50,361 bases of DNA, from the NCBI GenBank assembly GCA_017651465.1, contig JAGCCX010000037.1, positions 1 to 50,361 of the forward strand, given 5' to 3'. A model generated the notes under the pieces. That model was not told the DNA's origin. It was given only the letters and a program-made list of their open reading frames with translations, and did not search any database. Of this stretch, positions 1-50,361 are shown one piece after another. Origin of the DNA: Bacteroidales bacterium (lineage in GTDB: Bacteria > Bacteroidota > Bacteroidia > Bacteroidales > UBA932). Position numbers and translations under genes: made by a program. The stretch's first letter is position 1. Each line of letters starts with the position of its first letter.

Positions 1-677
1 CCTACCGGCAAAATTTCAAGGGCGCAAAGATACAAAATTGTTGCCAAAGTACCGCAACGTGAGCGCAAAATTTGTCCTTGCCTTATGAGGAACAGCAAGA
101 AGAAAACGGCGCATTCGGCATACAAAACAGCCCTTGCAAGCGTGTCGGGGGCGTGAAGCGGCACCATCACGAGCACGCTTAAAAAAATCAGCGTGGTTAA
201 AAGAATCAGGTAGTTATAAATTGAGTGGCGTATGGTCATGGCATACTCGCTTGTGCTGCTGCGGAACTTGGAGCACAAGTAAGCGATGCGTCTTATAAGG
301 GTGGCGCCGGCAATCAGGCCGGTGGTTACGGCGAGCTGCCAGCCGGGCGGAAGACGGAGTTTGAATGTAGGGGCCACGAGGCCGCAGCGGTCGGCTATGA
401 TGCACAGCACTACGCCGAAGACCAGGGCCACGGTATTGCGGGTGCGGGCAAGGCTCACGCTGTGCTCGAGGTCGGCATTACCCTTCCAGCGGCTCAGGCA
501 GCGGAGAAGATGGGGATAGATGCGAAAAATTTCGGAGAGTTCAAGGATCAGGAGGACAAGCGCGAACACCACGGCCCAGCGGTTCACGATGCAGTCACTC
601 CACAGCGCAGGAGCGCCGCCCTGGGCCAAAGGCTCGGTGGCCATATGAAGAAATCCCCCTTTGAACAGCTCCGGCAT
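1..677 (-). CDS. DUF4271 family membrane protein (3' end outside window)
   Basis: The frame stays open from an ATG at 677 to the window edge, giving 225 codons and no stop, so the C-terminus is cut off. The protein is hydrophobic, with about six predicted membrane segments (roughly residues 27-45, 82-100, 118-138, 160-178, 187-208 and a last one running into the edge). The closing segment with LYLCALEILP resembles the end of DUF4271 proteins of Bacteroidota; I assign the family from that pattern and from general composition. Function is unknown. The ATG shares one base with the stop of the SUI1 gene (TGATG), so translation is probably coupled. In other Bacteroidales a hemD-like gene often follows; here that position is outside the window. 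A promoter-like TATCTTTG at 25-32 lies inside the tail of this gene. Confidence 0.75.
   Translation of the reverse strand, partial: MPELFKGGFLHMATEPLAQGGAPALWSDCIVNRWAVVFALVLLILELSEIFRIYPHLLRCLSRWKGNADLEHSVSLARTRNTVALVFGVVLCIIADRCGLVAPTFKLRLPPGWQLAVTTGLIAGATLIRRIAYLCSKFRSSTSEYAMTIRHSIYNYLILLTTLIFLSVLVMVPLHAPDTLARAVLYAECAVFFLLFLIRQGQILRSRCGTLATILYLCALEILPV
25..32 (-). promoter_or_regulatory. Bacteroidota-type -7 promoter element inside the DUF4271 tail
   Basis: On the minus strand the sequence reads TATCTTTG, an exact match to TAnnTTTG, with a TTG 22 nt upstream as a possible -33 element. It would drive the next minus-strand gene, which lies beyond the window. A chance match inside coding sequence is possible. 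Confidence 0.4.
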
Positions 678-1021
678 CAGTTTCCTCTTTTGGCGTTATA
701 TCCCATAGACTGGAGCAGGGCGGTGATTTTGTCGCGCAGGTCTCCCTGGATGGTGATCTGGCCATCCTTGGCCGTGCCCCCCACTCCGCACTTGGTCTTG
801 AGGGCCTTGGCAAGGGCAGAGAGGTCACTCCCGGTACCCACGAATCCGTCCACCAGCGTGACCTGCTTACCGGCGCGGTGCGAGCGGTCGATACGCACAA
901 TCAGCCTCTGGCGCTCCGGCGGCAGAGTGGCCTGCTCCTCTTCGGCGGCCTGCTGGTATTGAAAGTCAGGATTGGTGGAATAAACCACTCCCAGACGTGA
1001 TTTCCAATCGTTATCGGACAT
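677..1021 (-). CDS. SUI1-family translation initiation factor (YciH-like)
   Basis: This 114-residue protein has a SUI1/eIF1 domain over its C-terminal half (about residues 45-112). The glycine-rich loop GVGGTAKDG and the helix RDKITALLQSMGY are typical of the bacterial YciH branch. Family members bind the small ribosomal subunit and influence start-codon selection; the exact bacterial role is not settled. An in-frame start exists at 1060, but it would place the TATCTTTG promoter inside the gene, so I choose the ATG at 1021. The stop overlaps the start of the DUF4271 gene by one base. The separate promoter suggests it is transcribed independently of the yfhO operon upstream. Confidence 0.9.
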   Translation of the reverse strand: MSDNDWKSRLGVVYSTNPDFQYQQAAEEEQATLPPERQRLIVRIDRSHRAGKQVTLVDGFVGTGSDLSALAKALKTKCGVGGTAKDGQITIQGDLRDKITALLQSMGYNAKRGN

Positions 1022-1038
1022 TGCTAGCGATATTTCTA

Positions 1039-1046
1039 CAAAGATA
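1039..1046 (-). promoter_or_regulatory. -7 promoter element of the SUI1 gene
   Basis: The minus strand reads TATCTTTG, ending 17 nt before the ATG at 1021. It matches the Bacteroidota consensus TAnnTTTG and settles the choice of start codon for the SUI1 gene. Confidence 0.65.
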
Positions 1047-1067
1047 ATTGAATCAAACAAATACTGT

Positions 1068-3758
1068 TTACTTCTCCCTGCGGGCCGGTAGGGCCTTGAG
1101 CACTATGGCTCCAAGGACTAGGAGCAACAGGAGGATGGAGCTGGCGCGGGAGAGGGCTTCGCCGCGGCGGTAGGAGGCCGGCTCGAAGCTCATAACCAGG
1201 GTGTGCGATCCGGCGGGAAGGTCCACGCAGCGCAGCAGGTCCGAAGCTACGGGCCACTTGGTTATGCGGCGGCAGATATCGTTGATAACCTCTCCCCCGG
1301 CAGGCTGGACACCGGGTTCTATCTCCATCTTACATCCTTCATAAAGCTCAATGGGCAGCTCGGTTCCGTCTTCCAGGCGGGCCACCCATCCTGCAGGATA
1401 ATAGACCTCGCTGAATACCGCGCGGCCGCCTTCGGCAGAAGTATAGCTGTATTCCAGCTTGTCCGGAGCGTAAGAGGTCATCTCTATTGAATCGCTTGTT
1501 TGCTCAAACCAGGCGTTGCCGCGGGCAAAACTATAGCGCAGCGGGGGATTGTCGTCCCCGACGATGATATAGCGGCAGTTAAGCGATGCGAGGCTCTCCA
1601 GATACGGCAACGCGGCCTCGGCCTCCTGCACGGTGGCGGCGCCGCTTATGGCCTTGCTAAGAGTCTGGATATCAGGGGCCAGCTGCCTGTCGATATATTC
1701 CTGATAGCGCTGGAGCTTGGCTGGAGAATATCCGCCGATGTTCTTATGCCAATAGGAGGGGTGAGAGTCGTTGAACACGTTGACCGTAAGGTCCAGCACC
1801 CGGTACGACGGGTCGGGATCGGAGAGAATCAGCTCATCGACGGGACGCTTGTCAAACTGGCTGCTGAACGCCTTGGGAGTCACAAAGTCATCCGGCCCAA
1901 GATAGCGTTTGCCTACGACGAACAGGTCCACCAGCACCAGTACGCCCACGCAACAGGCAGCGATAATTCTCCGGACGTTGATAGGGGTGCGACTGCCGTC
2001 CTGACCGGCCGCGGGAGCTTCGGCGGACGTGCCCCCCGGGCGACTTTGGCCCTTGCGAACAGGAGCAAGGGGGGCGCTTCCGCCGACGGCTTTATCCTTC
2101 GGTACAGCTCCTGATACGCCCCACACCAGCAGGGCCACGGCAGCGGCTACCAGCAGCAGCGACCGCAGGGTGTCGTTCCAAAGCAAAGTATAACGGTCGG
2201 CCGCCAGGGCCTCGCGGAGAATATCCGGCTGCCCCGCATCGGCACCGCCGCTGAACGTTCCCAGCACACTCTGAAGCAGAGCCAGAACGAGCAGCAGCCC
2301 AAGTGAAATGACTCCGCTGACAAGCACCTTCTTGCGAAGTTCGCGGGACGGATCACCGCTCTTGAGCATCCCGTCAAGCATAAGGAATCCCAGCACGGGA
2401 AGGGTAAACTGCAACACCACCAGAGCCATGGACACGGTTCGGAACTTATTGTACAGCGGCGCAATATCGTAGAAGAGCTTGGTAAACCACAGGAAATGGC
2501 TGCCAAGTGCCAGCAGCACCGCAAGGAGCGATGCGGCCACGGCCCACCATTTCTCCCGGCCCTTCCAGTACAGCAGGCCAAGGATAAACAGGAAGATAGT
2601 GACCGCTCCCATATACATAGGGCCTGCGGTGAAAGGTTGGGGTCCCCAGTAGAGGGGTAGATGCTTGCGTACTTGCTGGAGGTTGCCCTGACCGGCGCGC
2701 CGCAGCAGTTGCACGGTCTCGGATTTCATGCTCAGCGGGCCCGAGGAAGAGCCACCGTTGTAATTGGGAATGGCCAGGTTGGGGAGTTCTTCCCATCCGT
2801 ACGACCAGGCGGTGGCGTAATCGATGTCAAGCCCCTTTCTGGCCCCTTCGGACGAGCCGTCGGAGGTGCCGCCGCGCATCGAGTAGGGGGTGTATTCAAA
2901 TGTCGGGAGGAGCTTGATGGCGTTGGTACCTATGCCGGCGAGGCCCATTACGAGGAGCAGGGCAGATGCTATCCAGAAGCCTTTGAGGGACTGTTTGCGG
3001 CGCAGGAGCGACACAAAGAGAACCACTACGTAGATCAGGATCATCAGGGCCAGATAGTAGGATATCTGTGGGTGGTTGGCTTTGACCTGGAAGCTTACGG
3101 CAAGGCCGAACAAGGCGGCGCCGAGAATCGTCCAGGGCCAGCGAGGCCCGGCAGTCGCAGCGGTGGAATCTCCGTCGGCGGAAGTGCTTTCGCTGCGACT
3201 TTGGCCCTTACGAACAGGAGCAGTGGAAGCACTTCTGCCGACAGCAGCACTCCCGCCACAGGCCTTACGGTAAGTAAACACCACGGCGGCAAAAACCCAC
3301 GGCAGGAATGCCAGAGCCTGCATCTTGGTGTTGTGCCCCACCTGAATAATCTGGATATTGTACGAGCAGAACGTGACTGCTATGGCTCCGCCTGCGGCTA
3401 CCAGGGGGTGTACGCCGAAGGCGAGGAACATCAGGAACGCCCCCAGGAGCGATATGAACAGATATGTGGCGGGACGTTTGCCGGTGAGCAGCAGGTCGTA
3501 CAGGGGCTGCGTCCAGTCACCTTTGGTGGAACTCTGGATAGATGCAGTGGGCATACCGCTGAACATGGAGCCGGTCCAGGCCGCGCTCTCTCCCGGATGC
3601 GCCTTGTCCCAGCTGATCTTTTCGTGAGCCATTCCCTGCCAGCCGGAGATATCCCCCTGGTTGACAACCTTCCCCTCCAGCACCTCGGGCACAAATGCGT
3701 ACGAAAGCACCAGGAATCCCAGCACAATACCCAAACATATCAACAGATTCTTCTTCAT
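1068..3758 (-). CDS. YfhO-family polytopic membrane protein with two in-frame palindromic insertions
   Basis: The 896-residue product starts with a hydrophobic anchor (residues 4-22). A soluble stretch follows with GSMFSGMPT, and then many membrane segments. A C-terminal periplasmic-type domain precedes a last membrane helix (about 872-890). This is the layout of YfhO (PF09586), a GT-C-like integral membrane family whose Gram-positive members help glycosylate cell-surface polymers. The Bacteroidota substrate is unknown. Two low-complexity Ser/Thr/Ala-rich stretches, residues about 172-195 and 557-580, each carry the peptide APVRKGQSR. They correspond to hairpin repeats at 3175-3241 and 2020-2086, so they look like inserted nucleic-acid elements tolerated in loops. 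The gene is last in the mutS / phosphatase / glycosyltransferase / CpXC operon, 6 bp after the CpXC gene. Confidence 0.9.
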   Translation of the reverse strand: MKKNLLICLGIVLGFLVLSYAFVPEVLEGKVVNQGDISGWQGMAHEKISWDKAHPGESAAWTGSMFSGMPTASIQSSTKGDWTQPLYDLLLTGKRPATYLFISLLGAFLMFLAFGVHPLVAAGGAIAVTFCSYNIQIIQVGHNTKMQALAFLPWVFAAVVFTYRKACGGSAAVGRSASTAPVRKGQSRSESTSADGDSTAATAGPRWPWTILGAALFGLAVSFQVKANHPQISYYLALMILIYVVVLFVSLLRRKQSLKGFWIASALLLVMGLAGIGTNAIKLLPTFEYTPYSMRGGTSDGSSEGARKGLDIDYATAWSYGWEELPNLAIPNYNGGSSSGPLSMKSETVQLLRRAGQGNLQQVRKHLPLYWGPQPFTAGPMYMGAVTIFLFILGLLYWKGREKWWAVAASLLAVLLALGSHFLWFTKLFYDIAPLYNKFRTVSMALVVLQFTLPVLGFLMLDGMLKSGDPSRELRKKVLVSGVISLGLLLVLALLQSVLGTFSGGADAGQPDILREALAADRYTLLWNDTLRSLLLVAAAVALLVWGVSGAVPKDKAVGGSAPLAPVRKGQSRPGGTSAEAPAAGQDGSRTPINVRRIIAACCVGVLVLVDLFVVGKRYLGPDDFVTPKAFSSQFDKRPVDELILSDPDPSYRVLDLTVNVFNDSHPSYWHKNIGGYSPAKLQRYQEYIDRQLAPDIQTLSKAISGAATVQEAEAALPYLESLASLNCRYIIVGDDNPPLRYSFARGNAWFEQTSDSIEMTSYAPDKLEYSYTSAEGGRAVFSEVYYPAGWVARLEDGTELPIELYEGCKMEIEPGVQPAGGEVINDICRRITKWPVASDLLRCVDLPAGSHTLVMSFEPASYRRGEALSRASSILLLLLVLGAIVLKALPARREK
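2020..2086 (+). repeat. Hairpin repeat family 2, copy 1 (inside yfhO)
   Basis: An 18-bp stem is formed by 2020-2037 and 2069-2086, with one C/T mismatch and one G-T wobble on the plus strand. It encloses the 24-nt core at 2042-2065, which begins GACTTTGGCCCTT and ends CGAACAGGAG. The same core occurs at 3197-3220 and 36795-36818. On the coding (minus) strand it is read in frame as APVRKGQSR. Confidence 0.85.
3175..3241 (+). repeat. Hairpin repeat family 2, copy 2 (inside yfhO)
   Basis: A 22-bp stem (3175-3196 with 3220-3241) has three mismatches, all of which are G-T wobbles on the plus strand. The apical core at 3197-3220 matches copy 1 except for one purine. The outer arm begins TCGGCGGA, as in copy 1, but the inner stem differs. 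It is translated in frame as part of a Ser/Ala-rich loop of YfhO. Confidence 0.85.
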
Positions 3759-3764
3759 AACGCT

Positions 3765-4352
3765 CTAAGCTATAAAATGTTCCACCCACTCACGGTCGAT
3801 CTTCACCAGCCCCTGCAGGCCCGCGGTCAAAGACGGATTCCGCCCCACTATGGCGCAGCAGTCCTCGTACACATTGAAACCGACGCTCAACAGTTGCATC
3901 TGCCCGCCCTCGGGATAAGTGAATATGATATCGTGGTCCGCGCCCTCCAGACGCAGGAATTTAAGCTCTACACTCTTGCCCAGCTCCTGCCGGGTAACGT
4001 ACTTGCAAATCTCCAGCGGCACATCGTCAAGACCGGCGTCGAAAACCTTAACCTTCTCGATGAGCGAACCCACGTCGGGAACAAGCCGTCCCTGCACGCC
4101 CTCCAGGCCCTCTACCGCAATGGGGCGGTCCGACAGGCACACCAGCAGATGAGCGTCGCGGTAAATGACCGGAGAAGTTATGAGCTCCCGGCATCCGCAG
4201 GAAGGGCACACCCTCACAAACAGGCCACCATCTTTAACCTTCTCTTTCAGAGACGGTTCCGCCACGGCGTCAATCATCCTGTAAACAGCGGACCCATACT
4301 CCCTGCCGCAGCGGGAGCAACGGAAAGCCGAAATTGCCGAAACCGAACTCAT
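3765..4352 (-). CDS. CpXC-domain zinc-ribbon-like protein
   Basis: The 195-residue soluble protein carries two Cys pairs near its N-terminus: C12-S-R-C15 and C49-P-S-C52-G-C54. This fits the CpXC domain (PF14353), thought to bind metal through paired CxxC knuckles. The rest is an acidic alpha/beta sequence with no catalytic motif that I recognise. No signal peptide is visible, so it is probably cytoplasmic. Its ATG overlaps the glycosyltransferase stop as ATGA, and yfhO follows 6 bp after its own stop, so the three are likely co-expressed. Function is unknown; the context suggests a link to envelope glycan work, which is inference. Confidence 0.75.
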   Translation of the reverse strand: MSSVSAISAFRCSRCGREYGSAVYRMIDAVAEPSLKEKVKDGGLFVRVCPSCGCRELITSPVIYRDAHLLVCLSDRPIAVEGLEGVQGRLVPDVGSLIEKVKVFDAGLDDVPLEICKYVTRQELGKSVELKFLRLEGADHDIIFTYPEGGQMQLLSVGFNVYEDCCAIVGRNPSLTAGLQGLVKIDREWVEHFIA

Positions 4353-5629
4353 AGCACTTTGGATAGTTTTTCGGTGAGCGCCCTGCGGGAATACTGCGAA
4401 ACGTCTCCCGGGAGCGGTTCTTCCCGGCCCTCGAGATGCTTCTCCCAGGCCGCATCGATATATTCTGCAACGGGCTCCAGCTTGTCCCAGCCGTACATTA
4501 CTCCTGAGCCGGTTTCGGAGAGCAGACGCGCCGCAGCGCCTCCTTCCTGCCCTATGCCGAGCACCGGACGGCGGGAAGCCATATACTCGAATATCTTGCC
4601 CGGAAGGGCCTTTGCGTACTCGGGCTCGTCACGCAGCGGAAGCAGCAGCACAGAGGCCGATTGCTGTAGCGCAGTGGTCTGCTGGTGAGGCAGATAGCCC
4701 AGATTCTCCACATTGTCGGAAAGGCCCCTCTGGCGTAGCGCCTCGAGGATTTCGGTGTCGGTCTTGCCGGCGAGCCGGATGCGCAGCTGCTCCTTGAAGG
4801 TGCTGTCGGCGGAGCACTTGTCCGATAGAGCGTCCCAGAGGCGCAGCGGATTGCCGTCGGAGGCAAAAAGGCCGGTGTGCACAAGGCAGAACTCGTTGCG
4901 CGGCAGGTCCTGCGGCGCTGAGGCAAAATCGCATTCGTCAAAACCGTTGGTAATCAAATGCACGGGCGTAGCGGTACGGGCCTGGAAGTCGTCACGGACG
5001 GGCGCCGACACAGCTATTACGGCATCGGATTCATCGAGTACCCTCTGCTCCAGCCGCCTGTGCTCCGCCGCCGTCCAGGGCAGCAGACCCATATGCTTGA
5101 AATAATGCATCTCCGTCCACGGGTCGCGGAAGTCGGCAATCCACCTAACTCCCGTAAGGCGCTTGAGGCGCAGACCGATCAGATGCATCGAATGTGGCGG
5201 GCCGGTAGTTACCACGGCATCCACTGGATTCTCTTTCAGATACTTACGCAGATATCTCACGCTCGGGCCAACCCATCCCGCACGCGGGTCGGGCACGAAC
5301 AGATTGCCCCTCAGGCCCACCACCAGGCGCTGCTTGAGAGTCTTCTTCTGCTGGTTGAGCGGATTCACTCCGGCGCCCTTGTCGGAAGCGCCAAAGAACT
5401 TATGATAGATAGCGTACGGCTCGGTAATGTGGCGCTTGAGCACCGTCACGTCCTCGGGAATCTCCGCCAGGAGGCTCTCGTCCACCGCCAGCTGCTCGGG
5501 GTTCTCGGGAGTGTAGATCACAGGCTCCCAGCCGAACTCGCGCAGGTACTTGGTGAACTTTACCCAGCGCTGCACGCCGCTGCCTCCGGTAGGAGGCCAG
5601 TAGTAACTGATTATCAGGACTTTCTTCAT
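4349..5629 (-). CDS. Family-4-type glycosyltransferase
   Basis: The 426-residue protein opens with the GT-B fold signature KKVLIISYYWPPTGGSGVQR, including the glycine-rich acceptor loop. A middle segment, WIADFRDPW, is common in GT4 enzymes of Bacteroidota. The C-terminal donor domain contains HTGLF, then NVENLGYLP and EYMASRRPVLGIG, where the conserved acidic pair that binds the nucleotide sugar is expected. It would transfer a sugar from a nucleotide donor at the inner face of the membrane; the substrate cannot be told. A longer frame exists upstream to 5815, but that part overlaps the phosphatase gene and lacks family similarity. I use the ATG at 5629, which overlaps the phosphatase stop as ATGA. 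Confidence 0.9.
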   Translation of the reverse strand: MKKVLIISYYWPPTGGSGVQRWVKFTKYLREFGWEPVIYTPENPEQLAVDESLLAEIPEDVTVLKRHITEPYAIYHKFFGASDKGAGVNPLNQQKKTLKQRLVVGLRGNLFVPDPRAGWVGPSVRYLRKYLKENPVDAVVTTGPPHSMHLIGLRLKRLTGVRWIADFRDPWTEMHYFKHMGLLPWTAAEHRRLEQRVLDESDAVIAVSAPVRDDFQARTATPVHLITNGFDECDFASAPQDLPRNEFCLVHTGLFASDGNPLRLWDALSDKCSADSTFKEQLRIRLAGKTDTEILEALRQRGLSDNVENLGYLPHQQTTALQQSASVLLLPLRDEPEYAKALPGKIFEYMASRRPVLGIGQEGGAAARLLSETGSGVMYGWDKLEPVAEYIDAAWEKHLEGREEPLPGDVSQYSRRALTEKLSKVL

Positions 5630-6897
5630 CGTCTGTAACCCTGAATGTTTGCCTTTACAGTCTCCCAGTCGTAGTAAGGTCCGCTCACGCTCTGGAGCTT
5701 CCTGAGGCTCCTCTCCTGCTCCTGATAAAGGAATTTCACCAGCACGCGGCCGGCCTTGTTGCGGTAGAATATCATCTGCAGGTTGGAGCCCATGCACAGC
5801 TCGCGCCAGCACCACCAGCGGGAGGCTATCTCGTCGAAGGGCAAGCGGCTGCCGGGCCCCTCGACGCCCAGGTAGGACACAAGCGCGAGCAGGGGATAAT
5901 CGTGCCCGAAGCGCAGGTCGGCGGCATATTTGCCCCCGGCTATGGCCTCGTCGGCCTTGGCCACTATGTCGTCCGCCAATTGATGGGCGGAATCAAGCCT
6001 CTTGGGATCTACCTCCTCGACGCTGCCATAATTGGCGTACTGGGAGCTTGCCTCATAGGCGCAGTAGCGGTACAGATACTCAAACTGCATAAGCGGGAGG
6101 ATACGCTCCTCTATGTCCCAGCAGGGGGCTATGGTGGCGGTGCGGTAGAGGGCCTTGTTGAAGCGGTCGAGGCTGGGGATTAGTTTGCGGGCTTCGGCGG
6201 GGTCGGTGAACAGGGTGCCGAGGATGTAGGTGCTGTCGCAGGGAGAGTCCCAGAGATGCTCCTTCATAGGCACTGCCAGCTCCTTGCAGATGGGCAGCCG
6301 GTGGCCCGTGGCGCCTATATAATCCATAAGGGCCTCGCCCGTATCGAGGTACCAGCGCGTCTTGGGGCGCGCCGCCGATACGGCCGTGGTAAAGGCATTC
6401 ATACTGATGATGCTGCGCTGCGAGACGCTGGCGATGGCGCGTATTTCCGGGCTCCCCCGGAACACGGCAGGGAAGCGCTTTACCATACGCCGCCCCATAT
6501 CGGTATGCTCGCGTACGCCGCGCTGCGAGAGCCTGGCGTCCATTCCGCCCCAGGTATCCAGCACCTGCCGGGTCTCCTCCATAGCGGCGCGCCCTCCGGT
6601 GCTGAGTATGCCCAGGCTGTCGGCCTTGTGCAGCACGTCCAGGATGAGCACGTAATAGTCGCTTCCCCAGGTATGGCGGCTGCCGTGACGGGCATAGTGG
6701 CTGATGTAGAAGGGTTTATATCCTGCCGGAGGAGGGGTGTCGCGCAGGTCCCCGTGATGGTAGGGGTAATTGTTGTTGCCGGCGCGGATTATATCTTCCT
6801 TGAGGGCGGCCTCCAGGGCGGGGTCGTGGGTCCAGTTCTGTCCGGCGGCCGGCAGCAGACAGAGCGTAAGGGCGAATATGGCAAGAATTCGTCTCAT
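5626..6897 (-). CDS. Periplasmic histidine-type acid phosphatase (MINPP/phytase-like)
   Basis: The 423-residue protein begins with a signal peptide (basic MRR, hydrophobic core, AAG|Q cleavage near residue 19). The catalytic signature YARHGSRH lies at residues 68-75, with the nucleophile His71 and phosphate-binding arginines. The proton-donor motif FGHD sits near residue 332. This is the histidine-phosphatase clade 2 layout, as in multiple inositol polyphosphate phosphatases of gut Bacteroidota; the substrate could be an inositol phosphate or another phosphomonoester. The start at 6897 begins the signal peptide directly, 7 bp after the mutS stop, so the two genes are probably co-transcribed. 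Confidence 0.9.
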   Translation of the reverse strand: MRRILAIFALTLCLLPAAGQNWTHDPALEAALKEDIIRAGNNNYPYHHGDLRDTPPPAGYKPFYISHYARHGSRHTWGSDYYVLILDVLHKADSLGILSTGGRAAMEETRQVLDTWGGMDARLSQRGVREHTDMGRRMVKRFPAVFRGSPEIRAIASVSQRSIISMNAFTTAVSAARPKTRWYLDTGEALMDYIGATGHRLPICKELAVPMKEHLWDSPCDSTYILGTLFTDPAEARKLIPSLDRFNKALYRTATIAPCWDIEERILPLMQFEYLYRYCAYEASSQYANYGSVEEVDPKRLDSAHQLADDIVAKADEAIAGGKYAADLRFGHDYPLLALVSYLGVEGPGSRLPFDEIASRWWCWRELCMGSNLQMIFYRNKAGRVLVKFLYQEQERSLRKLQSVSGPYYDWETVKANIQGYRR

Positions 6898-6904
6898 TGT
6901 GCGA

Positions 6905-9514
6905 TCAGTTTTGGGCCGCCCCAACTTCTTCTTTGAGCTTACGCAGAAGGTCGAAGGCCTGAAGGGGCGTCATATTGTCAAGGTCGGCCTTTTCGAGTTG
7001 TTCTTTGACCGAGCTAAGCGTAGGGTCATCCAGCTGGAAGAAAGATAGTTGCACGCTGCCGTCCTCGGCGGTATCCTTGGACAGGGCGTCGGAGGTCTTC
7101 TCGCGCCGCTCAAGCTCGCGCATCGTCCTCTCGGCGGAGAGAATCACCTCCTGCGGCATTCCGGCCATACGGGCCACGTGGATACCGAAGCTGTGGGCGA
7201 CGCCTCCCCTCTCGAGCTTGCGCAGGAACACTACGTCGTGCCCCTCTTCCTTAACGGCTATATGCCAGTTATGGACGCGCGGGAAGCGGTTTTCCATATC
7301 GTTGAGCTCGTGGTAGTGGGTGGCGAAGAGGGTCTTGGCCCCGTGCCCTTTTTCGTGTACGTACTCTATGAGGGCGCGGGCGATGGACATACCGTCGTAG
7401 GTGGATGTTCCGCGCCCGATCTCGTCCATCAGCACCAGCGAGCGCTCGGAAAGATTGTGCATAATCATCGACGTCTCCAGCATCTCCACCATAAATGTGG
7501 ACTCCCCGCGGGAGATATTGTCGGTGGCGCCCACGCGCGTGAAGATTTTGTCGAATACGCCTATGCGGGCCTCGCGCGCCGGCACCCACGAGCCGCACTG
7601 GGCCATAAGCACTATGAGGGCCGTCTGGCGCAGCAGGGCCGATTTACCGGCCATATTGGGGCCCGTGAGCACCATTATCTGCTCGCGGCGGCTGTCCATC
7701 GATATATCGTTGGGCACATACTCCTCGCCCGGTCCCATCATGGTTTCGATAACCGGATGGCGGCCGGCCTTGATGTCGAACGAGAGGCTCTTGTCCATTA
7801 CGGGACGGCAGTATCCCCTTTCGATGGCCTGGAGCGCGAAGCCCTGGAGCACGTCGAGGGTCGATATGATGCGGCAGTTGGCCTGGATGTCCTTGATGCG
7901 CTTCTGCACATCGGCTACGAGCTTGGCATAAAGCTGCGACTCAAGGGCGTAGATGGAATCTTCGGCGGTGAGGATGCGGCTTTCGTACTCTTTGAGCTCC
8001 TCGGTGATGTAACGCTCTGCCGACACCAGGGTCTGCTTGCGTATCCACTCGGGCGGAACCTGGTCGCGGAAAGTGTTGCGGACCTCGATATAGTAGCCGA
8101 ATACGTTGTTATAGCCTATTTTAAGGGAGCTGATGCCGGTGCGCTCTATTTCCCGCTGCTGCATCTGAAGCAGATACTCTTTGCCGCCGCGCGAGATGGC
8201 GCGCAGTTCGTCCAGCTCTTTGCTGACACCGGCGGCGATGACGTCTCCCTTGCCCAGTTGCACGGCCGGATTCTCCGCCATTGTGCTGCGGATGCGCTCC
8301 AGCAGGGGGTCGGTGTCTTTGATGCCCTTGGCGAGTTTGTCAAGGGCGGGGATGGAGGTGCCGTCGCAGATGCTGCGCACAGGGGTCATCTGCCCGAGCG
8401 AACGGGCCAGCTGCATCATCTCCCGCGGGTTGATCTTGCCCGTGGCGGCGCGCGCTGTTATGCGGTCAAGGTCGCCTATATCCCCGATGCGGGTGCGGAT
8501 GTCCTGCAGGGCCTCTTCGTTGTCGAAGAAGAACTGCACCACGTCGTAGCGGCCGTTCAGGGTGGGAATATCGAGGATGGGGAGCGAGAACCATTCGCGC
8601 AGAAGACGGCTTCCCATTGGGGATGCGCAGCGGTCGAGCACGTCTACGAGGCTGGTTCCTTCGCTGCCGGCGTTGGACTGGAATATCTCGAGGTTGCGGA
8701 AGGTGAAGCGGTCCATCCACACAAAGCTGCCCTCGTCGATGCGTCCTATGCTGCAGATGTTCTTGAGCCCCTCGTGATGGGTCTGCTCAAGATAGTAGAT
8801 AAGGGCGCCGGCGGCCTGCACGGCCAGGGGATAACGGTCGATGGCAAAGCCCTTGAGGCTCTGGGTGCCCATCTGGCGGCAGAGCTTTTCGGTGGCGGTG
8901 TCCTGCACGAACGCCCACTCGTCAAGCGAGGTGATGTAAAAGTCGGGGAAGCGTTCTTTGACCCTGCGGTAGATGTCGCGCTGCACCACGAGTTCCTTGG
9001 GGCGGAAGCTGTAGAGGAGGGTAGAGATATAGTCGATGCCGCCCTGGGCTACTTTGAATGTGCCCGTGGAGGCGTCCAGGAAGGCGACCCCGCATTCCGG
9101 GCCGTCGAAGTTGAGGCCGGCGAGCCAGTTGTGTTCTTTGCCTTCGAGCATTGTTTCGCCGAAGGCAACGCCGGGGGTGAGTATTTCGGTGACTCCCCTC
9201 TTGACCAGTTTGGTCTGGGAGAGTTTGGGGTCTTCGAGCTGGTCGCAGATGGCGACTTTGAAGCCTGCGCGGACCAGTTTTGGAAGATAGGTGTCTATGG
9301 CGTGGTGGGGGAACCCGGCCATAGGGGTGTCTCCTTTGTCGCCGTTGGAGCGGCGGGTAAGAACGATGCCGAGTACTTTACTGAGAGTTACCGCATCGTC
9401 GGAGTAACACTCATAGAAGTCCCCGACCCGATATAGCAGCAGGGCCTCGGGATGCTGCGCCTTTATGGAGAAGTACTGCTTAAGCAGTGGGGTATCTTCC
9501 GCTGATTTTGCCAT
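6905..9514 (-). CDS. mutS: DNA mismatch repair protein MutS
   Basis: The 869-residue protein has normal MutS length. The mismatch-reading Phe-x-Glu motif appears in GDFYECYSD (F33, E35). The ATPase domain has Walker A GPNMAGKS (about 614-622), the ST-rich signature TDNISRGESTFMVEM, and Walker B/D-loop LVLMDEIGRGTSTYDG near 694. MutS binds mispairs and small loops in newly replicated DNA and recruits MutL. The frame extends upstream to 9616, but a TATATTTG promoter ends only 6 nt before the ATG at 9514, which also begins the conserved TPLLKQYFSIK block. The gene heads the operon running to yfhO. The mRNA is probably leaderless. Confidence 0.98.
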   Translation of the reverse strand: MAKSAEDTPLLKQYFSIKAQHPEALLLYRVGDFYECYSDDAVTLSKVLGIVLTRRSNGDKGDTPMAGFPHHAIDTYLPKLVRAGFKVAICDQLEDPKLSQTKLVKRGVTEILTPGVAFGETMLEGKEHNWLAGLNFDGPECGVAFLDASTGTFKVAQGGIDYISTLLYSFRPKELVVQRDIYRRVKERFPDFYITSLDEWAFVQDTATEKLCRQMGTQSLKGFAIDRYPLAVQAAGALIYYLEQTHHEGLKNICSIGRIDEGSFVWMDRFTFRNLEIFQSNAGSEGTSLVDVLDRCASPMGSRLLREWFSLPILDIPTLNGRYDVVQFFFDNEEALQDIRTRIGDIGDLDRITARAATGKINPREMMQLARSLGQMTPVRSICDGTSIPALDKLAKGIKDTDPLLERIRSTMAENPAVQLGKGDVIAAGVSKELDELRAISRGGKEYLLQMQQREIERTGISSLKIGYNNVFGYYIEVRNTFRDQVPPEWIRKQTLVSAERYITEELKEYESRILTAEDSIYALESQLYAKLVADVQKRIKDIQANCRIISTLDVLQGFALQAIERGYCRPVMDKSLSFDIKAGRHPVIETMMGPGEEYVPNDISMDSRREQIMVLTGPNMAGKSALLRQTALIVLMAQCGSWVPAREARIGVFDKIFTRVGATDNISRGESTFMVEMLETSMIMHNLSERSLVLMDEIGRGTSTYDGMSIARALIEYVHEKGHGAKTLFATHYHELNDMENRFPRVHNWHIAVKEEGHDVVFLRKLERGGVAHSFGIHVARMAGMPQEVILSAERTMRELERREKTSDALSKDTAEDGSVQLSFFQLDDPTLSSVKEQLEKADLDNMTPLQAFDLLRKLKEEVGAAQN

Positions 9515-9520
9515 AGCTTT

Positions 9521-9528
9521 CAAATATA
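9521..9528 (-). promoter_or_regulatory. -7 promoter element of mutS, next to the start codon
   Basis: The minus strand reads TATATTTG, with only 6 nt before the mutS ATG. Transcription in Bacteroidota usually begins a few bases after this box, so the message would start at or almost at the AUG. Confidence 0.65.
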
Positions 9529-9581
9529 GCGATTTTTGCCGAATTTGGCAAAACGCGGCCTCTCGCGGCCGCCTCATTGCT

Positions 9582-9663
9582 GTTTGGTGGTTTGAAGATG
9601 TGCGGGCAAACGGCATTCGGGGCCCTTTTTGCCGTTAGGCCACACAATGGACAACCACCAAAC
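9582..9663. repeat. REP-like nested palindrome on the 3' side of the RAYT gene
   Basis: An outer perfect inverted repeat, GTTTGGTGGTT (9582-9592) and AACCACCAAAC (9653-9663), encloses an inner imperfect stem. The inner stem starts with GGGCAAACGGC at 9604-9614 and pairs with GCCGTTAGGCC. Both motifs recur on the other side of the transposase gene. Confidence 0.75.
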
Positions 9664-9668
9664 GACGT

Positions 9669-10523
9669 TTATACTCTGTCAAGCAGGCGAGTGACTTCGA
9701 CATAGGACAGGCCCAGAACCCGGCATATTTGATGGGCGTCGGCACTTAAGCGGCGGCTTAGCTGTTTTACCAAGTCTGTAAGTTCTTCTTCTGCTAAATA
9801 GGTGAAGGACTTTTTAAAATATAGCGTGCGGCATAAATCTTTTGCCGCCTCCAGAACGACTTCATCTTTGAATGATGGAGCAACATTTCCCAGGACCAAC
9901 TTGGCTTTAGAAGAATTATGCAAGAAATACATCATTCTTGAAGGCGTTTTGAAAAGCCTCTGCACAAACTCTATGCATACATACGATTCCGGCAAGACAT
10001 AGCCATCTTCGCTTATTCGCCAGTCCTGAGATAATTTCACATTGCTTTTCAGCAATCGTATCTGCGCGCGGCAGGACAGGTCTCCGAGTCGCTTTCCATA
10101 AGGCCGGTTGTCGTTGAAGAAACAGGCTCCGGTTCCCCATTTATATCCACTCGCCTCCAAGCTTATCCTGGCCGCAACGCTATTCATCTGTATATATGCA
10201 ACCACTCTCTCCAGGGCCTCGTTCTCAAATGTTATTTCTCTGATATCTACTTTATTTCGAGACATAAACCGCTTGGTTCCATATTTTTGGCAGTAGTATT
10301 TACCATATAACGCTTTAAAAGCTGTGATAAACTCCCGAGCCTCGTCTTTGGAGCACAGAAGTAAAAAATGAACGTGATTGGACATCAGGATAAACGATAT
10401 TACTTTTATCTGTTTTGCGAACGAAATGACGGCAACATAATTCATCCCCACAACGTAATCCGATTTATCCCTGAACCATATCTTCCTTTCAAAGTGATCG
10501 GTTGTAATAAAAAAGAATCTCAT
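9669..10523 (-). CDS. REP-associated tyrosine transposase (RAYT, Y1_Tnp/HUH family)
   Basis: The 284-residue protein has the HUH metal-binding motif SNHVHFLLL (His50, His52) and the single catalytic tyrosine in AYIQMNSVAARI (Tyr110), the arrangement of the IS200/IS605-related RAYT proteins. The C-terminal 100 residues are helical and could bind DNA. Such enzymes cut single-stranded REP hairpins and are domesticated relatives of IS200 transposases. The gene is clearly more AT-rich than its neighbours, suggesting horizontal origin. It stands alone between mutS and the YeiH cluster and is flanked by palindromes sharing two motifs, as expected of a self-contained REP/RAYT unit. Its weak TTG/ATG context leaves the exact start uncertain. 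Confidence 0.88.
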   Translation of the reverse strand: MRFFFITTDHFERKIWFRDKSDYVVGMNYVAVISFAKQIKVISFILMSNHVHFLLLCSKDEAREFITAFKALYGKYYCQKYGTKRFMSRNKVDIREITFENEALERVVAYIQMNSVAARISLEASGYKWGTGACFFNDNRPYGKRLGDLSCRAQIRLLKSNVKLSQDWRISEDGYVLPESYVCIEFVQRLFKTPSRMMYFLHNSSKAKLVLGNVAPSFKDEVVLEAAKDLCRTLYFKKSFTYLAEEELTDLVKQLSRRLSADAHQICRVLGLSYVEVTRLLDRV

Positions 10524-10550
10524 AGTGTCTTTTGCTGGTTATATAATGTT

Positions 10551-10611
10551 TGGGCAAACGGCAATAACCGCCGAAAATGCTGTTTGCCCACTCCTGGCAG
10601 AACCACCAAAC
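10551..10611. repeat. REP-like palindrome on the 5' side of the RAYT gene
   Basis: GGGCAAACGGC (10552-10562) pairs with GCTGTTTGCCC (10579-10589), one wobble apart. AACCACCAAAC follows at 10601-10611. The left flank has the same two words in the same orientation. Confidence 0.75.
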
Positions 10612-10650
10612 GGCAGGCGGCCTGATGATTGACCCCAAAACTAAAGCAAA

Positions 10651-10691
10651 AATCCGCTCCCGGCAATGGCCAGAAGCAGATTTTGCGGATT
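10651..10691 (-). terminator. Intrinsic terminator of the YeiH operon
   Basis: AATCCGC (10651-10657) and GCGGATT (10685-10691) pair around an inner stem that is complete only with minus-strand G-U pairs. On the minus strand the hairpin runs into TTTTTGC. It lies just after the small membrane gene ending at 10714. Confidence 0.6.
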
Positions 10692-10713
10692 CTTTAAAAA
10701 TATTTTACGATTC

Positions 10714-11025
10714 TTATCGGTCCAGCCGCTTCCACAGCCGCCACATTAGGGCGCCCCAGCCAAGGAAGAGCAGGACGTACACCCAGAAGGGCAGGCGGGC
10801 GGTGAAGGTATCCCAGTTAAGGGTGTTCTGGTAGTCGGGAATGTCGGCGTAGTAATAGGCTCCGGCGCCAAAGTCAAGGTCGGGGTTAAGGCCCAAGCCG
10901 TGGACCATTATATACACGGCCGCGCCAAGCACCAGAGCACCGACCACCAGCGCCGCAAGGCTCCCCGCCGACAGTTTACGACGAGTCTTAACTTCACTTA
11001 CGTGACCTGATGGGTTCCCGGCCAT
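10714..11025 (-). CDS. Small two-helix membrane protein next to the YeiH transporter
   Basis: The 103-residue protein has a hydrophilic N-terminal 20 residues and two clear membrane helices (about 19-43 and 80-97). Between them lies a polar, aromatic stretch (AYYYADIPDYQNTLNW) that would face the periplasm if the N-terminus is inside. I do not recognise the family. The ATG overlaps the transporter stop by one base (TAATG), so the protein is probably made together with the transporter and may be an accessory subunit. That role is inferred from the coupling only. Confidence 0.75.
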   Translation of the reverse strand: MAGNPSGHVSEVKTRRKLSAGSLAALVVGALVLGAAVYIMVHGLGLNPDLDFGAGAYYYADIPDYQNTLNWDTFTARLPFWVYVLLFLGWGALMWRLWKRLDR

Positions 11026-12374
11026 TAGTCAAGCGCAGGGATGGGGAACACGGCCCCGGAGAGCAGGAACCACACCATAGCGAAGGTGAGGACGATATTG
11101 AAAGTCTGCCCCACAATATAGAGCCACAGCGGCTTGCCACCCTTCATCTGGCGGGCGATATCGCGGAAGTTGGTGTCCAGGCCGATACTTACGAACGCCA
11201 GCACGAAACACCAGTTCTTGTACTGATCCAGCACGCCGTTGACGGCCTTCACCTGGTCGGCGCCGGCAAGGGGCAGTATAATGAAAGATGCCACCAGCGA
11301 GGCCACGAAGAAACCGATAATGAACTTGGGGAAACGAGTCCAGATCTCTCCCGCGCCCACTTTCTGCCCGCTTTTCTTATCCACGCGCGTAGCGAAGAAC
11401 AGGGCCACGAAGAAGGCGATAAAGCCGATCAGGATGTTCTGAATCATCTTCACCAGCACGGCTGCCTTCTCGGCCTCGCCGCCCAGGACGGAACCCGCCA
11501 CGGCCACGGCGCCGGTGCTGTCAACCGTGCCGCCGATGAGCGCGCCACCCATAATGGGCGACATACTGCAGGCCTTGATGATAACGGGTTCGAGCACCAT
11601 CATCAGGACAGTAAATATGATGGAGATCGAGATGGTCATAGTAAGGTCGTCTTTCTTGCAGCCCGACGCGGCTCCGGAGGCGATGGCGGCGGAAGTACCG
11701 CAAACGCTCGTAGCGGACGCCATAGTAATGATGAGCGGCTTATTGTCTATCTTGAGCACCTTGGTGCCGAACCACCACATAAACAGAATCACTATCGGAG
11801 TCACCACCCAGGCTATTCCAAGGCCGTACAGGCCGAACTTGGCAATGTTGGAGAACAGCACCGAGAAACCCATTATCACGAGGCCCGTCTTGATGTAGAA
11901 TTCGGTACGGACCGCGGGTTTGAGCCACCCGGGCGTGCCTATCGTATTGGAGATCAGCATACCCACGATTAACGCCCAGAACGCCCACTCGAGATAGCGG
12001 TTAAGGGTGAATTCGGCGCTGATAAGGCGCACCACCACCGACAGGAGGAACACAACTATGAATGCCGGGATGAACTTCGAAACCTTTCCGCCGGTAAGCT
12101 TTGCCCCCACCGTGAAAAGCACTCCGAGCACTACCGCTGTAAGGAGCATCTTGAGCCAGAACGCTCCGGAAGCGAGCTGCTCTCCCAAAGGAACAATCTT
12201 GGCGGCAGCGGCACCGGTGACGGTCTCGCCCCAGGTCCAGGTCTTGAATTTAAGTGCTGCAAAATCGAAACTTCCCGTAAGGACGGCAACAAGAGCCACC
12301 GCAATAATGATAAACCCTATCCACACCGCGAGCCAGTCTTCGGTATGCAGGAGCTTTGAAGAATTCTTGGACAT
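11025..12374 (-). CDS. YeiH/UPF0324 family putative sulfate exporter-type transporter
   Basis: The 449-residue polytopic membrane protein has roughly 11-12 membrane helices. Characteristic conserved stretches are NRYLEWAFWALIVGMLISN, a Ser/Ala-rich ASATSVCGTSAAIA and GGALIGGTVDSTGAVAVAGSVLG. This is the Cons_hypoth698 family (PF03601), often annotated as putative sulfate exporter; transport by this subfamily has not been firmly shown. A longer open frame reaches 12602, but the promoter TATCTTTG at 12401-12408 lies inside that extension, so the start is the ATG at 12374. It is co-translated with the following small membrane gene and shares a divergent intergenic region with yraN. Confidence 0.88.
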   Translation of the reverse strand: MSKNSSKLLHTEDWLAVWIGFIIIAVALVAVLTGSFDFAALKFKTWTWGETVTGAAAAKIVPLGEQLASGAFWLKMLLTAVVLGVLFTVGAKLTGGKVSKFIPAFIVVFLLSVVVRLISAEFTLNRYLEWAFWALIVGMLISNTIGTPGWLKPAVRTEFYIKTGLVIMGFSVLFSNIAKFGLYGLGIAWVVTPIVILFMWWFGTKVLKIDNKPLIITMASATSVCGTSAAIASGAASGCKKDDLTMTISISIIFTVLMMVLEPVIIKACSMSPIMGGALIGGTVDSTGAVAVAGSVLGGEAEKAAVLVKMIQNILIGFIAFFVALFFATRVDKKSGQKVGAGEIWTRFPKFIIGFFVASLVASFIILPLAGADQVKAVNGVLDQYKNWCFVLAFVSIGLDTNFRDIARQMKGGKPLWLYIVGQTFNIVLTFAMVWFLLSGAVFPIPALD

Positions 12375-12400
12375 ATCAAATAGTTTATGATTTCGAAGTC

Positions 12401-12408
12401 CAAAGATA
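12401..12408 (-). promoter_or_regulatory. -7 promoter element of the YeiH gene
   Basis: The minus strand reads TATCTTTG, 26 nt upstream of the ATG at 12374. It sits back to back with the likely yraN promoter. Confidence 0.65.
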
Positions 12409-12421
12409 CAAAAATTATTTG

Positions 12422-12429
12422 CATCTTTG
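12422..12429 (+). promoter_or_regulatory. Probable -7 promoter element of yraN
   Basis: The plus strand reads CATCTTTG, one mismatch from TAnnTTTG, 23 nt upstream of the yraN ATG at 12453. It is divergent from the YeiH promoter 13 bp away. Confidence 0.45.
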
Positions 12430-12452
12430 CCCCGAAGACCAAATGTGAAACT

Positions 12453-12836
12453 ATGAAAACCAAAAAACAAATCGTCGGCTCCCGGGGCGAAGAAGAAGCC
12501 TGCCTCTGGCTCATAGGGCAGGGACACCGTATCCTGCGGCGCAACTGGAGAGCCTCTCATCTGGAACTGGACATCATTACCATACGCGGGCGCACCATCC
12601 ACATCGTGGAGGTAAAAACACGCAGCGGAGATACTCCGGTGGCCCCCGAAAGCAAGGTCGATTATCTCAAGCGGCAGCGCCTGGTGCGGGCGGCGGGCGC
12701 ATTTATGAACGACAGCCTCCGCGGTTCGCTTCCCGCAGATGTCGAAGTACAGTTTGATGTGCTTACGGTGGTGTTTGAAGAGCCGGGGCCCCGCATCCAG
12801 TACTTTCCCCAGGCCTTTATCCCGATGTATTTCTGA
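12453..12836 (+). CDS. yraN: YraN/UPF0102 family nuclease-fold protein
   Basis: The 127-residue protein has the restriction-endonuclease-like core of the UPF0102 family. Glu13-Glu15 follow the conserved GSRGE start. LELDIITIRG supplies Asp40, and HIVEVKTRSG supplies the E53-x-K55 half of the PD-(D/E)XK site. Family members are small, cytoplasmic and often predicted Holliday-junction-resolvase-like; the biological role is unproven. The first ATG of the frame (12387) lies before the promoter, so I start at 12453. One of only two plus-strand genes left of 27.4 kb. It converges with the lipoprotein gene at 12853, with no clear terminator between them. Confidence 0.92.
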   Translation: MKTKKQIVGSRGEEEACLWLIGQGHRILRRNWRASHLELDIITIRGRTIHIVEVKTRSGDTPVAPESKVDYLKRQRLVRAAGAFMNDSLRGSLPADVEVQFDVLTVVFEEPGPRIQYFPQAFIPMYF

Positions 12837-12852
12837 CGGCCCGCCGAGAACC

Positions 12853-13305
12853 CTACCTTACAAAATCCACGTCCTCGATGGAGGTAAAACCGGAAGAAGG
12901 ATAATAACCGACGACGAAGTTGTCAAAATGAATCGACTTTTGGTCCGAAGATATTATTCCTGTGCTCGACACCTCCAGTTCTTCACCCTGTTCACTCTTA
13001 TACGGGAAATGAAAATATAGCTCCGGGAAGCTATAGTCGGGAAAAATAAAGGCTTTTACGATGCCTTTGGTCGACACTCCGTCAACCTTGTACTCGTAGC
13101 CCATAGTGTAGCCCAAGGCTGAAAACCGGAGGTTGATACTTCCTTGTTCTATCGTGCCGGAACTCTGCCCGTCCGAGCATACTTTCCCGGCAAGATCTGC
13201 CGTCCAGGCAGTGTATTTGAGCCAGTTGGAGGTAGTCGTATCGGCACTGCAGCCGGCCAGGGCCAGGGCGCAGGCAAAAGCCACAAGGAGAAGTATTCTT
13301 TTCAT
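12853..13305 (-). CDS. Small lipoprotein of unknown function
   Basis: The 150-residue protein starts with a lipoprotein signal peptide ending in LALAGC (Cys19), so the mature protein is lipid-anchored in the envelope. The mature part is mainly beta-prone and polar, with alternating hydrophobics that could form a small lipocalin- or calycin-like barrel, as many Bacteroidota lipoproteins do. I see no motif that names a family. It lies 19 bp downstream of the NSS transporter gene, but a promoter-like TATATTTA ends 5 nt before its ATG, so it may have its own nearly leaderless transcript. Confidence 0.8.
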   Translation of the reverse strand: MKRILLLVAFACALALAGCSADTTTSNWLKYTAWTADLAGKVCSDGQSSGTIEQGSINLRFSALGYTMGYEYKVDGVSTKGIVKAFIFPDYSFPELYFHFPYKSEQGEELEVSSTGIISSDQKSIHFDNFVVGYYPSSGFTSIEDVDFVR

Positions 13306-13310
13306 AGCCG

Positions 13311-13318
13311 TAAATATA
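13311..13318 (-). promoter_or_regulatory. Promoter-like element just before the lipoprotein start
   Basis: The minus strand reads TATATTTA (consensus TAnnTTTG, one mismatch), with 5 nt to the ATG at 13305. Confidence 0.4.
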
Positions 13319-13324
13319 CAAATA

Positions 13325-14665
13325 TTATAGCAGATTGCTTATAAAAATGATGAGGATTGCCGGAGGGACTACCCAGCGTATCATAAAGTAAAATACCTTG
13401 AAAAGCGGTCCGTTCAGCTCTTCCTGCACATCGGCTTTCTTCATACGCCAGCCCACAAACAGGGCGAACACAAGCGCTCCGAGCGTCATAAGGATATTGG
13501 AGCACAAAAAGTCGCAGATGTCAAAAATCGTAAGGCCGAAAAGGGTCGCGCCCTTGAGGCTTCCGAACGACAGCGCGCAAGGCACTCCGAGGGCGATACC
13601 CGGAACCACAAACAGGAGCATCGCCATCCAGCGCTTGCACTTGTACTGCTCCACGGCGTGCTCCACGCACACGTCCAGCATCGATATCGAAGAAGTAAGG
13701 GCGGCCATCAGGATGGCAAGGAAGAAGGCGGTAGTAACCACGGCGCTCAGCACCGGCGTCTCAACGCCCATACTGGCAAAAATATACGGCAGGGTCTCGT
13801 ACACCAGCGCCGGGCCCACTCCCGGCTCCAGCCCCGAGGCGAACACCGCCGGCATAATGGCCAGGGCCGAAATGATGGCAAAGAACGTATCTGAAACCGA
13901 GGTCCAGACTCCCGCCCGCAGAATTCGTTCGTCCTTCTTCATAAAAGAAGAATAGATAAGCACGGCACCCACACCCAGCGACATCGAGAAGAACGCCTGC
14001 CCGAGAGCGCAAGCCCAGCCCGATGCGTCCAGTTTAGAGAAGTCGGGCTCGATGATGTACTTGACACCTCCTCCCGAGCCGGGGAGCGAAAGCGAATAAA
14101 CCACCAGGGCTATCATCAGTACGAACAAGATGGGAATAGTAATCTTGGTGAATTTTTCTATTCCTTTCTTGATGCCGCCCAGCACAATTAGGGCCGTAGC
14201 CATCAGGAACAGCAAGAATCCGGTTATAGATTCCAGCGGGGAAGAGGCCATTTTGGAGAAGATGCCCACGGCCTCGTCGGGCCTGCCGGGAGCGAGTCCG
14301 CCAGAGAGCGAGCGCACCAGAAAGTCGAGCGACCATCCTCCCACCACGCTGTAGTAAGACATTATAACAAAGCAGGCAAGAATGCTGATACCGCCGGCCC
14401 ACTTCCATTTGCTGCCCGGCGCAAGCTTCTCAAAAGAGCCGTACACGCCGCTGCGGGCCCGTTTTCCGATAACGGCCTCACACAAAAAACAAGGCAGTGC
14501 GATGAATGCGCTACAAACGATATAGGCAATGATGAACGCTCCGCCGCCGTGCTCTCCGACCATATACGGGAAACGCCAAATATTGCCGAGCCCGATTGCC
14601 GAGCCGGCCATTGCCATTATGAAAGTGAGAGAGCTTCCGAATTGCTCTCGCTTGGAAGGTACCAT
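13325..14665 (-). CDS. Neurotransmitter:sodium symporter family transporter
   Basis: The 446-residue membrane protein with about 11-12 helices begins with the hallmark helix 1 of the NSS family: TFIMAMAGSAIGLGNIWRFPY (about residues 14-34). In this helix the unwound GSAIGLGN segment binds sodium and the amino-acid substrate. GGGAFIIAY and the long FSMSLGVGAVLIYSSF helix also fit LeuT-type symporters. It would import an amino acid or related compound with sodium at the inner membrane; the substrate cannot be told. It has its own promoter 20 nt upstream. Confidence 0.93.
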   Translation of the reverse strand: MVPSKREQFGSSLTFIMAMAGSAIGLGNIWRFPYMVGEHGGGAFIIAYIVCSAFIALPCFLCEAVIGKRARSGVYGSFEKLAPGSKWKWAGGISILACFVIMSYYSVVGGWSLDFLVRSLSGGLAPGRPDEAVGIFSKMASSPLESITGFLLFLMATALIVLGGIKKGIEKFTKITIPILFVLMIALVVYSLSLPGSGGGVKYIIEPDFSKLDASGWACALGQAFFSMSLGVGAVLIYSSFMKKDERILRAGVWTSVSDTFFAIISALAIMPAVFASGLEPGVGPALVYETLPYIFASMGVETPVLSAVVTTAFFLAILMAALTSSISMLDVCVEHAVEQYKCKRWMAMLLFVVPGIALGVPCALSFGSLKGATLFGLTIFDICDFLCSNILMTLGALVFALFVGWRMKKADVQEELNGPLFKVFYFMIRWVVPPAILIIFISNLL

Positions 14666-14685
14666 CTAACTAACTAATTACCTTC

Positions 14686-14693
14686 CAAAGATA
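14686..14693 (-). promoter_or_regulatory. -7 promoter element of the NSS transporter gene
   Basis: The minus strand reads TATCTTTG, ending 20 nt before the ATG at 14665. Confidence 0.65.
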
Positions 14694-14704
14694 CGCTTTT
14701 TTAT

Positions 14705-15232
14705 TTATTTCTCGTACACAACGAACTCAAATGTGTATCCGGTGTCGGGATCGGTGTGCGTTTCGGACGTGCTCACGCGGTGCCAGACGGCCGGATCGAT
14801 GGGCGGGAAGAACACATCGGCACCCTCGACCACGGTATGCACGTGAGTGATGTACAGGCGGTCCATCTCGGGCAGCGCGGCGCGGTAAACCGACGCCCCT
14901 CCCATCACAAAGCACTTGTCTTTGCCTGTGGCCTCGGCCTCCTTGTAGGCCTCCTCGAAAGAATACACGCAGCAGACCTCCGGGATGGGGTCGCCGCCCA
15001 GGTTGAGCACGATGTTCTTGCGGCCCTTGAGCGGACGGAAAGGCAGCGAGAAATAGGTGGTGCGGCCCATAATGACCGGATAACCGTGCGTCACCGACTT
15101 GAAGTATTTCAGATCTTCGGGAATATGCCAGGGAAGGTCACCTTTTACGCCTATTCCGTTGTTGTCGGCTATTGCGACAATAAGACACTTGAGCATTGCG
15201 GATGGATGTTTTATGGTGAAAGTGTGCCTCAT
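14705..15232 (-). CDS. folA: Dihydrofolate reductase
   Basis: The enzyme reduces dihydrofolate to tetrahydrofolate with NADPH. The motifs are in order: [24 protein letters not shown] (Met20-loop region with the PWHxPED core), [12 protein letters not shown], and [13 protein letters not shown] (NADPH-binding GGxxxY). It pairs with thyA, whose reaction makes dihydrofolate. The ATG at 15232 overlaps the thyA stop as ATGA and gives 175 residues. An internal ATG at 15196 gives 163 residues and starts exactly where most family members do. Overlapping starts are common here, so I keep 15232, but 15196 is a real alternative. Confidence 0.96.
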
Positions 15233-16023
15233 ACGGCCACCGGAGCCTTGATTGCGGGCCAAGGATCGTAGCCTTCGAGGGTAAAGTCTTCGTAGCGGAA
15301 ATCAAAGAGGCTCTTGACCTCCGGATTAAGCTTCATCACGGGCAGCGGACGGGGCGTGCGCGAGAGCTGCTCGGCCACCTGGTCGAAGTGATTGAGGTAG
15401 ATGTGCGTGTCTCCGGTGGTGTGGATGAACTCCCCCGGCTGCAGGCCGCACACCTGGGCGAGCATCATAGTCAGGAGGGCGTACGATGCGATATTGAACG
15501 GAACGCCCAGGAAGGTGTCGGCGCTGCGCTGATACAGCTGGCAGCTGAGGCGTCCCTCCGCCACATAGAACTGGAACAGGCAGTGGCACGGAGGCAGGGC
15601 CATCTTGTCGATATCGGCAGGATTCCAGGCGCACACCAACATACGGCGAGAGTCGGGATGGTTCTTGATCAGGTCGATCACCTGCGAAAGCTGGTCGATG
15701 CTTTTTCCGCCGGGAGCTTCCCAGCTGCGCCACTGATGCCCGTACACGGGACCCAGGTCGCCGTTCTCGTCGGCCCACTCGTCCCAGATGGACACGCGGT
15801 TGTCGTGGAGGTACTTGATGTTGGTATCTCCCGCGATGAACCACAGGAGCTCGTGGATTATGGAGCGCAGGTGCACCTTCTTGGTGGTCAGCAGGGGGAA
15901 TCCCTCGCTCAGGTCGAAGCGCATCTGGTAACCGAATACGCTCTGGGTGCCGACGCCGGTGCGGTCGCTCTTTATGACGCCGTGTTCGCGGATGTGCCGC
16001 AGTAAGTCGAGATATTGTTTCAT
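15229..16023 (-). CDS. thyA: Thymidylate synthase
   Basis: The 264-residue protein is the same length as E. coli ThyA. It has the catalytic cysteine in LPPCHC (Cys146), the phosphate-binding arginine in [31 protein letters not shown], and HIYLNHFDQ. It methylates dUMP to dTMP using methylene-tetrahydrofolate, and the dihydrofolate product is recycled by the following folA. Its ATG overlaps the stop of the upstream DUF5106-like lipoprotein gene (ATGA), and its stop overlaps the folA start in the same way. The three genes thus form a coupled operon led by the promoter at 17097-17104. Confidence 0.99.
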
Positions 16024-17090
16024 AAAGTCTCTATGAATGCAAGAACCTTTTCGGTGGGAGCGTCTTTCATCAGGACGCGTTTGGAGGCGTCGAGCAGATA
16101 CAGCGACGGAATGGCCCGTATGTCGAAGTCTCCGCTGTCGCGCAGCGAGAAGGTATAGTCGTAACCGTTAATCCAGCACGAGGGGTAGTTGGGCGAATAG
16201 TCCCGCCATTTGGACACCTCCTCGTCGATGTAAATATTCACTATGGAGAGTTTCTTGTCGGCAATCAGCGACTCCACGTTGCCCCGCGACATAACGTCTT
16301 TGATTATGCCCTTGCACGACTCGCAGCCGGGGTTGCTGAAGAAGAGCATAGTATAGTCGGCATTGACGGCGTACAGCGTGCCCTTGTGCCCCTTGATGTC
16401 TTTGTAGCGAATGTCGGGCACCTTGGAGCCGTAGGGGTTGGTGTTGCACATCTTGAGCTCGTACTTGTAGGCGTTCTTCATATCCTCGCGGGTGCAGTCG
16501 CTCTTGGACATCGCCTCCACGAACGGAAGGTAAAGATCCTCGTCGCGCAGCGGGGAATTGGGGTCGTACAGGTAGCGCGACACCATTTCGGTAAGGCGCA
16601 GGTAGGTGTGTGCGGACGTATCGGCCAGCTGCCGGGCCTCCAGTTTGTCGAAGAACTGCTTCACGCTCTTCTGAGCCTTCTTGAGGGGCTTGAGGTCGTC
16701 GGGCGTGGAGGCCGCCTTGATGTTGGAGAGTATTTGGATATAGTTGGCCAGGGCCTGTTCCACGCTCCCGTCGCTTATGCCCAGGATGGCAGCGGGCGTG
16801 GTGGCGCCGCTTCCGCCCAGGAACGAATCCCAGTAATGCTCAAGCACATAGTCGGCGCGCAGCGACTCGTCGTCGCCGAACACGCTGGGCACCGAAACGG
16901 TGGGAAATATGGCTGAGGGAGCCTCGGCCCCGGCGGGCTCTTCGCCCGAAGGTTCTTCTGCCGGAGCTATATCGGAAGGGACAAGATCCTCGTTTGGCTG
17001 GGAGCCAGAACTTCCTTTCTGCGGGCCGTTGCAGGCTGCGAGGCCCAAGCAGAGGATTACGGCAATGAAGTAAGACAATCTTCTTCTCAT
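16020..17090 (-). CDS. DUF5106-like lipoprotein with C-terminal thioredoxin-like domain
   Basis: The 356-residue protein begins with a lipoprotein signal ending LGLAAC, then a long acidic Pro/Glu/Ala-rich linker (about 22-65). A helical middle domain resembles DUF5106. A C-terminal thioredoxin-like fold carries the [12 protein letters not shown] redox motif (Cys near 257 and 260). It is probably an envelope thiol-disulfide protein of the kind Bacteroidota encode in many copies; the partner is unknown. A TTG three codons upstream would extend the frame into the promoter, so I choose the ATG at 17090, 6 nt after TATCTTTG. It heads the thyA-folA operon, an unexpected pairing of an envelope redox protein with nucleotide metabolism. 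Confidence 0.82.
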
Positions 17091-17096
17091 ATCACA

Positions 17097-17104
17097 CAAA
17101 GATA
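17097..17104 (-). promoter_or_regulatory. -7 promoter element of the DUF5106-like/thyA/folA operon
   Basis: The minus strand reads TATCTTTG, with 6 nt to the ATG at 17090, so the transcript is probably leaderless. Confidence 0.65.
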
Positions 17105-17165
17105 TAAAACTTCGTTTGAATTGTCATAGGAAAGTCCTATTTTGCGGAACAAAAATGAACCTGCT

Positions 17166-18044
17166 ATGAAAACGCTTCTGACTTTTCTGTTTGTGGCCGT
17201 GTGCCCCGCTCCCCCCGACAGCCTGCTGCTGGTAAGCTGGAATGTGGAGAACTTCCTGGATTACCGTACCGACTCCACCGGACGCTACACCGCCGGACGC
17301 TTTTACAACAAATGCATTGCCGTGAGCAAGACTCTGCTGCTGATTGCGGAGCGCTGCGGTCGCCTGCCCGACGCCGTGGCCCTCACGGAAGTGGGAGACC
17401 GCTTTGTGCTGGAGCGGCTCCTGGGCAGCACTCCCCTGCGCAAGCTCGACTACTCCATAGTCCATTACGAGTCGCCCGACAGGCGCGGCATCGACTGCGC
17501 GCTGCTCTACCGCCGCTCGTGCCTGCGGCTGAGGCGCTCCTCTCCCAAGCACCTGACAGACAGCACCGGAAAGATAATGCCCACGCGCGACATCCTGCTC
17601 GCCGAGTTCGACTCCCTGGACATCCTTGTCAATCATCACCCCTCTAAGGTCGGGGGCGATTCGGAGCGCCGGCGCACCATTGCACAGCGGCGGATGTGGG
17701 CCCTGATAGACTCGCTGCAGGCCTCCGGGCACGGGAGGATAGTGTCGGTAGGCGATTTCAACGACGACGTGTGGGGCTCTCCCGGGGCCCCTGGCACCAT
17801 CAAATACAACGGCGCCTGGGAGAAGATCGACGGGGGATTTGCCCTCGGACTCACGGTGCGGGAGAGCGTGTTCGCCGACCCGCTGCTGTCCGAGCCCGAC
17901 CGCAGCTTCGGGGGCACCAAGCCCCGGCGCACATTCATCGGCCCGCGCTACAACGGCGGGGTGTCGGACCATTATCCTATAATCTTCTGGATAAAAAAAT
18001 CAGCGCCCGCCCCGTGGAATCCACAGCGGCAGGCGCTAAACTGA
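17166..18044 (+). CDS. Endonuclease/exonuclease/phosphatase family protein
   Basis: The 292-residue product has a short hydrophobic N-terminus that may be a signal peptide. The EEP fold follows: LLVSWNVENFLDY (Asn/Glu metal site), VALTEVGD (catalytic Glu), NHHPSKVGG, SVGDFNDD (Asp/Asn pair) and GGVSDHYPI (catalytic Asp-His). It would cleave phosphodiester or phosphomonoester bonds; the substrate is unknown and could be extracytoplasmic DNA or a sugar phosphate. The start at 17166 gives the hydrophobic N-terminus; a TTG at 17142 is possible but unlikely. The last 14 codons (SAPAPWNPQRQALN) are made from the terminator hairpin of the convergent ppiD gene. Confidence 0.88.
   Translation: MKTLLTFLFVAVCPAPPDSLLLVSWNVENFLDYRTDSTGRYTAGRFYNKCIAVSKTLLLIAERCGRLPDAVALTEVGDRFVLERLLGSTPLRKLDYSIVHYESPDRRGIDCALLYRRSCLRLRRSSPKHLTDSTGKIMPTRDILLAEFDSLDILVNHHPSKVGGDSERRRTIAQRRMWALIDSLQASGHGRIVSVGDFNDDVWGSPGAPGTIKYNGAWEKIDGGFALGLTVRESVFADPLLSEPDRSFGGTKPRRTFIGPRYNGGVSDHYPIIFWIKKSAPAPWNPQRQALN
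18002..18037 (-). terminator. Terminator of the ppiD operon, inside the 3' end of the neighbouring gene
   Basis: AGCGCC/GGCGCT, GCC/GGC and GTGG/CCAC pair in order to form a hairpin. On the minus strand it is followed by a run of seven T. The hairpin lies within the last codons of the convergent plus-strand gene. Confidence 0.75.
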
Positions 18045-18060
18045 TATCTATAGCCCGGAG

Positions 18061-20154
18061 CTAGAAGAAACGTGCGCGATTGTCCTTGACGTTGTCGTAC
18101 TCCATCATAACGGGCACGATCATCTGGGCGGCGTACTGGGCCTTCTGCTTCTCGGTGTTCTGGGCGTCCTCCTCGGTGTAGAAGGAACCGGTCTGGCGGT
18201 TGCTCACCTTGAACACATACACGCAGGCCTCTCCGGCCACGGGACCGCAAATCTGTCCCTCGGGAGCCACGGAAGCGGCACCGAGCAGAGCGGGCTCAAC
18301 CGAAGGAGCGCCGGTTCCGCCGAAGGCCACATCCTCACGGGTGCTGGTAGAAGCCTTGCAAGCCTCTGCAACCTCTTCAAGGGAGGAAAGACCGTTGATC
18401 TTGGCGGCAACCTCCTTGGCGGTGATGTCGCGGAGCTTCTCGTTCTTGAGGATATCGTTGATGAGGGGAGCAACATCCTTGACGGGCTTGAATCCCTCTT
18501 CGCGGGCAGCCTTGAGGGCAACCACAAAGAAGTAGTTGTTGTTGACCGTAATGATGTTGGAAGCCTTGCCGGGCTTGTTGTCATATACCCAGCGGGTGAT
18601 CTCCTTGGCCTGGCTGATGGAGCCGTAGTTGGAGGTGGCCTCGGTCACATTGCTCATAGGGTGTGAGTACACGCCGGTGGAATCGATGGCCTTCTTGTAG
18701 CCCTCGTAGGTGCCGCCGGCAATGGTAGCAAAGCGGTGAGCCTTGGCGTAGCACTCGTTGTAGGTCTCCTTGCTGGGGAGGCTGGTCTTCTCGAGCACAG
18801 CTATCTGCTTCATAGCCACGGGCTTGGCGCGGTCGGACACCAGCACTACGTGCGAACCGTACTGGGTATCCAGGACGAAGGGCTTGTTGACCTCGGCGGT
18901 GAACACGCTCTCGAATCCGGGGATGCAGTTGGCCTGGGTGAAGCGGCCGATGCTGCCGAGCTCGCCACCGTCGGCGGAACCCCTGTCAACCGAATAGATG
19001 GCAGCCAGGGATGCGAGGTTGCCGCCCTTGGCCACTACCTGGCAGAGGCTGTCGGCCAGCTGGCGGGCGTCGGCGCCCTGAAGCAGGATGTGCTTTACAT
19101 ACACCGACTCGGGAAGATTGGCGCTGCCCATAACCCTCACGGCGCGGAACAGGTTGCCGCTCTTGTACAGAGGCGAAACGCCCTGCTCTCCGCTGAACGC
19201 GAACTCGGCGATGTCGGTGGAGAAGGTGTTGGCAAGCTCGTCCTTGGTGTACCAGCGCTCGGAGTATGAACTCTCGGAATTGCGCAGAAGGAAAGCCTTC
19301 ATATTGGTGGTGGAGGCGAACTCAGCCATACGGGAATCTATGTCCGCACCGGCGGCATCGATATCTGCCTGGGAAGGAGTGACCTCATACACCACATACT
19401 CGATGTCGCGGCCGGCTTCCTGCTTGTAGTTGTCTTTGTGGGCCTTGTAGTAGGCGTTGATCTCGGCGCTGGACACGACGGCGGTGCTGTCGTTGTAGTT
19501 GAAAGGAACCATCACATACTCCACGGTAGCGGTGGTGTTGGCCTCGGCGACCGCCCTGTCAAGGAAAACCTTGGGAGTAGCGGAGGAGTTAAGCATAAGG
19601 GCGCCGTACTTGTCGTAGTACTTCTGGGTCAGGACAGAGTTCTGGAGATAGTTCCAGAACAGCTTGCCGCGGCCGCTGTCGTCCATACCGGCCTGCTGCA
19701 CGAACTCACGCAGGGCGTCGGCGGAATAAGCGCCGTCGGCATCCTGGAATGCGGGGTTCTGGGCGAGCACGGGGGAGATGTTGTCTCCGGTGGTGAGGTT
19801 GACCATTTCGTCTTCACCGACGCGGATGCCGGCGTTCTTGACGTTCTTGGCCATCATATACCTGTCCAGGAAATCCTGCCACGCGGCATTGCGGATCTGG
19901 GTCTGGGCCTGCTCGTTCTGGACGGAGGAACCGGTTGCAATCTGATGGATGGTTGTGAATTTGTCCACATTCTCCTGGAAGTCCGTATAGGAAATCCTCT
20001 TGCCAGCGATAGTACCGACGTCAAACTTGGACGACATACTCTGAAGGGCAGAGCCCAGGGTATTGGGATCAATGATAAACGAGAGAAGGGCCAGGGCGAT
20101 GATGATAGAAATCGCCAGGCCGAATTTTACGCGAATTTTTTGAAGAACCGCCAT
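18061..20154 (-). CDS. ppiD: Membrane-anchored peptidyl-prolyl isomerase (PpiD/SurA type)
   Basis: The 697-residue protein has one N-terminal membrane anchor (about 12-29, GLAISIIIALALLSFII) followed by a SurA_N-like domain. The central parvulin rotamase domain spans roughly 350-450 (VYVKHILLQG ... DGGELGSIGRFTQANCIPGFESVF ... GSHVVLV). A second helical chaperone-like part runs to the C-terminus. It is expected to assist folding of exported proteins at the periplasmic face of the inner membrane. It lies 50 bp downstream of lptC in the envelope cluster. In Bacteroides I recall a CorC-like gene between lptC and ppiD; none is present here. Confidence 0.93.
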   Translation of the reverse strand: MAVLQKIRVKFGLAISIIIALALLSFIIDPNTLGSALQSMSSKFDVGTIAGKRISYTDFQENVDKFTTIHQIATGSSVQNEQAQTQIRNAAWQDFLDRYMMAKNVKNAGIRVGEDEMVNLTTGDNISPVLAQNPAFQDADGAYSADALREFVQQAGMDDSGRGKLFWNYLQNSVLTQKYYDKYGALMLNSSATPKVFLDRAVAEANTTATVEYVMVPFNYNDSTAVVSSAEINAYYKAHKDNYKQEAGRDIEYVVYEVTPSQADIDAAGADIDSRMAEFASTTNMKAFLLRNSESSYSERWYTKDELANTFSTDIAEFAFSGEQGVSPLYKSGNLFRAVRVMGSANLPESVYVKHILLQGADARQLADSLCQVVAKGGNLASLAAIYSVDRGSADGGELGSIGRFTQANCIPGFESVFTAEVNKPFVLDTQYGSHVVLVSDRAKPVAMKQIAVLEKTSLPSKETYNECYAKAHRFATIAGGTYEGYKKAIDSTGVYSHPMSNVTEATSNYGSISQAKEITRWVYDNKPGKASNIITVNNNYFFVVALKAAREEGFKPVKDVAPLINDILKNEKLRDITAKEVAAKINGLSSLEEVAEACKASTSTREDVAFGGTGAPSVEPALLGAASVAPEGQICGPVAGEACVYVFKVSNRQTGSFYTEEDAQNTEKQKAQYAAQMIVPVMMEYDNVKDNRARFF

Positions 20155-20204
20155 TGTGTTATTCTATTATTTTTTAATGTCTGTATAAATGAGCCGCGAA
20201 ATTA

Positions 20205-20837
20205 CTAATTTTTTGGGAAAGCACCAATAAAATTCACAGAATCAATCACAACAAGTGTAGAATCCTGTATCGTAACGCCATATCCGTTGAAGGTTTTCCG
20301 CAGGATGGCATTGCGCGCGTGGTCGTCGGAACGCATACCGTAACCCTGCAGGAAACCGTCCGGAGAATACATCTTGACGTAGCAATCCGTCCAGATTTCC
20401 TTGTTGTACTGGTCCCAGTAGATGGTGTCGGTTTCCATTGTTTCCCGCTTGATGACATTGTGGATGAGCACGTTGCCGAACGCCGACCAGATATCCTCGG
20501 TCTTGCGGGTCTTATCGACCTTGTGGCTGGCCTTGTCGGAGAAAACAAGGCTCTCCAGGAGCCCCTCGTCGTTGTAGGAATACACCGACAGACCCTTGGG
20601 GAAGAGGTCGAGTTTCACGGTGTCGCTCTCGTAAGTCTCCATAAGGGGAGCCTCGATGCGCATCTCCACCTTACCGTTGCAGGTCTGCACCGTAAACATA
20701 TCGGTAAGGGTCTGCACGGGGGTCACGCTCAGGTCGAGCATATCGGCCTGGGCGAGTTTGCTCTTACAAGAAACGACGATACTGGCAAGCGCGAAAACGC
20801 TTGCCAGCATCATTATACATTTGGTTTTAGCGTTCAA
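20205..20837 (-). CDS. lptC: LPS export protein LptC, lipoprotein type
   Basis: The 210-residue protein has a lipoprotein signal with lipobox IVVSC (Cys24). The LptC/OstA-like beta-jellyroll follows: DMLDLSVTPVQTLTDMFTVQTCNGKVEMRIEAPLM matches the start of the LptC fold, and NGYGVTIQDSTLVV its end. In E. coli LptC has a membrane helix, whereas Bacteroidota members are commonly lipoproteins. It would pass lipopolysaccharide from the LptBFG transporter to LptA across the periplasm. It starts 2 bp after the TPR gene stop and is followed by ppiD, consistent with an outer-membrane biogenesis operon. Confidence 0.9.
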   Translation of the reverse strand: MNAKTKCIMMLASVFALASIVVSCKSKLAQADMLDLSVTPVQTLTDMFTVQTCNGKVEMRIEAPLMETYESDTVKLDLFPKGLSVYSYNDEGLLESLVFSDKASHKVDKTRKTEDIWSAFGNVLIHNVIKRETMETDTIYWDQYNKEIWTDCYVKMYSPDGFLQGYGMRSDDHARNAILRKTFNGYGVTIQDSTLVVIDSVNFIGAFPKN

Positions 20838-20839
20838 GA

Positions 20840-22174
20840 CTACTTAACGGTACGGACCGTGGTCGTGGCCCTCATACCACCGCAAACTACGGTGTAGGAC
20901 TGACCGTTGGTTACATCGTACATAAACGCTTCGGCTGCCTGAGGGAAGTAGCGGCTGTACTGGCCGATGTAACGGTTGGCCTCGGACTCGAGCGAAGGAT
21001 CGTGAGCCTTTGCCTTGTTCATATAGTCGCAAGCTACCCAGTAAGGAGCCCTGCGGGCGATTTCGTCGCCGCCGCAGCTGGTCGATCCCCAGATGGTTCC
21101 GATAAGCAGGTAGGCCTTTCCGGCCAGGGCCTCATCCATTGCGGGAACCTTGCTTGCCGCCTCGAAAGCGGAAGAAGAACGGCCGTTCTTGAAGCAGTAC
21201 ACTGCAAGCTCGTAGAGGTAAGCGGCGTCACCCTTCACATCGTCGGGATTGTTCTTCTCGATAGCCTCCTGCAGGTACTTGATGGCGTTGGCCACATTGC
21301 CGCGGGCTCCGTGCAGCTTGTACAGGTAATAGGCGGCATCGGCCGAAGGATCGAGGGTGTACATTGTGGTGACGGCGTTGAGGAAGAGCTCATTGTCGTT
21401 GCAATCCTCGGCCAGGCTCAGCATCTTGACGATGGAAGTCGCAAGAGCAAGGTCGTTAGGATTGGCCTCGTAACGAGGTCCGAACAGGGAGAGCAGATCT
21501 TCGCAGCTGGCAACCTTGCTGGCGATAAAGAGGTTCTCTATATTGGTGCGGAACTCCCCTATCTGCTTTGCCTCCAGGTCGGAAGCAGGCTCGATAGCGT
21601 CCAGCATACCCAGGTTCCTCTGGTAGATGTTGAGCACGTCCTCGGTGCCCAGACCGCCGCCCGAGTAGAGGTCGACCGCAGCTTTGAAATCGTTGAACAG
21701 CACCGATGCCTTGGTGTCCTTGCCAAGAGCCGCGATAACACCCTCGTAGATGTCATACACGCGCTTAGGGTCGTTCTTGATGTACTTGGCGGCATAGGTG
21801 GCCTTGTTGTTAAGGGCGGTTACCGCGTACTTGGGGAAGAACTCGGCCCTCTGGTCCTGCAGGGTAAGCAGGGTGTCCACCAGTCCGTCTACCATAATGG
21901 TATTCTTGGCGTTCTTGGCAATGAGCCTCGACACCAGATCGGAGCCCTGGATAAGCAGGTTCTGGCTGCTGGAAGGAGGACATACCTTATATGCCTGACG
22001 CCAGTTGGGGGTGGCATCGTCGTAATTCTTCTGCTTGTAATACTCGGTGTAATACGAAAGGTACTTGATGCACTCGTCGGCATTAGGACCGTATTTGCTC
22101 ATATCCTGCGCGAAAAGATTCACACCGGAAAGAATCAGACTCACGCTGAATGCCGCTAAAAATACTTTTTTCAT
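20840..22174 (-). CDS. Secreted tetratricopeptide-repeat-type protein
   Basis: The 444-residue protein has a signal peptide (basic MKK, hydrophobic core, cleavage after LFAQ). The mature part is almost all helical, with TPR-like spacing such as AAYYLYKLHGARGNVANAIKYLQEAIEKNNP and YLYELAVYCFKNGRSSSAFEAASK. Such proteins act as periplasmic or outer-membrane scaffolds; the partner is unknown. An ATG three codons upstream (22183) is equally possible; I use 22174 because it begins a standard signal peptide. It lies between an outer-membrane barrel gene and lptC. Confidence 0.82.
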   Translation of the reverse strand: MKKVFLAAFSVSLILSGVNLFAQDMSKYGPNADECIKYLSYYTEYYKQKNYDDATPNWRQAYKVCPPSSSQNLLIQGSDLVSRLIAKNAKNTIMVDGLVDTLLTLQDQRAEFFPKYAVTALNNKATYAAKYIKNDPKRVYDIYEGVIAALGKDTKASVLFNDFKAAVDLYSGGGLGTEDVLNIYQRNLGMLDAIEPASDLEAKQIGEFRTNIENLFIASKVASCEDLLSLFGPRYEANPNDLALATSIVKMLSLAEDCNDNELFLNAVTTMYTLDPSADAAYYLYKLHGARGNVANAIKYLQEAIEKNNPDDVKGDAAYLYELAVYCFKNGRSSSAFEAASKVPAMDEALAGKAYLLIGTIWGSTSCGGDEIARRAPYWVACDYMNKAKAHDPSLESEANRYIGQYSRYFPQAAEAFMYDVTNGQSYTVVCGGMRATTTVRTVK

Positions 22175-22193
22175 ATCTCTCATTTTTTAGTTG

Positions 22194-23519
22194 TTACTGG
22201 TACTGGTGCTTTTGGAACCAGATATCGAACAAATTAAATCCTATGGAGAAGTTTATGTACGTCTCGCGGATCATATTGCCCTTCAAAGAACCCCTCTGTC
22301 CAAAATCCATACCAACAGTGATTCCGTTGTATCCGGGAGGCACCGGAAGGGTGGCTCCGAGGGTTATTCCAAAAGCTTGTATCTGATTGTTATCCAATAA
22401 GTAATAGTCTTTCTTCCAATACACTCCGCCACGGTATGCAATTTTTTTGTAGTAGTAGCGGATATCGTTCCTGTTGGGCACATATTCGAAGCCCGCGCGC
22501 CACGACTCGGACACTCCGGGAGTGAAGCACGAATAACCGTCGCCCGTGCTCAAATTGCCCGTAAAGCCCTCGCGGGTACCTACCCCGGTGCCTCTCCAGT
22601 CGGAGCGGGAGTAATCCACCTCGACCATAAGTTTGTCGCCGTAACGGTACGAGAGTCCCGCGCCTATCTCGCTTGCCAGCGACACCCCGGGAATGCCCTT
22701 CTTGAAATACAGGGTATCGGATGCGGCAGTGCCGGTGGAATAGCGGTAGCTGGTAACTTCGCCGTTGAGGTTGGCCGCGGTCTTGTACGTCGCGCCCAGC
22801 GTAATGGAACTGCGGGCTCCGAGGGGCTGCTCATACTGGAGGCCGAACTTGCCGGCGGGAGCGTTAAGCTGCAGGATGTGCCCGTTGGACGCTCCGTTGT
22901 AGGTGGTGTTGCTGAAGGTCTCGGTGAAGGTCTTCTCTATCTTTCCGAAGTGATAGATGACCTCCGCTCCGAGCGACAGGCGCCTCCAGAAGGTAACGCC
23001 GGCGGCGGCAAAAATCTGATATATGCTGCCCTTGCCCGTTGCCGAGTAAGACACGTTGCCCACGTTGCCGATGATGTTCGGGTCGGTGTACAGGTAGCTG
23101 TAGCCATAGCCCGTATCGCTGTAGGGAAGTATGCCGATCATCATTGCCGACGAACGCCAGATGGGGAAGGAAATGATGCAGTTGGACATATTCATAGCGT
23201 TGGACGCGGAGCGCATATCTCCCTGGGAGAATATTTTATTGTCCTGATGGAGGGAGAAATCGGCCATAAACGCGAGGGAGTCGCGGGCGGTAACCGCTGC
23301 CGGGTTCACCGGGTTGATAAAACGGTTGGTGCGGCCGGCAATGCCCACGCCGGCCATTGATTTGTTGTAAGCGGTGCCGGGAGAGGCAAGGTCGCCGACG
23401 GCAAAAATGGAATAAGGGGTATAGCTGCCGAAAGTCTGGGCGGAAACACCCAAACCGCAAAGCAAAAGCAACGCCGTACACAGCGCTATACTACTGAATA
23501 TTCTTCTTGACATAGTCAT
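22194..23519 (-). CDS. Outer-membrane beta-barrel protein (FadL/OmpP1-like)
   Basis: The 441-residue protein has a signal peptide ending GVSAQ. The mature domain is dominated by alternating aromatic/aliphatic beta strands, with conserved FGSYTPYSIFAVGDL, NPAAVTARDSLAFMADFSL and ITVGMDFGQRG. This resembles FadL/OmpP1-type barrels that Bacteroidota carry next to coaX. It may move hydrophobic compounds across the outer membrane; the substrate is unknown. It overlaps the 3' end of coaX by 29 bp with the start used here, or 23 bp from the second ATG at 23513. Confidence 0.85.
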   Translation of the reverse strand: MTMSRRIFSSIALCTALLLLCGLGVSAQTFGSYTPYSIFAVGDLASPGTAYNKSMAGVGIAGRTNRFINPVNPAAVTARDSLAFMADFSLHQDNKIFSQGDMRSASNAMNMSNCIISFPIWRSSAMMIGILPYSDTGYGYSYLYTDPNIIGNVGNVSYSATGKGSIYQIFAAAGVTFWRRLSLGAEVIYHFGKIEKTFTETFSNTTYNGASNGHILQLNAPAGKFGLQYEQPLGARSSITLGATYKTAANLNGEVTSYRYSTGTAASDTLYFKKGIPGVSLASEIGAGLSYRYGDKLMVEVDYSRSDWRGTGVGTREGFTGNLSTGDGYSCFTPGVSESWRAGFEYVPNRNDIRYYYKKIAYRGGVYWKKDYYLLDNNQIQAFGITLGATLPVPPGYNGITVGMDFGQRGSLKGNMIRETYINFSIGFNLFDIWFQKHQYQ

Positions 23520-24216
23520 CAGTAATGATGGCCAAACCCATCAAACCCAAATTACAAACGACAAATATGGAGTTTTTCATCCGCTTGGCAAAATAAATTG
23601 CATCGCCGCCGGTAAAAATTACGATATTTTCCGGGTTGGTCCGTATGTAGCCGTCTATTTCAAAGATTATACCTGAAATGACTCCCGACTCGATGGAAGA
23701 GGTCTGCGAGTCCCCGGGGAACTTGGCCTCGGAGGGCATATCCACCAGAGGAAGCGACTTGGAGTAACGGTTCAGGGCCTTGAAACGGGTACGGCAACCC
23801 AGCGAAATATTGCCTCCCAGATAGCGACCGGAACTGTCGAGGTAGTCCACCGTAAGGGTGGTTCCCAGATCGAACACGGTGCAGGACTTACCCTTGAAAA
23901 GGTAGCGGGCGGCAACCAGCGAAGAGGCTCTGTCGTAAGAAAGGTAATCCGGAATGCCGTAAGGCGACAGGGCGTCCTGATGCGCCGGGTCGAGCAGTAT
24001 AAGGTACTGACAGGCCGCCTCAAGCAGCTTTTGCTCCTCGGCGGAAATCACCCTGGCCGACACCACGGTCATTACCAGCGGCACCTGCTTGTCGGTCAGC
24101 GATGCAATAAACTGCATCACTTTCTCGCCTTGGTAACGGAAGGTCTTTCCCAGTACGGAACCATCTGCCCAGGCGGCTTTCACAGCAGTGTTGCCTATTT
24201 CTATCAACAAATTCAC
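23491..24216 (-). CDS. coaX: Type III pantothenate kinase
   Basis: The 241-residue ASKHA-fold enzyme phosphorylates pantothenate, the first step of coenzyme A synthesis. The phosphate-1 loop reads IEIGNTAVKAAW, the dimer-interface/substrate motif is LSYDRASSLVAARYL, phosphate-2 is FDLGTTLTVDYLD, and GGNISLGCRTR follows. The canonical first Asp of D-x-G-N-T is Glu6 here, and the usual G-x-D-R reads S-Y-D-R. Both are unusual but conservative. The start codon is GTG, 7 nt after a TAAATTTG promoter, so the message is probably leaderless. It heads the envelope operon with the barrel, TPR and lptC genes. Confidence 0.93.
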   Translation of the reverse strand: MNLLIEIGNTAVKAAWADGSVLGKTFRYQGEKVMQFIASLTDKQVPLVMTVVSARVISAEEQKLLEAACQYLILLDPAHQDALSPYGIPDYLSYDRASSLVAARYLFKGKSCTVFDLGTTLTVDYLDSSGRYLGGNISLGCRTRFKALNRYSKSLPLVDMPSEAKFPGDSQTSSIESGVISGIIFEIDGYIRTNPENIVIFTGGDAIYFAKRMKNSIFVVCNLGLMGLAIITDDYVKKNIQ

Positions 24217-24223
24217 AAGACCG

Positions 24224-24231
24224 CAAATTTA
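24224..24231 (-). promoter_or_regulatory. -7 promoter element of coaX, next to a GTG start
   Basis: The minus strand reads TAAATTTG, followed by 7 nt and then the GTG start of coaX. Confidence 0.65.
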
Positions 24232-24237
24232 GTGATT

Positions 24238-27200
24238 TTATTCTAATTTACTTAAAATAGAGCGGGCTTTTTGGAGGGAATCCACTTTACGGGTTATCAA
24301 TTTAAGCTTTCCTTCGCTCTGTTTGAACTCCAGGTTTACCGCCCCCGTGTTGACCCGGTCGAGTATGGTGGAGAAGATGTCGGATCGGAAATACGGACTC
24401 ATCTGGTTGGATATGAAGAAGGCTATGAACATTCCGTTCTTGACTATGATTTTCTCGAATCCGAGGCGGGCTCCGGCGTTGCGAATCTTAACCACTTCAA
24501 GGAGATTCTCAAGTTCTTTGGGCAGTATGCCGAACCTGTCTCGGAGCTGAAGGGCGAAGAGGTCTATTTCTTTATCGGAGAAGAGCGAGTCGAGCTGCTT
24601 GTAAATCCTTATCTTCTCGGCGGTTACATCGATATACGAATCGGGAATGAGGGCCTGCTGATCGGTTTCGATAGTGCAGTCGGTATGATAGGATCTACGG
24701 CCTTGTTTGGGAGCAATTCCGCTTTCTACGCCCAGTTCTTCCATCGCCTCGGACAGAATCTTCTGGTAGGTCTCGAACCCCATATCCATAATGAATCCGC
24801 TCTGTTCGGCTCCCAGCAGGTTGCCGGCTCCGCGTATATCCAGATCCTGCATAGCAATGTTGAAGCCGCTTCCCAGGTCGCTGAACTCCTCGATGGCCTT
24901 GAGGCGCCGGCGGGCGTCGTCGGTAAGGGTGGTAAGCGGGGGCACTATGAGGAAGCAGAAGGCCTTGCGGTTGGACCTTCCCACCCTGCCGCGGAGCTGG
25001 TGCAGGTCGCTCAGGCCTATGTTCTGCGCCTGGTTGATGATGATGGTGTTGGCGTTGGGAATATCCAATCCGTTTTCGATAATTGTGGTGCAGAGCAGCA
25101 GGTCGTAGTCGCCCCGGATAAATTCCAACATCCTGTTTTCCAGGGTCTTGGACTCCATCTGGCCGTGAGCCACACATATCTTCATATCCGGAATCAAGCG
25201 GTGCAGGATTTCTTGTATGGCCGGCAGTTCCTCCACTTTGTTGTGCAGGAAAAACACTTGCCCGCCGCGGTTGAGTTCGTACTCTATAATGCTCTTTATT
25301 TCGTTCTTGTCGAAGAGTATTATCTCGGTCTGAACCGGGATACGGTTGGGCGGAGGTGTATTGATGATGCTGAGGTCGCGTGCGCCCAGGAGCGAAAACT
25401 GAAGGGTACGGGGGATGGGGGTAGCCGTAAGAGTCAGGGTATCTACCGACGAGCGCAGCTTGCGGAGTTTTTCTTTTGCTGACACGCCGAACTTCTGTTC
25501 CTCGTCTATTATCAGGAGGCCGAGATCTTTGAATTCAAAACTGTCGGAAAGAATCTTGTGGGTACCTATCAGAATGTCGATTTTGCCTTCCTGAAGACGC
25601 TGGCGAATGCTGTTTATATCCTTTACGCTACGCAGGCGGCTTACATAATCGACCGTGCAGGGCAGGTCTTTGAGCCTCTCGGTGAAAGTGTTGAAATGCT
25701 GCAGGGCGAGTATGGTTGTGGGTACCAGCACCGCTGTCTGCTTGCCGTCGACAGCCGCTTTAAAAGCAGCGCGTATGGCTATTTCTGTCTTGCCGAAGCC
25801 CACGTCGCCGCAGATCAGGCGGTCCATGGGGCAGGTATTCTCCATATCGCGCTTAACAGCCTTGGATGCCAGCTCCTGGTCGGGAGTATCCTCGTACATA
25901 AACGACGATTCCAGTTCTTCCTGCAGATAAGTGTCGGGAGAGAAGGCATAAGCCTTTGATGCCTTACGCTTTGCGTATAGCTGGATAAGGTCTTTGGCTA
26001 TGTCTTTTACCCTCGACTTGGCGCTGTTCTTGAGGGTTATCCAGGTCTTTGAGCCGAGCTTGTTTATCTTGGGTACGTCGCCGTCTTTGGAGCGGAAACG
26101 GGATATCTTGTGAAGGGCGTGTACCGACACGAACACCACGTCGCCGTCGCGGTATGTAAGTTTGACCACTTCCTTTACGCGACCGAAGTCATCCCTCAGG
26201 CGGACCAGGCCTCCGAATACACCTACGCCATGGTCTATGTGTACCACGTAATCGCCTATGTTAAAGGAGCTAAGGTCATTGATAGTGAGTTGTTCGCTCT
26301 TTTCGACGCTGCGCCTCAGGCTCACGCGGTGGAAACGGTCGAATATTTCGTGGTCGGTGTAGCAGCAAATCTTATCTTGCTTGTCTATGAATCCGTTGTG
26401 GATATTCTTTCCCTTTACGAAGTTGGGTATAAGGCCTCCGTTCTGGGAAAGAATTGACAGGATGCGGTTCAACTGGGTTTCCTTTTCGCCGTAGATGTAA
26501 ACCTCGTAGCCGTTTTCTATCTTTTCGCGTATATCTTCGGTGAGAAGTTCGAAGTTCTTGTTGAATACCGGCTGGGGAGCTATATTGAATTCAATCGCAT
26601 CAACATCCTGGCGTGAAAGAGGTGTATCGATAAATACTCTCCTGTAGTTGCCTATAAGCTGGTAAAACGGCTTATCCTTATACATATCCGACGAATCGAG
26701 CCATATGGTAGAATCTTTAGGAAGGAGGGTGAGCGGGCACTCCCCTTCCTGGCTTCCGCCGGATATAATGTCGGATATTATTTCAGCCGATGGGCATTTT
26801 TCTATTGACAGCTGGGTATTGCAGTCGAACAGGTGGATGCTCTCTACCTCATTGCCCCATAAGGAAATACGGAAAGGATGATTGCGGGAATAAGAGAATA
26901 TATCTATTATCGAACCTCTCAGGGCGAACTGGCCCGGGGCCGATACGAAGTCGGTTTTTTCGAAGCCGCAGGAGCCCAGGGTCTCAAGGATTGAGTCGTA
27001 TTTAAGAGTGTCTCCCTGGTTAATAATGAATGTAGAATCCTTTATATTGGTCTGCGAGGGTACATATTCTTCTATAGCTTCGGGATATGTTACTATATAA
27101 AGGAGTGATCCGTCGTAGTTGAGTATTTTTTCTATTGCCGATGTGCGCTGTACTCCAAGTGAGGACTTGTAGTTGCTGCGCTCGATGTTCTTACCGGAGG

Positions 27201-27423
27201 CCGGAAGGAAGAATACACGGTCGCCTTCGGTGAGGGAGTAAAGGTCGGCCGAACAGTATTCAGCTGCTTCTTTGTTAGGGAGGATTATGAAGTGGATGCC
27301 TTTTTGTGCTACCTGTGACAGGACGAACCAGCGGGCGGATAAAAACAGGGAGCGGCAGAAAATCTCTTTGCAAGAAGATGATCTGCTTTCCAGAAGCGAT
27401 GTCGATTTAGAATTAATTAACAT
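24238..27423 (-). CDS. mfd: Transcription-repair coupling factor Mfd
   Basis: The 1061-residue protein is slightly short for Mfd (usually about 1100-1150). It contains the N-terminal UvrB-like region (FALRGSIIDIFSYSRNHPFRISLWGNEVESIHLFD), the RNA-polymerase-interaction domain (GDYVVHIDHGVGVFGGLVRL) and the RecG-like translocase. The translocase has Walker A GDVGFGKTEIA, the DEEQ box in LIIDEEQKFGV, TATPIPRTL and QLRGRVGRSNR; the TRCF C-terminal domain follows. Mfd removes stalled RNA polymerase and recruits UvrA to lesions. Codon use is more AT-rich than in most neighbours. It is the first minus-strand gene left of the AT-rich gap, with family-1 element A upstream of its ATG. Confidence 0.98.
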   Translation of the reverse strand: MLINSKSTSLLESRSSSCKEIFCRSLFLSARWFVLSQVAQKGIHFIILPNKEAAEYCSADLYSLTEGDRVFFLPASGKNIERSNYKSSLGVQRTSAIEKILNYDGSLLYIVTYPEAIEEYVPSQTNIKDSTFIINQGDTLKYDSILETLGSCGFEKTDFVSAPGQFALRGSIIDIFSYSRNHPFRISLWGNEVESIHLFDCNTQLSIEKCPSAEIISDIISGGSQEGECPLTLLPKDSTIWLDSSDMYKDKPFYQLIGNYRRVFIDTPLSRQDVDAIEFNIAPQPVFNKNFELLTEDIREKIENGYEVYIYGEKETQLNRILSILSQNGGLIPNFVKGKNIHNGFIDKQDKICCYTDHEIFDRFHRVSLRRSVEKSEQLTINDLSSFNIGDYVVHIDHGVGVFGGLVRLRDDFGRVKEVVKLTYRDGDVVFVSVHALHKISRFRSKDGDVPKINKLGSKTWITLKNSAKSRVKDIAKDLIQLYAKRKASKAYAFSPDTYLQEELESSFMYEDTPDQELASKAVKRDMENTCPMDRLICGDVGFGKTEIAIRAAFKAAVDGKQTAVLVPTTILALQHFNTFTERLKDLPCTVDYVSRLRSVKDINSIRQRLQEGKIDILIGTHKILSDSFEFKDLGLLIIDEEQKFGVSAKEKLRKLRSSVDTLTLTATPIPRTLQFSLLGARDLSIINTPPPNRIPVQTEIILFDKNEIKSIIEYELNRGGQVFFLHNKVEELPAIQEILHRLIPDMKICVAHGQMESKTLENRMLEFIRGDYDLLLCTTIIENGLDIPNANTIIINQAQNIGLSDLHQLRGRVGRSNRKAFCFLIVPPLTTLTDDARRRLKAIEEFSDLGSGFNIAMQDLDIRGAGNLLGAEQSGFIMDMGFETYQKILSEAMEELGVESGIAPKQGRRSYHTDCTIETDQQALIPDSYIDVTAEKIRIYKQLDSLFSDKEIDLFALQLRDRFGILPKELENLLEVVKIRNAGARLGFEKIIVKNGMFIAFFISNQMSPYFRSDIFSTILDRVNTGAVNLEFKQSEGKLKLITRKVDSLQKARSILSKLE

Positions 27424-27437
27424 CTGTATTTCATTTT

Positions 27438-27556
27438 TATAATAAACTATCGGCTGCAGACTACGGCCTTCGGCCTATCCCTCCCATCGTACCGATGGGC
27501 CCCTCCCACTCACGACTGCGTGGGCGCAGACGGTCTGCAGCCGGTAGTTTATTATG
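27438..27556 (+). repeat. Structured repeat family 1, copy A
   Basis: The closing stem 27438-27461/27533-27556 is 24 bp with two T-G wobbles. Inside are the hairpin GGCC-TTC-GGCC (65-75), the hairpin CCCATCG-TAC-CGATGGG (27484-27499), then CCCCT and an H-type pseudoknot. In the pseudoknot CCCAC (27505-27509) pairs with GTGGG (27520-27524), and CTGC (27516-27519) with GCAG (27526-27529). It lies between the mfd start and the AT-rich box cluster. Confidence 0.85.
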
Positions 27557-27760
27557 TATTGTTAATATAGTTGTTGAAAAGCCTGTTGATAAGAGCGGTA
27601 AGAGTTGTTGATAAAAAAGGTTCTTAAGTTTTTAACAACTGTTTTAGTGCCTCGGTAACAGGGTTTTCAACACTCTTTTAAAGTATAAATCAATGATAAT
27701 CAAGCACCTTTGTTAAAAATTAACAAATTAACAGAGGTTTAAAACATCATCAAATTATAA
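27555..27760. other. Candidate replication origin region (AT-rich, DnaA-box-like cluster)
   Basis: The gap between divergent mfd and ruvB holds TGTTGAAAA (27572-27580), TGTTGATAA (27584-27592 and 27606-27614, 22 bp apart) and TTTTCAACA (27664-27672). The TGTTGATAA boxes differ from the DnaA consensus TGTGGATAA at one base. A very AT-rich stretch follows, with the perfect inverted repeat TTTGTTAA-AAA-TTAACAAA (27709-27727). Gene direction flips here: 21 of 23 genes to the left are minus, while ruvB and most genes to 45.5 kb are plus. Two parS-like sites lie 9 kb to the right. A strong promoter region without origin function is the alternative. Confidence 0.45.
27709..27727. repeat. Perfect AT-rich inverted repeat in the mfd-ruvB gap
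   Basis: TTTGTTAA and TTAACAAA are separated by AAA, with further TTAACA words just after. It could be part of an unwinding element or an operator. Confidence 0.6.
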
Positions 27761-27771
27761 ATTAAAAGAAC

Positions 27772-27779
27772 TATATTTG
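27772..27779 (+). promoter_or_regulatory. -7 promoter element and leader of ruvB
   Basis: TATATTTG is followed by a 21-nt leader that includes AAAGGAG (27787-27793). That is one of the very few purine-rich Shine-Dalgarno-like sequences in this window, 7 nt before the ruvB ATG. Confidence 0.65.
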
Positions 27780-27800
27780 TAATTGTAAAGGAGAATCGAA

Positions 27801-28820
27801 ATGTCTGATTTCAATCCGCACGATACAAGTGAGGGCAAAGATAAGGATTTAGAAGGAATAATCCGTCCCAGGGAGCTGGAAGATTTTACCGGCCAGGGTG
27901 AAATAGTATCCAACCTGAAGATTTTTATCCAGGCGGCCAAGCTGCGCGGCGAACCTCTTGACCATACCCTGTTCCACGGGCCTCCCGGTCTTGGCAAGAC
28001 TACTCTTGCGCATATTATAGCCAACGAGATGGGGGTAAACATGAAGATTACTTCCGGCCCGGTGCTTGACCGTCCCGGCGATCTGGCCGGCCTTCTTACT
28101 TCTCTCGAGCCGGGAGATGTACTCTTTATAGATGAGATTCACCGCTTGTCGCCTGAAGTAGAGGAATACCTTTATTCGGCGATGGAAGATTATGTAATTG
28201 ATATAATGATAGATAAGGGTCCCGGGGCCCGGTCGGTGCGTATATCCCTTAATCCTTTTACGCTTGTGGGTGCTACTACCCGTGCCGGATTGCTTACAGC
28301 TCCGCTGAGGGCCCGCTTCGGCATAAACAGCGGACTGGAGTATTACGATACCGATCAGCTGGTGAAGATAGTCAAACGCAGCGCTCAGATCCTTAAGATT
28401 GGTATCGACGACGATGCCGCGCGCGAGATAGCTCTTCGCAGCCGCGGTACGCCACGTATAGCCAACGGTCTTCTTAGGCGAGTGCGCGACTTTGCCCAGG
28501 TGGTGGGTGACGGACATATCAATTTAAAGATAGCCCGCTATGCCCTTGATAAACTTAATATCGACACCCGAGGGCTGGATGCTATTGATAATAAGATACT
28601 TCGTACTATCATAAGCACTTTCAAGGGAGGTCCCGTGGGCGCTAATACAATAGCCACCGCCATAGGTGAAGATCAGGGCACATTCGAAGAAGTGTACGAG
28701 CCATTCTTGATCAAAGAAGGTTTTATAGTACGTACCCAGCGCGGCCGCATAGCCACCGAACTCTCCTACAAGCACCTCGGCCTGGTCAAGGAACCCGATG
28801 AAGGGAGCTTGTTTGGATGA
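27801..28820 (+). CDS. ruvB: Holliday junction branch migration ATPase RuvB
   Basis: The 339-residue AAA+ motor of the RuvAB complex drives branch migration at Holliday junctions. Walker A is [13 protein letters not shown], Walker [12 protein letters not shown], and sensor/arginine-finger regions [19 protein letters not shown]. The winged-helix end is [17 protein letters not shown]. Its partner ruvA is encoded 8 kb away on the other strand (36857-37450), not adjacent. It is the first plus-strand gene right of the AT-rich gap. A bidirectional terminator hairpin lies 144 bp downstream. Confidence 0.99.
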
Positions 28821-28963
28821 GTTTTTCAGTATTCTGTAGATTGGCCGTGAACTGTATTTGTTTGATAGTCAGCCAGAACAGAAATCGCTATAGTTCTTTT
28901 AATATATAGCAAAGTTGGTTTTAGCTGATTACCAGCACTTTACATTTTACGTTTATAAAAAGA

Positions 28964-28994
28964 GGCCGGGAGTTGTGTCATGTGACCCCCGGCC
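28964..28994. terminator. Bidirectional intrinsic terminator after ruvB
   Basis: GGCCGGG (28964-28970) and CCCGGCC (28988-28994) flank an inner GTCA/TGAC stem, with A-rich sequence before and CTTTTT after. The rest of the 450-bp gap (28821-29271) contains only the hairpin at 29043 and the frdA promoter; I see no gene in it. Confidence 0.8.
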
Positions 28995-29042
28995 CTTTTT
29001 ATCCGTGGCTGCTAACCAACAGTCATTCAATAACTTCCCACA

Positions 29043-29072
29043 TTTGCCTGCATAATTATTCGTGCAGGCAAA
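29043..29072. repeat. Perfect 10-bp inverted repeat in the ruvB-frdA gap
   Basis: TTTGCCTGCA (29043-29052) and TGCAGGCAAA (29063-29072) are separated by 10 AT-rich nt and have no T-run, so this is not a typical terminator. TGTGGATTA, one base from a DnaA box, follows at 29086-29094. It could be an operator for frdAB; no regulator is suggested by the sequence. Confidence 0.6.
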
Positions 29073-29228
29073 GGACGTAAGAAACTGTGGATTAATGATA
29101 TACCCGCCACTGCCACGAGTAGATATCGCCCACTATTTCAACATAACAATTCAGCATCAAGTGTTCCTGCAGACAGAGCAGAGTTAGGCAATTAACGCCG
29201 GCCGTTTGTCCTTGTCAGATTTTTGTTG

Positions 29229-29236
29229 TATCTTCG
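29229..29236 (+). promoter_or_regulatory. Probable promoter of frdAB
   Basis: TATCTTCG (one mismatch to TAnnTTTG) is preceded by TTTG 20 nt upstream, the usual Bacteroidota spacing, and followed by a 35-nt AT-rich leader to the frdA ATG. Confidence 0.55.
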
Positions 29237-29271
29237 CCCTATTATAGAATACCAATTAATTTATAATACAA

Positions 29272-31218
29272 ATGGCCGATAAATTTACTTCAAAGATTCC
29301 CGAGGGGCCTTTGGCGCAGAAATGGACCAAAAGGAAGTCGGAAATTCACTTGGTTAGTCCCAACAACAAACGTAAACTCGAGATTATCGTAGTGGGTACC
29401 GGGCTTGGCGGAGCATCTGCAGCTGCGTCGCTGGGCGAGTTGGGATACAACGTTAAGATATTCTGTATCAGCGACTCTCCGCGCCGTGCACACTCTATTG
29501 CCGCGCAGGGAGGTATTAACGCTGCAAAGAATTACCAGAACGACAACGACTCTGTGTACCGCCTCTTTTACGATACCATCAAGGGAGGTGACTATCGCGC
29601 CCGCGAGGCTAATGTGTATCGTCTGGCCGAGGTGAGCGCCGCTATTATCGACCAATGTGTTGCGCAGGGCATCCCGTTTGCCCGCGAGTACGGCGGATAT
29701 CTGGCCAACCGTTCTTTCGGCGGCGTGCAGGTGAGCCGTACGTTCTATGCCCGCGGTCAAACCGGCCAGCAGCTGCTCCTGGGTGCTTATGCATCGTTGA
29801 ATAAAGAGATTGCAGCAGGCACTGTCAAGTCGTACCCGCGTCACGAGATGCTTGACCTGGTGGTTATAAACGGCGAGGCAAAGGGTATCATTACCCGCAA
29901 CCTGGTGACCGGCCAGCTTGAAAGGTTCGGGGCGCACGCAGTAATCATTGCCACCGGAGGATACGGAAACACTTACTTCCTGTCCACCAACGCTATGAAC
30001 TCCAACGGTTCGGCGGCGCTGCAGTGCTATAAGAAGGGCGCATATTTTGCCAACCCTTGCTTTGCGCAGATCCACCCTACCTGCATACCTGTACACGGCG
30101 ACCAGCAGTGCAAGCTTACCCTTATGAGCGAGAGTCTTCGTAACGACGGCCGTATCTGGGTTCCCAAGAAGCTGGAAGATGTGGAGAAACTCCGCAAGCA
30201 CCAGATCAAGGCCTCGCAGATTCCCGAAGAGGACCGCGACTACTATCTCGAGCGCCGTTATCCGGCCTTCGGTAACCTGGTTCCCCGTGACGTGGCTTCA
30301 CGCGCCGCCAAAGAGAGGTGCGATGCGGGCTTCGGCGTGAACGAGACAGGCCTGGCCGTATTCCTGGACTTTGCCGACGCCATCCAGCGCCTTGGGCATC
30401 AGAAAGTTGCCGAGCGTTACGGAAACCTGTTCGAGATGTACGAGAAGATCACCGCTTCGTCCCCTTGGGAGGAGCCTATGATGATTTATCCCGCCATCCA
30501 CTACACTATGGGCGGTATTTGGGTTGACTACGACCTGCAGACCACCATTCCCGGCCTGTACGCCATCGGCGAGGCCAACTTCTCCGACCACGGCGGCAAC
30601 CGTCTGGGCGCTTCGGCCCTTATGCAGGGCCTGGCCGACGGTTATTTCATCGTTCCCGTTACCATCGGCGACTATCTGTCCAAGAAGTTCGCGGAGCCCA
30701 AGACCGATGTTACCCGTCCCGAGTTTGCCGAGGCCGAGAAGGCCGTCCAGGCACGTATAGACAGGCTTCTTTCCATCAATGGTACCGAGACTGTCGATTC
30801 TATCCACAAGGAACTCGGACACATTATGTGGGAGTATGTGGGTATGGCGCGCGAGAAGGCGGGACTTGAGAAGGCAATCGAACTTATCAAGAACCTGCGC
30901 CAGCGTTTCTATGAGAACGTCAAGGTGCCCGGCACCCAGTTCGAGTTCAACCAGGAGCTGGAGAAGGCCCTGAGGCTTGAAGATTTCTTTGATATAGGCG
31001 AACTTATGGCGCGCGACGCCCTTAACCGCAACGAGTCTTGCGGCGGCCACTTCCGCGTGGAGAGCCAGACCGAAGAGGGCGAGGCCAAGAGGGACGATGC
31101 CAACTATATGTATGTGGCGGCTTGGGAATACAAGGGCGAGGGCGTAGAGCCTGAGCTGCACAAGGAACCGCTTGTTTACGAGAACATTAAGGTTATTACC
31201 AGAAATTACAAAGACTAA
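29272..31218 (+). CDS. frdA: Fumarate reductase/succinate dehydrogenase flavoprotein subunit
   Basis: The 648-residue protein has the N-terminal FAD-binding loop [15 protein letters not shown], then [15 protein letters not shown] with the His that binds FAD covalently. [34 protein letters not shown] and the capping-domain substrate residues follow. [13 protein letters not shown] and [22 protein letters not shown] lie near 410-460. The longer type matches the b558-linked enzymes of Bacteroidota and Wolinella, which reduce fumarate with menaquinol in fermentation to succinate and propionate. The iron-sulfur subunit gene follows after 1 bp. The cytochrome b subunit gene that normally precedes frdA in Bacteroides is not present upstream. 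Confidence 0.97.
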
Positions 31219-31219
31219 T

Positions 31220-31999
31220 ATGGAATTCAATTTAAAGATTTGGCGTCAGAAGAACGCCAAGGCAAAGGGCCATTTCGAAACATATCATATTTCTGGTATA
31301 GAGGAAGATGCGTCCTTCCTTGAGATGCTTGATATCCTTAACGAGCAGCTTATCCGCGAGGGCTGTGACCCTGTGGCGGTGGAGCGCGGCTGCAAGAGCA
31401 GCGGTCCGGTATCGTTCGACCACGACTGCCGTGAGGGTATATGCGGCGCTTGCTCGCTGTACATCGACGGGCGCGCCCATGGTCCGGACGACCACGTGAC
31501 TACCTGCCAGCTGTTTATGCGTCATTTTAAGGACGGAGCCACCATTACGGTGGAGCCCTGGAGAAGCGCCGCATTCCCGGTTATCAAGGATCTTGTGGTG
31601 GATCGTACTGCATTTGACAAGATTCTTCAGGCCGGCGGCTTTATATCGGTGCGCACAGGAGCGGCACAGGACGCCAACAATATCCTCATTCCTCACGACA
31701 GGGCCGAGGAGAGTATGGATGCTGCCGCTTGCGTTGGTTGCGGCGCCTGTGTTGCTACTTGTAAGAACGGCTCCGCCATGCTGTTTGTGGCCGCGCGTGT
31801 AAGCTCTTTGGCTCTTCTGCCCCAGGGCCGTCCCGAGGCCAAGCGCAGGGCCAAGGCTATGGTGGCCAAGATGGATGAGTTGGGCTTTGGTAACTGCACC
31901 AACACGCGTGCGTGCGAACTGGAGTGCCCTAAGGGTATTACCGTGGCTCACATCGCCCGCCTGAACAGGGAGTTCTTGAAGGCTAAGTTCTCTGACTAA
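31220..31999 (+). CDS. frdB: Fumarate reductase/succinate dehydrogenase iron-sulfur subunit
   Basis: The 259-residue protein begins [12 protein letters not shown]. It has the plant-ferredoxin [2Fe-2S] ligands in [16 protein letters not shown] ... TTC, and a C-terminal bacterial-ferredoxin domain with [11 protein letters not shown] and [14 protein letters not shown] for the [4Fe-4S] and [3Fe-4S] clusters. It conducts electrons between the membrane quinol subunit and FrdA. The frame is open upstream to 31172, inside frdA, but the ATG at 31220 begins family similarity and lies 1 bp after the frdA stop. The structured repeat copy C begins 6 bp after its stop and may act as the transcript end. Confidence 0.97.
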
Positions 32000-32005
32000 C
32001 TTTTA

Positions 32006-32116
32006 GCTGACGCTGCTACTGTTCTTGGGATGTCGCTTCGCGACCCTTCCCTAAAGGGCCCCTCCCTCTTCCGGTGCCGAGGGTGGCACGATCCCAAGAA
32101 CAGTAGCAGCGTCAGC
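32006..32116 (+). repeat. Structured repeat family 1, copy C
   Basis: A perfect 26-bp closing stem is formed by 32006-32031 and 32091-32116. The first hairpin is GTCGC-TTC-GCGAC (32032-32044) and the second CCCT-AA-AGGG (32049-32058), followed by CCCCT. In the pseudoknot, CCCTC (32064-32068) pairs with GAGGG (32079-32083) and GTGCC (32074-32078) with GGCAC (32085-32089). It fills the gap between the convergent ends of frdB and hflX. Confidence 0.85.
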
Positions 32117-32123
32117 CAAGAAT

Positions 32124-33296
32124 CTACCAGAGGAAATTATTGAACGGCCAGCGGCCTGCGTGAATTTCCGCGACCATTTTGTAAAGGTCACTGCGGAGTT
32201 TGGGCAGGCCGTTGCGGCTTAATGCTGACATAAAGATGCACGGGACCTTCTTTTCGTCGATCCATTTGTGCTTCAGATCGTCCAGAGTGCGATTCTGCTT
32301 ACCCTTCGGGACGAGCGAGAAGGGGTCGTATTCCTCGTACTCGTAAGCATCTGTTTTATTGAAGATTACGTACTGCGGCTTGTCCCCTGCCCCTATCTCG
32401 TCGAGGGTCTTTTGGACAACTTCCATCTGTTCTTCGAAGTCGGGGGCGGATACATCTACGACGTGTACCAGCACATCGGCCTCGCGCACTTCGTCGAGCG
32501 TGCTTTTGAACGCCTCGATGAGCTGGGTGGGGAGTTTGCGTATGAATCCTACAGTGTCGCTGAGCAGGAAGGGGCAGTTTTCGATGACGACTTTGCGGAC
32601 GGTGGTGTCGAGCGTGGCGAAGAGTTTGTTTTCGGCGAATACGGTCGATTTGCTCAGCAGGTTCATCAGGGTGCTCTTGCCTACGTTGGTGTAGCCTACG
32701 AGCGAGAGACGCACCAGGCTTCCCCTGTTGCCGCGCTGGGTGGCCATCTGTTTATCGACCTTTTTCAGTTGCTCTTTGAGGCGCGCAATGCGCTCGCGGA
32801 CGATGCGGCGGTCAACCTCGATCTGGCTTTCGCCCATTCCTCCGCGGGTTCCAATGCCGCCCCGCTGGCGCTCGAGGTGGGTCCACATACCGGCCAGGCG
32901 CGGGAGCATATAGTTGTAGCGGGCCAGTTCTACCTGCATTTTGGCGTAGGATGTTTGGGCGCGCTGGGAGAATATTTCGAGGATGAGGCTTGTGCGGTCG
33001 ATGACGGACGAGGTTTTGATGACTTTCTCGACGTTGCGTTGCTGCATTGCCGTGAGTTCGTCGTCGAAGATGACGTATTTTATTTCGTTTTCTTCGCAGT
33101 ATGCGGCTATTTCGTCGAGTTTGCCGCTGCGTATGTATGTGGCTTTCTCGGGTTTGTCCAGCTTTTGGACAAACTTGCGGTCTCCGGCCACGCCGGCGGT
33201 GTCGGCCAGGAATTCCAGCTCGTCAAGGTACTCTTTTACCTTTCTCTCGTCTTCGCCCTGGCGGATTATTCCTACAAATACAGCTCTTTCTTCCAT
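32124..33296 (-). CDS. hflX: Ribosome-associated GTPase HflX
   Basis: The 390-residue protein has the N-terminal HflX subdomain (IRSGKLDEIAAY, VIFDDELTAMQQRNVE, VIDRTSLILEIFSQRAQTSYAKMQVELARYNYMLPRL). A glycine-rich RGGIGTRGGMGE hinge with a coiled coil follows. The G domain has G1 GYTNVGKSTL, G2/G3 DTTVRK and LSDTVGF, and G4 NKTD. HflX splits stalled or hibernating ribosomes after heat stress. The ATG at 33296 is followed by a typical MEERAVFVGI. The gene is boxed in by two structured repeats: copy C after its stop and copy B 14 bp before its start. Confidence 0.97.
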   Translation of the reverse strand: MEERAVFVGIIRQGEDERKVKEYLDELEFLADTAGVAGDRKFVQKLDKPEKATYIRSGKLDEIAAYCEENEIKYVIFDDELTAMQQRNVEKVIKTSSVIDRTSLILEIFSQRAQTSYAKMQVELARYNYMLPRLAGMWTHLERQRGGIGTRGGMGESQIEVDRRIVRERIARLKEQLKKVDKQMATQRGNRGSLVRLSLVGYTNVGKSTLMNLLSKSTVFAENKLFATLDTTVRKVVIENCPFLLSDTVGFIRKLPTQLIEAFKSTLDEVREADVLVHVVDVSAPDFEEQMEVVQKTLDEIGAGDKPQYVIFNKTDAYEYEEYDPFSLVPKGKQNRTLDDLKHKWIDEKKVPCIFMSALSRNGLPKLRSDLYKMVAEIHAGRWPFNNFLW

Positions 33297-33309
33297 ATAT
33301 TATTGGTTT

Positions 33310-33440
33310 GAAAACGGCCGGATGCTAGTGGCAGACTACGGCCTTCGGCCTATCCCTCCCGCAAGCCCTGCGCTTGCGGGCCCCTCCCACTCACGGCTGC
33401 GTGGGCGCAGACGGTCTGCCGCTAGTATCCGGCCGTTTTC
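33310..33440 (+). repeat. Structured repeat family 1, copy B
   Basis: A 27-bp closing stem (33310-33336 with 33414-33440) has two G-T wobbles. The first hairpin is identical to copy A. The second is CCCGCAAGC-CCTGC-GCTTGCGGG (33358-33380), unrelated in sequence to that of copy A but fully paired. In the pseudoknot CCCAC (33386-33390) pairs with GTGGG (33401-33405), and CTGC (33397-33400) with GCAG (33407-33410). It lies between tonB and hflX. Confidence 0.85.
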
Positions 33441-33461
33441 AATCATTATTCATCGAAAAAA

Positions 33462-33482
33462 GGCCATCCGTGATGGACAGCC
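33462..33482. terminator. Intrinsic terminator of tonB
   Basis: GGC..TCC and GGA..GCC pair around GTGAT with an internal CA/CA mismatch. On the minus strand TTTTTTCG follows. It is 23 bp after the tonB stop. Confidence 0.65.
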
Positions 33483-33504
33483 TTTATAGGGTTAAGGTGT
33501 GTGT

Positions 33505-34194
33505 TTATCTCAGCTGGAAGATAACAGGGAAGGTGTAAGTCACCTTGACCTTGCGGTCGCGCTGCTTGCCGGGGGTCCACTTGGGAGACTGAGAAACAAC
33601 GCGGACGGCCTCCTTGTCAAGTGAGGGGTCAACACCACGGAGCACCTTTACGCCGGAAACGCTGCCGTCGGTACCCACGGTGAACTGAAGCATCACGCGG
33701 CCCTGTACTCCGTTCTCTTTGGCAACCTCGGGATAAACGAGCCTCTGGTTAACCCACTTGGAGAATTCGTTGGCGTCGCCGCCCATGAATTTGGGCTTCT
33801 CTTCAACGAGTTGGAACGGAATGGTTTCCTCTTCTACTACCTCTTCTTTAACCTCTTCTACGTAGTCCTGAATTTCAACACCAAGGCTGGAATCGTCCTC
33901 GAGGTTGATGATATTATCGTTGACTTTGATGTCGTCGTCGATAATGTCGATCTGGTCCGAAAGGATAGGAACCTTAGCGAGCTCGGGCGGCGGGGGAGGA
34001 GTCTCCTGGGTGATAGGAATGATTTCTTCTTCAATAAGTTCTTTGTTCTCTGCCAGCAGGCCGGAGTCTGCCTTCTCCTTGCTGCTCCACTCGAAGGCGA
34101 AGAGCACGGCCAGGAGAGCGACAACAAATCCAATTTCGACAAACAGCAGACGCTTATTTTCGAGACTGGCCTTTTGTGATTTCTTAACTTCCAT
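33505..34194 (-). CDS. tonB: TonB energy transducer
   Basis: The 229-residue protein has a short basic cytoplasmic start, one membrane helix (about 17-34) and a Pro/Glu-rich periplasmic spacer (ETPPPPPELAKVP, then long acidic stretches). The C-terminal TonB domain (about 150-229) has YPEVAKENGVQGRVMLQFTVGTDGSVSGVKVLRGVDPSLDKEAVRVV. It couples the proton gradient, through ExbBD, to outer-membrane SusC/TonB-dependent receptors. No exbB or exbD is adjacent. It has its own promoter region and terminator, so it is a single-gene unit divergent from ybeY. Confidence 0.95.
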   Translation of the reverse strand: MEVKKSQKASLENKRLLFVEIGFVVALLAVLFAFEWSSKEKADSGLLAENKELIEEEIIPITQETPPPPPELAKVPILSDQIDIIDDDIKVNDNIINLEDDSSLGVEIQDYVEEVKEEVVEEETIPFQLVEEKPKFMGGDANEFSKWVNQRLVYPEVAKENGVQGRVMLQFTVGTDGSVSGVKVLRGVDPSLDKEAVRVVSQSPKWTPGKQRDRKVKVTYTFPVIFQLR

Positions 34195-34224
34195 ATCTAG
34201 TGTTATTTTATTTCGTTCAAGCGG

Positions 34225-34232
34225 TAAAGATA
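34225..34232 (-). promoter_or_regulatory. Probable -7 promoter element of tonB
   Basis: The minus strand reads TATCTTTA (one mismatch), with a TTG 20 nt upstream as -33 element and a 30-nt leader to the ATG at 34194. Confidence 0.5.
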
Positions 34233-34264
34233 TGAATTATTAATTTCAATTCCAATTTTTGTTG

Positions 34265-34272
34265 TAGATTTG
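34265..34272 (+). promoter_or_regulatory. -7 promoter element of ybeY-mnmG
   Basis: TAGATTTG lies 23 nt before the ybeY ATG at 34296, divergent from the tonB promoter. Confidence 0.6.
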
Positions 34273-34295
34273 CGGCGATTTTTGACCGCACGCAA

Positions 34296-34721
34296 ATGGT
34301 ACGATACTATTTTGAGGATATTGAATACAAGTACACGGAACGGCGTTTCACCAACGCCTGGCTCCGTAGGGTGGCTCAGCAGGAACAATGCCAACTAGGT
34401 GACATCAATATTATTTTCTGCTCAGATACGTATCTATTGGGCATTAACTTGCAATTTTTAGGCCACGACTACTATACAGACATCATTACATTCGATTATT
34501 CCGAGAAGCCCGTGCTCTCCGGAGACCTCTTTATAAGTATCGACTCTGTAAGGGAAAATGCGGCTTTTTACGGAGCCTCTTTTGATGAGGAGTTGCACCG
34601 GGTCATAGTTCACGGCCTGCTTCACCTCATAGGTTACGACGATCATACCGAGGCGGATCAAGCCGTTATGCGATCAATGGAGAACAAAAGTCTTGAACTC
34701 CGGCGCGAGATGAAGGGATAG
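34296..34721 (+). CDS. ybeY: Endoribonuclease YbeY
   Basis: The 141-residue UPF0054 metalloprotein is needed for 16S rRNA 3' maturation and ribosome quality control. The zinc motif reads [12 protein letters not shown] (His106, His110, His117). The last His is one residue further than in the common H-x3-H-x5-H pattern, or an Asp takes that place, as variants at this ligand occur in Bacteroidota. The upstream strand DIITFDYSE also fits. The mnmG ATG follows 2 bp after its stop, so the two RNA-processing genes form an operon. Confidence 0.94.
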
Positions 34722-34723
34722 TT

Positions 34724-36610
34724 ATGAGCGAGAGCTATGATGTGATTGTGGTTGGCGGCGGACACGCCGGTTGTGAGGCTGCGATGGCGGCCTCGGGACT
34801 TGGCGCGAGTGTGCTGCTGCTCACGATGGACGCGCTCTCGTTTGCCAAAATGAGCTGTAATCCTGCCATAGGCGGCATAGCTAAAGGCCAGATAGTCAGA
34901 GAGATAGATGCGCTTGGCGGGTTTTCGGGGCTGGTTACCGATGCTGCTACTCTGCAGTTCCGGATGCTTAATAAATCGAAGGGTCCCGCTATGTGGAGCC
35001 CCAGGGCGCAGTGCGATAAAATCAGGTTTTCGCTGATATGGAGGGAGTTTCTTGTAAATCGCTGTGGCTTAAGTATTTACGAAGATACGGCAGAATCTTT
35101 CCTCTTTGAGAATTCAAAAATTTGCGGCGTGCGTACGCTTGGAGGGCAGATTTTTAAGTGTAGGACGCTTATTTTGACCGCCGGGACCTTCCTTTCGGGG
35201 CGTTTGTTCGTCGGGCGGAGGCAGTTGGTCGGCGGCCGCATCGGAGAGCGGAGCGCCGATCGTCTCACAGAGCAGTTGGTCGAACGAGGCATTACTACCG
35301 GGCGGATGAAGACCGGCACTCCCCCGCGAATCGACATTACTTCTGTTGATACGTCGGTGCTTTCACGCCAGAAGGGGGATGACGGGCCCGAGCGCTTTTC
35401 TTATTTGGATGTTCCTTCTCGGGTCCAGAAGATTGGTGAGCAGATGGATTGTTTTATCCTTCACACCAACGAAGAAGTTCACCGGCGCCTGCGCGAGGGA
35501 TTCGATGACTCCCCTCTTTTTACCGGCGTTATTCACGGCAGAGGACCTCGGTATTGTCCGAGCATCGAGGATAAACTCCGCGTGTTCCCTGAGAATGATG
35601 CACATCAGCTTTTCTTGGAGCCGGAGGGCTTTGGCACAAATGAGTATTATCTTCAGGGCTTTTCTTCCTCGCTGCCCTTTGATGTTCAGATGAATGCCCT
35701 TCGCGCTATTCCTGGGCTCGCTAATGTTCGTGTGTTCCGCCCTGCGTATGCTGTGGAATATGATTATTTCGACCCTTCGCTGCTTAAAGCGACGCTGGAA
35801 TCGCGTGTCGTTGACGGGTTGTATCTGGCGGGACAGGTGAACGGTACTACCGGTTATGAAGAAGCAGCGGCCCAAGGCCTTATTGCCGGAATCAATGCGG
35901 CGCTGGCGGTTTCCGGCAGGGATCCGTTCGTGCTCTCGAGGGATGAGGCTTATATCGGAGTCCTCATTGACGATTTAATTACCAAGGGAGTTGATGAGCC
36001 GTACCGGATGTTTACGTCGCGTGCGGAGTATCGTATTCTGCTTCGCCAGGATAATGCGGACCAACGGCTTACTGAACGCTCCCATGCTATTGGATTGGCT
36101 ACTGAAGAACGCTATTCCCGTATGATGCGGAAGTACGATTCCGCCCGGCGTTTGACCGAACTCTGCGAGTCCAGCAAGCTTACCGCTGCGGCGTCTAATG
36201 AGTTCTTGAGATTGAATGGTTCTGCTGAGCTGACAGAATCGAAGCGTCTTTCTGATGTTGCAACTCGGCCCGAGCTTTCTTTGGCCGATATTCTTGGACT
36301 TGTTCCACGTGGAACATTTGCCAAATTTGGCCTCGACGGATTGCCGGAGCGAGAGGTGGTAGATTCGGTCGAAATTAATCTTAAATATAAAGGATATATT
36401 CAGCGCGAACGCTTGCAGGTCGATAAGCAGCGACGTCTCGAGTCGCTCGAGATTCCAGAGAACTTTGATTTTGATAAGCTCAACGGACTTACTATCGAGT
36501 GTCGTCAGAAGTTTAAACGCTACGCTCCGCGCACCATCGGTCAGGCCTCGCGCATATCCGGAGTCTCCCCTGCCGACATTTCTGTGCTTTTAGTTTATTT
36601 CGGCCGCTAA
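34724..36610 (+). CDS. mnmG: tRNA uridine-5-carboxymethylaminomethyl enzyme MnmG (GidA)
   Basis: The 628-residue protein is of normal MnmG length. The FAD-binding motif [17 protein letters not shown] is at the N-terminus, followed by [28 protein letters not shown], and [23 protein letters not shown]. The C-terminal helical domain ends with [13 protein letters not shown] and [14 protein letters not shown]. With MnmE it modifies the wobble uridine of several tRNAs, using FAD and methylene-tetrahydrofolate. A perfect parS-like palindrome (36301-36316) is embedded in its codons (VPRGTF) and a second lies 1 bp after its stop. mnmG is next to the origin in many bacteria. Confidence 0.98.
36301..36316. 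promoter_or_regulatory. ParB-binding parS-like site 1 (inside mnmG)
   Basis: TGTTCCACGTGGAACA is a perfect 16-bp palindrome. The widely conserved parS consensus is TGTTNCACGTGNAACA, so every fixed base matches. It is located within the mnmG coding sequence. ParA and ParB genes are not in this window. Confidence 0.8.
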
Positions 36611-36611
36611 T

Positions 36612-36627
36612 TGTTCCACGTGGAACG
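36612..36627. promoter_or_regulatory. ParB-binding parS-like site 2 (after mnmG)
   Basis: TGTTCCACGTGGAACG matches site 1 at 15 of 16 positions and begins 1 bp after the mnmG stop. The 311-bp spacing to site 1 fits a small parS cluster. Confidence 0.78.
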
Positions 36628-36632
36628 CTTAA

Positions 36633-36753
36633 GCAGCATCGGCTGTCTAACCAGAAACCTCGCTTCGCTCGTCCCTCCCAGCCTTCGGCCGGGCCCCTCC
36701 CGTTCACGTGGCCACGGGCGGCCACGGTTTCTTGCCTAGACAGCCGATGCTGC
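36633..36753 (+). repeat. Structured repeat family 1, copy D
   Basis: The closing stem has 17 bp (36633-36649/36737-36753), an internal loop, and 7 bp more (36653-36659/36726-36732). The first hairpin is weak but keeps the GCTTCGC loop. The second is CCC-A-GCC-TTC-GGC-C-GGG (36677-36693), followed by CCCCT. In the pseudoknot CCCGT (36699-36703) pairs with ACGGG (36714-36718), and CGTGGCC (36707-36713) with GGCCACG (36720-36726). It lies between the convergent ends of mnmG and ruvA. Confidence 0.82.
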
Positions 36754-36773
36754 CGATGTTCCTGCATATTATA

Positions 36774-36838
36774 AGCGGGACAGCATTCACAACTGACTTT
36801 GGCCCTTACGAACAGGAGGTTGTGGATGCTGTCCCGCT
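36774..36838 (+). repeat. Hairpin repeat family 2, copy 3 (intergenic)
   Basis: A 20-bp stem (36774-36793 with 36819-36838) has one T-G wobble and an apical loop containing the same 24-nt core (36795-36818) as the two copies in yfhO. Stem sequence is unrelated to the other copies. It sits 18 bp before the ruvA stop, where it could also serve as the transcript end of ruvA, although no clear T-run follows on that strand. Confidence 0.85.
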
Positions 36839-36856
36839 AAAAAAGTATCCAGGCTG

Positions 36857-37450
36857 CTACAGCATTTGGAGGGCAGACTTGATAATCTGCTCCACGCTGG
36901 CACGAGGATTGGCCTTGAGAATGTCCTGAATAGCTTTGTTGATATTTGGCTTGGTGAACCCGAGCATCTGCAGCGCGCTGGCTGCTTCATCGGCCGCTGC
37001 ATTTTTATCGGCAGTAAAGAGCACCTCCGAGCTGGCCCCATCTCCCTTCACTATCTTATCTTTCAGCTCCAGAATCATGCGCTGGGCGCTCTTCAGTCCT
37101 ATACCTTTAACAGACTTTAGCGCGTTTACATTTTCCGAAAGGATAGCTTCGCGCAGCTCGTCGGAAGTAAGTGACGACAATATCATCCGCGCCGACGCCG
37201 CGCCCATCCCGGACACGCCGGTAATAAGGCGGAACAGCTCCCGCTCTTCTTTTCCGGCGAATCCGTAGTCGACCTGTGTGCCGTCCCGCTGGTTGAGCTG
37301 GGTCTGGATGTATATTGTAGCTTCCTTCTTGCCCTCAAGAGCCTCGTAGGTCTGCAGAGATATTTCAAGACTGTAACCAAGTCCCTGGTTGTCAACAACC
37401 ATTCTGGTGGGCGTGAGTTCCGCAATGCGGCCGGAAATGTAATCGAGCAT
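36857..37450 (-). CDS. ruvA: Holliday junction branch migration protein RuvA
   Basis: The 197-residue protein has the N-terminal OB-fold domain (MLDYISGRIAELTPTRMVVDNQGLGYSLEIS). Two helix-hairpin-helix motifs follow (LITGVSGMGAASARMILSSL and LKSVKGIGLKSAQRMILELKDK), then the flexible linker and the RuvB-binding domain (about 150-197, ASALQMLGFTKPNINKAIQDILK). RuvA tetramers hold the four-way junction for RuvB. A longer frame reaches 37510, but the promoter TAACTTTG (37468-37475) is inside it, so the start is 37450. It is divergent from the dipeptide epimerase gene. Confidence 0.98.
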   Translation of the reverse strand: MLDYISGRIAELTPTRMVVDNQGLGYSLEISLQTYEALEGKKEATIYIQTQLNQRDGTQVDYGFAGKEERELFRLITGVSGMGAASARMILSSLTSDELREAILSENVNALKSVKGIGLKSAQRMILELKDKIVKGDGASSEVLFTADKNAAADEAASALQMLGFTKPNINKAIQDILKANPRASVEQIIKSALQML

Positions 37451-37467
37451 AGTGTGTGTTGTTTTTA

Positions 37468-37475
37468 CAAAGTTA
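37468..37475 (-). promoter_or_regulatory. -7 promoter element of ruvA
   Basis: The minus strand reads TAACTTTG, 17 nt before the ruvA ATG. It is part of a pair of divergent promoters whose -7 boxes are 11 bp apart. Confidence 0.6.
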
Positions 37476-37486
37476 CTTAATTTTTG

Positions 37487-37494
37487 TAAATTTG
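37487..37494 (+). promoter_or_regulatory. -7 promoter element of the epimerase-suf-folK operon
   Basis: TAAATTTG lies 23 nt before the ATG at 37518 and overlaps the upstream part of the divergent ruvA promoter, so the two may compete for polymerase. Confidence 0.6.
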
Positions 37495-37517
37495 TAATCC
37501 AGTCAATCATAAGTCAA

Positions 37518-38651
37518 ATGAAACGCAGAGAGTTTATCGGTGCTTCGCTTGCAGCCGCAGCGGCCGCAGGCCTATCGTCGTGTAGTTTAGGAGCGCCCAA
37601 AGCGCCTATGGCCGCCCGTAAGCACTCCGGTAGGATGACTCTGCGCTTCTATCCGTACGAGCTCCAGCTCGCCCACACCTTTACCGTATCCAGTTACAGC
37701 CGAACTACAACCCCGGACGTGCAGGTCGAAATTGATTTTGACGGCATCACCGGCTATGGCGAGGCGTCTATGCCCCCGTATCTCGGGCACACTGTCGAGA
37801 GCGTGTGCGCATTCTTGTCTAAAGTCGATCTGAGCCAGTTCGAGAGCCCCTTCCTGCTCGAAGACATTATGGAGTATCTTGACTCCCTCTCGGACGGAGA
37901 CTCCCCTGCCAAGGCCGCAATCGACATTGCCCTTCACGACCTTTGCGGCAAGTTGATGGGAGAGCCGCTTTTCCGCATCTGGGGCTACAACCCCGCCAAA
38001 GCCGGCCCTACCACCTTTACAATAGGCATTGATACGCCCGAAGTAGTTCGCGAGAAGACCCTGGAGTGCGCCGGGCTCTATCGCATCCTCAAGGTCAAGG
38101 TCGGCCTGGACAGCGACGAGCAGATGATTCGCACTATTCGCAGCGTCACCGATCTTCCGCTTGCCGTGGATGCAAATCAGGGATGGAAAGACCGCAGTAA
38201 GGCTCTTGACGAGATATTCTGGCTAAAGGAGAACGGCGTGGTGCTGGTGGAGCAGCCGCTGGCCAAAGAGAACATCGACGATACTGCCTGGCTCACCGAG
38301 CGCAGTCCCCTGCCGATCATTGCCGACGAGGCTATCCAGCGTCTTAAGGATATTCCCCGCATCAAAGGCGCTTACAGCGGTATCAATATAAAACTTATGA
38401 AGTGCACCGGCTTGCTGGAGGCGCGCAAAATGATTGCTTACGCAAGGGCCGAGGGAATGAAGGTGATGGTGGGATGTATGACCGAAACCTCCTGCGCCTG
38501 CACCGCCGCCGCCCATCTGGCGCCCGCTGTAGATTTCTGCGACATCGACGGTAACCTGTTGATAACCAACGATTTATTTAAGGGAATGGTGGTTCGGGAC
38601 GGCTTGATGCAACTTCCGGACTCCCCCGGCCTAGGACTTACAAAGATATGA
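37518..38651 (+). CDS. Exported dipeptide epimerase (L-Ala-D/L-Glu type, enolase superfamily)
   Basis: The 377-residue protein starts with a twin-arginine-like lipoprotein signal (KRREFIG, Ala-rich core, SSC at about residue 23), so it may be folded in the cytoplasm and anchored outside. The barrel has the catalytic pair KVKVG and NIKLMK. Metal ligands are in VDANQG, VLVEQPL and IIADEA, and the C-terminal D-I-D of FCDIDGNLL marks the dipeptide epimerase subgroup. It would interconvert Ala-Glu epimers from peptidoglycan turnover; other dipeptides are possible. The stop overlaps the sufS start, so it leads the suf operon. Confidence 0.92.
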   Translation: MKRREFIGASLAAAAAAGLSSCSLGAPKAPMAARKHSGRMTLRFYPYELQLAHTFTVSSYSRTTTPDVQVEIDFDGITGYGEASMPPYLGHTVESVCAFLSKVDLSQFESPFLLEDIMEYLDSLSDGDSPAKAAIDIALHDLCGKLMGEPLFRIWGYNPAKAGPTTFTIGIDTPEVVREKTLECAGLYRILKVKVGLDSDEQMIRTIRSVTDLPLAVDANQGWKDRSKALDEIFWLKENGVVLVEQPLAKENIDDTAWLTERSPLPIIADEAIQRLKDIPRIKGAYSGINIKLMKCTGLLEARKMIAYARAEGMKVMVGCMTETSCACTAAAHLAPAVDFCDIDGNLLITNDLFKGMVVRDGLMQLPDSPGLGLTKI

Positions 38652-39859
38652 TGAAAAGCATTGACGACATAAGGGCTCAGTTTCCACAGCTACAGCGCAC
38701 GGTTTATGGCAAACCGTTGGTGTATCTTGACAATGCGGCCACTTCGCTGCGGCCCGCAAGCGTGATTGAGCGGTGGACTCGCAGCGCCGCCTCCCAGAGC
38801 GCCAATCTGCACCGGGCGGTACACTGCGTGGCGGTTGAGGCAACGGAAGCATACGAGCAGGCCCGCGATGCCGTGCGTGATTTTATCAATGCCCCTGAGC
38901 GTGAGGAAGTTATCTTCACTTCAGGAACCACGCACTCCATCAATCTCGCCGCGTATTCCATCGGCCAGGCCTTTATCTCCGAGGGCGACGAAGTGATTGT
39001 GTCCGAGGGCGAGCACCATTCGAACATCGTTCCCTGGCAGCTGATGTGCGAGCGCAGGGGTGCATCTCTGCGCATTCTCCCGGTAGATGAAACGGGGCAT
39101 ATTCTCATCGACCTGCTTCCCTCCCTTATTTCGCCCCGCACAAGGCTTGTTTGCCTCGCTCACGTTTCGAATGTGCTCGGGCTCGTCAATCCCGTGCGCA
39201 GCATTGCAGATATTTGCCATAGCAAGGGAGTGATGCTGCTCGTTGACGGGGCGCAGGGCATTGTGCATCAAAATGTTGATGTTCAGGCACTTGGCTGCGA
39301 CTTTTATGCCTTTTCGGGGCACAAAATGTACGGCGCGCCCGGAACCGGTGTGCTTTGGGGGCGCCGCGCGCTGCTGGAGCAGATGCCACCGATGTTCGGC
39401 GGGGGAGAGATGATCCAAACCGTTAGCTGGAGCGGCAGCACCTGGGCTCCCCTGCCCGCCAAATTCGAGGCCGGCACGCAGGATATTTCGGCAGTCCCCT
39501 GCTGGGTTCCGGCCATCGAGGTGCTCAAAGAAATGCCCCAGGACGATGCCCTGAGGGACTATATCTACGATGCGCTGACCTCAATCGACGGCCTTACGCT
39601 TTACGGCAGGAGCTCCGAGCTCTCCGAAAAGGTGCCGCTGTTCTCGTTTGCCGTACAGGGGGTGCACCACGAGGATCTGGCACTCATTTTGGACAAGATG
39701 GGCATTGCCGTGCGCTCCGGGCAGATGTGCGCCGAACCCCTGATGGACCGCTTTGGGGTGACCGGAATGCTCAGGGCGTCGTTTGCGCCGTATAACACAA
39801 TGCAGGAAGCGGAATATTTTGTATCTTCGCTGCTCAAAGCAATTAAGATGCTCCAATGA
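38648..39859 (+). CDS. sufS: Cysteine desulfurase SufS
   Basis: The 403-residue group II cysteine desulfurase has the PLP lysine in FSGHKMYGAPGTGVLWG (Lys226) and the persulfide-carrying cysteine in RSGQMCAEPLMDRFG (Cys361). EGEHHSNIVPWQ and VDGAQGIVHQ contact the cofactor. It removes sulfur from cysteine for iron-sulfur cluster assembly and hands it to SufE, encoded next. The ATGATG start offers two in-frame ATGs; 38648 overlaps the epimerase stop. The scaffold genes sufBCD are not in this window. Confidence 0.97.
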   Translation: MMKSIDDIRAQFPQLQRTVYGKPLVYLDNAATSLRPASVIERWTRSAASQSANLHRAVHCVAVEATEAYEQARDAVRDFINAPEREEVIFTSGTTHSINLAAYSIGQAFISEGDEVIVSEGEHHSNIVPWQLMCERRGASLRILPVDETGHILIDLLPSLISPRTRLVCLAHVSNVLGLVNPVRSIADICHSKGVMLLVDGAQGIVHQNVDVQALGCDFYAFSGHKMYGAPGTGVLWGRRALLEQMPPMFGGGEMIQTVSWSGSTWAPLPAKFEAGTQDISAVPCWVPAIEVLKEMPQDDALRDYIYDALTSIDGLTLYGRSSELSEKVPLFSFAVQGVHHEDLALILDKMGIAVRSGQMCAEPLMDRFGVTGMLRASFAPYNTMQEAEYFVSSLLKAIKMLQ

Positions 39860-40266
39860 CACTTAAAGAGAAGCAACAACAGATAATTGACGACTTTTCG
39901 CTCTACGAGGAGTGGCTCGACAAGTACGAGTATATCATCGAACTTGGCAAGGCGCTGCCTCCGTTCCCCGAGGAACTTAAAACCGAAGACCGCCTTATAA
40001 AGGGCTGTCAGTCAAGGGTTTGGCTTGATTGTGAAGTGAGTGGGGGAGTGCTGGTGTTCCGCGCCGACAGCGACGCCATCATTACCAAGGGCATCATCAG
40101 CCTGCTTATCAGCGTCTATTCCGGGCAAACCCCGCAGGAGATTCTCAATGACGATTTTTCGTTTCTGGACGCACTTGGGCTCAAAGAGAATCTGTCGCCC
40201 ACAAGGGCCGGCGGGCTCGCGTCAATGATAGCGACCATTAAAGCTAAAGCTGCTGAAAATGAGTGA
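39856..40266 (+). CDS. sufE: Sulfur acceptor protein SufE
   Basis: The 136-residue protein has the reactive cysteine in KGCQSRVWL at residue 51, the same position as in E. coli SufE, and the closing LSPTRAGGLASMIATIK. It accepts persulfide sulfur from SufS and activates it. Its ATG overlaps the sufS stop (ATGA), and its own 3' end overlaps the next gene by 8 bp. Confidence 0.97.
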   Translation: MTLKEKQQQIIDDFSLYEEWLDKYEYIIELGKALPPFPEELKTEDRLIKGCQSRVWLDCEVSGGVLVFRADSDAIITKGIISLLISVYSGQTPQEILNDDFSFLDALGLKENLSPTRAGGLASMIATIKAKAAENE

Positions 40267-40615
40267 GAATGAGGTCCTGACACCGGAGGATGTAAAAGCT
40301 CTTGCTCCTCTCTACGATGCTGTTGTGCTCTCGCTCAAGGCGGTGTACGACCCGGAGATTCCCGTCAATATCTACGACCTGGGTCTTATCTACGAGCTGA
40401 ATATCAACAAGGAGCACGAGGTGTTCATCAAGATGACCTTTACTGCGCCCAATTGCCCCATGGCCGACGAGGTGCTGGAAGAGGTAAAAACCAATGTAGA
40501 GAGCACTCCGGGCGTGAAAAGCTGCCAGATAGAGCTCACGTTCGATCCCGTTTGGGACCAGAGTATGCTCTCCGACGAGGCCCGGGTGGCCCTTGGCTGG
40601 GATCCGGAGCTATGA
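40259..40615 (+). CDS. DUF59/MIP18 family iron-sulfur assembly protein (SufT-like)
   Basis: The 118-residue protein has the DUF59 signature: YDPEIPVNIYDLGLIYELNI, then FTAPNCPMADEVLEEV with a single conserved Cys, then VWDQSMLSDEARVALGW. Members help mature iron-sulfur proteins; in many bacteria SufT-type proteins travel with suf genes, as here. It lies between sufE and folK with overlapping reading frames on both sides, so it is surely co-translated. Confidence 0.92.
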   Translation: MSENEVLTPEDVKALAPLYDAVVLSLKAVYDPEIPVNIYDLGLIYELNINKEHEVFIKMTFTAPNCPMADEVLEEVKTNVESTPGVKSCQIELTFDPVWDQSMLSDEARVALGWDPEL

Positions 40616-41034
40616 GGCAGGAGGATCTCGTTCTGCTGCTCGGCACCAACCTGGGCGATAGGGAAGCGAACATCCGCAAGGCCCTGGAGGCGCTTGACAA
40701 GGCATTCGGCGGGCGGAGAGTTAAGACTACCGGCATTATTGAAACCGAGGCTTGCGGCTTTGACGGGCCGCCGTTCCTGAATGCCGTGGCGGTGTACCGC
40801 AGCGCCCACAAGCCCGAAAACATACTCAGAATCTGCAAGCAGATAGAGCGCTCTATGGGCCGCACCGACGCTCCGGAATACGCCCCCGACGGCTCCCGCA
40901 TCTATCACAACCGCATCATCGACATCGATATATTGTTCTACGGGGAACACTCCGTCAGCACCCCCCAACTCACCATTCCGCACCCCCAGGTGCATTCCCG
41001 CCCCTTTGTGAAGCAGCTGCTGGAGATGCTGTAA
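40612..41034 (+). CDS. folK: HPPK, 6-hydroxymethyl-7,8-dihydropterin pyrophosphokinase
   Basis: The 140-residue enzyme starts with LVLLLGTNLGDREANIRKALEAL and has the pterin-binding GPPFLNAVAVY. The ATP/Mg motif is RIYHNRIIDIDILFYG, ending in IPHPQVHSRPFVKQLLEM. It transfers pyrophosphate from ATP to the pterin precursor of folate. The frame is open far upstream, but the ATG at 40612 overlaps the previous stop as ATGA and begins family similarity. It is the last gene of the operon; the terminator at 41055-41085 follows. Confidence 0.96.
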   Translation: MRQEDLVLLLGTNLGDREANIRKALEALDKAFGGRRVKTTGIIETEACGFDGPPFLNAVAVYRSAHKPENILRICKQIERSMGRTDAPEYAPDGSRIYHNRIIDIDILFYGEHSVSTPQLTIPHPQVHSRPFVKQLLEML

Positions 41035-41054
41035 GGCTCCTTTGAAATAGAAAA

Positions 41055-41085
41055 ACGGACGGGAATCTGTGCGATCTCCGTCCGT
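41055..41085. terminator. Terminator shared by folK and the small barrel gene
   Basis: ACGGACGG (41055-41062) pairs perfectly with CCGTCCGT (41078-41085). A run of five T follows on the minus strand, so it works best for the barrel gene. Confidence 0.75.
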
Positions 41086-41105
41086 TGTACTATCAAGATA
41101 AAGTT

Positions 41106-41585
41106 CTAGAAGCGGTACTGTACTGCAAATGCGGCAATCTGGTTGCCCTTGAGCCAGTAGTAGCTGCCGTCAAGGCCGATGTGGCGGCCGATGTCGATGC
41201 CGAAACCGGACTTCCAGCCAATTCCGAAGCGGGTTGCGAGAGAGTTGTATCCAAAGAGGGGACCTGCGTGGAAATGTCCTTTAACCCCCACAGGGCCAAT
41301 GACTACACCAATCTCAGGAGCCGCATAGGTGGCGAAGCTGGGGAATTTGTTGAGGGGGACAAAACTTGCGAAAACCTCACCACCATAGGAGAAGGATACG
41401 AAAGCCTCGGGATTGAAGTTGCGGAGGCCGTAAGCTACGCTCACGCCGGGGTTCTGGAACATGGCTTCGGTTTCGTTGGTTACACCGGTAACACCCAAGG
41501 AAACGTAGTTTTGGATGCCTCTCTGTGCAAAAGCTCCTGCACAGACGAGCATCATAGCTGCGATAACAAATAACTTTTTCATCAC
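41106..41585 (-). CDS. Small outer-membrane beta-barrel protein of unknown function
   Basis: The 159-residue protein has a signal peptide (MMKKLFVIAAMMLVCAGAFAQ). The mature region of about 138 residues is built from alternating glycine/aromatic strands and ends in the aromatic YRF, typical of BamA-inserted barrels. Size fits an 8-stranded OmpX/OmpW-like barrel; I recognise no closer family. The second Met (41582) could equally be the start. It is a single gene with its own terminator, convergent with folK and divergent from dnaE. Confidence 0.8.
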   Translation of the reverse strand: MMKKLFVIAAMMLVCAGAFAQRGIQNYVSLGVTGVTNETEAMFQNPGVSVAYGLRNFNPEAFVSFSYGGEVFASFVPLNKFPSFATYAAPEIGVVIGPVGVKGHFHAGPLFGYNSLATRFGIGWKSGFGIDIGRHIGLDGSYYWLKGNQIAAFAVQYRF

Positions 41586-41639
41586 TATAAAAATAATAAA
41601 TACTTCAAATACGGATTGCCAAAGGTAAGTATTTTTCTG

Positions 41640-41647
41640 TATATTTG
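41640..41647 (+). promoter_or_regulatory. -7 promoter element of dnaE, 4 nt before the start codon
   Basis: TATATTTG is followed by four nucleotides and the dnaE ATG. The transcript must begin at or inside the first codons, so initiation is leaderless if this is the only promoter. Confidence 0.65.
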
Positions 41648-41651
41648 TATC

Positions 41652-44600
41652 ATGTCATTTGTCCATTTGCACGTACACACACAGTACTCGATACTCGACG
41701 GTCTGTCTGACATAAAAAAACTCTTTGCCCGCGCCCGCGAGCTGAATATGCCTGCCCTTGCCATTACCGACCACGGTAATATGTACGGAGTCAAGGAGTT
41801 CCTCAAGTGGGGCTGGGACAAATCGAACCTCGGTCCGGACGGCCAACCCATAGTCAAGCCCATCGTGGGCTGCGAGGTGTACGTTACCCGGCACTACGAC
41901 AACCGCCTGCGGGACAATGACCACAAATCCTACTTCCACCTGATCTTGCTGGCCAAGAACTACAACGGCTACAAGAACCTTATGAAGATATGCTCCGAGG
42001 GCTTTATCAACGGCTTCTACTATCGTCCCCGTATCACCCACCAAACCCTGGAGCAGTACCACCAGGACCTGATCTGCAGCTCTGCGTGCCTTGCCGGAGA
42101 GATTTCAAAGAACCTGATGGCAGGGGACTACGAGGGCGCCCGCAAGGCGGCACAATGGCATAAAGACCTGTTCGGTGAAGACTACTACCTTGAGGTGATG
42201 CTTCATAAGACGGAGGTGGAGGGCATACCGGCCGAGGCCTACGACAAGATTTACGAAGTATATCGTCAGCAGCAGATTGTCAACGAGGGTATTTTCAAAC
42301 TCTCCGCGGAGTTGGGCATAAAGGTTGTCGCAACCAACGACGCGCATTTCCTCAATCGCGAGGACGGCCCGGTGCACGACCGCCTTATCTGCCTGACTTT
42401 CAACGACAACATCTCTTCTCCCGGGCGCGTCAGGTACACCCAGCAGGAGTACATCAAGAGCGAGGAGGAGATGGCGGCCCTGTTCCCCGACCATCCCGAG
42501 GCACTCGCCAACACCCTCGAGGTGGCGGGCAAGGTCGAGGCCTACAAGATCGACCGTCCGCACGTTCTTCCCAAGTATGAGATCGATCCCGACTTCCTCG
42601 CCGTCATCGACAGCAAGCTGGAGCAGTACAAGAGCATCATCGACGAAGGCCGCTACAGCGTCAGCAAAGACAAAGCTACCGGCATCGAGAAGCGGGAATA
42701 CCGGGGGGACGCCTTCTGTCATTCGGTGGCCTATCTGTGCGAGCTGACCTACCGCGGTGCCCACAAGCGCTACGGCGCCACGCTCAACGCCGAGCAGAGC
42801 GAGCGTATCGACTTCGAGCTCAAGACCATCTGCAAGATGGGCTTCCCGGACTACTTCCTCATTGTGCAGGACTACATTGCCGCCTCTCGCTCGCACGGCT
42901 ACCTTGTGGGGCCCGGAAGAGGCTCGGCGGCCGGCAGCGTGGTGGCTTACTGCCTGGGAATCACCAACTTGGATCCTATCAAATATAATCTCCTGTTCGA
43001 GCGATTCCTTAACCCCGACCGTATCTCGATGCCGGATATAGACGTGGATTTCGAGAACCTGCCGGACGCGCACGAGTACGTGGAGAAGACCTATGGGGTG
43101 GATCACGTTTCGAGGGTGATAACCTTTGGTACGATGGCTGCCAAGAGCGCCATCAAAGACGTGGCCCGTATAAGCGAGGTAAGCATCGATGAGGCCAACC
43201 GTCTTTCCAAGATGGTTCCCGACCGCCTGAGCGAGAAGGTGGAGAAAAAATATCCCTTCAACCCCAAGCTGGACACGCTCAAGAGCGGTTTCAAAGTAGT
43301 GGAAGAAGAAGTAGAGATAGACGGCGTGACGCAGATGCGCACATTCCAGAAGGGTATGGAAGAGGTAGACGCCAAAATCACCCTTGCCAACTGCTACCGC
43401 CTGGTGCCTGAGTTCCGCAACGAGCTGGAAAACGGCCCGGACATCAACAAGGAGGTGCTCTACTACGCCCAGAAGCTGGAAGGCAGCATACGCCAGGTGG
43501 GAATGCACGCCTGCGCCACCATCATCGGCCGCGGCAACCTTACGGACTACATACCTATCTGTATATCAAAGGATAAAGATACGGGGCAGGACCTGTGGAC
43601 GTCGCAGTACGACGGGCACTATATCGAGGATGTGGGTATGCTCAAGATGGACTTCCTGGGCCTCATCACCCTTTCCATCATACACGAGACCCTGCGCACC
43701 ATCAAGCAGCGGCACGGCATCGATATCGACATAGAGGCCATAGACATAGCGGACAAGCCCACCCTGGAGCTCTACGGGCGCGGCGACACCACCGTGGTGT
43801 TCCAGTTTGAATCGGAAGGAATGAAGAGCTGGCTCCAGCGTCTCAAGCCCGAGCGCTTCGAGGACCTCATCGCTATGAACGCCCTCTACCGTCCCGGCCC
43901 TATGGACTACATACCGGACTTCGTGGAGCGTAAGCAGGGGGTACAGAAGATAGAGTACGACCTCCCCGAGATGGAAGAGTTTCTTGCCGAAACCTATGGC
44001 ATTACCGTGTATCAGGAGCAGGTGATGCTCCTCTCCCGCAAGCTGGCCGGATTCACCAAGGGCGAGGCCGACCGCCTGCGTAAGGCAATGGGCAAGAAGA
44101 AGATAGCCGAGATGATGGTCCTTAAGGACAAGTTTATGAGCCAGGGGCAGGCCAACGGCCACCCCGAAAAGACTCTCGACAAGATCTGGAAGGACTGGGA
44201 GAAGTTTGCTCAGTATGCTTTCAATAAGTCACACGCCACCTGCTATGCCTGGGTAAGCTACCAGACGGGCTGGCTGAAGTGCCATTATACCGCGGAGTTC
44301 CTTGCCGCCAACCTTTCTTGCAACCTCAGCAACATGGAGGAAATCAAAAAGATTATGGCCGACTGCAAGCTCCACGGAATCAAAGTGTTGAGCCCCGATG
44401 TCAACGAGTCCGAGGCCCGCTTTACCGTGAACCGCGAGGGCAATATACGCTTCGGTCTGGGCGGTGTCAAGAGCTTCAGCTCCACGGTGGTGGACGCAAT
44501 TATCGCCGAAAGGGCGGAAAACGGCCTTTTTAAGGACTTATTCGACTTTGTGGAGAGAATGGCCGAGCGCAGTGCCAAAGACTCCAAAAACGTGGTTATA

Positions 44601-45533
44601 ACGGCCAAATCGATTGAAATCCTGGCCCTTGCCGGAGCTTTCGATTCGTTTGGGGTGCGGCGCAGCCAGTTCTTCGCTCCCGTACCCACCGGCGAGCGCT
44701 TCGTGGACTCCCTTACCCGGTATATGGAGCTCTACAAGACGGACAAGATGGACAACTCCTTGTCGCTCTTCGGCGAGGTAGAGGAACTCAAGCCCCAGCG
44801 CCCCGTCATTCCGCCCGCCCCGGAGGAGGAAGACACCCTCTTCTTGCTCCAGGAAGAGAAGAACTATGTGGGAATGTATCTCAGCGCCCACCCTCTCGAC
44901 CGCTATTCCTTTGAGATAGACAACTTTACCAACACTTCCGTGGGCCGGCTCGGCGAGGCCGTTCAGGAGGCGGAAAAGGAGGGTAAAAAGGCCCCCGGCT
45001 GCTCAATGGCGGGCATAGTCACCGAGGTCAAGAGCATCACCACCAAGTCGGGATCGCCCGGGGCGCGAGTCACGCTCGAAGACTACAACGGCCACTATGA
45101 GTTCGCCCTCTTCGGCAAGGACTACGAGACCTATATGGCATATATGAAGCCCCACGAGTATCTGTATCTGCAAGGCGATATCGACGAGCGCTACTTCCTT
45201 AAGCCGGAGGAGAGGGCGCAGGGCAAGACGGCCCCATACACCTTCAAAATCAAAAAGATACTTCTTCTGGGCAATGTGGCCGAAAGCTTCATCTCGGGCA
45301 TTACTCTTGAAATCGACACCGCCCTTCTCTGTCCCGCTTTCCGCAAAGACCTGATAGGGCTCCTGAAGAGCAGTCCCGGCAATATCCCCCTGTCGGTAGT
45401 GCTGCGCGACAAGGGCACGGGCTACAACCTCGACTTCCACTCCAAAAAGTATCTGGTAAATGTCACCAGCGAGTTCGTGCAGCGCGCCCGTTATCTGGGG
45501 ATGAACTACAATCTCAAAAAGAAAGCCGCATAA
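41652..45533 (+). CDS. dnaE: DNA polymerase III alpha subunit
   Basis: The 1293-residue replicative polymerase has the N-terminal PHP domain with intact metal-binding motifs HLHVHTQYSILDG and ITDHGNMYG. The polymerase active site has PDIDVDFEN (Asp near 462 and 464) and a third acidic residue in KMDFLGL near 664. GPGRGSAAGSVVAYCLGI and YRPGPMDYIPDFVERK are the usual core motifs. The beta-clamp/HhH region and a C-terminal OB fold (MAGIVTEVKSITTKSGSPGARVTLED) follow. It is longer than E. coli DnaE (1160) but normal for Bacteroidota. The upstream in-frame codons from 41616 contain the promoter, so I use 41652. Confidence 0.99.
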   Translation: MSFVHLHVHTQYSILDGLSDIKKLFARARELNMPALAITDHGNMYGVKEFLKWGWDKSNLGPDGQPIVKPIVGCEVYVTRHYDNRLRDNDHKSYFHLILLAKNYNGYKNLMKICSEGFINGFYYRPRITHQTLEQYHQDLICSSACLAGEISKNLMAGDYEGARKAAQWHKDLFGEDYYLEVMLHKTEVEGIPAEAYDKIYEVYRQQQIVNEGIFKLSAELGIKVVATNDAHFLNREDGPVHDRLICLTFNDNISSPGRVRYTQQEYIKSEEEMAALFPDHPEALANTLEVAGKVEAYKIDRPHVLPKYEIDPDFLAVIDSKLEQYKSIIDEGRYSVSKDKATGIEKREYRGDAFCHSVAYLCELTYRGAHKRYGATLNAEQSERIDFELKTICKMGFPDYFLIVQDYIAASRSHGYLVGPGRGSAAGSVVAYCLGITNLDPIKYNLLFERFLNPDRISMPDIDVDFENLPDAHEYVEKTYGVDHVSRVITFGTMAAKSAIKDVARISEVSIDEANRLSKMVPDRLSEKVEKKYPFNPKLDTLKSGFKVVEEEVEIDGVTQMRTFQKGMEEVDAKITLANCYRLVPEFRNELENGPDINKEVLYYAQKLEGSIRQVGMHACATIIGRGNLTDYIPICISKDKDTGQDLWTSQYDGHYIEDVGMLKMDFLGLITLSIIHETLRTIKQRHGIDIDIEAIDIADKPTLELYGRGDTTVVFQFESEGMKSWLQRLKPERFEDLIAMNALYRPGPMDYIPDFVERKQGVQKIEYDLPEMEEFLAETYGITVYQEQVMLLSRKLAGFTKGEADRLRKAMGKKKIAEMMVLKDKFMSQGQANGHPEKTLDKIWKDWEKFAQYAFNKSHATCYAWVSYQTGWLKCHYTAEFLAANLSCNLSNMEEIKKIMADCKLHGIKVLSPDVNESEARFTVNREGNIRFGLGGVKSFSSTVVDAIIAERAENGLFKDLFDFVERMAERSAKDSKNVVITAKSIEILALAGAFDSFGVRRSQFFAPVPTGERFVDSLTRYMELYKTDKMDNSLSLFGEVEELKPQRPVIPPAPEEEDTLFLLQEEKNYVGMYLSAHPLDRYSFEIDNFTNTSVGRLGEAVQEAEKEGKKAPGCSMAGIVTEVKSITTKSGSPGARVTLEDYNGHYEFALFGKDYETYMAYMKPHEYLYLQGDIDERYFLKPEERAQGKTAPYTFKIKKILLLGNVAESFISGITLEIDTALLCPAFRKDLIGLLKSSPGNIPLSVVLRDKGTGYNLDFHSKKYLVNVTSEFVQRARYLGMNYNLKKKAA

Positions 45534-45536
45534 AAA

Positions 45537-45562
45537 GAGGCCGACCCCTCCGGGCCGGCCTC
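45537..45562. terminator. Bidirectional terminator between dnaE and the DUF4923 gene
   Basis: GAGGCCG (45537-45543) pairs with CGGCCTC (45556-45562). On the minus strand it is followed by TTTTTATG, and on the plus strand it comes 3 bp after the dnaE stop. Confidence 0.75.
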
Positions 45563-45583
45563 AATAATTCTGATTGCAGCGTC

Positions 45584-46192
45584 TTACTTGGCAAGCTTAA
45601 ATCCGAGCTTGAGGTCGTTGACGTTGGCGAGGGCGCTCTGTACGGCGGAGAGGGTGGAATTGTTGGCCACCTTGTTGACCACTTCGAGAACCTTCTTGAT
45701 GAAATCTACGAACTTGCCGGAGTCGAACAGGATCTCGCAGCCGGTGCTGGTCTTCTTGATGGTGCCCACGAGCTTGAATGTGAACAGCTTGGCAAAGTTG
45801 ATGGTGAGCTTGTCACCTTCTTTTGTCCAGGTGCCGGGCAGGTTGATCTTTCCGGCGTTGAGGGTGAAGGAACCATCGTCTTTGAAGTTGAACTTGGCAG
45901 CGCCGGGCTTGATGCCTGCCTTGGCCAGGAGGTCGTCGCACTTCTTCTCGATGGTGCCGGTGCCTGCAGATGCGGCGATGCTGGTGAGAACATTGTCGGA
46001 GCCTGCGCCGATGGCAACGCCCTGATAGTTCCAGGAGCCCTTGATGTCAAACGCTGCGGCGGAGGATGTGCCGGTAATAACATCACCGACCTTTTCTGTG
46101 GCCACTTTGAGGAAGTCTTTAAGCCAATCCTGAGCATTGGCGGCGGTGGCGCAGAGAGTAAGCGCACTGAGGATAACGATAACTTTTTTCAT
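45584..46192 (-). CDS. DUF4923 family secreted protein
   Basis: The 202-residue protein has a signal peptide cleaved after ANAQ. The mature domain resembles the lipocalin-like DUF4923 proteins of Bacteroidales: DIKGSWNYQGVAIGAGSDN, KFNFKDDGSFTLNAGKINLPGTWTKEGDKLTINF and a helical C-terminus. Function is unknown; the mature protein should be periplasmic or outer-membrane associated. It lies 12 bp downstream of the ThiL-like gene on the same strand and is probably transcribed with it. Confidence 0.88.
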   Translation of the reverse strand: MKKVIVILSALTLCATAANAQDWLKDFLKVATEKVGDVITGTSSAAAFDIKGSWNYQGVAIGAGSDNVLTSIAASAGTGTIEKKCDDLLAKAGIKPGAAKFNFKDDGSFTLNAGKINLPGTWTKEGDKLTINFAKLFTFKLVGTIKKTSTGCEILFDSGKFVDFIKKVLEVVNKVANNSTLSAVQSALANVNDLKLGFKLAK

Positions 46193-46204
46193 TTGTATAA
46201 AGAA

Positions 46205-47197
46205 TTAGTGGTTGTCTGTTGTGCTCCAGCCCGGGGCCGACACTGGATGCTCCAGGCCGTCGGGCGATACCAGTACGGCGCCTACGTCGCTCTGGGCCAG
46301 ATGGCCGATAATGTCGAAGGTCTGGAAGTCGTGCCTGAGGCTCTCGTAGCTGCTCATAGGCACGCAGAGCAGCAGCCGGTAGTCGTCTCCGCCGTTCATA
46401 GCCGCCGAAACGGGGTCGATGTCGAGGGCCTTGCCCAGTTCGAAGCTGCCGCCCTCGAAGGGGATGCGGTCGGCATAGACCTTGGCGCCAAGCCCCGTGT
46501 CGCTCACTATCTTAAGCAGGGCGTCGGCCAGGCCCCGGTCTACAAAATATGCCCCCGATGGCTTGATCCCGGACTCTGCAAGCGCCTCGGGCAAGCCCAC
46601 GGGCAGTTCGGGCTTGAGATAAGCCCCAACCAGCATACGGTAGCGCTCCAGTTCTTCCTGGTTTCCGCCCCCGTTCTCGAATGCCGATTTGCCCTTTTCG
46701 AGCACCTGAAGGCCCAGATAGGCCGCGCCGAGGGCTCCGCTGATGCACAGCAGGTCTTTGGATGCAGGGGAGGGGAGCTCGCCCCCGCTCACCGCGCCGG
46801 TAGCGCTCACGCTAATGCTCAGCCCGCTCAGCGACGGCTGCAGGTCAAGCGAGAGCGACTTGTAGCCGAATTCCTGCGCCGCGCTGACCACGCCGCTCCA
46901 CAGCTCCTTGATGCGGTCAAAACCCAGTTTGGCCGACAGTCCAAGCGCTATTTTAAGGGTGGCGGGGGAGGCGAGGCCCGCGTAGAGCTCGCCCGTTACG
47001 GCCGCCACGCTCTTGTAGCCCAGATGTTTGAGGGGGAAATATACAAGGTCGAAGTCGATGCCTTCCAGCAGCAGGCGGGAGGCGCTCAGGCACCGGGCGC
47101 CGCCCTCAGTGAGTGCAGGGCGGAAAGGCTCGAAGGGCGAACCCTCGAACAACTGCCTAATTGCTTCCCGCCGGCCCAGTTGACCAAAATCCTGCAT
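46205..47197 (-). CDS. Degenerate ThiL-like (AIR synthase fold) protein, likely not a kinase
   Basis: The 330-residue protein clearly descends from Bacteroidota thiamine-monophosphate kinase: LLLEGIDFDLVYFPLKHLGYKSVA, DLLCISGALGAAYLGLQVLEKGK, and AAMNGGDDYRLLLCVP align with the family. The metal- and ATP-binding aspartates are lost. The GDDA motif near residue 20-30 is absent, TTDLLLEG reads SASRLLLEG, SDIYAM reads GELYAG, and GGDT reads SLDLQP. The frame is otherwise intact, so it is a pseudoenzyme or has a new role rather than a broken gene. The frame extends to 47383, but TATATTTG at 47202-47209, 4 nt before the ATG at 47197, fixes the start. Confidence 0.85.
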   Translation of the reverse strand: MQDFGQLGRREAIRQLFEGSPFEPFRPALTEGGARCLSASRLLLEGIDFDLVYFPLKHLGYKSVAAVTGELYAGLASPATLKIALGLSAKLGFDRIKELWSGVVSAAQEFGYKSLSLDLQPSLSGLSISVSATGAVSGGELPSPASKDLLCISGALGAAYLGLQVLEKGKSAFENGGGNQEELERYRMLVGAYLKPELPVGLPEALAESGIKPSGAYFVDRGLADALLKIVSDTGLGAKVYADRIPFEGGSFELGKALDIDPVSAAMNGGDDYRLLLCVPMSSYESLRHDFQTFDIIGHLAQSDVGAVLVSPDGLEHPVSAPGWSTTDNH

Positions 47198-47201
47198 ATT
47201 G

Positions 47202-47209
47202 CAAATATA
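47202..47209 (-). promoter_or_regulatory. -7 promoter element of the ThiL-like gene, 4 nt before the start codon
   Basis: The minus strand reads TATATTTG then CAAT and the ATG, another leaderless arrangement. There is no room for a thiamine riboswitch. Confidence 0.65.
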
Positions 47210-47225
47210 ACAAATAATTATAAAA

Positions 47226-47256
47226 AAGTGACCCGGATTATTATTCCGGGCCACTT
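47226..47256 (-). terminator. Terminator of secDF
   Basis: AAGTG-A-CCCGG pairs with CCGGG-C-CACTT (one mismatch) around an AT loop. On the minus strand it is followed by TTTTTTATAATT. It lies between the secDF stop and the ThiL-like promoter. Confidence 0.8.
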
Positions 47257-47280
47257 GAAAATTATGCTGTTGCGCAGCTG

Positions 47281-50200
47281 TTATTTCTTGGCGCTTTTCT
47301 TGGCGCTTCTGCGGGTAGCGTCGTACATAATGGGAGTACCGATCATAATTGATGCGTAAGTTCCCACGAGGATACCCAGGCACAGAGCCACCGACAGACC
47401 CCTGATGCTCTCACCGCCGAAAATTGCTATGGCAAGCATAGGCAGCAAGGTGGATACGGAGGTGTTCACCGTACGGGTGAGGGTCTGGTTGAGCGACTTG
47501 TTGACCATATCCTTGAAGTTGTCGTTCGGGTGCAGCCCGAGGTTCTCACGGATACGGTCGAAGATAACCACGTTATCGTTGATGGCGTAACCGATGATGG
47601 TCAGGATAGCTGCAATGAACGTCTGGTCCACGTCGAGGTTGAACGGCAGGATGCCGCTGAACAGCGAGAAGAAACCGATAAGGATGATGGCGGTATGGGC
47701 AAGCGACACAACGCCGCCAAGACCCCAGCTCCATCCCTTGAACCTCCAGGCGATGTAGGCGAAGATGATAAGGAGCGCGAGGATCACGCTTATGACTGCC
47801 GAACGCTTGATGTCGCTGGCTATTGAAGCGCCCACCTTGTCGGAGGAGATGATACCGTTGGGGTTGTCCAGGGTGGAGGTGAAGTCGGTCAGGGTAAGGC
47901 CCTCCTTGAAGAAGCCCTTGAGTGACTCGAACAACATACCTTCGATCTCGGTATCTACGGAAGAAGACTCATCCTTAACCTTGTAGGAGGTGGTGATCTT
48001 CATCTGTGACTCGCCACCGAACTGCTTGACTTCCACCGAAGACTCAGGATCGGCTGCGGAGAACACGTCGCTCACGGCAGAGCGGACCTGCTCAGCGGTG
48101 ACGGGCTGGTCGAAACGTACCACATAGGTACGACCGCCGGTGAAGTCGACACCATAGGTGAAGCCCTTGAATGCGATGGAACCGATGGCCACCAGAATGA
48201 GGGCGCCGGAGATGATGTAAGACCACTTGCGGCCACCGACAAAGTCGATGTTGGTGTTCTTGAGGAAGTTCTTGGACCAGTTCCACTCGAAGCTGACGCT
48301 CTTGCCCTTGCTCACGCGGTCGTCGATGATGAGACGGGTGATGAAGATGCTGGTCAGAACGGAGGTGATGATACCGATGATGAGGGTGGTAGCGAAGCCC
48401 TTGATGGGGCCGGAACCGAAGAAGAACAGCACAAGACCGGTGAGGAGGGTGGTCACCTGACCGTCGATAATGGCGGAGTAAGCGTTGGCGTAACCGTCGT
48501 GGACGGCCTTGCCAAGACCCTTGCCGGCCTTAAGCTCTTCCTTGATACGCTCGTAGATAATAACGTTGGCGTCCACTGCCATACCCAGGGTCAATACCAA
48601 ACCGGCGATACCGGGCAGGGTAAGGACGGCGCCGAACGATGCCAGGGTACCGAAGAGCAGCAGCACGTTGGTGAGCAGAGCAAAGTCGGCCACCAGACCT
48701 GCACCCTTGTAGAACAGGATCATATAGATGAGCACGAGCAGGAAGGCCACCAGGAAGGAGATGAGACCGGCCCTGATGGACTCTGCACCGAGCGAAGGAC
48801 CTACGACCTGCTCCTGCACGATGGTGGCGGGGGCGGGAAGCTTACCGGACTTAAGAACGTTGGTAAGGTCGGTTGCCTCTTCCATAGAGAAGTTGCCGCT
48901 GATCTCGGAAGAACCTCCGGAAATCTCGCTGTTGACGGTAGGATAGGAATATACGGTACCGTCCAGGACGATTGCGATCTGCTTGCCGATGTTGTCTTTG
49001 GTCAGACGGGCCCAGATGTTGGCGCCCTCGGCGTTCATAGTCATAGATACGGTAGGGGAACCTCCGCGGCGGTCGTTGGTGGTGACGCGGGCGTCGGTAA
49101 CTACGCCACCGTCAAGGGGAGCCTTGCCGTCACGGCTGCTCGACTTGATGGCAATGAGCTCGAAGATGTTGTCGGATGCTGCGTACTCCGAGGGTTTTAC
49201 GCTCCACATAGGGCGGAACTCGGCGGGGAACAGGTCGGCAACCTCGGGCATACGGAGATACTTGTTCACAGCAGCGGTATCGGCTGCGGCAGCCAAACCG
49301 ATGCAGGCGTTGCCGCGATAGTTGGTGGGCTGCAGCACTGCGAACAGGGGGTTGGCCTTCTTGTAGGCGGCCAGGCCCTCCTCCTCGGCGTTCTGGGCCT
49401 TGAGTTCCTCGGCTACCAGATCGTCCTCCTCTGCCTTTTCGGGCTCCTCGGCCTCAACCTCAGCTTCGGTTGCGGCGTACTGGGCGAGCAGGGCGTTTGC
49501 CTCCTGCAGGTAAGGGGTGATTTCGGCAGCGTCGAACGTTGTCCAGAACTCGAGGGATGCGGTGCCCTGGAGGAGCTTACGCACACGCTCAGGCTCCTTT
49601 ACACCAGGAAGCTCCACGAGGATACGGCCGGTGTTGCCGATCTTCTGGATGCTGGGCTGGGTGACGCCGAAACGGTCGATACGGTTGCGGAGCACATTGA
49701 AGGAGTTGGAAATGGCGCTCTCGGCCTCTTCCTTGATGACGGACACAACCTGCTCGTCGGTGGATTCGGGCTTGATGCGGTCGCGCATTTCGTATGTACC
49801 GAACACCTGCGAGAGGCGGGTGCCTCCGGTGACTTCCTTCCAGGCCTCGGCAAACAGGGTGATGAAGTCGCTCTGCGAACCCACCATACGCTGCTTTGCC
49901 AGAGATATGGCCTGCTGGAACTCGGGGCTCTGGTTGTTACCCGAAAGTGCCCTTACGAGATCTTCCAGCTGAACCTGCAGCATAACGTTCATACCGCCCT
50001 TGAGGTCCAGACCGAGGTTGATCTCCTTGGCCTTTACTGCTTTAAATGTGTTTCCAAAATAAACTTTCTGGGAAGAAATAGAATCGGTGTACCTCTTTTC
50101 TTCGTTTTTCCTCAGTGAATCAAGGAAAAAAGCTTGATCTTCTGCTGCGACTTTTGCGAATTCGGCACTCTGGCTGAACGCGTCAACCTTTGCGGCCGCG

Positions 50201-50313
50201 GCCTTTGCGGCCTTCTTCTCCTGGATGCTGGTAACAGCGGTGAAGGAGAGCTGCCAGAGGCAGGCAAGTGCGAGCAGGATAGCTACGAGTCTGATTGCTC
50301 CTTTGCTTTGCAT
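47281..50313 (-). CDS. secDF: Fused protein-export membrane protein SecDF
   Basis: The 1010-residue fusion of SecD and SecF pulls exported proteins through SecYEG using the proton gradient. SecD part: N-terminal helix, LGLDLKGGMNVMLQV, a large periplasmic P1 domain with a family-typical acidic insertion (about 270-300, rich in E and A), then AVDANVIIYERIKEEL. SecF part: YGVDFTGGRTYVVRF and INDNVVIFDRIRENL. Twelve membrane helices are expected. The fused form is usual in Bacteroidota. Promoter and terminator flank it, so it is a single-gene unit; the ATG at 50313 follows a 39-nt leader. Confidence 0.98.
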   Translation of the reverse strand: MQSKGAIRLVAILLALACLWQLSFTAVTSIQEKKAAKAAAAKVDAFSQSAEFAKVAAEDQAFFLDSLRKNEEKRYTDSISSQKVYFGNTFKAVKAKEINLGLDLKGGMNVMLQVQLEDLVRALSGNNQSPEFQQAISLAKQRMVGSQSDFITLFAEAWKEVTGGTRLSQVFGTYEMRDRIKPESTDEQVVSVIKEEAESAISNSFNVLRNRIDRFGVTQPSIQKIGNTGRILVELPGVKEPERVRKLLQGTASLEFWTTFDAAEITPYLQEANALLAQYAATEAEVEAEEPEKAEEDDLVAEELKAQNAEEEGLAAYKKANPLFAVLQPTNYRGNACIGLAAAADTAAVNKYLRMPEVADLFPAEFRPMWSVKPSEYAASDNIFELIAIKSSSRDGKAPLDGGVVTDARVTTNDRRGGSPTVSMTMNAEGANIWARLTKDNIGKQIAIVLDGTVYSYPTVNSEISGGSSEISGNFSMEEATDLTNVLKSGKLPAPATIVQEQVVGPSLGAESIRAGLISFLVAFLLVLIYMILFYKGAGLVADFALLTNVLLLFGTLASFGAVLTLPGIAGLVLTLGMAVDANVIIYERIKEELKAGKGLGKAVHDGYANAYSAIIDGQVTTLLTGLVLFFFGSGPIKGFATTLIIGIITSVLTSIFITRLIIDDRVSKGKSVSFEWNWSKNFLKNTNIDFVGGRKWSYIISGALILVAIGSIAFKGFTYGVDFTGGRTYVVRFDQPVTAEQVRSAVSDVFSAADPESSVEVKQFGGESQMKITTSYKVKDESSSVDTEIEGMLFESLKGFFKEGLTLTDFTSTLDNPNGIISSDKVGASIASDIKRSAVISVILALLIIFAYIAWRFKGWSWGLGGVVSLAHTAIILIGFFSLFSGILPFNLDVDQTFIAAILTIIGYAINDNVVIFDRIRENLGLHPNDNFKDMVNKSLNQTLTRTVNTSVSTLLPMLAIAIFGGESIRGLSVALCLGILVGTYASIMIGTPIMYDATRRSAKKSAKK

Positions 50314-50352
50314 AACTATGGTTAATAATAATTAATATCCAAAAATAGTTTG

Positions 50353-50360
50353 CAAAGGTA
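50353..50360 (-). promoter_or_regulatory. -7 promoter element of secDF
   Basis: The minus strand reads TACCTTTG, 39 nt before the secDF ATG. The -33 element would lie outside the window. Confidence 0.55.
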
Positions 50361-50361
50361 G

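Follow-up and report, generated by a model that had tools for sequence, protein, structure and literature searches.

A hairpin element of about 120 bp, with pairing arms (mostly 20-35 bp) around a pseudoknotted core (mostly 55-80 nt), has spread to dozens of sites in one family of gut and rumen bacteria, and four copies lie in the window, a 50,361-nucleotide contig of a Bacteroidales bacterium. Sequence comparisons lead us to regard it as probably a non-autonomous mobile palindromic repeat that keeps its fold as single-stranded DNA, the folding strand being the complement of that considered in the first-pass annotation. Its account of a structured repeat outside any named class, with a pseudoknot that covaries, is supported. 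Its leaning towards an RNA produced as discrete transcripts is not supported, given unfixed orientation, inversion in place, copies within genes on either strand, few G.U pairs, and GNA and GNNA loops on the opposite strand.

All four window copies were recovered at about the positions first given, with their exact ends refined. The proposed order was also right in these copies: closing stem, first hairpin (H1), CCCT, a CCC..GGG hairpin (H2), CCCCT and a pseudoknot of helices S1 and S2, with a single base between the 3' strands of S1 and S2. The features are listed below, with scores from covariance model R1.

9669..10523, - strand: divergent REP-associated (Y1/HUH) transposase gene, a candidate of the mover enzyme type
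27439..27555, + strand: copy A; arms 27439-27461 / 27533-27555 (23 bp); H1 27465-27475; H2 27483-27499; S1 27505-27509/27520-27524; S2 27516-27519/27526-27529; 80.7 bits
32006..32116, + strand: copy C; arms 32006-32031 / 32091-32116 (26 bp, perfect); H1 32032-32044; H2 32049-32058; CCCCT 32059-32063; S1 32064-32068/32079-32083 (5' strand placed by eye, an overlapping CCCTC being present); S2 32074-32078/32085-32089; 53.1 bits
33308..33442, + strand: copy B; arms 33308-33336 / 33414-33442 (29 bp); H1 33340-33350; H2 33358-33380; S1 33386-33390/33401-33405; S2 33397-33400/33407-33410; 77.3 bits
36633..36753, + strand: copy D; arms 36633-36659 / 36727-36753 (3' arm start placed by eye, after S2); H1 36661-36667; H2 36677-36693; S1 36699-36703/36714-36718; S2 36707-36713/36720-36726; 84.1 bits

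The view that the copies share only a skeleton fails for A and B, whose cores differ at one base outside H2. H1, S1 and S2 are therefore the same in both, and only H2 and the arms differ. Folded as RNA, copies A, B, C and D gave z-scores against shuffles of -8.7, -9.7, -9.65 and -5.65, and none of 200 shuffles folded as well as any of the four. Copy A lies between divergent reading frames, C and D between convergent frames and B between same-strand frames.

The count of four copies proved far too low. The pattern CCCTCCCN{3,30}GGGCCCCTCCC occurs 37 times in the own genome (0 for the reversed control), and the covariance model finds 50 matches in its 2.5 Mb. Among sampled genomes, the exact pattern is present in 61 of 199 from the same family and, outside it, in only three from other families of the order, so that the predicted further copies were found in numbers both in the own genome and in relatives. 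Rfam release 15 gave no match at or above the gathering threshold in the window, none for copy A at E up to 1, and none among seven loci holding long or other versions of the element. With the covariance-model search, the survey of relatives and the Rfam comparison run, none of the three outcomes named in advance as counting against the repeat (a known family, no further copies, no wider covariation) was seen. Searches of plasmids with copy A and of phages with copy D returned no match. At least 80 loci on viral contigs were selected by the pattern, and model scores there are biased because of that selection; the 13 inspected carry single look-alikes or another family that is GC-rich. A phage or plasmid vector was rejected on these results.

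Pairing within the core is not due to chance in the own genome, where 96.4% of cells are paired across 28 copies (77.5% in shuffles) and the covariation score is 0.49, against 0.14 when shuffled and at most 0.09 in slid registers. Further support comes from 103 distinct copies in other genomes, retrieved with a model from which S1 pairing was absent. In this larger independent set, which bears out the covarying pseudoknot of the first-pass annotation, S1 and S2 are 99.0% paired with two-sided changes present, and their covariation is 0.425 (0.094 in shuffles, at most 0.061 in slid registers), the counted copies being related by descent. The linkers CCCT and CCCCT are invariant and the pseudoknot geometry is fixed; the fourth H2 pair is unpaired in 39 of the 103 copies.

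Several features bear on which strand folds, and as which nucleic acid. In the other genomes, of 523 cells in the variable S1 and S2 pairs only 2 hold G.U, and the 28 own copies hold two U.G, both in one S2 pair. Two variable H2 pairs show 40 A.C, which read as G.T on the other strand, and no G.T (106 rows). On the opposite strand, the H1 triloops are GNA in 41 of 50, and the H2 loops are GNA in 19 of 34 and GNNA in 11 of 40; the strand originally folded has only 0-1 such loops. GNA and GNNA loops are described in PMC4686876 as forming extraordinarily stable DNA mini-hairpins. Loops of this DNA type are a minority (30 of 83) of the H2 hairpins parsed. The complementary strand also folds at lower energy in 150 of 156 cores, a composition effect that we dropped as evidence because shuffled cores show the same asymmetry.

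The arms are near-perfect, with a median of 27 bp, and differ in sequence from site to site. Among 156 copies, strictly parsed and deduplicated, 135 reach an arm score of at least 14, a level above the maximum of 13.5 seen in up to 300 draws of a mixed-copy control, and 21 are without clear arms. The scoring was symmetric, so that it did not favour wobble pairs. No wobble excess was seen; mismatches comprise 55 A.C and 36 G.T, a weak strand asymmetry (p 0.06). At one orthologous site (L247/L250/L252) the arms have been replaced wholesale over a retained core, and in L242/L276 compensatory changes appear as complete pairs. Of the two options left by the first-pass annotation, selected or generated, either may hold for the outer arms, since template switching rather than selection could keep them palindromic.

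Differences between species point to movement. Site occupancy varies from species to species, and amplification has taken the form of species-specific bursts. The site of copy B is empty in L061, and no copy occurs within the stretch examined at any of 40 hflX loci of relatives. In-frame copies reside in TilS, PrmC, RsmE, TrmB, FolC, a PcrA/UvrD-type protein, HemW and an EamA-type transporter; such copies, which were chosen for an open frame (frame-breaking copies fall outside the count), occur on either strand. When the flanks of nine in-gene copies were joined, six matched a relative across the junction. Element-free relatives show the 8-10 residues of the arm to be non-native in five of eight aligned genes (RlmI-like, PrmC, TilS, TrmB and the EamA-type transporter). 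No clean empty site emerged from protein alignments of RsmE, the PcrA-type protein and L165, and the ninth query, L160, had no hit. For the RlmI-like gene, native origin is possible for at most about three of the arm residues.

The arms and core were inserted as a single unit. In bursts in two genomes (G080 and G103) the arms covary and travel with the element. On the strength of these bursts, and for the five genes of their non-native arm, we rejected target-derived arms, which would form when the inserting strand snaps back and copies the DNA beside it. At one site (L248/L279) the element has been inverted in place between species, the arms swapping together with the core. Copies have no fixed orientation relative to neighbouring genes, and the composition of the outer flanks shows no motif. 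A replication-strand bias was not upheld, since orientation relative to GC skew (57:38) was not significant (p 0.06). Target duplication is expected of DDE and not of HUH transposition. Direct repeats of at least 5 nt stand beside the arms in 8.1% of 135 copies (4.4% in shuffled flanks) and of at least 7 nt in 2.2% (0.3% in the control); this is a slight excess, and no target duplication of fixed length was found in these copies.

A Y1/HUH enzyme of the RAYT type appears the likeliest mover, as a candidate only, with no gene tied to the element. RAYT-like genes are abundant in these genomes, and RAYT models A3 and A4 each match 22 of 24 copy-bearing genomes. Neither model matched G005 (99% complete, 6 pattern copies) or G216 (28 model matches, 1 Mb assembly). 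Matches to PF01797 occur in 9 of 11 copy-rich and 7 of 12 pattern-zero genomes. The RAYT-like gene in the window (9669..10523, - strand) scores 21.9 bits, under the Pfam cut-off, and in a second comparison 31.4 bits, where the cut-off is 80. The hairpins at its flanks are its own and differ from the present element (family 1), for which it is therefore a candidate in enzyme type only. RAYT genes with inspected flanks usually carry their own hairpins on both sides. The RAYT stretches, 274 kb in all with overlaps, hold four distinct family-1 sites, no more than the density of the own genome (50 in 2.5 Mb); six of them contain a copy (L359, L365, L431, L434, L435 and L453), and in none is the element the immediate flank on both sides. 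At L359, a RAYT gene of the own genome (2127-3119) has two copies about 460 and 800 bp upstream and one, in opposite orientation, 1.6 kb downstream, past another reading frame. Of the 28 copies in alignment A2, 7 have CTAC, the complement of GTAG, next to H1, and no universal GTAG tag was found at the stem in these copies.

Of 23 genomes, 9 have a reverse transcriptase (PF00078), with a skew towards the copy-rich ones (7 of 11, against 2 of 12 pattern-zero); it is absent from the own genome, G052, G215 and G199 despite their many copies. By eye, its loci are a shared chromosomal gene of about 410 aa or diversity-generating loci. One copy in G080 lies about 0.2-0.3 kb from a reverse transcriptase; weak model matches inside the genes themselves (E 0.6 to 4) are noise. 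We set this enzyme aside as mover, without its being disproved, because linkage is wanting. Neither an ORF-bearing autonomous version nor an orphan half-element able to flank a transposase was seen in the own assembly, where all 42 occurrences of GGGCCCCTCCC fall within model matches and some copies stop at contig ends.

For a mobile repeat folded as single-stranded DNA, we propose that the arms would close when the lagging-strand template becomes single-stranded, and that two mini-hairpins and a pseudoknot would form in the core. This folded shape, and not the arm sequence, would be recognised by an enzyme provided in trans, which would cut and join at the foot of the arms. The arms could drift freely because pairing alone would matter in them, and recognition of shape would therefore allow each copy to have different ends; template switching may correct the palindromes and so leave the arms perfect. 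A REP-associated transposase (Y1/HUH), a kind present in many copies in these genomes, would most likely be the mover. That a natural, conserved single-stranded DNA pseudoknot serves as a transposition signal, read by shape rather than sequence, is a possibility that we raise tentatively; no description of such an element was found among the open-access papers searched.

Other explanations account for parts of this evidence. A REP/RAYT (TnpA_REP) system proper, with one RAYT gene as dedicated partner, would fit the abundance of divergent RAYT-like genes, many of them hairpin-flanked, the copies upstream and downstream of the L359 gene and the lack of a clear target duplication. It also has a precedent in Bacteroidetes TnpA_REP of subclass 2.6: PMC6006769 describes 'atypical secondary structures' at its flanks that recur at other places in the genome. 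It is nonetheless doubtful, as no examined RAYT gene is immediately flanked by the element on both sides, copy density near RAYT genes is not above that of the genome, two copy-bearing genomes (G005 and G216) are without RAYT matches, and the universal GTAG tag is missing. A MITE of ordinary DDE insertion-sequence origin, with the arms as terminal inverted repeats, would agree in size, lack of an ORF, inverted ends and mobility, and with the excess of direct repeats of at least 7 nt. We consider it highly improbable: a DDE transposase would need conserved ends, which the copies do not share, repeats of at least 5 nt amount to no clear target duplication, and the own assembly holds no orphan half-element.

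A transcribed structured RNA, its pseudoknot acting in cis or trans and its copies spread by duplication, would explain the extreme RNA folding z-scores and the covariation, usually the mark of a selected RNA, of both nested and pseudoknotted helices joined by conserved linkers. Set against this are the varied placement of window copies between divergent, convergent and same-strand frames, the in-gene copies in either orientation, the inversion in place between species, the scarcity of G.U pairs, the loops, which on the other strand match DNA motifs, and the lack of an Rfam match, which together make an RNA quite unlikely. It is also unlikely that the arms, and perhaps H2, are unselected, with template switching at a cruciform generating the covariation and copying or gene conversion spreading the core. 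Near-perfect arms without wobble excess, arms swapped wholesale over a retained core, compensatory changes as complete pairs and arms exchanged with the core in the inversion all suit such a process, which leaves unexplained the invariant linkers, the pseudoknot geometry, the loop motifs and the copies at new sites. For the arms only, it is compatible with the mobile single-stranded DNA repeat that we favour.

Among known systems, the element resembles REP/REPIN sequences and their RAYT partners in being palindromic, non-coding, genome-wide, sometimes in frame inside genes, and housed in RAYT-rich hosts. REPs are given in PMC3733652 and PMC6006769 as palindromes of 20-40 bp with a GTAG or CGTC tag. 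The element differs in its variable arms, its conserved and pseudoknotted core of mostly 55-80 nt, and its lack of both a universal GTAG tag and a RAYT gene immediately flanked on both sides. The palindromic elements of Rickettsia (RPE) measure about 100-150 bp and, like this element, occur as in-frame insertions in conserved protein genes as well as at other sites; the comparison here is by description, and we know of no RPE family with a conserved pseudoknotted core and freely changing arms. RPE are mentioned in PMC3733652, which also counts NEMIS, ERIC and Bcr1 among bacterial MITEs. The element is like bacterial MITEs in being short and non-autonomous, with inverted ends and strong folding. 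However, MITEs retain their terminal repeats, whereas the element conserves its middle and not its ends. In IS200/IS605, Y1/HUH enzymes recognise folded single-stranded ends and leave no target duplication; the element, by contrast, has no internal transposase gene or pair of subterminal hairpins, the whole being one hairpin. Long perfect inverted repeats are also kept in protein genes of Nematomorpha mitochondria, where, according to PMC6649704, both arms encode conserved protein. Those coding palindromes, unlike the element, are not a repeat family.

If our reading is correct, covariation, the standard evidence for functional RNA, can stem from folded single-stranded DNA, and the strand of wobble pairs, loop motifs and orientation would tell the two apart. 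The pseudoknot would then join the shapes known for mobile DNA. A lineage with about forty extra residues repeatedly inserted in housekeeping enzymes is also a natural test of insertion tolerance.

Judged from sequence comparison, the element is best regarded as a mobile palindromic repeat of a new family, in the same broad class as REP and Rickettsia palindromic elements. Relative to these it is built inversely: the core is conserved and pseudoknotted, the ends change, and the fold is DNA-like. Our searches of open-access papers gave no description of such an element. Copies A (27438-27556), C (32006-32116), B (33310-33440) and D (36633-36753) lie where the first-pass annotation had placed them in the window, within an own genome of 2.5 Mb in 85 contigs. 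In all four, arms of 23-29 bp form a hairpin enclosing a core with the order H1 - CCCT - H2 (CCC..GGG) - CCCCT - S1a - loop - S2a - S1b - one base - S2b, where H1 and H2 are hairpins and S1 and S2 the pseudoknot helices (a, 5' strand; b, 3' strand). Their RNA folding z-scores run from -5.7 to -9.7. The earlier view that the copies share only a skeleton fails for A and B, which have nearly the whole core in common; their H2 and their arms beyond the innermost six bases are not shared.

By eye, some loci carry long versions with an extra structured module of about 50-90 nt, either in pseudoknot loop L1 (L002, L012, L294, L296, L298, L302-L304) or replacing the one-base L3 (L317, L325, L327). At L066, an intergenic site matching that of copy C, there is a shorter hairpin with a perfect 24-bp stem and an H1-CCCT-H2-like core lacking the pseudoknot, perhaps a reduced form of the element.

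A scan of the own genome for the pattern CCCTCCCN{3,30}GGGCCCCTCCC gives 37 occurrences, against none for the reversed pattern, and R1, a covariance model of the element, has 50 matches there. Since all 42 occurrences of GGGCCCCTCCC in this assembly fall inside R1 matches, no half-element hints at an ORF-bearing version, with some copies stopping at contig ends. Within the family, the exact pattern was found in 61 of the 199 genomes, spread over 11 of the 25 genera, with at most 45 copies (reversed controls, 0). A sample of 295 genomes of the order yielded it in five: the own genome and G005, of the same family, and three genomes from three other families. R1 had at least one match in each of 25 hand-picked related genomes. 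Among named relatives of the hflX locus, Bacteroidales MAGs of rumen and gut origin predominate; two go under the name Candidatus Cryptobacteroides. An Rfam match, which would have spoken against novelty, was absent for the window, copy A and seven loci with long or other versions; copy A had no match in plasmids and copy D none in phages.

The fold is conserved well beyond the window. In 28 own copies, the 14 pairs of H2, S1 and S2 are formed in 96.4% of cells; shuffles reach 77.5%. Among 103 distinct copies from other genomes, fetched with R1 (which encodes the H2 and S2 pairs, not those of S1), pairing reaches 99.0% of cells in S1, 99.0% in S2 and 92.2% in H2. The covariation proposed from four copies extends to this larger set, where the score is 0.425; shuffles score 0.094 and slid registers no more than 0.061, kinship being ignored. 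All four Watson-Crick types occur at each of two S2 pairs in these copies; 3/5 S1, 1/4 S2 and 3/5 H2 pairs are invariant and so uninformative.

The element is mobile. In the stretch compared, a search at E up to 1 detected no copy in any of 40 hflX loci of relatives, and L061 has the sequence around B uninterrupted by the element. Many copies lie inside long reading frames, in either orientation; their host genes, by NCBIfam and Pfam, include TilS, PrmC, RsmE, TrmB, FolC, a PcrA/UvrD-type helicase, an EamA-family transporter and, in G199, HemW. For TilS, PrmC, RsmE and FolC the profile match is split into two stretches, as an insertion would give. When nine in-gene copies, picked for an open frame, were queried with their flanks joined, six relatives matched, and 6/9 had at least one match spanning the junction. 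Clean element-free relatives were found at the protein level for 5/8 aligned genes. In those five, the residue spacing would accommodate about three arm residues at most, so arms and core arrived together. At PrmC (L220, L227), RlmI-like (L204, L208) and PcrA-type (L224) loci, relatives have different inserted peptides at the positions that the element occupies in the own genome, so several repeat families may insert preferentially at such protein loops.

We scored the arms of 156 copies that remained after strict parsing and deduplication. An arm score of at least 14 was reached by 135, while mixed left/right flank draws (up to 300) never exceeded 13.5. Median arm length in the 135 is 27 bp, and their 3945 arm cells comprise 3597 Watson-Crick pairs, 36 G.T, 55 A.C, 178 other mispairs and 79 gaps. 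Arm sequence varies among copies of older subfamilies; copies of recent bursts have it in common, drifting pairwise. In the G080 burst (19 stretches fetched, 17 units parsed), the variants GTCTATTAC/GTAATAGAC, GTCTGTCAA/TTGACAGAC and GTATGTCAA/TTGACATAC stand side by side. L311, compared with L312 and L314, has the left arm of one variant and the right arm of another, which suggests recombination between copies. Nine orthologous occupied sites were compared. The trio L247, L250 and L252 keeps an unusual H2; the arms differ, as does H1 by paired changes. The core is inverted relative to its flanks in four of the nine site sets. The arms are plainly the same in two of these sets and similar in a third; those of the fourth (L271 against L278 and L039) differ, which may reflect separate insertions. 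In L248/L279, arm polymorphisms change sides along with the core.

Orientation, base pairs and loops bear on whether the fold is that of RNA or of single-stranded DNA. Copies keep no constant orientation relative to genes. In other genomes, 523 cells of variable S1 and S2 pairs include 2 G.U, and the 28 own copies have 2 U.G, both in one S2 pair. The fourth H2 pair is non-standard in 39/103 distinct copies, and the two variable H2 pairs show 40 A.C and 0 G.T in 106 rows; A.C on the strand first folded is G.T on the complementary strand. Arm mispairs lean weakly in the same direction. On the complementary strand, H1 has GNA in 41/50 triloops and GNNA in 4/17 tetraloops (stems of at least 4; 74/137 distinct H1 parsed), and H2 has GNA in 19/34 and GNNA in 11/40 (83/106 parsed), against 0 to 1 such loops per class on the strand first folded. 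GNA and GNNA loops closed by G-C stems are described in a passage of PMC4686876 as extraordinarily stable DNA mini-hairpins, and a title cited in PMC2984261 speaks of the stable DNA tetraloops d(cGNNAg), d(cCNNGg) and d(gCNNGc). Folding energy is lower for the complementary strand in 150/156 cores; we dropped this difference as evidence for DNA because shuffled cores behave alike.

Genomes of the family hold many divergent genes for RAYT-like (REP-associated Y1/HUH, TnpA_REP) transposases, up to 15 matches in one genome. The window holds one:

9669-10523, minus strand: divergent RAYT-like gene (REP_Tyr_transpos, 31 bits against a cut-off of 80)
9540-10640: the gene with its own structured hairpin on both sides (GCAAACGGC / CCACCAAACGGC motifs)

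Many RAYT-like genes of the family are likewise bracketed by their own pair of similar hairpins, other genes having other hairpins, an arrangement like Bacteroidetes subclass 2.6 as outlined in part of PMC6006769. None of the RAYT genes examined is directly bordered by our element on both sides. Two copies lie no more than about 1 kb upstream of an own RAYT gene, L359, and a third, inverted, lies 1.6 kb downstream of it, past another frame; four further distinct sites occur in 274 kb of overlapping RAYT stretches, and L365 has one more copy 2.9 kb from its RAYT gene. Element density around RAYT genes is not above that of the own genome. G005 and G216 have copies of the element and no match to RAYT models, and Y1 genes also occur in 7/12 genomes without the exact pattern. 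Reverse transcriptase (PF00078) was found in 7/11 copy-rich against 2/12 pattern-free genomes, and was missing from the own genome. Target duplications of one set length are not conspicuous. Given these results, Y1/HUH as the mover type is a guess.

Other repeats were noticed as well. Viral contigs L501, L463, L533, L477 and L480 repeat a GC-rich hairpin, CCCTCACCCTCCC-hairpin-GGGCCCCTCCCTCTCCC-hairpin, between adjacent genes of a cluster that, judged by eye, resembles those of phages or gene-transfer agents; it has CCCT and CCCCT linkers as in the Bacteroidales element, a likeness that need not mean homology. A second palindrome family in the window (2020-2090, 3175-3245 and 36769-36843) has a conserved 24-nt loop (GACTTTGGCCCTTRCGAACAGGAG) and arms that are paired but differ. 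Two of its copies lie within an 896-aa frame (1068-3758) with no Pfam match, and the third adjoins copy D.
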